Assembly (NCBI GenBank): GCA_027482505.1
Contig: JAIXVY010000492.1
Coordinates: forward strand, 1 to 37,036
Reading direction: 5' to 3'
DNA: 37,036 bases
From: Opitutaceae bacterium
Lineage (GTDB): Bacteria > Verrucomicrobiota > Verrucomicrobiia > Opitutales > Opitutaceae
In this document: piece after piece, positions 1-37,036 of the stretch
How the letters are laid out: each line of letters begins with the position of its first letter
Position numbering within the stretch: the stretch's first letter is position 1
Translations under genes and position numbers: made by a program
The notes under the pieces: model-generated
What the model saw: only the letters and a program-made list of their open reading frames with translations
Told to the model about the DNA's origin: nothing
The model's database searches: none

Positions 1-1518
1 CGCGCCGGCCCCGGGGCCGAGGCGACGCCGGAGCGGGCGGGGTTCGCCCTGGAGGCCTGCTCCGGCGTCCCGCCCGGAAGCGTCGCGCCGGCCTGCGAGG
101 GGCGAGACCGGTTTCTCGCCGGCGTCTTTCGCGGGCGGGTCGCGGTGCGGCGCGCCGACGCGCCCGAGGAGGTGGGCGAGGCCGGATTTCCTCCCACGCG
201 CAGCTATATCGCCGTGCCCGTCGTGTCGCGATCGGGCGAGCTGCTGGGCGGCCTGTTTTTCGGCCATGCCGAGCCCGGCCGTTTCGACGCGCGCGCCGAG
301 CGGGTGCTCGCCGGCCTCGCCGCCCAGGCGGCGGTGGCGATGGACAACGCGCGGCTCTACGAATCCGCCCAGCGGGAAATCGCGGAGCGCGCGCGCACCG
401 AGCAGCGCCTGCGCGAGAGCGAGGCGCGGCTTCGCGCCTCTCTGCAGGCCGCGGCCCTCGGGGCGTGGGAATTCGACGCGCGCGAGGAGCGGGTGACGCT
501 GGACGAGCGGGCGCGCGCGCTGCTCGCGCCCGGCGCGGCCGAGCGGATATCGCTGGAGGAGTTCGCCGCGCTGGCGCCGGCCGACGGCGCCGGGGGCAGG
601 CTGGAGCTGCTCCGGCGCGTGTGCCGCGGAGAGGCCGAACGCTACGACGCGGAGTATCGCGCGGTCGGCTCCGGCCGCTGGGTCCGGGCCAGCGCCAAGC
701 CCGTCCGCGATGGAGCGGGCTTTTCGGTGGGCGCGGTGGGCGCCCTGCTCGACATCACCGATCTGGTGCAGGCGCGGGCCACCACCGACGAGCGACGGCG
801 CGAGCTGCAGCGATTGGTCGACGAGCGCACCGCATCGCTGCACCAGGCGATCACCCAGATGGAGGAGTTTTCCTACGCGGTCTCGCACGATCTCCGCGCG
901 CCGCTGAGGGCCATCCACGGCTACGCCGAGGCCATCCTCGAGGATTGCGGAGACCGGCTGACGCCGCGTTGTCGCCGGCATGTCGAGCGCATCCTCGCCG
1001 CGGGCGTGCGTATGGATCGCCTGACGCTCGATGTCTTGAACTATGGGCGGATCGCGCGCGAGCCGGCTCCGCTTTCCGTGGTGTCTCTCGACCGGCTGGT
1101 GGGCGAGGTTGTCGGGCGGCACGCCGAGGCGTGTCCGGCGGAGAACATCACGGTGGAGCGTCCGCTGCTTCCGGTGCGCGCCAACGAGCCTTTGCTGGCG
1201 CAGGTGGTTTTCAACCTGCTGGCCAACGCCTTCAAATTCGCGGTGGAGGGCAGACCCCCGCGGGTAAGGGTCTGGACCGAGCCGCGGGGCGCGGAGGTCA
1301 GGCTGTGGTGCGAGGACAACGGCATGGGCATACGGCCCGAGCATCACGCGCGCATCTGGGGCGTGTTCGAGCGCATCCACCCGCCGGAGCGTTTCGAAGG
1401 CACGGGCATAGGGCTGGCCATCGTGCGAAAAGCGGTCGAGCGCATGGGCGGAGGCGCCGGGGTGGAGTCCGACGGGCGCAACGGCAGCCGCTTCTGGGTG
1501 CAGTTGCCCGCGCCGTGA
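1..1518 (+). CDS. Sensor histidine kinase (GAF - PAS-like - HisKA - HATPase_c), 5' truncated by window edge
   Basis: Frame 1 is open from base 1 with no stop up to the GTG at 145, and the upstream translation continues a GAF-like fold. H-box YAVSHDLRAPLRAIHGY, N-box NLLANAFKFA, G1 DNGMGI, G2 GTGIGLAIV. Confidence 0.9.
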   Translation, partial: RAGPGAEATPERAGFALEACSGVPPGSVAPACEGRDRFLAGVFRGRVAVRRADAPEEVGEAGFPPTRSYIAVPVVSRSGELLGGLFFGHAEPGRFDARAERVLAGLAAQAAVAMDNARLYESAQREIAERARTEQRLRESEARLRASLQAAALGAWEFDAREERVTLDERARALLAPGAAERISLEEFAALAPADGAGGRLELLRRVCRGEAERYDAEYRAVGSGRWVRASAKPVRDGAGFSVGAVGALLDITDLVQARATTDERRRELQRLVDERTASLHQAITQMEEFSYAVSHDLRAPLRAIHGYAEAILEDCGDRLTPRCRRHVERILAAGVRMDRLTLDVLNYGRIAREPAPLSVVSLDRLVGEVVGRHAEACPAENITVERPLLPVRANEPLLAQVVFNLLANAFKFAVEGRPPRVRVWTEPRGAEVRLWCEDNGMGIRPEHHARIWGVFERIHPPERFEGTGIGLAIVRKAVERMGGGAGVESDGRNGSRFWVQLPAP

Positions 1519-1529
1519 GCCGCGCCGCG

Positions 1530-1616
1530 TGGTGCCCCCGGCCGGACTCGAACCGGCACGGACTTTCGCCCAAGGGATTTTAAGTCCCGTGTGTCTACCA
1601 ATTCCACCACGGGGGC
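1530..1616 (-). tRNA. tRNA-Leu (anticodon UAA), CCA encoded
   Basis: Reverse complement GCCCCCGTGGTGGAATTGGTAGACACACGGGACTTAAAATCCCTTGGGCGAAAGTCCGTGCCGGTTCGAGTCCGGCCGGGGGCACCA. Acceptor stem pairs, anticodon loop CTTAAAA, long variable arm, GGTTCGAGTCC T-arm, genomic CCA. Confidence 0.97.
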
Positions 1617-1732
1617 GTGGTCGAAGCGCGCCAAGGCTCGGGCCGCGCCGGCGTCCGCGTCAATCGCGACCTGCGGCGCCCGGTATCTTGGGCGCGTCCT
1701 GCCGTTGTCGGCCGTGCCATGCCCGGCGCGCC

Positions 1733-1738
1733 ATTATA
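1733..1738 (-). promoter_or_regulatory. Possible -10 element (TATAAT) upstream of tRNA-Leu
   Basis: Minus strand reads CGCTATAATGG; it sits just downstream of the AraC-type gene's stop and about 117 bp upstream of the tRNA. No good -35 seen. Confidence 0.35.
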
Positions 1739-1759
1739 GCGTAATGCGTCCGCTTCCGC

Positions 1760-2608
1760 CTAGCCGCCGCGGTTGGGGGGGAGAAAGGCGCGGCGCCGGT
1801 AGCGTTCCGGGCTGTCGCCGTAGCGCGCGCGGAACAACTTGTAAAAGTGCCCCAGGTTTTCGAGGCCGCAGTCGGCGACGATATCCAGCACGGCCCGCTC
1901 CGTGGTGCAGAGCTGCTGCGCGGCGTAGGCCAGGCGGGCCTCGTTCACCACGCCCGTGGGCGTCTTGCCGAGGTGGCGGCGCATCGCCCGCGCGAGATGC
2001 TCGGGGGTGCAGCCGGCCAGGCGGGCGAATTCGCGCGTGCCGCGGGCGAAGTGCCGGGGCTGCTGCATGGCGGCGAGCGAGTCCGTCAGCCAGGCGGGGG
2101 GGCGGCCGGAGTCGTTCTTGCCCTCGCGATGGGCGATCAGGGAAAGCACCCCGAGGAGAAAGGCCTCGGCGGCCAGCATGTCGCGCGCCCCCGCCGCCAG
2201 ATCGCGGCCGAGGACGCGCAGCCGATCGAGCTCGGCGGCGTCCAGGCACCACTCGCGGGCCCGGTGGTCCTTCGACGCGAAGAAGACGGGCCGGCGTCCC
2301 AGCCGGCGGGTCCAGAGTTCGCTCCAGAGCGCGCGGGGAAAGGCGAAGTTGATGAAGCGCACCATTCCGCCCGGCCGGGCGGCCGCGAAACCGTGCACGT
2401 CCTCCGCCCGCGCCAGCACGAGCAGCCCCGGCGAGAGGTGGCGCCGCTCCCCGTTCACCACTTGCAGGCCCTCGCCTTCCTCCACCCAGAACAGCTCGTG
2501 AAAATCGTGGGAGTGCAGGTTTGGGCGCTCCGTGTGGTGGGTGTATTGCCAGTGCGCGTAAGTGCAGACCTGCCCCGCGGGCAAATGGGCGAGCGTGAGA
2601 ATGCGCAT
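1760..2608 (-). CDS. AraC-family transcriptional regulator (cupin sensor + HTH)
   Basis: C-terminal HTH region ...FARLAGCTPEHLARAMRRHLGKTPTGVVNEARLAYAAQQL...DIVADCGLENLGHFYKLFRARYGDSPERYR. N-term cupin-like HSHDFHELFWVEEGEGLQVVNG. Start chosen at MRILTLAHL (ATG 2608). Confidence 0.9.
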   Translation of the reverse strand: MRILTLAHLPAGQVCTYAHWQYTHHTERPNLHSHDFHELFWVEEGEGLQVVNGERRHLSPGLLVLARAEDVHGFAAARPGGMVRFINFAFPRALWSELWTRRLGRRPVFFASKDHRAREWCLDAAELDRLRVLGRDLAAGARDMLAAEAFLLGVLSLIAHREGKNDSGRPPAWLTDSLAAMQQPRHFARGTREFARLAGCTPEHLARAMRRHLGKTPTGVVNEARLAYAAQQLCTTERAVLDIVADCGLENLGHFYKLFRARYGDSPERYRRRAFLPPNRGG

Positions 2609-2614
2609 CAATAT

Positions 2615-2629
2615 AACGTAACCAAACGT
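2615..2629. repeat. Direct repeat AACGT-N5-AACGT (10-bp period) in the AraC/GH38 divergent intergenic region
   Basis: AACGTAACCAAACGT in a short AT-rich island between the two divergent start codons (2608 and 2685). Confidence 0.4.
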
Positions 2630-2684
2630 CAGGCCGCGGCAAGACCCGGGCCGCGCGAGCTGGTAGGCTGGGGGGCATTTTCCC

Positions 2685-5600
2685 ATGTTGCCCGCCAATC
2701 CCCTGCTTCAGCTCGTTCCCGCGCGCGTCTCGGCCGCGCTCAATCGCGTCCGCGGTCTTGTGTGGCGCGAAGTCGCGCGTGTTTCCGACATTCGGGCCAC
2801 GGCCGCCGCGCCGGTCCACCGCACTTTCGCCGAGGCGAAGCGCGAGCCGCTGGCGCCGGTGGCGACGCCGGCGCATTGGGGAAAGCTCTGGGACCAGCGT
2901 TGGTTCAAGCTCGTCCTCCCCGCCGCGCTGCGCGGTCGCGGGGATCTCTATCTCGCGTGGAACGACCAGGCCGAATCCACCCTGTATGTCGACGGCCGAC
3001 CGCACTACGGCTTCGACGTCGCGCACAAGCAGGCGCCTCTGCCCGCCGGCTCGCGGGAACTGTGGATCGAGGGCGTGGTTTGCCAGACTGGCGTCTGGCA
3101 TCCCGACGCCACCGGACTGGATGCGGCCGGCTCCCGCCTCGACGGCGCGCGCATCCTGGAACGCGACGAGGCCCACTGGGGACTTTACCACGACCTGCTG
3201 GCGCTCGACGGACTGGCGCGCGAGGAGCTGCGGACGTTTTTCGGCGAGGATTCGGTCAAGTTCGGCGGCTTCGGCGAGCGTCCCGTCCTGCACAAGGTGT
3301 CGCCCTTGCTGCGTCGCCTGCTGCGCGGCCTGGAGGAGGGGCTGGACGCCTATGAGACCGGCGGAGCGGCGGCCGCGCGCCGCCGCCTCGCGCGGCTCTT
3401 CCGCGAGCTGCCCGCCGCGCCGACGGCTACGCGCGCCCTGCTGACCGGCCACGCCCACATCGATCTGGTGTGGCTCTGGCCCGAGAAGGTCGGGGAGTTC
3501 AAGGCCGTGCACACCTTCGCCACCGCGAACCGGTTGTTCGAGCGCTACCCCGAGTTTCGCTTCGGTTACAGCCAGCCGGCGAGCTACGCCGCGGTGGGTC
3601 GCCGCGCGCCCGCCCTGCTCGCGGAGGTGAAAAAGCGCATTCGCGAGAAACGCTGGGACGCGATCGGCGCCACCGAGGTCGAGAGCGACACCCTGCTCGC
3701 CTGCGGCGAGGCGCTGGCGAGGAGTTTCCTGGTCGGCCAGCGGCGCTTCGCCGAGCTGCGCGGCTCGCCTTCGCGCCTGCTTTGGCTGCCCGATGTGTTC
3801 GGCTACGCGCCCTGCCTGCCCCAGCTCATGCGCGAGACCGGCGTCGAGTATTTCTACACCACCAAGCTCGCATGGTCGGGGCTCACCCGGTTTCCGCACA
3901 GCAGCTTCGTGTGGCGCGGGCACGACGGGAGCGAGGTGGTCTGCCACATCAGCCACGAGGGCGGCTACAACCAGCAGGCCACGGCCGGGCAGCTCCGGCT
4001 CGGCGAGCTCGCGCATCGGCAGAGCGACACGCACCCCGAGTTCATCGCCCCGACCGGCTTTGGCGACGGCGGAGGAGGAGTGACGGAGGAAATGTGCGAG
4101 CGGGCGCGGCGCTACGCCGATCTCGCGGGATTGCCGCGCGCGGAGTGGGGCAACCTCGAGCCCTTCTTCGACCGCTTGAACAAGCTTCGCCCCGCGCTGC
4201 CCGTCTACCAGGGCGAACTCTATCTGGAGTATCACCGCGGCACCTACACGACGCACGGCGACATCAAGGCCGGCATGCGCCGCGCCGAGCGAGCGCTGCA
4301 GGCGCACGAGGCGGCGCGCTGCGCGCTGGGCCGCGGGCCGATCGACGAGCACGCGTGGCGCCGGGTGATCTTCGCCCAGTTTCACGATTACATCCCCGGC
4401 AGCTCGATCCACGAGGTCTATGACGAGGCCCGCGTCGAGCTGGCCGACCTCGCGCGAGGCGCGCGCGAGGCGGCTAGCCGGGAGCTGGGCGCCAAAGGCG
4501 CGCCCGCACTTTTCAACCCGCTGCCGCGTCCGCGCCTGCATCTGCTCGGCGCGCGCGAGGACGGCGGGGTGGACGCGGTCACGCTGCCGCCGCTCGCCGG
4601 CGCGCCACTCGCCGGGCTGGAGCGGGTGGAGGGCCTCGCGCCGGTGCGCGCCACCGCGCGCCGACTGGAGAACGGGCGGGTGCGGGCCGATATCGACCCG
4701 CTGGGCCGAGTGAGCCGGCTGGTTGTCGACGGGCGCGAGATCGCGCTGCGCGCCCCGCTCGGCGAACTGGTTGTCTATCCGGATCGTCCGCACCTTTTCG
4801 AGGCGTGGGACATCGACCGTCATTCCCTCGCCTTGGGCGAGCCGGTCCGGACAAAGGCCAAGCTTTCCCTTGAGCGCGCGGACGCGGCGGGCGCGACGAT
4901 CGCGTGCGCGCGTTCCCTGGGCGAGGCGGGCGAAGTCACGATCCGTTACACGCTGGAGGCGGGCGCGGCGCATCTGCGCGTGGAGGTGGAGCTCGACTGG
5001 CGGCGGCCGGAGGCGCTCCTAAAGATTATTTTCCCGACCGCCTACGCCGGACGGCAGGCCCGCTACGGGTCCCCCTTTGGCTCGGTGTCGCGCGGCCAGG
5101 TGCCGGGCGAGCTGGCGGACGAGGCGAAGTGGGAGGTGCCGGCCAGCCGCTGGGCCGCCGTGACGGACGAGACCGAGAGCGACGGTCTGTTCGTGGTCAC
5201 CGAGTCCAAGTATGGTTTCGGCTGCCGCGACGGCGCGCTGAGTCTCAGTCTTGTGCGCAGCGCGAAAATCACCGCCGAAGGCGGCGGCGACCATTCCTAC
5301 GGCTCGCATCCGGCGACCATTCGGCGCACGCGCGCCGCCTCCCTGTTTTCCGACATGTGCGCGCATCGCATCGCGCTCGCCCTCGGGCGTCACGATGCGG
5401 GCGCGCCTCGCGAAGAGCAGGCGGCCGCGCTGGCGGACACGCTTTTCACCGAGCCCGTGGCGTATCGGGGCGGCGTGGCGGGCGCCGGATTGCTGGGCTT
5501 GGAGGGCGGGGAAACCCTGCACCCGGTCTGGGCCAAGCCGGCCGAAGCGGGCAAGGGCGCCTGGGTGCTGCGGCTCAACGAGACCCTCGGTCGCCGCGGC

Positions 5601-5759
5601 CGCTCGCTGGTGCGGCTGGCGCCCGGCTGGCGGGCGCGGCGGGTGGATCTGTTGGAGCGGCCGCTCGCCGGCGGAGTGCGCGTCGCGCGCGGGGGCGTGG
5701 CGGTGGATTACACGCCTTACGCGCTGGTCAGTCTGCTGGTCGAGCGCGTGCGGGCTTGA
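2685..5759 (+). CDS. GH38-family alpha-mannosidase
   Basis: TGHAHIDLVWLWPEKVGEFKAVHTFATANRLFERYPEFRFGYSQP, LLWLPDVFGYAPCLPQLMRETGVEYFYTTKLAWS, FAQFHDYIPGSSIHEVYDEA are characteristic GH38 motifs. Confidence 0.95.
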   Translation: MLPANPLLQLVPARVSAALNRVRGLVWREVARVSDIRATAAAPVHRTFAEAKREPLAPVATPAHWGKLWDQRWFKLVLPAALRGRGDLYLAWNDQAESTLYVDGRPHYGFDVAHKQAPLPAGSRELWIEGVVCQTGVWHPDATGLDAAGSRLDGARILERDEAHWGLYHDLLALDGLAREELRTFFGEDSVKFGGFGERPVLHKVSPLLRRLLRGLEEGLDAYETGGAAAARRRLARLFRELPAAPTATRALLTGHAHIDLVWLWPEKVGEFKAVHTFATANRLFERYPEFRFGYSQPASYAAVGRRAPALLAEVKKRIREKRWDAIGATEVESDTLLACGEALARSFLVGQRRFAELRGSPSRLLWLPDVFGYAPCLPQLMRETGVEYFYTTKLAWSGLTRFPHSSFVWRGHDGSEVVCHISHEGGYNQQATAGQLRLGELAHRQSDTHPEFIAPTGFGDGGGGVTEEMCERARRYADLAGLPRAEWGNLEPFFDRLNKLRPALPVYQGELYLEYHRGTYTTHGDIKAGMRRAERALQAHEAARCALGRGPIDEHAWRRVIFAQFHDYIPGSSIHEVYDEARVELADLARGAREAASRELGAKGAPALFNPLPRPRLHLLGAREDGGVDAVTLPPLAGAPLAGLERVEGLAPVRATARRLENGRVRADIDPLGRVSRLVVDGREIALRAPLGELVVYPDRPHLFEAWDIDRHSLALGEPVRTKAKLSLERADAAGATIACARSLGEAGEVTIRYTLEAGAAHLRVEVELDWRRPEALLKIIFPTAYAGRQARYGSPFGSVSRGQVPGELADEAKWEVPASRWAAVTDETESDGLFVVTESKYGFGCRDGALSLSLVRSAKITAEGGGDHSYGSHPATIRRTRAASLFSDMCAHRIALALGRHDAGAPREEQAAALADTLFTEPVAYRGGVAGAGLLGLEGGETLHPVWAKPAEAGKGAWVLRLNETLGRRGRSLVRLAPGWRARRVDLLERPLAGGVRVARGGVAVDYTPYALVSLLVERVRA

Positions 5760-5790
5760 GCGCGGAGGCGGAGCGCGGCAGTCGTCGGGG

Positions 5791-6408
5791 ATGCGCATCG
5801 GCATCCTCGGCGGCAGCTTCGACCCCGTGCACCGCGGCCACCTCGGCGTGGCGCGGGCGGTGGCGGACGCGTTGTCCCTGGAGCGCGTGCTGCTGATGCC
5901 GGCGGCCCAGGCCCCGCTGCGGGACGCCGGGGTGAGGGCGGCTGGCGCGATTCGCGCGGCGATGCTCCGGCTGGCGCTGGCGGAGCTGGCCGAGCGCGAG
6001 GCGGAGCAAAGACTCGAATTGGACGAGACCGAGCTGCGGCGCGGGGGCGTGAGCTACACGGCGGACACTTTGCGGGCGCTGCGGGTCGCGCGGCCGGAGG
6101 ATTCGTTCACGTGGATCGTGGGCGCGGATCAACTGGCGCGCCTGGGAAGCTGGCGCGAGCCCGCGGAACTGGCGCGCCTCGCGGACTGGGCCGCCTACGC
6201 GCGTCCCGGTTTTGATTGGGACGCCCTGTCCGCGCCGGCTATTCCCGGTCTCAGGGTGCAGCGGGTGGAGCCGGCGGCGGGGGCGCTTTGGGACGTGAGT
6301 TCGAGCGAGATCCGGTCGCGTCTGGGGAGGGGCGAGAGCGTCGCCGGACTGCTGCCGGACAAGGTGATTGAATACATTCGCGAAAACGGCCTCTATCGCC
6401 CGCAGTAA
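5791..6408 (+). CDS. nadD: Nicotinate-nucleotide adenylyltransferase
   Basis: MRIGILGGSFDPVHRGHLGVARA nucleotidylyltransferase motif; WIVGADQLARLGSW; C-term VSSSEIRSRLGRGESVAGLLPDKVIEYIRENGLY. Confidence 0.95.
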   Translation: MRIGILGGSFDPVHRGHLGVARAVADALSLERVLLMPAAQAPLRDAGVRAAGAIRAAMLRLALAELAEREAEQRLELDETELRRGGVSYTADTLRALRVARPEDSFTWIVGADQLARLGSWREPAELARLADWAAYARPGFDWDALSAPAIPGLRVQRVEPAAGALWDVSSSEIRSRLGRGESVAGLLPDKVIEYIRENGLYRPQ

Positions 6409-6415
6409 AACGCCC

Positions 6416-6967
6416 ATGCCGACTCAAATCGCTCCCGACGCCCAGACGACCGCGCTGCTGCGCAACCTGATCACCGCGCTGGAGGACAAGAAGGCGGACA
6501 ACCTGAAGCTGCTGCATGTCGGCGGCCTCTCCGACATCACCGATTACCTCGTGCTGGCCACGGGCAACAGCGAGCCGCATCTGCGCGCGCTGCGCATCGA
6601 GACGGAGAAGGTGCTCGACGCGGCCAAGGTGAAAATCGCCGGCATGGACTCGGGCGGTTTCAACAGCGGTTGGACCGTGGTCGACGCCTATCAGATCATG
6701 GTGCATTTTTTCACCGCCGAGCAGCGCGAGAACTACGCGTTGGACAAGCTCTGGAAGGACGCGGTCGAGGTGGATTCGAAGACTTTCTCCGCCAAGGCGG
6801 CCCCCGCGGCCAAGGCGCGCGTCGCGAAGGCCAAGCCGGCCGCCAAAAAATCCGCGGTCAAGAAGCCCGCGGGCAAGGCCGCGAAGTCGACTAAGGCCAA
6901 GCCCAAGGCCAAGGCGCCCGCCGCGAAGAAACCGGCGGCCAAGCCCGCGCGCAAAAAGAAGGCCTGA
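6416..6967 (+). CDS. rsfS: Ribosomal silencing factor RsfS (iojap/DUF143) with Lys/Ala/Pro-rich C-terminal extension
   Basis: LLHVGGLSDITDYLVLATGNSEPHLRALRIETEKVL...SGWTVVDAYQIMVHFFTAEQRENYALDKLW is the iojap core; directly downstream of nadD. Tail SAKAAPAAKARVAKAKPAAKKSAVKKPAGKAAKSTKAKPKAKAPAAKKPAAKPARKKKA. Confidence 0.93.
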   Translation: MPTQIAPDAQTTALLRNLITALEDKKADNLKLLHVGGLSDITDYLVLATGNSEPHLRALRIETEKVLDAAKVKIAGMDSGGFNSGWTVVDAYQIMVHFFTAEQRENYALDKLWKDAVEVDSKTFSAKAAPAAKARVAKAKPAAKKSAVKKPAGKAAKSTKAKPKAKAPAAKKPAAKPARKKKA

Positions 6968-6975
6968 GGTCTTTT

Positions 6976-7008
6976 TGGGCCGCGGCCGTGTCCCGCGAGC
7001 GCGGCCCA
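6976..7008. terminator. Hairpin between convergent rsfS and DUF481 gene
   Basis: TGGGCCGCG...CGCGGCCCA, 9-bp perfect stem, 15-nt loop; no strong T-tract on either strand. Confidence 0.4.
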
Positions 7009-7018
7009 GAGGCGCGGT

Positions 7019-8122
7019 TTAGAAAGCGTAGCCTATCGCGCTGGTGATGCGCTGCGTCTCGCGGGCGGACTCGATCTTGATCGCGTTGTCCAACTCGTAT
7101 TCGAAGCGCAAATTCACGGAGATTTTTTCGGTGACCTTGCCCTGGAGGGTGCCGTTGAAGCGCACCTTGTAGTTTTGCTCCTCGGGATTGACGGTGCCGG
7201 GCGTGCCGCGGCTCGGGATGTTGAACGCGCGGTCGGACGGGGAGTATTGGGCGACGGCGTCCTGAATGAAGGTGATGCGGTCGTTCACCTTGAACGTGTA
7301 GTCCTGGAAAATTTCCGCGTAAGGCGCCCAGCCGTTCGTGCCGGCGTTCCATTCGCGGTATTGGGCGGTGGCGCCGCTGCCGACATTCAAGGTGTGGCCG
7401 GGTAGGTCGAGCAGACGGTAGCCCACGCCCGCGTTTTGCTCCAGATTGGTCCTGATTTGGATGATATCATCCGCGTAGTAGGTGGTCTGGGCTTGGGCAA
7501 ACGTGCGTTTGGAGAGCTGGTAGCGCCAGCGCAGGGAGGCGTCCTGGCGGTCGGCGCTGGTGCGGTTGTTTTGCTCGGCGTAGAGCACCCGGGCATTGCC
7601 CCGGAGCGCGTGGCGGCGGACGTTTTTCTCGGCCTCGGCGCGCGCGTTGTAGCTTAGCGTGTCGGAGCGGCCGGTTTGCTGGACGGAGCCCAGCTCCACC
7701 TTGCCTTTCCAGCGCTCCTTGGCGGGCGCGGCGGCCAGGTTCGCGGCGGGCGCGGATCCCAAGGAGCCGGGGGTGGGCTTGTTTTCTTTCGCCACCGCGG
7801 CGGACGCGCCAGCCGTAGGCTTGGCGGCGCGTTGACGCGTGGTTCCTTGCGCGGATGCGACGGGATCCAGCGGCTCTGGAACCTCCATAATGGCCGCGTC
7901 CGTCTCCGCGAGCGTCATATCGCCGAGAATGGGCGAGCGGAAACGGATTTTGCCTTCGGCGCGCCAGATGATTTCTCCGCTCAGCCTGTCACCGTTGGAT
8001 AGTTGAAGCTCAACGCGTTGTCCCGGGCGCGCGGATTCCGTGGCGGCTTGCGCGCGGGCGGGTGAATACCCGGCGAGGAGGGCCAAGCCTATGCAGGAAA
8101 CCAGGACGCGGACGGATGGCAT
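7019..8122 (-). CDS. DUF481-type (YdiY-like) outer-membrane beta-barrel protein
   Basis: Signal peptide MPSVRVLVSCIGLALLAGYSPARAQA; WKGKVELGSVQQTGRSDTLSYNARAEAEK...RWRYQLSKRTFAQAQTTYYADDI...NVGSGATAQYREW; terminal aromatic (...SAIGYAF). Confidence 0.85.
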   Translation of the reverse strand: MPSVRVLVSCIGLALLAGYSPARAQAATESARPGQRVELQLSNGDRLSGEIIWRAEGKIRFRSPILGDMTLAETDAAIMEVPEPLDPVASAQGTTRQRAAKPTAGASAAVAKENKPTPGSLGSAPAANLAAAPAKERWKGKVELGSVQQTGRSDTLSYNARAEAEKNVRRHALRGNARVLYAEQNNRTSADRQDASLRWRYQLSKRTFAQAQTTYYADDIIQIRTNLEQNAGVGYRLLDLPGHTLNVGSGATAQYREWNAGTNGWAPYAEIFQDYTFKVNDRITFIQDAVAQYSPSDRAFNIPSRGTPGTVNPEEQNYKVRFNGTLQGKVTEKISVNLRFEYELDNAIKIESARETQRITSAIGYAF

Positions 8123-8236
8123 GATACGGTGAAAGACAATCGTTGGCGGCGGGCGAGCGGGAAAGGCCTAGGTATAAGAGTTTCTGTCGACGGCCGTCGG
8201 GTTTGGTTATGCCAAGGGGTAAAATCGCCTTGTCTT

Positions 8237-8263
8237 TGCGTGTAGTGGGAGTAGGACCACGCA
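8237..8263 (+). promoter_or_regulatory. Stem-loop in putative pilin 5' leader
   Basis: TGCGTG-15 nt-CACGCA. Confidence 0.3.
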
Positions 8264-8268
8264 TGTTC

Positions 8269-8285
8269 CCCGAATTTCTTTCGGG
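8269..8285 (+). promoter_or_regulatory. Stem-loop in putative pilin 5' leader
   Basis: CCCGAA-TTTCT-TTCGGG, 35 nt before the pilin ATG. Confidence 0.35.
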
Positions 8286-8319
8286 AGAAAATTATAAACA
8301 AACAATACTCAGTTCACCT

Positions 8320-8667
8320 ATGAACACTCGCAAGTCCCAGGGCTTCACCCTCGTAGAAATCATGATCGTCGTCGTCATCATCGGCCTCCTGGCTGCGATG
8401 GCGATTCCCGCGTTCCAGAAGGTTCGCACCGCCTCCCAGGACAAGGCCGTCCTTAACAACGCCCGCCAGCTCGGCGCCGCCGCCGACCAATACTTCCTCG
8501 AGTTCGGCACCTCCCAGGCCGACATCACCTCGCTGGTCGGCGCCAGCGCTTACATCAAGTCCCTCAGCACCGTGGCGAACGAGAGCTATCCCGGCAACTA
8601 CACCCAGGGCACGCCCATCACGATCAGCGGCATCGCGGGCAATCGCACCATCACCTATCTCCAGTAA
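8320..8667 (+). CDS. Type IV prepilin-like protein (short, class III signal)
   Basis: MNTRKSQGFTLVEIMIVVVIIGLLAAMAIPAFQKVR: basic leader, G^FTLVE processing site, hydrophobic N-helix. Confidence 0.93.
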   Translation: MNTRKSQGFTLVEIMIVVVIIGLLAAMAIPAFQKVRTASQDKAVLNNARQLGAAADQYFLEFGTSQADITSLVGASAYIKSLSTVANESYPGNYTQGTPITISGIAGNRTITYLQ

Positions 8668-8697
8668 TCGCCGCCGTCACCCTGTGGCAAAAACAAG

Positions 8698-8725
8698 ACC
8701 GCTTGCCCATGGCAGGCGGTTTTTT
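8698..8725 (+). terminator. Intrinsic terminator downstream of first pilin gene
   Basis: ACCGCTTGCC-CAT-GGCAGGCGGT (10 bp, one G-T pair) followed by TTTTTT(G)TTTTT. Confidence 0.85.
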
Positions 8726-8752
8726 GTTTTTCGCCCGCAACCCAAGCATCCC

Positions 8753-9088
8753 GTGAAAGCGGCTTTTACGCTGGTCGAGATTATGGTGGTGGTCGTGGTG
8801 ATCGGCCTGCTCGCCGCCTTGGCCCTGCCCGCGTTCGACAAAGTGAGGATAGCATCGCAGGACAAGACGGTCCTGAACAACACGCGCCAGCTGGCCGCGG
8901 CCGCGGACCAGTATTTTCTGGAGTGCGGCGTGTCCACCGCGGCCATCACCTCGCTGGTGGGGCCGGACTCCTATGTGAAGTCCCTCAGCACGGTGGCGAA
9001 CGAGAGCTATCCCCTGGTCTTCACGCAGAACGTGCCGATTACCGTCGCCGGCATCGCCGGCACGCGAACGATCACCTACTTCCACTGA
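8753..9088 (+). CDS. Second, paralogous type IV prepilin-like protein (start codon uncertain)
   Basis: VKAAFTLVEIMVVVVVIGLLAALALPAFDKVR...; strongly similar to the upstream pilin. GTG at 8753 proposed; the longer ORF start (GTG 8684) would overlap the terminator hairpin. Confidence 0.8.
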   Translation: MKAAFTLVEIMVVVVVIGLLAALALPAFDKVRIASQDKTVLNNTRQLAAAADQYFLECGVSTAAITSLVGPDSYVKSLSTVANESYPLVFTQNVPITVAGIAGTRTITYFH

Positions 9089-9117
9089 GCACTGGAAAAT
9101 CGCGGTTTGTCTCCGCG

Positions 9118-9149
9118 CCGCCGTCCTCCTTTGAGGAGGGCGGTTTTTT
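9118..9149 (+). terminator. Terminator-like hairpin after second pilin, ending at the ATG of the next gene
   Basis: CCGCCGTCCTC-CTTT-GAGGAGGGCGG (11 bp, one G-G mismatch) then TTTTTT directly before ATG 9150. Confidence 0.75.
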
Positions 9150-11015
9150 ATGACCAAACGCCTCCTGCTTTTCGTCCTGGTGGTGCTGCTCGCCCTGCAG
9201 CTCGGCTTTCTCGCTTTTGATCCCGCCCAAGCCGTTGATGTGGTGAAAAAAGGAGGCTACGCCTGGATGCTCGCGATCCACGCCTGGTTCGCCTGGGCGC
9301 TGTGGAGCAGTCTGGCGGACGAGCGCGCCCGCTGGCGCGACATCCTGCGCCGCCGCGCCGGCGTCGCGATTTTCCTTTTGGCCGCCGCCGGCTTGCTGCA
9401 CGTCCAGGAGCGCCATGAATTCAAGATCGTGGCCGACGAGCTGGTGATCGGAAACACCGCCATGCGGATGCATTTCGATCGCTCGGCGTCCGCGGTGCTT
9501 CGCGCCTACGACTACGCCGGCAATTACACCGTCCTGAACGACACCGTGGACAAGCGGCCGCTGGCCTTCCCGTTTCTCCTCGCGACCGTGCACGACCTCA
9601 CCGGCTATCGGGTCGCGAATGTTTTCTGGCTCAACGCCGCCATCAGCCTGGGGCTGATCGCGACCGCCTGGCTGGTCGCCGCCCGGCTGGGCGGGACCAA
9701 GGCCGGCGTGGCGTCGGTGGTGCTGCTCTGCGGCGTGCCGCTGATCGCGCAAAACGCCACCGGGGCGGGCTTCGAGCTGCACAACCTCTTCATGATCTTT
9801 CTCACGCTCTGGCTGGGCCTGCGCTATGCGGAGCGGCCGGAGGGCGCGCGCCTGGCCGCCTTCGTCCTGGCGGGAGTGATCCTTTGCCAGGTCCGCTACG
9901 AATCCGCGTTGTTCGCCCTGCCGGTGGGGGCGAGCGTGCTGTGGGTGTGGTGGCGGGAACGGCGCGCGGATTTCGCCCCGGTGGTGTTCGCCGCCCCCCT
10001 GCTCATGCTGCCGGTGCCGTTGCAGCAAAACGTGTTCAAGATCAGCGAGGCCACCTGGCAGCTGAACGATGTCGCGGGCGCCACCACGCCCTTCGGGCTC
10101 GGCTATTTTTACGACAACGTCGGCCACGCCTTGAACTTTTTCTTCAGCTTCGACGGCGCCCAGCCCAGCTCGTGGCTGCTGGCCCTGCTCGGCGGCGTGG
10201 CGACCGGCTTCGCCCTGCTGCGCGTCTACCGCGAGCATCGCGCCCTGGGCGCGGCGCGGACCGGAGAGACGGTGGCGGCCATCTTCATCGCTGGCCTGCT
10301 GCTGCACGCGCTGGTGATGTTGTGCTACTTCTGGGGCAAGTGGGACGACCCGATCATCCGCCGCCTCAGCCTGCCCACCCACGCGTTGTTCATCGTCGCC
10401 CTCGCCTTTGTGTGGGGCCGGCTGGTGCGGCATGCCCGCGCCTGGGAGGGTTTGATCGCGGCCGGTGCGCTGCACCTGGTGTTTTTCGCCCTGCCCGCCT
10501 CGGCGCGCCATCCCTTCACCCAGGAGAATTTCGCGGCCGCGACCTGCAACTGGGTCTCGGATTTTGTCCGCGACTCCGTGCCCGGCACGGCGCTGGCGGT
10601 GGACGACAACGCCGGCCACGTCTGGTTCCTGCACCGCAAGTCGTGCGTGAGCCCGGAGCGGCTGACCCTGAACTGGGAGGGCTACGTCCGTCACTTCGAG
10701 CGGCGAAGCTTTTCGGAATACATCGTCGTCCAGCGCATAGGCGTGGATCAGACGACCGGCGAGAAATACGTGTCCGCCAAGGATGACTTCGGCGACGGGC
10801 TGCGATTGCAGCTCATCGAGGAGCGCATGTTCGCCCCCTTCTATTTTATGCGCATCAGCCGCGTCGTGGGCGTGGACCGGGACAAGCTGCGCGCCTGGGC
10901 CGAAGAGCGCGCAAAAGCGCGCGCCGCGGCGCGCGCGAGCGGCCTGCGCGAGCCGTTTTCCACCCAGGTGGTGAATCCGGATCTGCTGGCCGACTGGTTC
11001 AAGGCCCTGCCTTGA
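9150..11015 (+). CDS. Polytopic membrane protein, GT39/PMT-like glycosyltransferase (GT-C)
   Basis: Multiple TM helices; KRPLAFPFLLATVHDLTGYRVANVFWLNAAISLGLIATAWLVAARLGGTKAGVASVVLLCGVPLIAQNATGAGFELHNLFMIF typical of PMT_2-like proteins. Confidence 0.75.
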   Translation: MTKRLLLFVLVVLLALQLGFLAFDPAQAVDVVKKGGYAWMLAIHAWFAWALWSSLADERARWRDILRRRAGVAIFLLAAAGLLHVQERHEFKIVADELVIGNTAMRMHFDRSASAVLRAYDYAGNYTVLNDTVDKRPLAFPFLLATVHDLTGYRVANVFWLNAAISLGLIATAWLVAARLGGTKAGVASVVLLCGVPLIAQNATGAGFELHNLFMIFLTLWLGLRYAERPEGARLAAFVLAGVILCQVRYESALFALPVGASVLWVWWRERRADFAPVVFAAPLLMLPVPLQQNVFKISEATWQLNDVAGATTPFGLGYFYDNVGHALNFFFSFDGAQPSSWLLALLGGVATGFALLRVYREHRALGAARTGETVAAIFIAGLLLHALVMLCYFWGKWDDPIIRRLSLPTHALFIVALAFVWGRLVRHARAWEGLIAAGALHLVFFALPASARHPFTQENFAAATCNWVSDFVRDSVPGTALAVDDNAGHVWFLHRKSCVSPERLTLNWEGYVRHFERRSFSEYIVVQRIGVDQTTGEKYVSAKDDFGDGLRLQLIEERMFAPFYFMRISRVVGVDRDKLRAWAEERAKARAAARASGLREPFSTQVVNPDLLADWFKALP

Positions 11016-13014
11016 GGTCCGGCCGCGGCGGCGCGCCTGTCGCGCGCTCCAGCAGCTCCACCATGCCGGAGGTCGGCAAATCGATCGCGATGGCGACCTC
11101 CCCGGCGTCCAGCCTGTAGACAAGCATGGACGAGTGGATGACGGCGTCCGGCCGGCGCAGTCGAAGATACTGGGCGAGACGCGCGTAGCGCAGGCGCTCA
11201 TAAACCCAGCGGCCGTGTTCGGCCGGCGTTCCATTTTGAACCAGGGCGCCTTTCCAGGATTCGGGGTGGGCGCGGAAATGCGCCGCCTGGTAGTGGAAGG
11301 TGTTTTCCTTGTCCTGGCTCCAGGCGCCGTTCATCGGGCTGTAGACGTCCTGAAGCACGGTCGCGCCGAAGCAGTAGAGCCCAGGTTCCAGACGCGCGAG
11401 CTCGGGCTCTCGCCAGAGCGCGGAAAACACCGCGAACGGTTTCGCGTCCATGCCTTCGTAACGCGGATCCCCGACGCCGAAATAGCCGAGATAGACAGGC
11501 TCGCCCGGCTTGCGGTGGGCTCGCAGCCAGTCTGCCAGGGCGGGCAGATCCTGGCCCCAGTCGAGCGAGCTGTCCACCAGGTGCCGCCAGCGGTTCTCCG
11601 GCGGGCCGGCGAGCGGGTTGAAGGCGGCGAGGTAAGAGGGATAGGCGCGCGCGGCTGCCACGGCCTGCCCCGCGATCAGCAGCGCCGCGAACGCCGCGCT
11701 CCACCGCCCGGCCGAGCGGCGCGCGAATGCGCCGGCGAGGATGAAGAGCGGCGGGTAGAGCGGCAGGATATGCCGGTGGCCGATGTTGAGGTTGCTGGTC
11801 AGCGAGGCGGCGCCGTAGACGACGACCAGCGCGGCCAGGGGCGCGGCGAGATCGGTCAGCCGGGTGGCGACGGCGCGCGCGTCGCCGTAGCCGGGGCGTT
11901 TGCGCGCCGCCAGCACCGCGAGGATGACCACACCGGCCAGGCCGGCCACCGCGGCCAGCTCGGCGAAAGACGATTTGATCAAAAAGGCGTAGGGAAAAAA
12001 CCACCACCACCCCGTCGAGGTGTAGAGCCCCGCCGCGAACGCTCCGCGCGCCTCGCTGGCCTGAAGCACATAGGCGAGGCCGTGCGTGTAGGCCTCGGGC
12101 AGGACGCGATATTCCTTCAGAAACAGGAGCAGGGCGCGCCGGGGGCCGTCGTCGGGAAGCAATTGGTCCCAGGGGATGTAAAGCGTTTGAAGAGCCGGCA
12201 GTCCCGGCGCCCCCGCCTGATAGCGAAAGCCAAACGCGCCCCACACCACGAGGCCCGCGACGGTGGCGTGCGCCGCAGTCAGCAAGGCGGCATGGCCGAG
12301 CGCCCTGCCTTTCGCGCGCCGGGTCTTTTCACGCGGCAGCAGCCAGTTCGCGCCGAGCAGCACGGCGTAGACGCCGGGCAGAAGAAGGACCGAAAACTTG
12401 GCGATCGCGGCGAGGCCGGTGAGGGCGAGGCTCAGGGCCAGCCGCCCGGACGCAGGCTCGCGAAGCTGTCGCCAAAACGCGCCGGAGGCGGCGAGCAGGC
12501 AGACGGCGGCCGCCATGTCGGACGTCACGAGCGGACCGTGCGCGAGCATGGTCGTGGACCCCGCGCAAAGCGCGAGCGAGAGGAGCCCGCCCGCGTTTCC
12601 CCAAAGGCGGCGCGACCAGAAAAACACCAGCAGGCAGGCGGCCGCGCCCCAGAGGATCATGGCACCTCGGCCGGCGGCCAGCAGCGCCTCCGGCGTGTTG
12701 CCGCTTTCATAAAGGGTCCTTTGCCCGACGCGCCAGACGTCGGATCTCGCCCATTCCGCTCGCGCCTCGGCCGGATCGAAGCGCGGCGCCAGGGGCAGCA
12801 GGGCCAGGCCGGCCCAGCGCTGGGGCAGATTGCCGTTCTCGGGCTGGAAGCGGTAGTCGTTGAATTTCCAATACGAATAGCCCGCGACGAGGTGGGCGCT
12901 TTCGTCGAAAGCCGGCCCCTTGCCCAGGCTGGCGGTCCAGCCGGTCCACGCGTAGGCCGCGAGCAGGAGCGCGACCAGCGCGGTCAGAAGAGGGCGGCGG
13001 AGCGGAGGGAGCAT
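10999..13014 (-). CDS. GT39/PMT-like membrane glycosyltransferase (GT-C)
   Basis: GPAFDESAHLVAGYSYWKFNDYRFQPENGNLPQRWAGLALLP...; GHRHILPLYPPLFILAGAFAR; DSSLDWGQDLPALADWLRAHRKPGEPVYLGYFG. Start ATG 13014 chosen. Confidence 0.82.
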   Translation of the reverse strand: MLPPLRRPLLTALVALLLAAYAWTGWTASLGKGPAFDESAHLVAGYSYWKFNDYRFQPENGNLPQRWAGLALLPLAPRFDPAEARAEWARSDVWRVGQRTLYESGNTPEALLAAGRGAMILWGAAACLLVFFWSRRLWGNAGGLLSLALCAGSTTMLAHGPLVTSDMAAAVCLLAASGAFWRQLREPASGRLALSLALTGLAAIAKFSVLLLPGVYAVLLGANWLLPREKTRRAKGRALGHAALLTAAHATVAGLVVWGAFGFRYQAGAPGLPALQTLYIPWDQLLPDDGPRRALLLFLKEYRVLPEAYTHGLAYVLQASEARGAFAAGLYTSTGWWWFFPYAFLIKSSFAELAAVAGLAGVVILAVLAARKRPGYGDARAVATRLTDLAAPLAALVVVYGAASLTSNLNIGHRHILPLYPPLFILAGAFARRSAGRWSAAFAALLIAGQAVAAARAYPSYLAAFNPLAGPPENRWRHLVDSSLDWGQDLPALADWLRAHRKPGEPVYLGYFGVGDPRYEGMDAKPFAVFSALWREPELARLEPGLYCFGATVLQDVYSPMNGAWSQDKENTFHYQAAHFRAHPESWKGALVQNGTPAEHGRWVYERLRYARLAQYLRLRRPDAVIHSSMLVYRLDAGEVAIAIDLPTSGMVELLERATGAPPRPDLKAGP

Positions 13015-13086
13015 CGTCGAGGCCGAAGGCAAAAGGCGTGGACAGAGGTTCCCGCCCCGGGGAGCCTCGTCAATCTTCGCCCCATC

Positions 13087-13824
13087 ATGAACGCAGAGGA
13101 ATACGCCAACCTGGAGCGCGTCGAGGCCGACCACTGGTATTACGCCGGCAAGCGAGAGATCGCGCGCCGGTGGCTGGAGCGTGCGCGCCCGATCACGCCG
13201 ACGGACCGGTTGCTCGACTGCGGCGCGGGCACGGGCCGCTTCGCGCAGGAGATGGACGGGCTGTGCCAGGTCACCGTGCTGGACGACCACGAGGAGGCCT
13301 TGCGCCTGCTGCGCGCGAAGTTTCCCGCCGGGCGGGTGATCAGCCTGGCCGGCGACCGCGTGCCCTTGCCTGACGGATCGCTGGACTACGTGACCGCGCT
13401 GGATGTTCTCGAGCACACGCCGGACGACGCCGCGGTGGTGCGCGGTTTCCATCGCTTGCTCAAACCCGGCGGCGTGGCCCTGGTGACGGTGCCGGCGAGC
13501 ATGGCGCTCTGGAGCGACTGGGACGTCGTTCTCCACCACTATCGCCGCTATTCCCGCGCCGAGCTGGAGCGGCTTTTCCCCGCCGCCGAATGGGAGCTGG
13601 TGCATTCCAACTACACCAACGTGTTCGCCTTTCCGGCGGTGTGGCTGCTGCGGCGCTGGCGCCGCTGGTTTCCCGCGGGGCAGGGCGCCCGGGCGGAGGA
13701 CAAGGTGCCTTCGTCTTGGCTGAACTGTCTGCTGCGCGCCTCGTTTGTGAGGCCCGCGTTCTGGCGCGTGCGTTTTCCTTTCGGCGTCAGTCTGCTGCTC
13801 GTGGCTCGCCGACGGGCGGTCTGA
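13087..13824 (+). CDS. Class I SAM-dependent methyltransferase
   Basis: RLLDCGAGTGRFAQEMDG (motif I), LDYVTALDVLEHTPDDAAVVRGFHRLLKPGGVALVTVPA. Confidence 0.9.
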   Translation: MNAEEYANLERVEADHWYYAGKREIARRWLERARPITPTDRLLDCGAGTGRFAQEMDGLCQVTVLDDHEEALRLLRAKFPAGRVISLAGDRVPLPDGSLDYVTALDVLEHTPDDAAVVRGFHRLLKPGGVALVTVPASMALWSDWDVVLHHYRRYSRAELERLFPAAEWELVHSNYTNVFAFPAVWLLRRWRRWFPAGQGARAEDKVPSSWLNCLLRASFVRPAFWRVRFPFGVSLLLVARRRAV

Positions 13825-16009
13825 GCGGTTCGGCGCCGTTGGGGAAGCGGAGAAACGCCACGGTGCGGTCGTCGGCGCCGGCCAGGCGGAAAACAAAGAG
13901 GGCGGCCGCCGCCGGGTCGGGCGGCGTCCAGTCGAAGGCGAAGGCCCTGGCCGGTCCGGCCGGGAGCGGGAACGAGACGGCGCGCGCATCGTCGCCGGCG
14001 CTCGCGCGGGGCGCGGCGAGGACAACGCGGCCGCGTTCCGCGCTCAGGCGCGTGTCGTAGGCCTCGATCGCCAGCACCGTCTCCGTGGTGGCGGCGAGGC
14101 GGGTGGACAGCCTCCACACGCCAGGAGCCGAGGGCGCGGGTGTGGCTTCGAGGACGTGAAACGGGGTGAAGGCCGCCCCGGGCCTCGTCCAGAGGGAAAA
14201 CACGTCGACTCCCAGCGCCTCGCGATAGTTTTGCCACAGGTGACCGACCAGCGGTCCCCGAACCGGGAATCCATTTTGGGCGAGATGCACCAGCTGGGCG
14301 CGCTGCAGCACGAACGCGGGACGGTCGGCCTTCTCGAGGCCGGCCGCGATCGCGCGCTGGTCCTCTTCGCCCAGAAGCGAAAACCAGTGGGTCACGTTGC
14401 GCAGGCCGGGCGTCGGCAGGCGCGTCCACTGGTTGAAGCTGAAAGCGCCGGGCAGGCTGAAGAGCATGTCGGCGTTTTCACGCGCGTTGACCGCGATGAC
14501 GTTGACGGCGCCGGCGATGGCCGGCGGCAGCAGTATGCGCTCCGCGCCCGGCAGTCCCAGCGCCACGCCGTCGGCGCGACGCTCGCGGGCTATCTTTGCC
14601 AGCGTGAAAAGAGGCAGCAGGGAAAACACGAGCGCCAGGCCGGCGGACGACCTTCCGAGCCAGGCGGCGCGCGGCGGCGGCAGCTTTTCTCCCAGGTGGC
14701 GGAGCGTGTCCACCGCGCCGAGCGCGAGCAGCGGAATCCAGAGAAACGTGCCCCAGTTGAGCTGGCTGCCCGCGATGGGAAAGGCCTGCAGGGACTGCGT
14801 CACGAGGAGCAGCGCCAGCCAGGCGCGCACGCGGGGCTCCGAATCGCCGTCGGGCGCCGCGAGCGGTATTGCGAACAGACCCGCGGCCGGCACGCCGTAG
14901 CACAACGCCAGCGCCGCCTGGCTGGAGCCGATCCACGGCAGCAGGCCAAGGAGCATTCCGGCTATGATCAGCGTCCGGGCCGCGGCCACGAGCGCGAGCG
15001 CCGCCGGGGATTTGGGCCGCGCCGCCCAGAAAAGCGTGAGCGCGAGGGCGGCCAGCGCGAAAGGGACGACCAAGGGGCGCCAGCGCACGGGGAACGAATA
15101 TATGCCCGGGTGGCGCATGGGTTCGAGCACCACGCCGCGCAGCAGCGCGTCCAGACTCGTGCCGTTGAGCAGGGCCCAACAGGCCACGGCGGCGGTGGCG
15201 ACAAGCCCGGCCGCTATGAAAACGAGCAGCGGGCGCTCGCCGTCGCCGCGTCCGCGTAGGCGCGCGGCCACGATCGCCGCCCCCAGTCCGCCCAGCGAGG
15301 CGACTATCGCGTAGGTCGGCACCCAGGGTTTATCGATGAGCCCGCGCATGAGCGCCAAGGGCAGCAGGCCTAGCGTCAGCGCGACGAGGGCGGAGGGCAG
15401 CGCGGCCCATTTTGCGGAGACGGGGCGCAGGCCCAGGAGAAGCCACAATCCGGCCGGAATCACCAGGAAGGCGCCGACGTTTATCTTGGTGAGCGCGATG
15501 ACGGCGCCGAGCGTTCCCAGCGTCGCGGCGAAAACGAGCGGTCGTCCCGCGCGAACACACTCCGCGCCCAGCCAAGCGGCCAACGCGACCAGCAGCGTGA
15601 TGAATCCGCCGGGGTGGCCCGGTTCCTGAAGCATGATCCAGAGCAGCGTGAAAACACCGACCGCGGAGAACAGCGCCGCGCTCGCCAGCCGCCGAACGCG
15701 CCACACCAGCAGGCCGCAGAGCAGGGAGGCGCAGACCCAGTTGAACAGGGTGAACCAGCGCGCCGAAGTGTTGTCCCACGCAAAGCCCAGCGCCGCCCGC
15801 AAGGAGTCGAGCGCCGCGTAGAAGAAGGGGCCGTATTGCGAATAGACCTTGTCGTAGAGCCCGCCGTGCTCGGCGAAATTTCGCAACGAGAGCAGGATGT
15901 AGCCCTCGTCGTCGTAGAGCATGAACGACGTGAACAGCAGATCGCGGCCGATCCACGCCAGCAACGGCGCCACCCAGAGCCAGCCGAGCATGTGCCGGCG
16001 CCTGGTCAA
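13787..16009 (-). CDS. Large polytopic membrane protein, GT39/GT-C-like
   Basis: About a dozen hydrophobic segments; DDEGYILLSLRNFAEHGGLYDKVYSQYGPFFYAALDSLRAALGFAWDN typical of GT-C N-terminal periplasmic loops; start overlaps upstream GT2 by ATGA. Confidence 0.7.
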   Translation of the reverse strand: MTRRRHMLGWLWVAPLLAWIGRDLLFTSFMLYDDEGYILLSLRNFAEHGGLYDKVYSQYGPFFYAALDSLRAALGFAWDNTSARWFTLFNWVCASLLCGLLVWRVRRLASAALFSAVGVFTLLWIMLQEPGHPGGFITLLVALAAWLGAECVRAGRPLVFAATLGTLGAVIALTKINVGAFLVIPAGLWLLLGLRPVSAKWAALPSALVALTLGLLPLALMRGLIDKPWVPTYAIVASLGGLGAAIVAARLRGRGDGERPLLVFIAAGLVATAAVACWALLNGTSLDALLRGVVLEPMRHPGIYSFPVRWRPLVVPFALAALALTLFWAARPKSPAALALVAAARTLIIAGMLLGLLPWIGSSQAALALCYGVPAAGLFAIPLAAPDGDSEPRVRAWLALLLVTQSLQAFPIAGSQLNWGTFLWIPLLALGAVDTLRHLGEKLPPPRAAWLGRSSAGLALVFSLLPLFTLAKIARERRADGVALGLPGAERILLPPAIAGAVNVIAVNARENADMLFSLPGAFSFNQWTRLPTPGLRNVTHWFSLLGEEDQRAIAAGLEKADRPAFVLQRAQLVHLAQNGFPVRGPLVGHLWQNYREALGVDVFSLWTRPGAAFTPFHVLEATPAPSAPGVWRLSTRLAATTETVLAIEAYDTRLSAERGRVVLAAPRASAGDDARAVSFPLPAGPARAFAFDWTPPDPAAAALFVFRLAGADDRTVAFLRFPNGAEPLRPPVGEPRAAD

Positions 16010-16947
16010 AGGCCTACGCGCCGCCGCACGATGTAGTGTGGCCGGCGTTTGACCTCGTCGTAGATCCGGCCGAGGTATTCGCCCAGCACGCCGATGCCGA
16101 TGAGCTGAACGCCTCCGAGGAAGAGGACCAGGGTGACGAGCGTGGTGAAGCCGGTGAAGGCCACTTCGACGCCCAGCAGCCGGCGCGCGACGAAAAACGC
16201 CCCGACGGCGAATCCGCAGCCCGCGATGAAAAGCCCCAGATAGGTGAGCACGCGAAGCGGCAGGTGCGAGAAGCTGAACAAGCCGTCGAGCGCGTAGCGC
16301 ACGAGGCGCCGGAAGGTCACGGCCGGGGTGCCGGCGGCGCGCTCTTTGCGATCATAGGACACCTCGCCGTGGGGGAACCCTATCCACGCCCGGAGCCCGG
16401 GGAAGAAGCGGTGTTTTTCGGGCAGCGAATTGAACGCGCCCACCGCCGCGGCGGACAGCAGGCCGAAGGTGCCGGTGTTGCGCTCGATGGGGAAGTCGAT
16501 GAGGCGGCCGAAGCCCCGATGGAAAAGATCAAAGCCCAGCCGCCTCAGACCGCGCTCCTGGCGGGAGCGGCGCACCGCCAGCACGACCTCGGCGCCGCCG
16601 CGCCAGGCCGCGACGAGCTCTGGTATGATCTCCGGAGGGTCTTGGAGGTCGGCGTCCATCGTCACGACTGCGTCCGCGCCCATGGCGTGGGCGAGACCGG
16701 CGGTGAGGGCGGCCTGATGGCCGAAATTGCGCGAGAGGTCCACGAGGGCGTAGCGGGCGTCCCGGGACGCGTGGTCGAGGATAAGGTCGGCCGAACGATC
16801 ACGGCTGCCGTCGTTGACGAACACCACCGACCAGCTTTCGGCGGGGTTCGACGTCATCAGGGCGTCGAGTCGGCGCAGCAACTCGGGCAGGACGGGTGCC
16901 TCGTTGTAGACAGGTATGACGAGGGCGATGCGGGCGGCGGAATTCAC
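16006..16947 (-). CDS. GtrB/DPM1-like GT2: polyprenyl-phosphate glycosyltransferase with C-terminal TM helices
   Basis: ALVIPVYNEAPVLPELLRRLDAL, FVNDGSRDRSADLI, NFGHQAALTAGLAHAMGADAVVTMDADLQDPPEIIPELV, two C-terminal TMs then GVLGEYLGRIYDEVKRRPHYIV. Confidence 0.92.
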   Translation of the reverse strand: MNSAARIALVIPVYNEAPVLPELLRRLDALMTSNPAESWSVVFVNDGSRDRSADLILDHASRDARYALVDLSRNFGHQAALTAGLAHAMGADAVVTMDADLQDPPEIIPELVAAWRGGAEVVLAVRRSRQERGLRRLGFDLFHRGFGRLIDFPIERNTGTFGLLSAAAVGAFNSLPEKHRFFPGLRAWIGFPHGEVSYDRKERAAGTPAVTFRRLVRYALDGLFSFSHLPLRVLTYLGLFIAGCGFAVGAFFVARRLLGVEVAFTGFTTLVTLVLFLGGVQLIGIGVLGEYLGRIYDEVKRRPHYIVRRRVGL

Positions 16948-17018
16948 GCGTGGGCGGGGCGAGGAAGGTGGACGGATGCATTAACACCGCCTGATCGCGT
17001 TTTGCGCAAGCGCGAGAC

Positions 17019-18446
17019 TCAGGGGGAGGCGGGGGTGGCTTCGGGCCTGGGCCGGGGAAGCCGCAGGCGCCAGAATCCCGCGTCGCGATCTTCGTAGGGT
17101 TGGCCCAGGACCCGTTCGGAGATACCCCACCCGGTTACGGTCGCCGGTTCGGCCAGCCCGCGAAATTTCGCCGGCAGGTGGGCCCGGATCTGCGCGAAAT
17201 CGAGCGCCCGGCCCGCGAGCAGACGGGCGTAAAAGCCGTCCTCCGCGTGGTAAAAACGACCCTCCGCATAGTAGGAGACCACGGGATGCCAGGGGAACCA
17301 GAGCTCCTCGGGAAAAGCGCGCGCCAAGGCCACGCCTTCGCGCAGGTGCTGGGTGCGGGGTCGCAGCGGCGCGCCGGCGTCGTGGATCCGCCAGCTCAAC
17401 GTCACGCTCGCGGCCAGGGCCAGCGCGGCCATGGTCATGCGCCGTCGCTCCAGCGCCTCGACCGTGGCGATGGCCAGGCCGGGCAGGGCGAGTTGCAGGC
17501 CCTGGAGCGAGTTGAGCGTGCCGCCTATCTTGAGCAGACCCAGGAGTCCGAGAGGCAGGCTGCATGCCCAAAGCAAGCCGGCCAGGCTCCTGGCGCCGCG
17601 CGGATCGGGGCGGCGGCGCAGCAAAAACAGCAGCGTGGCGGGCAGGCCGAGATGAACGGCCAGGAGCGGCGCGAGATCGACGAGACGCCGGCCTGGCTCC
17701 TCGGTGAGCGGAAGCGCGCCCGGTATTTTCACCAAGGTGTCCCAAAGCCCCGCGGGGTCGAAACACGCGAGCGTCGCGATGAGCAGGGCGCCGCCGCAGG
17801 CCGCGAGCCTGGCCGCTTGTTCCAGCGCGGCGCGCCGGCCGTGCGCAAGCCCGAGCCAGATCAGATGGGCGAGGGGTATGCCGAGCGAGGTCTGCTTGCA
17901 GCCGACGGCCGCCGCCGCGGCGAAGGCGGCGCACCAAAGCGACCACGCCGGGCGTTTAGGGTGCAGCAGCAGAACCGAAGCGACCAGTCCAAGCGCCACG
18001 GCGAAGTTGTCCGCCTGGATGAAGCGCCACGCGGCATCGGGCCAGATCGTTAGCACGAGCATGCCGGCGAAAAGGCGAGCCGTGATGGTGTTCTCCTTCG
18101 CGGGCCAGCGGGCCAGGGCCACGGCGATGGCGAGCAGGGGCAGGCCGATGTTGAGCGCTCCGGCCGCCAGGCTGGCCGACTCGACGTCGGGCATCCAGGC
18201 GGCGGGCAAGAGCAGCCAGACGGGCACCGGCCCATACATCCAGGTGCCGATCACGCCCGTGCCAGGCGGGCTGTAGACCGGCTCGCCCGCCGCCAGCATG
18301 AGGGACGGCGCGAGGCGCACGTCGTTCCACGCCGACCAAGGGAAGCGGCAAAACTCCACCCAAATCCACAGCGCGCCGAGGGTCAGGGCCAGGGCGAGGG
18401 CGAGGACGGCGATGCGGCCTTGGGTGGAAGCGCGAGCGGGATTCAT
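17019..18446 (-). CDS. Polytopic membrane protein, putative GT-C glycosyltransferase
   Basis: MNPARASTQGRIAVLALALALTLGALWIWVEFCRFPWSAWNDVRLAPSLMLAAGEPVYSPPGTGVIGTWMYGPVPVW..., multiple TMs; ATG overlaps upstream stop (ATGA). Confidence 0.65.
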   Translation of the reverse strand: MNPARASTQGRIAVLALALALTLGALWIWVEFCRFPWSAWNDVRLAPSLMLAAGEPVYSPPGTGVIGTWMYGPVPVWLLLPAAWMPDVESASLAAGALNIGLPLLAIAVALARWPAKENTITARLFAGMLVLTIWPDAAWRFIQADNFAVALGLVASVLLLHPKRPAWSLWCAAFAAAAAVGCKQTSLGIPLAHLIWLGLAHGRRAALEQAARLAACGGALLIATLACFDPAGLWDTLVKIPGALPLTEEPGRRLVDLAPLLAVHLGLPATLLFLLRRRPDPRGARSLAGLLWACSLPLGLLGLLKIGGTLNSLQGLQLALPGLAIATVEALERRRMTMAALALAASVTLSWRIHDAGAPLRPRTQHLREGVALARAFPEELWFPWHPVVSYYAEGRFYHAEDGFYARLLAGRALDFAQIRAHLPAKFRGLAEPATVTGWGISERVLGQPYEDRDAGFWRLRLPRPRPEATPASP

Positions 18447-20293
18447 CGGGCGGATGCGTCGGTGGCGCGTTGCAACCGGGCCAGGTCGTAGATCGCCATT
18501 CCCGGCAGAATCAGATCGGGAGGTCGGGTCGCAAGCGTGCGGAAGAACAGAGACTCCCGCCGCCAGCCGTCGGATACAGGGTCGTCCGTGGTCAGCACCA
18601 GGAGGCGAGCCTCGGCGCGGCGCAGGCGAGCCACGCTTTCCTCTAACGAGGCGTCCCGGTCGAACGTCGTCTCCGCCGCGGGGCTGAAGAGGCATGCCGA
18701 GCGTCCGCCCGCTCGCCTGACCAGGGTATGCGTGACCGAGGAGTCCGCCAAAACGAGTTCCGCGCCCGCCCAATTCCGCAGGGCCGGCCAGAGTTTCGCC
18801 GCGTCCAATTCCCGCTTCCACGCGTCATGCTCGCGCCAAGTCGCGAAGGTGTAGGGCAGGGGCGGCTGGCGCGGTTCGAGCGGCAGCAGCCACGAGCGTC
18901 TGGCGGCGTCGACCGCCAGCGCGGTCAATGCGAGGCAGAGCGCGAGTCGCGCCGCCTTCGGAAGCGCATGGACGAAGCCGGCGCCGGCCGCGAGCAGCGC
19001 CGCGGCCGGCGCAAGCACGCGCAGGCTGTAGTTCCAACCGCCGCCGGTCGATCCGGCCGACCAGGCCCACAGGCCGGTCGCGACCGCGAGCAGCGTCCAG
19101 ACGGGCAGGGCGCGACGGCCGGCGGAGACCAGTCCGGGAAACCCCGCGGCGAGCGCCAGGGCGACGCAGGCCAGCGTGGCGGCCAGGGCGGGAAGCGCCT
19201 GCGCGCGGGCGGAAAAGGACCAATAGGCGTTCACGGCTTCCATCGTGGCGTCGAAGACGACGTTGCCGGGAAAGATGCCCAGGGTGACGGGGAAGATCGG
19301 GTTTCCGGTCAGGAACCAGCTGCGGGCATACCACGGCGCCGCGGCTACGAGCAGGGGCAGGGCGTAAAGCAGGAGCGCCGCGCGCCGGTCCCCCGGCCGC
19401 CTTAGGACGAGGCCGGCCCCGGCCACGGCGAGCAGCACGGTGTAGTCCCTCGCCAGCGCGGCCAGGCAGCCGGCGAGGCCCGCGCAGAAGGCGAGACGCC
19501 GGTCTCCGGCCCGGTTGTATTCAATGATGAAATACGCCAGGGACGCCGCGGCGATCGCGACCAGGGCGGTCTCCTGGCCCATCGTGCCGCTCCAGAGAAA
19601 AAGCGGGCAGGCGGCCAGGGCGGCCAGGGCTGGCGCCCCCGCTTTGGGGCCGTGCAGCGAGCGGGCGAGGGCGAAGACCGCGCCCGCGGCGAGCAGGACC
19701 TCGGCGAGCGTGCGCCCCGCGGTCAGCGCGGAGTCCGAGGCGCCGCAGGCCAGGTAGATCCAGAGGTTGAGAAGCGAGACCAGCGGGGGCATGCCGTCGG
19801 GCCAGGCGCAGAGTTCGAAGTCGGCGGCGAAGCGCGGCGGATAAAAATCGAGATTGCCGCGCTCCAGCATGGCTCGCGCGAGACCGTCCCAGCGGAAGGA
19901 GGTGTCCCAGCCGTGCAGCGGATCGAGCGCCACGCGAGCCGTCACCGAGGCCAGGGCCAACGCGATCGCGGGCATCCAGGGCGTCCATGCGCGCCAGTCG
20001 ATGCCGGCCGAGGCGGCGTTGCCCCGCGCCGGCTTTTCTCCGAGCCAGGCCCAGGCCGAGCAGGCCAGGCCGAGGCCGAGCCATGCGCCGAGCAGCGGGC
20101 CGCGGGTCAGCGGCGCGCCGGCGGCCTGGAAAAGCAGCGCGAGGGCGAAGAAGCCCGCCGCGGAAAGCAGGAAGGCGGAGAGCGGTAGCGCCGGAAGGGC
20201 GAGGCGGCGGGCGAGCTGCCAGCCGGGCAGGATGAAGGCGGCGAGCGCCGGACCAAGCATCAGCCACGCGAAGGCGTCGGCCTGCCCTCTCAT
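18443..20293 (-). CDS. Polytopic membrane protein, putative GT-C glycosyltransferase
   Basis: MRGQADAFAWLMLGPALAAFILPGWQLARRL...; TRVALDPLHGWDTSFRWDGLARAMLERGNLDFYPPRFAADFELCAWPDGMPPLVSLLNLW. ATGA overlap with upstream GT2. Confidence 0.68.
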   Translation of the reverse strand: MRGQADAFAWLMLGPALAAFILPGWQLARRLALPALPLSAFLLSAAGFFALALLFQAAGAPLTRGPLLGAWLGLGLACSAWAWLGEKPARGNAASAGIDWRAWTPWMPAIALALASVTARVALDPLHGWDTSFRWDGLARAMLERGNLDFYPPRFAADFELCAWPDGMPPLVSLLNLWIYLACGASDSALTAGRTLAEVLLAAGAVFALARSLHGPKAGAPALAALAACPLFLWSGTMGQETALVAIAAASLAYFIIEYNRAGDRRLAFCAGLAGCLAALARDYTVLLAVAGAGLVLRRPGDRRAALLLYALPLLVAAAPWYARSWFLTGNPIFPVTLGIFPGNVVFDATMEAVNAYWSFSARAQALPALAATLACVALALAAGFPGLVSAGRRALPVWTLLAVATGLWAWSAGSTGGGWNYSLRVLAPAAALLAAGAGFVHALPKAARLALCLALTALAVDAARRSWLLPLEPRQPPLPYTFATWREHDAWKRELDAAKLWPALRNWAGAELVLADSSVTHTLVRRAGGRSACLFSPAAETTFDRDASLEESVARLRRAEARLLVLTTDDPVSDGWRRESLFFRTLATRPPDLILPGMAIYDLARLQRATDASAR

Positions 20294-21072
20294 GTGCCGG
20301 GGCCGGCAGTGGGGCGTCGCCGGTAGTCGCCGCGGCTGAAATACTTTTCCAGCCAGACATACATCACGATGAAGAAGTAGCGGCTGCCCATTTCCTTTAT
20401 CTTGAGCTTGGCCTCGCCGGCGCGGCGGTTGCGCCAGGTGATGGGCACGACGGTCCAGGTGTAGCCGCGCACGATGGCCTTGAGCGGAAGCTCGACGGTG
20501 AGGTTGAAGTGGGGCGCGATCAGGGGCCGGCAGCCTTGGATGACTTCGCGGCGGTAGGCCTTGAAGGCGTTGGTCGTGTCGTTGAGGCGGTGGCGGAACA
20601 GGGTTCGGATGAAAAAGTTGAAGAACCGGTTCAGGCGCAGCTTGAGCCAGGGATAGTCGATGACGCCGCCGCCCTTGATGAAACGGCTGCCGAAGACGCA
20701 ATCCCAGCCCTCGCAGAGCTTTTTCCAATAGACGACCACGTCGCGGGCGTCGTCGGAGGCGTCGGCCATGAAGATCACCATCGCGTCCCCGCGGGCGTGG
20801 TCGAGGCCGTGGATGACGGCGCGTCCGAAGCCGTGCTCCCCGAGGTTTTGCACCGGGGCGAGTTCGGGTATTCGAGCGCGCAGGGATTGCAGGACGTCCC
20901 AGGTCGTGTCGCGCGAGCCGTCGTCGACCACCACGATTTCGTGCGGCACTTTGTGAAGCTCAAGCTCCAGGTGGAGGTGCTCCACCGTGGCGGCGATGCT
21001 GGCCTCCTCGTCGCGGGCGGGTATCACCACCGACAACAGGGAGGGTGTTTGGAGGCCGGGTTGAGGATTCAT
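20290..21072 (-). CDS. DPM1-like GT2 (polyprenyl-phosphate sugar synthase-like)
   Basis: SLLSVVIPARDEEASIAATVEHLHLELELHKVPHEIVVVDDGSRDTTWDVLQ, MADASDDARDVVVYWKKL, FGSRFIKGG; start placed at ATGA overlap with 21069. Confidence 0.88.
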   Translation of the reverse strand: MNPQPGLQTPSLLSVVIPARDEEASIAATVEHLHLELELHKVPHEIVVVDDGSRDTTWDVLQSLRARIPELAPVQNLGEHGFGRAVIHGLDHARGDAMVIFMADASDDARDVVVYWKKLCEGWDCVFGSRFIKGGGVIDYPWLKLRLNRFFNFFIRTLFRHRLNDTTNAFKAYRREVIQGCRPLIAPHFNLTVELPLKAIVRGYTWTVVPITWRNRRAGEAKLKIKEMGSRYFFIVMYVWLEKYFSRGDYRRRPTAGPGT

Positions 21073-21743
21073 TGTGCGCATGGTTTTTCGGCTACGACTA
21101 GGAATTGGCGCCCGAAAACAGCCCAGATCGGCGGCATTGCGAGATAAAGCCGGACGAGGGCGAGCGGGTAGCGCGGGCCGCCCACGATGGAGTAGGGCAT
21201 GAACTTGGGGCGGGAGAGGCGGATCTCGAAGCCGGCGATTCGCAGGGCCTCCGAGATCGAGGCGTCCGAGAGGGCCACGTGGTGGTCGATGAAGTCCCAG
21301 TAGCGGCCGTGGAGGTGGCGGATGTTGGGGCCGATCGCGATCAGCCTGCCGCCCGGGCGCAGGGCGGCGTGAGCGTGCCGCAGCGTGTCGCGCAGGGCGG
21401 CCTTGTCGGGCAGGTGCTCGAAGAAGTTGCTGGTCACGACCGCGTCGAGCGAGCCGGCGGGCACGGGCCAGGGCTGCGAACAGTCCTGCTCGTGAAAAAC
21501 CACCCCGGGCGCTAGTCGGCCGCGCGATGCGGGGTTGAGGTCCATCGCATGCCGCTCGTCCGCGGACAGATGATTGACCCACTCGCCGTAGCCGCAGCCG
21601 AGGTCCAGGATTCGTTTGCAGGGGGCGGGGAAAAAGCGGGCCAGCCAAGGCGCGAGCACCGTCCACACGCGGTCGCGGTAGTCCGCGGTGGGTGAGAACC
21701 GCTTTGCGTAGATCGAGGTGAGCTCTTGTTTGTCGGTGGTCAT
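21069..21743 (-). CDS. Class I SAM-dependent methyltransferase
   Basis: KRILDLGCGYGEWVNHLSADERHAMDLNP, SLDAVVTSNFFEHLPDKAALRDTLRHAHAALRPGGRLIAIGPN. Confidence 0.9.
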   Translation of the reverse strand: MTTDKQELTSIYAKRFSPTADYRDRVWTVLAPWLARFFPAPCKRILDLGCGYGEWVNHLSADERHAMDLNPASRGRLAPGVVFHEQDCSQPWPVPAGSLDAVVTSNFFEHLPDKAALRDTLRHAHAALRPGGRLIAIGPNIRHLHGRYWDFIDHHVALSDASISEALRIAGFEIRLSRPKFMPYSIVGGPRYPLALVRLYLAMPPIWAVFGRQFLVVAEKPCAQ

Positions 21744-21854
21744 TTGGGGCAGGCCGGCGTCGAAAAAACGTCGAGGAATCGCTGGATAATCCGCGGCGAT
21801 GTTTTGGCCCGGGCGGCATCTGAGCGGCGCTTTCTTGCGGAGTCCATGAAGACC

Positions 21855-23225
21855 TCAGGGATTGGCCGTTCGGCTTTGCGCCGCGTAATAGGCGGCCAAG
21901 CCGCGCAGGCCGGAGCGTTCGGCCGCGATTTTGCCAAGCCGGATGACTCGTTCGTCCTTGGGCGACATGGCATGCGCCTCGTTCAGATAGCGGATCGCCC
22001 CTTGGGGATTGCCTTTTTCGATATGCATTTCCGCGAAAAGCACGCCGCCGTTCACCACGATGTTCCTGCGGTGCTCGTCGAGGCCGGAGAGCACGCGCCA
22101 GACGGGAAAAACAGGGTGTCGATTGACGCCGATCTGGTGCCAGGCGGGAAGAAGCAGGTTTGCGACCGCGGCCAGCATGGTCGCGCGAATCACGAGCACA
22201 TCCCTGCGATTGATCGCGTCGATGGCGACGACGATCACCACGGGAAGGAGCATGCCGGTGTTGCGGCTGAAGTCGTCCGCCACGGAGCAGCCCGCCAGAT
22301 AGGTTCCCGCGGCGGCCGCCGCCAGTCCCGCATTCATCGGCCGGCCTCGCGCCCGCCAGAGCAGGGCGATCAGCGCGGGCAGCCACAGGGCCCTGCATCC
22401 CTGCCAAAGCCCGGCGGCCAGGGCTTCGGGGTGAAACCAGTCCGAGAGCTTGCGTTCGCTGATAAAGCGCGCCGCGTCCTGGTTCAGGTCCCAATGCCAG
22501 GCCGCCGCGCGCAAGAGAAGGTAGGGCGCGACGCCCCAGGCCGGCAGGAGCAGTTTCGCGAGGGATTCTGGGGCCTCGTTTTCGCGCGGCGGAAAGAGGT
22601 GCCGGGCGAGCAGGGCGAGGGGCAGTCCGATGATGAAGCGTTCGTCCATGAACGACACGACCAGGGCCGCCGTCAGGCGGCTAAAGTCGCTCGGGGATAG
22701 CACGACGACGCAAAGCCCCAGCACCCACCAGGCGTCCATGTAAGTAAGCCAGCCGATGGACACCAGCGCGCTGGCGGAGGTGGCGGCGGCCAGGGCCACC
22801 GCCAGACGGGGCATCGTGCCGGCGCGCGGCGCGCCGCGGCGCGCGCAATAAAAGACCAGGGCCGGCACCCCGGCCCATGCGAGGCCGATCAAGACCCAGT
22901 GTGGCGCCTGGAGAAAGTGGAGCGGAACCACGGGTATGAGGCGCCAGGTCACCAGGCCGTGAGTCGTGCTGCGTGGGGTGTGCCACGGGTCTTCCAGCCG
23001 GCCGGCCTCAAAGGCCGCGCGCGATGTTTCGGGCATGTTCGCGGCGATGGCGTAGTCATGCAACAGCCAGCGGTCCAGATTGGGGAAAAAGAACACCATG
23101 GCCAGCGTTACGGCCAGCAACGCCATCATCCAGGCCGGCCTTCCGCCCGGCCGCGAGGGTGCTTGCGAAGGCGACGGTTCCGTGAAGTGGGTTTGATTCG
23201 GCTGGCCGGCTGCGCCCACGTTCAT
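21855..23225 (-). CDS. Polytopic membrane protein with short TPR-like C-terminus
   Basis: PAWMMALLAVTLAMVFFFPNLDRWLLHDYAIAANMPETSRAAFEAGRLEDPWHTPRSTTHG..., several TMs, C-term EKGNPQGAIRYLNEAHAMSPKDERVIRLGKIA. ATGA overlap with 23222. Confidence 0.65.
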   Translation of the reverse strand: MNVGAAGQPNQTHFTEPSPSQAPSRPGGRPAWMMALLAVTLAMVFFFPNLDRWLLHDYAIAANMPETSRAAFEAGRLEDPWHTPRSTTHGLVTWRLIPVVPLHFLQAPHWVLIGLAWAGVPALVFYCARRGAPRAGTMPRLAVALAAATSASALVSIGWLTYMDAWWVLGLCVVVLSPSDFSRLTAALVVSFMDERFIIGLPLALLARHLFPPRENEAPESLAKLLLPAWGVAPYLLLRAAAWHWDLNQDAARFISERKLSDWFHPEALAAGLWQGCRALWLPALIALLWRARGRPMNAGLAAAAAGTYLAGCSVADDFSRNTGMLLPVVIVVAIDAINRRDVLVIRATMLAAVANLLLPAWHQIGVNRHPVFPVWRVLSGLDEHRRNIVVNGGVLFAEMHIEKGNPQGAIRYLNEAHAMSPKDERVIRLGKIAAERSGLRGLAAYYAAQSRTANP

Positions 23226-24298
23226 GGATGGGGCCAGTTGGGATGGGCGAGGGAATGGACGGCTATTTCCTCTAGAATCTCGGCCAGCGGCGTGCGCGGG
23301 CGCCAGTTCCAGACGGAGGCGGCGCGGTCGCTGTCGAGGACAACCCACGGAAGGTCATAGGGTCGCGGGGCGGGATCGCTCGCGACTTCGTGGGGACCCA
23401 GGCGCTCGCGGCACCAGGCGCCGAGCTGGCGAAGCGACATGGCCTGCGAGGCTCCGCCGGCGATGTTGAGAACGCGCTGCTTGTCGGACGAGGACCCCGC
23501 GCCGAGCTGGGCGAGGACCAGCGGGGCGAGATCGCGCGGGTGGAGGCAATCGCGCACCTGGTGGCCTAGGCCGTCAAAGCCGATGTGCTTGAGCGGGCGG
23601 CGGGCGGCCCACTCGCGTATCCAAAAACTGAAGATGCCCTGGTCGGCGCGGCCGAACTGGCCCGCGCCGGCGAGCACTCCGCAGCGGTTGATCCACACCG
23701 GCAGGCCGAAGGCGTGGCCGTATTCGAGCGCCATGGTCTCCGAGGCAAGCTTGGTGGCGCCGTAGAGCGACACGGGCGCGGCGGTGGAAAAATCCTCCGT
23801 CACGCCCGCGGGCGTCACGCCCGGGGGCAGCGCGCCGGCGGCGGCCGCGGCGGGGTCGAGGGCGAAGGCGCCGCGATGGACGACCACGGGCAGGGCGGCC
23901 AAAGGAGGTATGGAGTAGACGCGGCTGGTGCTGAGAAGGACGAAGGCGGCGGAGTGGCGGCGGCAGTATTCCAGGAGGTGGAGCGTGCCTTCGAGATTGT
24001 GGCCGACGAGTTGGGCGGGGGTGCAGCCGGAGCCGGCGGTGCCGGCGAGCACGCTGGGCTGGGCGGCGCAGTCGATCACGGCGTCGACCGCGGGGAGCGC
24101 GTCGAGGTCTGCCGCCACGCGAAGGTCGCCGTGGCGGACGTCGACGCCGAGGGCGCGGAGCGCGGCGACGTTGTGGTGCGCGCCCTCGCGGGCAAGGTTG
24201 TCCACGCCGATGATCTTGAGTCCGGCTCTTTCGGCCAGCAGGGCGCGGGCAAGGGCCGAGCCGACGAAGCCGCAGACGCCGGTGACGAGGAGGCGCAT
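23222..24298 (-). CDS. Extended SDR, CDP-paratose 2-epimerase-like NAD-dependent epimerase
   Basis: MRLLVTGVCGFVGSALARALL; YGATKLASE; NRCGVLAGAGQFGRADQGIFSFWI...HIGFDGLGHQVRDCLHPRDLAPLVLAQL resembles RfbE-type epimerases. Confidence 0.8.
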   Translation of the reverse strand: MRLLVTGVCGFVGSALARALLAERAGLKIIGVDNLAREGAHHNVAALRALGVDVRHGDLRVAADLDALPAVDAVIDCAAQPSVLAGTAGSGCTPAQLVGHNLEGTLHLLEYCRRHSAAFVLLSTSRVYSIPPLAALPVVVHRGAFALDPAAAAAGALPPGVTPAGVTEDFSTAAPVSLYGATKLASETMALEYGHAFGLPVWINRCGVLAGAGQFGRADQGIFSFWIREWAARRPLKHIGFDGLGHQVRDCLHPRDLAPLVLAQLGAGSSSDKQRVLNIAGGASQAMSLRQLGAWCRERLGPHEVASDPAPRPYDLPWVVLDSDRAASVWNWRPRTPLAEILEEIAVHSLAHPNWPHP

Positions 24299-24301
24299 GG
24301 G

Positions 24302-25363
24302 TCAGGCGGCGGGGCGGGTTTTCCAGGCCTCGACGATCTGGCGGATGGTGTCCTCCACCGTCTGGGTGATGTCCCAGGACGGGTAGTGGGCGCGCATCTT
24401 GCGCAGGTCGGAGTAGTAGCAGATATGGTCGCCGGCCCGGGCCTGGTCGACGTAGGCGTGGACCTGGGCCCGGCCGGAGAACTTCTCCGCGATCTTGAAG
24501 GCCTCGAGGATGGAGACGCTGTTGGCCTTGCCGCCGCCGAGGTTGTAGACCTCGCCGGCGCGGGGGGCGGCGACGAAGGCGGCCATGAAGCGGGCCACGT
24601 CGAGGGCGTGGATGTTGTCGCGCACCTGCTTCCCCTTGTATCCGAAAACACGATACTCGCGGCCCTCGAGGTTGCACTTGACCAGGTAGGACAGGAAGCC
24701 GTGGAGCTCGACGCCCGAGTGGTTGGGCCCGGTGAGGCAGCCGCCGCGCAGGCAGCAGGTGGGCAGGCCGAAGTAGCGGCCGTATTCCTGGACCATGACA
24801 TCGGCCGCGACCTTGGAGGCGCCGAAAAGGGAGTGCTTGGACTGGTCGATGGTGAAGTCCTCGGCGACGCCGTGCGCATAGGCGGGGTCGGCGTAGTCCC
24901 AGCGCGTGTCCCGCTCGACGAGGGGGATGCGGTTGGGCGCGTCGCCGTAGACCTTGTTCGTGCTCATGTGCACGAAAGGCGACTCGGGGCTGGCCTGGCG
25001 GGCGGCCTCGAGCAGGTTGAGCGTGCCTCCGGCGTTGGTGTCGAAGTCGTCAAAGGGAATGGCGGCGGCGCGGTCGTGCGAGGGCTGGGCGGCGGCGTGG
25101 ACGATGGCCGAAGGGCGGACCTCCTTGACCAGGGCGAGCACCCCGGCGCGGTCGCGAATGTCCAGCTCGTGGTGGACGTAGCCGGGAAGATCGCGTTGCA
25201 GGCGGCGTTGGTTCCAGCGGGTGTCGCCCTGGGGGCCGAAGAAGACGGCGCGCTGGTTGTTGTCCACGCCGTGAACGGCGTAGCCAAGCTCGCGGGCGAA
25301 GTAGGTCGCGACCTCGGAGCCGATGAGGCCGGAGGCGCCGGTGACAAGGAGGGTTTTTGGCAT
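24302..25363 (-). CDS. Extended SDR, NAD-dependent sugar epimerase/dehydratase (CDP-paratose epimerase-like)
   Basis: [99 protein letters not shown]. Confidence 0.85.
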
Positions 25364-25416
25364 GATGCTAAGCTTTAGGCGGGAGGGTATTCAGCGGGAC
25401 GACGCGGCGGACGCGG

Positions 25417-26109
25417 TCAGCGAAAGAGGTTGTATTTGACGATGGCATACAGCGCCCGGAAGCCGTCGCGCCAGCCGATCTTCTTCCCCTCCTTGTAGGT
25501 GCGGCCGTAGTAGCTGATGCCGACCTCGTAGATGGAGATGTCGGGAATCTTGGAGATCTTGGCGGTGATCTCGGGCTCGAAGCCGAAGCGGTTTTCCTCG
25601 ATCGCGATCTGTTTCACCACCTCGCGGCGCATGACCTTGTAGCAGGTCTCCATGTCGGTGAGGTTGAGGTTGGTGAACATGTTGGAGAGCAGGGTGAGGA
25701 ACTTGTTGCCCACCATGTGCCAGAAGTAGACGACCCGGTGGGGGCCGCCGCCCATGAAGCGCGAGCCGAAGACGACGTCGGCCTTGCCCGAGAGGATGGG
25801 GGCGAGCAGCTGGGCATATTCCTGCGGATCGTATTCGAGGTCGGCGTCCTGGATGAGGACGATGTCCCCGGTGGCGGCGGCGAAGCCGGTGCGAAGCGCG
25901 GCGCCTTTGCCCTGGTTGACCTCGTGGTAGAGGATCTTGTCCACCAGCGGAGCGATCTCGGCCTTTAGCACGTCGCGGGTGCCGTCGCGCGAGCAGTCGT
26001 CGACGATGATGATCTCGCGCTCGGCGACGGGGGAGGCCCGGACCGCGTCCACGATGGTGCGGATGGTGCGGGCCTCGTTGTAGCAGGGGATGACGACGGA
26101 AAGCTTCAT
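25417..26109 (-). CDS. DPM1-like GT2 glycosyltransferase
   Basis: [124 protein letters not shown]. Confidence 0.92.
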
Positions 26110-26178
26110 GCGCTGTGACGCGGCCGATGCTTCTAGGATGAAGCCTGCTTGGGAAGGGGAAAGTCCGGATGGGTCGGG

Positions 26179-26194
26179 CGGGGGTTGACCCCCG
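26179..26194. repeat. 16-bp inverted repeat CGGGGGT-TG-ACCCCCG in divergent intergenic region
   Basis: Perfect 7-bp arms, 2-nt spacer, between GT2 (start 26109, minus) and wzm (start about 26223, plus). Confidence 0.5.
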
Positions 26195-26222
26195 GGTGGG
26201 TATGCGCAGCGTGGGCGGGCCC

Positions 26223-27059
26223 ATGGTTCCAGAGCACAGCGAGCCCATCATCCGCATCCGGCCCTCCTCGGGATGGCGCGCGTTGCGGCTGGGGGAGATA
26301 TGGGCGTATCGCGATGTGTGGCTGATGCTGGCGGCGCGCGATTTGAAGCTGCGCTACCGCCAGACGGCGCTGGGAGTGCTGTGGGTGGTGTTGCAGCCTT
26401 TGCTGGCTGGGTTGATCTTCGCGGTGATTTTCGGGCATTTCGCGAAGCTGCCCAGCGGGGAGCGACCGTATCTGCTCTTCGTGTTCGCGGGTTTGATGGG
26501 ATGGAATCTTTTCGCCGGAATCGTGCAGCGCGCGGGCGGCAGCCTGGTGGCGGAGGCGCGTTTGATAACGAAGGTGTATTTCCCGCGCGTGCTGATCCCC
26601 TGCGCGGCGGCGGCGTCCGCGGCGGTGGACTTTTGCGTTTCGTTGGTGGTCATGGGTGTGCTGATCGCTTGGCACGGCGTGTGGCCGGGGGCGTGGCTGT
26701 GGCTGTTGCCGCCGGTCGTGGCGGTGGCTTTCGCGGGCGCGCTTGGCGCGGGCTTGTGGGTGGCGGCGCTGAACGTGCGCTATCGGGACTTCGCCTACGC
26801 GCTGCCGTTTCTGCTCCAGGTGTGGATGTATGCCTCGCCGGTCGTCTACGGCATGGAACTGGTCTCGGAGCGGTGGCGGCCTCTGTTCGCGTTGAACCCG
26901 ATGGTGGGCGTGATCGAGGCCATGCGCGCGGCTTTGCTGGGCGGGCCGGCGCCTGAACCGCTCTCGCTGATTTCGTCGGTCGCGCTGGCGGTCCTGGTTT
27001 TATTTTCGGGCCTTTTTTTCTTTCGCCGAGTGGAGCGAGGTTTCGCTGAAGCCCTGTGA
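26223..27059 (+). CDS. Wzm-like polysaccharide ABC transporter permease
   Basis: [86 protein letters not shown]. Start could also be ATG 26202. Confidence 0.92.
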
Positions 27060-27066
27060 TCGAGCG

Positions 27067-28323
27067 ATGAGCGATCTTGCACTCAAAGTTGAAAACCTGG
27101 GGAAGCGATTTCGTGGTTCCTGCGACGGCGCGCGGCCGGCCTACTCGACCCTGCGTGAAGAAGTCTTGAGCTGGCCCAGGCGCTGGCGGGGACGTCGGGA
27201 GCCCGAGAACGAAGCGTGGGCTTTGCGCGGCGTTTCCTTCGAGCTACGGAAGGGCGAGGTGCTCGGGGTCGTCGGTCGCAACGGCGCCGGAAAAAGCACT
27301 TTGCTGAAGATTCTCAGCCGCATAATGGAGCCGACCGAAGGCGAGGCGGAGATGCGCGGTCGCGTGGGGGCGCTGCTGGAGGTGGGCACGGGATTCCACC
27401 CGGAGCTTACCGGACGGGAGAATGTTTTTTTGAGCGGCGCCTTGCTCGGCATGCGCCGCGCGGAAGTGCGCGCGCGGCTCGATGAGATCGTGGCCTTCGC
27501 AGGGACGGAGGATGCCCTCGACCGGCCGGTGAAGCACTCCTCCAGCGGCATGCAGGCGCGACTCGGCTTTGCGGTGGCGGCGCACCTGGAGCCCGAGATA
27601 CTCATAATCGACGAGGTCTTGGGCGTTGGCGATGTGCGCTTTCAAGAGCGCTGCCTCCGCAAGGTTCGCGACATCTCCTCCCGCGAAGGGCGCACCGTCC
27701 TGATCGTCAGCCATCAGATGGCGATCATGCAGTCGTTGTGTTCGCGCGGGTTGCTTCTGCGCGGCGGACGGGTGGCGGCGGAGGGCGATCTCGATGCGTG
27801 CATTCGAGGCTATCTGGAGGATGCGGACGCTCAGGAAGGCGCGGTGCTGGAGTTTGACATGCAGTCCGGCCAGGCGGCCGGCTTCGTCGGGCTGGAGTTT
27901 CGCGGCGAGGATGGCGCGCCGGCCGGCGCCTTCGCGTTCGGCGAAATCATCGAGCTCAGGCTTCGCGTGCGGGTGCGCGAGACGCTGCCCGACTACTTGC
28001 TCGGTTTCTCGATCAACACCCCCGCCGGCTTGGTCGTCGCATGCTCGAACCATCATGACGCGCTGCCGCGAGGCGAGTTAGGGCCGGGGACGCATGTTTT
28101 CGTCGCCAAGGTTGCGGGACTCTTTCTGGCGCCGGGCGAGTATCGTTTGACCGTGGCGCTGTCTTCCGGAGATCAGTTGACGAGCCACCATTTTCTGCCC
28201 GACTGCGCGACGTTTCGCGTGGAGGAGCGGTCTCCGTCGGGCCGGCCTTACGGGTCGCATTTCGACAATCGCCCCGGTTTGCTGCGACCTCCTTTTGCGT
28301 GGAGGCGAACCGAGGAAACATGA
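27067..28323 (+). CDS. Wzt-like polysaccharide ABC transporter ATPase with C-terminal carbohydrate-binding-type domain
   Basis: Walker A GVVGRNGAGKSTLLKIL; signature KHSSSGMQARLGFAVA; Walker B ILIIDEVLGVGDVRFQERC; C-terminal domain ...GLEFRGEDGAPAGAFAFGEIIELRLRVRV...LGFSINTPAGLVVACSNH. Confidence 0.93.
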   Translation: MSDLALKVENLGKRFRGSCDGARPAYSTLREEVLSWPRRWRGRREPENEAWALRGVSFELRKGEVLGVVGRNGAGKSTLLKILSRIMEPTEGEAEMRGRVGALLEVGTGFHPELTGRENVFLSGALLGMRRAEVRARLDEIVAFAGTEDALDRPVKHSSSGMQARLGFAVAAHLEPEILIIDEVLGVGDVRFQERCLRKVRDISSREGRTVLIVSHQMAIMQSLCSRGLLLRGGRVAAEGDLDACIRGYLEDADAQEGAVLEFDMQSGQAAGFVGLEFRGEDGAPAGAFAFGEIIELRLRVRVRETLPDYLLGFSINTPAGLVVACSNHHDALPRGELGPGTHVFVAKVAGLFLAPGEYRLTVALSSGDQLTSHHFLPDCATFRVEERSPSGRPYGSHFDNRPGLLRPPFAWRRTEET

Positions 28324-29573
28324 ACAACAACATCCACGATTACATCATAGTTGGCGCGGGCATGAGCGGAGTCGCCTTTGCGCGCCTGCTTCAGATGTCG
28401 GGAGTGCAAAACTTCATTTTGCTCGAATCGGCCGCTCAGCCGGGCGGCCTCTGCCGTTCGCAGCGGGTGGGCGGGCATGTGATCGACACGGGCGGGGGGC
28501 ATTTTCTCTGCACGAAGCACGAAGAGGTCTATCGGTTCATTTTCTCCCATCTGCCGCAGGAAGAGTTTGTGCGGCATGAGCGGGTTTCCAAGGTGCGCGT
28601 GCGGGGACACGAGATCGACTATCCCATCGAGTCGAATCTATGGCAGCTGCCCGACGGCCTGCGCGACGACTACCTCGGCAGCGTGGCGGGCAACGGCGAG
28701 GCGAGGGGGCTGCCGCCGCCGCAAACGTTCGAGGCGTGGATACGCTGGAAGCTGGGCGACCGCATCGCCGAGGACTACATGCTGCCCTACAACCGCAAGG
28801 TCTGGGGCGTGGAGCCGGCGGAGATGGACATAGACTGGCTGCACAAGATACCGCGCCTGGATGTCGGCGAAATTGTCGAGGCGTGCCGGCGGCGAAGCGC
28901 CGATCCGGCCAAGATGCCGTCGCACGCGTATTTCTATTATCCGCGCCACGGCGGGTTTCAGCGCGTCTTCGACGCGCTGTTGAAACCGGTCGCCGATCGG
29001 GTGCGGTGCGGGGAGGCGGTGGACTCGATCGAGCCGTCGGCAGGCGGCTTGGTGGTCAATGGCCGGCATGTCGGCCGGCGCGTCATCAACACCGCGCCAT
29101 GGCCCGCGATCACCGGCGCGCTTCCGCTCTCGGCGCGAGGTCGCGCGGCGCTGGCTCGTCTGCGCCACAGCGGGCTGGCCGTGTCCTTGCATGAATCCGC
29201 CGCGGCCGCCTCCAGCCGCGCCCACTGGATTTACGAGCCAGCCCCCGAGCTGCGCCATCACCGCGATTTTCTCATCGGCAACTACGCGGCCGACAGCGCG
29301 CCCGACGGCGTCATGCGCGAGACAAACCTGCTCCGACATGCGCCTGACGCCACCGCGTTGGCCACGTTTCGCAACGAGCACGCCTACCCGGTTCCGTCGT
29401 TGGGTTGGGCGGAGGCCATCGCGCTGGTGCTCCGGGAGGCGGCCGAGCACGGAGTGCACGGGCTCGGTCGCTGGGGACAGTGGCAATATTTCAACTCCGA
29501 CGTTTGCATCCACGAGGCGATGAAACTGGCCGAGCGACTCGGGCACACCGCATGGAAACCGTCTCCAGGTTAA
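28320..29573 (+). CDS. FAD-dependent oxidoreductase, UDP-galactopyranose-mutase / protoporphyrinogen-oxidase-like
   Basis: YIIVGAGMSGVAFARLLQ (FAD GxGxxG), LLESAAQPGGLCRS, GGHVIDTGGGHFLCTKHEEVYRFI, LPYNRKVWGVEPAEMDIDWL. ATGA overlap with wzt. Confidence 0.8.
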   Translation: MNNNIHDYIIVGAGMSGVAFARLLQMSGVQNFILLESAAQPGGLCRSQRVGGHVIDTGGGHFLCTKHEEVYRFIFSHLPQEEFVRHERVSKVRVRGHEIDYPIESNLWQLPDGLRDDYLGSVAGNGEARGLPPPQTFEAWIRWKLGDRIAEDYMLPYNRKVWGVEPAEMDIDWLHKIPRLDVGEIVEACRRRSADPAKMPSHAYFYYPRHGGFQRVFDALLKPVADRVRCGEAVDSIEPSAGGLVVNGRHVGRRVINTAPWPAITGALPLSARGRAALARLRHSGLAVSLHESAAAASSRAHWIYEPAPELRHHRDFLIGNYAADSAPDGVMRETNLLRHAPDATALATFRNEHAYPVPSLGWAEAIALVLREAAEHGVHGLGRWGQWQYFNSDVCIHEAMKLAERLGHTAWKPSPG

Positions 29574-30463
29574 GTCGCAGGCTCGCGCGCTGGCGGCTGG
29601 AGCGCGCCTTCGCGCGTTTCCAGTCCGAGCATCCGCTGGCGGCCGACGAGCACGGCCTGTTGCTGCAGCATGGCGTCGGCGATCATTTCATCGCGGCCTC
29701 CCTGGCCGCCGCGATCGCGTCCAGCCACGGAGGCAAAGTCGTGCTGGCCGGGCGTCCGGAGATGGCGTTTCTGGCCGATCTATTCCGAGGCGTGTCGCGC
29801 TATGTCGTCCTTCCCGGGCGCCTGCGCGGCCAGGAGCTGGGCTTGCGCGACATCTCGGCGGGGCGCTGGGTCTTCGCCCATTTTCGAGGGATGGAGCTGG
29901 CGCGGGCGGTCGGCTACCGCGGCTTCACATTGGTCGACGCCTATCGCTGCTTGTTTGGGCTCGCCCCGTCCGCTCGTCCCGAGGAGCCGCGGCAGCCCAC
30001 GGTGGAGGAAATGGAAAACGCCCGGGCATTCGCCGCTCGCGCCGGCATCGATCTTGGGCGCGCCGTTTATGTCTGCGGCGACAGCCGATCCACCCCGGTG
30101 GGGCCGGACCTCGCCGGCAGGATCGAGGCTTTCTCAACCCTGATCGCGCGGCGCGGCCTGCAAGTGGCGGGCAATCGGCTGCGACTGGGCGAGGCGCAGG
30201 CGGAGACGCTCGTGCCGCTTGCCATGCTGCGACCGCTGATCGCCGCGGCACGCGGTCATGTGATGGCGCGGAGCGGCCTGGCGGATCTGGCGGCGGGTTT
30301 GTCGACGCCAGGGTGTGTTCTTTATCCCCAGGCGCGATATCTGGGCGGCAACCTGCTGGACGGAACCAGCCTGCGCGCGTTTGAGTTCGCTGCCTGTCCT
30401 TCCGAGATGGAGGAGCCTTCTCTTGATGCGCTGACCGCCTGGTTCGATCATCACATCCGATGA
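29552..30463 (+). CDS. Putative GT9-like (heptosyltransferase-fold) protein
   Basis: HGLLLQHGVGDHFIAASLAAAIASSHGGKVVLAGRPEMAFLADLF and a C-terminal half with ...LIAAARGHVMARSGLADLAAGLSTPGCVLYP resembling GT9; start at METVSRLSRR (ATG 29552), overlapping upstream gene by 22 bp. Confidence 0.55.
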   Translation: METVSRLSRRLARWRLERAFARFQSEHPLAADEHGLLLQHGVGDHFIAASLAAAIASSHGGKVVLAGRPEMAFLADLFRGVSRYVVLPGRLRGQELGLRDISAGRWVFAHFRGMELARAVGYRGFTLVDAYRCLFGLAPSARPEEPRQPTVEEMENARAFAARAGIDLGRAVYVCGDSRSTPVGPDLAGRIEAFSTLIARRGLQVAGNRLRLGEAQAETLVPLAMLRPLIAAARGHVMARSGLADLAAGLSTPGCVLYPQARYLGGNLLDGTSLRAFEFAACPSEMEEPSLDALTAWFDHHIR

Positions 30464-31215
30464 AGCCCCTGCTTACGATACTGACCATCACCAAAGACGA
30501 TGCGTCGGGGCTCGATGCGACCATCGGAGCTCTGCGGGCCTGGGAGAATCTGCCTTGGGTGGAAAACGTGGTGGTTTATGCCGGTAAGCGTCCGTGCGGA
30601 ATACCTGCGGGCTGGCAGGTTTTGGAGCAGGCGGGAGCCGGCATCGCCGAAGCCTTCAACCAAGGCCTTGGCGCTGCGAAAGGCGAGTGGGTCTGGTGCC
30701 TGAACGGCGGAGACCGCGCCCACGAGGAGCTGGATCCCGGGTGGTTGCGCGTGCTCCTGGCCGGCACCTCGGCGGATATCGTCACCGGCGCCATTCATCG
30801 CGACGGGGAGGCCACGCCGCTGGTTCCGCCCGCGCCGGAGCTGCAGTGGCCGCTCACCGCCTGCTGGCTTGCGCATCCGGCGACGCTCGTGCGGCGCCGC
30901 GTTCTCGAAAACGCCGGCGGCTTTGATCCGCGGTGGCGAATCGCGATGGATTACGACCTTTGGCACCGCTTGCTCGCCGCGGGAGCGCGGGTCGATGTGG
31001 TGGCCATGCCGTTCGCGTGTTTCGATGTCACGGGCGTGAGCGAGCGGGCCGAGACCCGCGCGGAGTGCAGGGCGGAGGACGCGCGCCTGATGCTTCGCGA
31101 AGCCTGGCCCATGACGAAGGCGTGTCTGCGCTCTTTTATCAGGGTGTGCGCCCGAGTGGCGCACGCGGCCGTGGCGGTGGTTTCGGGACGGGCGGGGGCG
31201 CGGGGCCGGCCATGA
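30460..31215 (+). CDS. GT2 glycosyltransferase (WcaE-like)
   Basis: LLTILTITKDDASGLDATIGALRAWENLPWVENVVVYAG, AFNQGLGAAKGEWVWCLNGGD, HPATLVRRRVLENAGGFDPRWRIAMDYDLWHRLL. Confidence 0.88.
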   Translation: MKPLLTILTITKDDASGLDATIGALRAWENLPWVENVVVYAGKRPCGIPAGWQVLEQAGAGIAEAFNQGLGAAKGEWVWCLNGGDRAHEELDPGWLRVLLAGTSADIVTGAIHRDGEATPLVPPAPELQWPLTACWLAHPATLVRRRVLENAGGFDPRWRIAMDYDLWHRLLAAGARVDVVAMPFACFDVTGVSERAETRAECRAEDARLMLREAWPMTKACLRSFIRVCARVAHAAVAVVSGRAGARGRP

Positions 31216-32288
31216 GAATCACTTTCGTGCTGCCTGGCTCTTCCCCCGTCCCGGCCGGCGGGCCAAAAATGGTTTTTCGTTACGCCAACGCGCTGGCGGA
31301 CAAGGCGCATGAGGTAACGGTTTTGCTGCCGCATCGCGCGGACGAGTCGTCGCCGGGACTCGATTTGCGCCGTCGCTACCAGTATCTTCGGCCGAAATTC
31401 AGCGGCGCTTGGTCGCCCGAGAGCTGGATGCGGATTCACCCGCGGGTGCGATTGGTCTGGGCCGAAGGTCTGCGCTTCCGCGCGGAGTGGCGGGGCGATG
31501 CGGTCGTCGCCACCGCGGTGGTCACCGCGGAGCGCGTCGCCCGTTGGCCCGTGGAGGCTGGCCGAAAATTTTATTTCATACAGGGGCACGAGGTTTGGGA
31601 CAACCCGGTGGAGCGCGTGCAGGCTTCGTGGCGGCTGCCGTTGCGCAAGATCGTCGTTTCGCCATGGCTGCGCGATTTGGTGGAGGCGGCGGGGGCGCGG
31701 GCCGAGGAATTGCCGAACCCACCAGACCATGAAGCCTTCGGCTGCGACAATCAGGTGGAGGAACGCGAGCCGCCGACGCTGCTCTGGCCGCACCACTCGC
31801 TGCCGTTCAAGGGCTCCGCCGACGTGCTTGCGGCCCTGCCGGCTTTGCGCGCGGCGGCGCCTGGGCTCAGGGTCAGGGCGTTCGGGGTTTCGGCGCGCCC
31901 CGCCGACTGGCCGGGGTTCATCGACTACCGCCGAAATCCCGCGCAGGCGGCTCTGCGCGCCCTCTACAACGAGGCGTCCGTCTGCGTGGCGCCCAGCCAC
32001 TCGGAAGGCTGGGGGCTTCCGGCGACGGAGGCCTTGCAGTGCGGCTGCGCGGTGGCCGCAAGCGACGCGGGCGGGCATCGCGCGTTTCTGCGCGACGGAC
32101 AAAACGCGCTGCTCCACCGGGCGGGCGACGTGGGCGCATTGACTCGCAACGTGCTTCTTTTGCTCGGCGATCGCGGCTTGCGCGGACGTCTGGCGCATCA
32201 GGGGATGCGGGACATGAGGGCGCGCAGGATGGAGGATTCGGCGGCCAGGCTGGAAACCATCCTTAAGGAGAACCCGACGCATGGCTGA
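31212..32288 (+). CDS. GT4 glycosyltransferase
   Basis: MRITFVLPGSSPVPAGGPKMVFRYANALADKAHEVTVLLP; YNEASVCVAPSHSEGWGLPATEALQCGCAVAASDAGGHRAFLRDGQNALLH. ATG 31212 overlaps upstream stop. Confidence 0.92.
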   Translation: MRITFVLPGSSPVPAGGPKMVFRYANALADKAHEVTVLLPHRADESSPGLDLRRRYQYLRPKFSGAWSPESWMRIHPRVRLVWAEGLRFRAEWRGDAVVATAVVTAERVARWPVEAGRKFYFIQGHEVWDNPVERVQASWRLPLRKIVVSPWLRDLVEAAGARAEELPNPPDHEAFGCDNQVEEREPPTLLWPHHSLPFKGSADVLAALPALRAAAPGLRVRAFGVSARPADWPGFIDYRRNPAQAALRALYNEASVCVAPSHSEGWGLPATEALQCGCAVAASDAGGHRAFLRDGQNALLHRAGDVGALTRNVLLLLGDRGLRGRLAHQGMRDMRARRMEDSAARLETILKENPTHG

Positions 32289-33219
32289 TCGCTCACCGGA
32301 TGCGGTAGTCTGGGCGGTGGCGGTGACGTATCACCCCGGCTCGGATGTCGCGGACAACCTGCGGGCCATGCGCGGCGAATGCGACCGGCTGCTGGTGGTC
32401 GACAACGGGTCGCCGGCGGACGCGTTGCGCGGGATTGAGACGCTTGAGGGCGTCGAGCTGCTGCGGCTGGAAAAAAACGAGGGCATCGCGCGCGCGCTCA
32501 ACCTCGGCATGGCTCGCGCGGAGGCGGCCGGCGCCGGTTGGGTCGTGACCTTCGATCAGGACAGCCGCCCGGCTCCGGGCTTTCGGGCCGCCTTGCTTGC
32601 GACCGCCGCGCGCACGCCCGAAGCGGCCTTGATCGGTCCTTTCATCGAGGAGGCCTGCGTGGGCGCACGGGCACGCTGGTTGCGGCGGCATCCGCGATGT
32701 GGACTGTTTTTCCGCTGCGTGCCCTGCGAGGGCGCCGATCTGCACAACGTGAGCATGGTTATCACCTCCGGCGCGCTCACGTCGGTGCGCGCGTGGCGCG
32801 AGCTTGGCGGCTTCGACGAGGAGCTGTTCATCGACTACGTCGACACGGATTTTTGCCTGCGGGCGCGGCGGGCCGGTTGGCGGATCACGGTGTGCGCGGG
32901 GGCGCGGCTTTCCCACCATCTCGGGCGGCGCGAGCTGCGGCGCGCCTTGGGGCGGAATTTCTTTCCGACGCATCATAGCGCGCTGCGGCATTACTACATC
33001 GCGCGCAACCGGGTGAAGATGCTCGGGCGGCATGCGCTGGCGACGCCGCACTGGCTGGCCTTCGAGTGCTGTTCGGTGGCGATGTGGATCTTCCGCGTGT
33101 TGGCGTTCGAGGAGCGGCGGCGGGCCAAGTTCGGGGCCATGCTGGCCGGCACTTGGGACGGGTTGCTGGGCCGGTATGGTGAATGCCGGGCGGAGAGAAT
33201 GGAGTGGCTGCGTCGATGA
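32281..33219 (+). CDS. GT2 rhamnosyltransferase-like glycosyltransferase
   Basis: AVAVTYHPGSDVADNLRAMRGECDRLLVVDNGS, LRLEKNEGIARALNLGMARA, VVTFDQDSRPAPGF, LGGFDEELFIDYVDTDFCLRARRAGW. Confidence 0.92.
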   Translation: MADRSPDAVVWAVAVTYHPGSDVADNLRAMRGECDRLLVVDNGSPADALRGIETLEGVELLRLEKNEGIARALNLGMARAEAAGAGWVVTFDQDSRPAPGFRAALLATAARTPEAALIGPFIEEACVGARARWLRRHPRCGLFFRCVPCEGADLHNVSMVITSGALTSVRAWRELGGFDEELFIDYVDTDFCLRARRAGWRITVCAGARLSHHLGRRELRRALGRNFFPTHHSALRHYYIARNRVKMLGRHALATPHWLAFECCSVAMWIFRVLAFEERRRAKFGAMLAGTWDGLLGRYGECRAERMEWLRR

Positions 33220-34133
33220 GTCCGATCTTGTCCGTCGTGGTCGTGGCGTATCTCTCGCGCGACGAGATCGGGGCCTGCCTGGCGTCGCTGCCGCGCGAGA
33301 TCGACGGCCGGCCGGTCGAGGTCGTGGTGGTGGACAACTCCCTCGATTCCGACGGGACCGGCGCGGCGGCGCGCGCGGCGCGGCCCGCTGTCGACTATAT
33401 CGTGCCGGCGGAGAACCTCGGCTTCGGGCGCGCCAACAATCTCGGCTATGCGCGCACGAGCGGGGAGTGCGTGCTCTTTCTCAATCCCGATACGGTGAGC
33501 GACGCCGCCGCGCTGGCCCACTGCGTGGCGCGGGCCCGGGCGGAGCGAGAGATCGGCGTGATCTCGCCGAAGCTCGTGATGGCGGACGGCCAGATGGACC
33601 TGGCGTGTCGGCGGAGCATCCCGACCTTGTGGGACGGGTTTTGCCGGGCGAGCGGGCTGGCGGCGCGTTTTTCACGCAGCGCGTGGGCGTCGGGCTACAA
33701 TCTTACGCATCTGGACACGGATGGCTCGTATGAGGTGGGCGCGATCAACGGCGCTTTCATGCTCGGGCGGCGCGAGGTGTTCGAGGCGGTGGCGGAGCGC
33801 GGGGCGGACGGGCGGGCGCAGGTGTTTGACGAGCGCTTCTTCATGTATGGAGACGATCTCGATCTCTGCATCCGGGTCGCGAAGGCGGGCTGGCGCGTGG
33901 TCTACGACGGGCGCGTGAGGATCACGCATCTAAAAGGGCAGAGCGTGGCCAAGAGCTACGAGGCGATGTCGGCCGCGATCTTCGACGCCAACCGCGACGT
34001 TTATCTGAAGCATTTCAACCCGCGCGGCTCGCGCTGGGTGGAGTGGAAATGGCGCGCGGCCTTCGGGGTGTGGAAGGCGGTGTCGCGCTGGCGGGCCCGG
34101 CGGCGCGGCTACCGGCAGGTGAAGCCGCTTTGA
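33216..34133 (+). CDS. GT2 glycosyltransferase (WbbL-like)
   Basis: SPILSVVVVAYLSRDEIGACLASLP, VVVVDNSLDSDGTG, ENLGFGRANNLGYARTSGECVLFLNPD, FDERFFMYGDDLDLCIRVAKAGW. ATGA overlap with previous gene. Confidence 0.93.
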   Translation: MSPILSVVVVAYLSRDEIGACLASLPREIDGRPVEVVVVDNSLDSDGTGAAARAARPAVDYIVPAENLGFGRANNLGYARTSGECVLFLNPDTVSDAAALAHCVARARAEREIGVISPKLVMADGQMDLACRRSIPTLWDGFCRASGLAARFSRSAWASGYNLTHLDTDGSYEVGAINGAFMLGRREVFEAVAERGADGRAQVFDERFFMYGDDLDLCIRVAKAGWRVVYDGRVRITHLKGQSVAKSYEAMSAAIFDANRDVYLKHFNPRGSRWVEWKWRAAFGVWKAVSRWRARRRGYRQVKPL

Positions 34134-34151
34134 GCGAGCGCGGCGGAACCG

Positions 34152-35579
34152 TCAGCTCGCGCCGTGGCGCCAGCGCGGCAGGGTGAGCGCGAGGATCTGC
34201 AAATCGAGCCAGAGGGACCAGGTCTCGATGTAGTAGATGTCGTGCTGCACGCGGCGGGCGAGGTCGGTGTCGCCGCGCAGGCCGTTGACCTGGGCCCAGC
34301 CGGTCATGCCGGGCTTCACGAGGTGGCGCGGGAGGTAGTGGGGAATCTCGCTCGCGAGGCGCGCGGCGTGGACGGGACGCTCGGGGCGCGGGCCGACCAG
34401 GCTCATGTCGCCGCGCAGGACGTTCCAGAACTGGGGAAGCTCGTCCAGGTTCCACCGGCGCATCCACGCGCCGATGCGGAGCAGGCGCGGGTCGTTCGTG
34501 GCGGTGCTCTGGGCGAGGTGGTCGGCTGCTGGCGCGTCTGGGCGCATGCTGCGGATTTTCCACATGCGGAAACGTCGGCCGCCCGTTCCCAGGCGCTCTT
34601 GGGCGAAGAAGGGCGAGGCGGCCGGAGATTCGCGGCGCACCAGCAGCGTGAGCAGAGCGATGAGCGGCGCGGAGAGGGCGAGGCCCAATGCGGCGCCTAG
34701 GATATCGACGGCGCGTTTTAGACCGCGGTTGAAGAGACGGTTGATCGCGAGTTCCTCCACGCCGAGGACGGGCACCCGGCCTATGGTTTGAAGGCGCAGT
34801 CCGCTCACGAGGATTTGGAAGGAGGAGGGGATGATCTTCCAATCGACGAAGGCGCGTTCGCAGGCCTCGACGACGGCGTGAAGCTGTTCGCGCGGCAGGT
34901 CGGTGCGCGCGGCGATGAGCACGTCGATGTCGGCCGCGCGAAGGGCGCGGGCGAGGTCGTCGCCGGGCTCGATAACAGGGATGTTTTTCTCCGGCGCGGA
35001 GTCGCCGGGCAGGGGCACGACGCCGGCGAAGGCGAGGGGATGGGCGGGTTCGTTGGCGAGGTCGGCAGCGAGTGCGCGCGCCTCCTCGCTCCAGCCGAGC
35101 ACGGCGACGCGCTGGCGGAGGCGTCCCACGAGGCGCGGACGGATGAACGCGGCGTAGGCCAGGCTGCGCCAGAGAAACATCAGCGCGAGGACGAGCGCGT
35201 AGGCGAGGACGACGAACCAGCGCGAAATGGGCGGGTCGAATTTCAGCACGAGCGAAAGGCTAAGGTAGGCGGCGAGCCAGAAGGTGGTGCCCTTAATGAC
35301 GAGGTTGAGCGCCTGGAATTTTCGCAGCAGAAGGCGCTCTTCGTAGAGGCCGAGTTGGGCGTAGGCGGCCACGAGGAAGGCGGCGCCGACGAGCAGAAGC
35401 GGCAGGTAAAGCGCGAAGGTGGCGTCGGGCACGTCGAGGCCCACGCTGCCGACGGGCGTTTCATAACGCAGCCAGTAGCCGAGCGACAGCGCGCCAAAGG
35501 CCACGAGGGCGTCGCCGACCACGAGGAGGGACGGCAGGACGACCTTGCGCAGGCGGGCGGCGGAAGAGACGGCGTGCAT
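34152..35579 (-). CDS. Polyprenyl-phosphate sugar phosphotransferase (WbaP/WcaJ-type initiating enzyme)
   Basis: KRAVDILGAALGLALSAPLIALLTLLVRRESPAASPFFAQERLGTGGRRFRMWKIRSMRPDA...GAWMRRWNLDELPQFWNVLRGDMSLVGPRPERPVH...PGMTGWAQVNGLRGDTDL; N-terminal TMs. Confidence 0.96.
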   Translation of the reverse strand: MHAVSSAARLRKVVLPSLLVVGDALVAFGALSLGYWLRYETPVGSVGLDVPDATFALYLPLLLVGAAFLVAAYAQLGLYEERLLLRKFQALNLVIKGTTFWLAAYLSLSLVLKFDPPISRWFVVLAYALVLALMFLWRSLAYAAFIRPRLVGRLRQRVAVLGWSEEARALAADLANEPAHPLAFAGVVPLPGDSAPEKNIPVIEPGDDLARALRAADIDVLIAARTDLPREQLHAVVEACERAFVDWKIIPSSFQILVSGLRLQTIGRVPVLGVEELAINRLFNRGLKRAVDILGAALGLALSAPLIALLTLLVRRESPAASPFFAQERLGTGGRRFRMWKIRSMRPDAPAADHLAQSTATNDPRLLRIGAWMRRWNLDELPQFWNVLRGDMSLVGPRPERPVHAARLASEIPHYLPRHLVKPGMTGWAQVNGLRGDTDLARRVQHDIYYIETWSLWLDLQILALTLPRWRHGAS

Positions 35580-35622
35580 GCGATGAGTGGAGCAGGGAGC
35601 GAGGAGCCCGGAGTCGGAAGAA

Positions 35623-37036
35623 TCAAGGCGCGAGACCGGCGCAGCGGAGGAGATCGGCGGGGGCGACGAAGCCGCGCGGCGGAAGCACGGCGGCGACGCC
35701 CCGCGGCAGATCGAGCTCGAGGAGGACATTGACGTCCGCGGGCGCGGGGCCGTCGGGGTGGCCGTAGAGCACGCCGTGGCCGGTGCGGGCGCGGCGGTAG
35801 GCGGAAACATAATCCACGGGCGGACCGGGGTTGCGCAGCCAGGCGGCGTAGAGCGGGGCGAGGTTGCGCTCGGCCAGAAAATCGGCGGCGCGCGCGAGGG
35901 CCTCGCCGCGATGGGGGGCGAGGACGGCGTCGTGCCAGCGCGGCGACCAGCCGAAGGCGGGGTCGAGCAAGACCTCGGCGGCGAGGGCGGGCACGGGCGA
36001 GTCGGCGGAGCCCGAGCGGAGGCGAGCGAGGGCGAGGCCGAGCCACACCTCGGCGCGGGCGGGGGCGAGACGGGCGGCGGCGGCGAAGTGTTCGCGGGCG
36101 GCGGCGGGATCGCTGGCGAGCAGCAGCCAGCCGAGGTTGTAGCGCGCGGCCTCGTGGGCCGGGTTGCGGTCGGCGACGGATTTCCAGATCGCGACCGCCT
36201 CGGCGGGCGCCGGCGGCTCCAGGCCGGCGAAGGGGTTGCCGGTGGCGAGATGGGAGGCGAGCTGGTCGGCGTAGAAAGGATCGGCGGGCGCGAGGTCGCG
36301 GGCGCGGCGCAGCGACGCGGCGTAATCGGCGGGTTTATCGGCCGCGGCGGCGTCGAGCGCGGCCGACCAGGCGGCGCGCGCGGCGAGGTCGCGGCCGACG
36401 GGCCAGGCGAGGCCGGCGACGACTAGGGCGAGGGCGGGCCAGGCCAGGCGACGTGCCGGAGGGCGCGCGGACCCCGTAGAGACAAGGCCCAGCACCGCCA
36501 CGGGCAGGGCGGCGAGCAGGGCGAAGGCGGGCGTGGCGAAGGGGTGATCGAAGAGGAGCAGCGCCCCTGCGCAGACCAGGGCGGCCACGAGCGGCGTGAG
36601 CGCGGGCTTGGTCGCGACGCGGATCAGGCGTCGCGCGAGCGCGAAGAGCAGGGCCGCGAGCGCGAGCAGACCGAGGCCGCCGAGGGTGGCGGCGGTTTGC
36701 GCGGGGGTGTTGTGCAGATGAAGGTAGTTGTCCGGCGTGCCTGGCAGGTCGGCGCGCACGCCCGGAAAGGCGTGGGGAACCGCCCCCGGACCCCAGCCGA
36801 GGAACGGGCGTTCGGCGAAGAGGGCGAGGCCGCCGCGTATCATGGCCGCGCGCTGGGCGTTGCTCTCGCTGGCGGCGGCCGACCAGGCGCCGGTGAGAAC
36901 GAGGTCGCGCAGGCGCTGGTTGGTCAGCACGGCGACGGCGAGGGCGACGAAGGCCAGGCCGGCGAAGAGCAGGAGACGTCCCCGGCGCAGAAAATGAAGT
37001 CCCCCGGCTACGATGACCGCGGCGGCGAGGGCGAGC
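35623..37036 (-). CDS. O-antigen ligase-like (Wzy_C) membrane protein with C-terminal TPR region, 5' end outside window
   Basis: RPFLGWGPGAVPHAFPGVRADLPGTPDNYLHLHNTPAQTAATLGGLGLLALAALLF; TPR-like AVAIWKSVADRNPAHEAARYNLGWLLLASDPAAAREHFAAAARLAPARAEVWLGLA. Frame remains open to the window edge. Confidence 0.85.
   Translation of the reverse strand, partial: LALAAAVIVAGGLHFLRRGRLLLFAGLAFVALAVAVLTNQRLRDLVLTGAWSAAASESNAQRAAMIRGGLALFAERPFLGWGPGAVPHAFPGVRADLPGTPDNYLHLHNTPAQTAATLGGLGLLALAALLFALARRLIRVATKPALTPLVAALVCAGALLLFDHPFATPAFALLAALPVAVLGLVSTGSARPPARRLAWPALALVVAGLAWPVGRDLAARAAWSAALDAAAADKPADYAASLRRARDLAPADPFYADQLASHLATGNPFAGLEPPAPAEAVAIWKSVADRNPAHEAARYNLGWLLLASDPAAAREHFAAAARLAPARAEVWLGLALARLRSGSADSPVPALAAEVLLDPAFGWSPRWHDAVLAPHRGEALARAADFLAERNLAPLYAAWLRNPGPPVDYVSAYRRARTGHGVLYGHPDGPAPADVNVLLELDLPRGVAAVLPPRGFVAPADLLRCAGLAP

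Follow-up and report, generated by a model that had tools for sequence, protein, structure and literature searches.

The window, a 37,036-nt stretch of an Opitutaceae genome, contains two tandem type IV pilin genes and, immediately downstream on the same strand, the gene of a GT-C membrane glycosyltransferase (Table 1). According to a terminator scan, both pilin genes are followed by a terminator-like hairpin (8695–8731 and 9117–9149, respectively), and the tandem pilin pair is also found in the nearest relative (L004/L008). The second pilin gene has lost the usual leader (8753–8770): behind its GTG start, MKAA precedes FTLVE, and Ala replaces Gly at position –1, so that processing of this pilin by the prepilin peptidase may be impaired. 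Its sister in L004 retains MNTKG.

Table 1. Features of the pilin/GT-C locus (positions refer to the window)
Feature	Position	Strand	Evidence
Type IV pilin gene 1, encoding 115 aa with the leader MNTRKSQG ahead of FTLVEIM	8320..8667	+	PF07963, E 2.6e-9; ORF
Terminator-like hairpin and T-rich tail behind pilin gene 1	8695..8731	+	Terminator scan; the nearest relative has the same element behind its pilin 1
Type IV pilin gene 2, second of the tandem pair, probable GTG start	8753..9088	+	PF07963, E 6.7e-5; alignment (73% identity with pilin 1)
Terminator hairpin of the pilin transcript	9117..9144 (alternative register 9121..9143)	+	z –4.2; terminator scan; paired changes in 27 touching relatives
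AGGAGG, SD-like, 3′ arm, probably incidental	9134..9139	+	1 of 27 touching hairpins; chance about 0.2
T6 tail of the terminator, abutting the start codon	9144..9149	+	Sequence; zero distance in 27 of 95 GT-C genes
Gene of the 621-aa GT-C membrane glycosyltransferase, an accessory that probably modifies the pilin	9150..11015	+	PF13231; DE and KRP motifs; model pLDDT 90.9; PDB matches

The GT-C protein matched the Pfam family PF13231 (PMT_2); no NCBIfam match was found. Residues D96-E97 and K135-R136-P137 (KRP) are invariant across its homologues. Its AlphaFold2 model (pLDDT 90.9) shows a confident helix from residue 2, and a Foldseek search of the PDB with this model returned OST, ArnT, PMT and AftA, with E values down to 4e-7 for OST, ArnT and AftA. 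The PMT_2 match, the invariant motifs, the confident model and these structural matches identify the protein as a GT-C glycosyltransferase, and it indeed combines a multi-helix membrane fold with an acidic motif (D96-E97) in the first long loop. Since the homologues align from residue 1–4 and the confident helix begins at residue 2, a start codon 3′ of the first membrane helix is unlikely. Homologues are present in 113 of 373 Opitutales genomes, and among 286 genomes sampled across the class the family was essentially confined to this order, with one marginal match outside (E 4e-4). As suggested by gene adjacency, the enzyme probably glycosylates the pilin; among the hits listed by our literature search, no paper on pilin glycosylation in Opitutales was recognised. 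In many relatives, the GT-C gene is directly followed by another one, with neither pilin nor terminator between them (e.g., G335:C94, G375:C78, G339:C20, and G012:C93), and several of these second copies contain in-frame stops. In the window, a second PMT/GT-C-like membrane protein appears, by eye, to be encoded convergently behind the GT-C gene (10999–14025, minus strand).

At the junction of pilin gene 2 and the GT-C gene, the sequence runs from CCGCC (9118 onward) through AGGAGG and the T6 tail directly into the ATG at 9150–9152. The initial annotation had described the hairpin, the T-run and the abutting ATG at these positions, and the predicted structure agrees: the region 9105–9165 folds with –26.3 kcal/mol, as compared to –14.9 ± 2.7 kcal/mol for 200 dinucleotide shuffles, none of which folded as well. 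The terminator scan of the window also picked up this site. The favoured folds are just two registers of the same hairpin, one of 6 + 5 bp and a single G-G mismatch (9117–9144), which is the minimum free energy structure, and one of 10 bp including one G-U pair (9121–9143). With a stable GC-rich hairpin and a T-run immediately 3′ of it, the sequence has the make-up of an intrinsic terminator. AGGAGG, located 10 nt 5′ of the ATG, is buried in both registers, so that for the window sequence the predicted structure hides it, as the initial annotation had stated; in a 190-nt context, five of its six bases are paired (unpaired probability ≤0.033), G9138 being the mismatch. Next to the hairpin, the prediction leaves the U-run and most of the AUG unpaired. 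An Rfam scan identified no family at the hairpin site, and nearby it gave only a sub-threshold Thr_leader match on the opposite strand (8692–8804).

The arrangement recurs in the order Opitutales. A pilin gene is located ≤300 nt upstream of 83 of the 115 GT-C starts examined, with a terminator-like hairpin between in 77 of the 83. Among the 95 GT-C genes of our tree set, zero bases separate the T-tail from the start codon in 27, two of which (G002 and G004) have a broken T-run, TCTTTT, and were counted by hand; the distance is 1–5 nt in six genes, 8–28 nt in twelve and 42–231 nt in 40, and ten genes lack a recognised terminator (the distance in G015 was corrected by hand). Touching junctions are found in seven of the eight members of the window's clade, in nine of 17 members of another clade within the window's family (with three more near), in eight of nine members of a clade from a different family (f11), and in smaller groups, exact zero spacing recurring in at least four separated clades. 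On the tree, the contact requires a minimum of 12 changes, yet it is clustered, as none of 500 shuffles, which ignore relatedness, gave so low a number. In nearly all touching junctions, 51–63 nt lie between the pilin stop and the ATG; the hairpin begins 18–38 nt behind the stop. In L019, L022, and L027, the sequence preceding the GT-C ATG resembles a decayed terminator without a hairpin; L019 and L027 have GGAGGAG before the ATG and a pilin gene 260–400 nt upstream.

The best stems of the touching junctions comprise 8–11 bp, and both partners of the pair vary wherever positions were counted; the third pair from the base, for instance, is CG, GC, or TA. Because pairing is what the stem search selects for, this covariation indicates different sequences forming the same element rather than an independent test of each pair. 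With its compensatory stem changes and its recurrent contact with the next start codon, the intrinsic-terminator-like element behind the pilin gene supports the terminator part of the initial annotation. The alignment of the junction in relatives, which the initial annotation had proposed, revealed the expected paired changes in the 27 touching stems, but not the conservation of AGGAGG, which is present in the window's hairpin alone.

The contact does not reflect a genome-wide style. TTTTTTATG occurs 3–37 times per genome in six genomes and overall is not commoner than its reversal; inspection of the 38 other occurrences in the window's genome and in G034, a complete genome from the window's family, yielded about one credible gene behind a credible hairpin per genome (L135, L153). 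In a 400-kb sample of G034, a co-directional gene was touched by the terminator at none of 13 terminator-like sites, a strict and small count. Such a style was rejected on these grounds, and as there is only about one other credible case per genome, the contact is a rarity there outside the pilin/GT-C junction. A terminator in contact with the start codon is a genuine, recurring feature, and it is specific to the pilin/GT-C junction.

From the base-pair composition of the family, AGGAGG would be expected at least once among 27 hairpins with P about 0.2, and a strong Shine-Dalgarno (SD) sequence is absent at most other GT-C starts, so that conservation of an SD in the relatives was rejected. 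In 400 kb of G034 (L210–L229), SD 4-mers were found at 47 of 221 starts (21%) and at 36 of 184 internal ATGs (20%), as compared to 22 of 29 starts (76%) and 2 of 28 internal ATGs (7%) in an E. coli control (L244) handled in the same way; gene starts are approximate in this count, but the procedure recovered the E. coli signal. The lack of enrichment at starts, unlike in E. coli, suggests that initiation in G034 is largely SD-independent. The corresponding numbers for the window, 8 of 21 starts and 3 of 17 internal ATGs, are too few to judge, and the tools used located the 16S 3′ end with the anti-SD neither in G000 nor in G034. The AGGAGG of the window hairpin looks like a coincidence.

We propose, with a probability of about 0.6, that the locus is a pilin-accessory cassette with a leaky terminator, in which the GT-C mRNA arises by read-through, little enzyme is made per pilin, and the pilin is probably glycosylated. 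To the anatomy of the junction, the recurrent contact, the stem covariation, the GT-C fold and the absence of a conserved SD, which emerged from the analysis itself, this proposal adds that termination is partial, that the GT-C mRNA stems from read-through, that the enzyme is scarce relative to pilin, and that the pilin is its substrate, all of which we infer. A promoter upstream of the pilin genes would drive transcription, most of which would end at the hairpin (9117–9149); a minority of RNA polymerases would pass it and carry on into the GT-C gene, resulting in little enzyme per pilin, and this enzyme would probably glycosylate the pilin. As no base lies between the T-tail and the ATG, the hairpin would form the immediate 5′ leader of the GT-C gene on the read-through mRNA, and initiation would probably occur from U6-AUG without a conserved SD. 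The order of the window genes is that of such a cassette, with a pilin gene directly upstream, the terminator between, and a co-directional accessory membrane gene downstream. No sigma-70-like promoter was found in positions 5000–14000 by a scan covering sigma-70 promoters of model bacteria only; as only the hairpin and the T-run, and no recognised promoter, precede the ATG, read-through is the simplest and likely source of GT-C mRNA. In E. coli, a terminator is fully efficient only if it is more than about 27 nt away from the stop codon, since the ribosome hinders folding of the hairpin (PMC4824070). By the same effect, heavy translation of the pilin could favour some read-through at the pilin/GT-C junction, where the ribosome would finish the pilin 18–38 nt upstream of the hairpin.

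What speaks against the cassette are the approximately 40 of 95 relatives with a gap of 42–231 nt between T-tail and ATG, which leaves room for a separate promoter. The terminator might instead be complete, with a separate, unrecognised promoter in the 3′ end of the pilin gene or in the short gap, and the contact with the ATG mere compactness. We regard this as unlikely. Promoters of other types would escape a sigma-70 scan, and one clade of the long-gap relatives shares the motif RGCTTTYCATTTT some 40 nt ahead of the GT-C ATG, where it may be part of a promoter or a sign that these members have their own control. However, the gap between pilin stop and hairpin is just about 20–35 nt in the touching junctions, no conserved motif was noticed in it, and any transcript begun upstream of the hairpin must still pass the terminator. 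Thirteen long-gap relatives (e.g., L014, L015, L048, L055, L061, and L064) share GCCAAnnRGCTTTYCATTTT about 40 nt 5′ of the GT-C ATG, a candidate promoter element. A leaderless promoter inside the hairpin was dismissed, since by eye no –10-like sequence is present in the GC hairpin and T-run.

Another explanation, which we consider quite improbable, is that the contact itself is under selection, the hairpin and U6-8 beside the AUG forming an SD-less, translation-limiting initiation site besides terminating transcription. The recurrence of zero spacing in separated clades with stem covariation and T-tails kept, and the predicted unpaired state of the U-run and most of the AUG beside the hairpin, are consistent with this idea. 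However, selection for a terminator alone explains the stem and the T-run, so that only the zero distance needs more, and losses and gains of this distance on the tree number at least 12. The contact may be compactness tolerated by SD-less initiation, or it may be a selected second brake on translation. With a similarly low degree of belief, the fusion of terminator and start could be regarded as a selected, repeatedly maintained device of a low-SD lineage, in which one element would set both GT-C mRNA, by read-through possibly sensed via the ribosome finishing the pilin, and translation, by the hairpin and U6-8. If the contact is functional, it would represent a simple natural design in which one hairpin sets transcript and translation levels in a lineage with apparently little use of SD sequences.

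The two-level switch of the initial annotation, in which the hairpin ends transcription and on read-through RNA hides AGGAGG, so that its opening regulates translation, is very improbable, since AGGAGG, although buried in a fold whose opening costs more (16.2 kcal/mol) than anti-SD pairing returns (about –11 kcal/mol), occurs in a single touching hairpin at odds attributable to chance, SD motifs are not enriched at G034 gene starts, and neither an alternative fold or trigger nor an Rfam family was seen at the site. The reading as a terminator, with coupling of pilin and GT-C expression, is plausible, and its recurrence strengthens it. The occurrence of the same arrangement in many Opitutales suggests that pilin glycosylation with built-in control of stoichiometry may be common in this order.

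Hairpins with an SD-like sequence in one arm before the start codon are known from SD-sequestering leaders and from riboswitches acting as both terminator and sequestor. The window hairpin resembles them in its arm with an SD-like sequence before the start, but differs in that no aptamer, alternative fold, or Rfam family was found at the site and in that the SD-like sequence is not conserved. In rpsU-dnaG of E. coli, a leaky terminator inside the operon separates a gene of high expression from one of low expression and reduces the output of the latter; the Opitutales genes are unrelated to these, and the T-tail abuts the start codon, unlike in rpsU-dnaG. The closest likeness is to the P. aeruginosa cassettes, in which the major pilin gene pilA is followed by a Rho-independent terminator and, beyond it, by a membrane accessory gene such as tfpO, tfpW, tfpX, tfpY, or tfpZ (PMC11841053). 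Terminator mutations raised TfpY, and the terminator was needed for cross-complementation; in groups I and IV, the accessory protein is a pilin glycosyltransferase, and the terminator is thought to set stoichiometry (PMC11841053). With this tested precedent, the pilin/GT-C coupling proposed in the initial annotation is plausible, whereas its SD-based translational part is not upheld. Unlike the P. aeruginosa cassettes, the Opitutales unit belongs to another phylum and has a GT-C family that this analysis found in Opitutales only. In roughly a quarter to a third of its members, the accessory start codon follows the terminator without any gap, a contact read in the Opitutales junctions alone. 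The pilin-terminator-accessory cassette tested in Pseudomonas would thus extend to another phylum and to an unstudied GT-C family.
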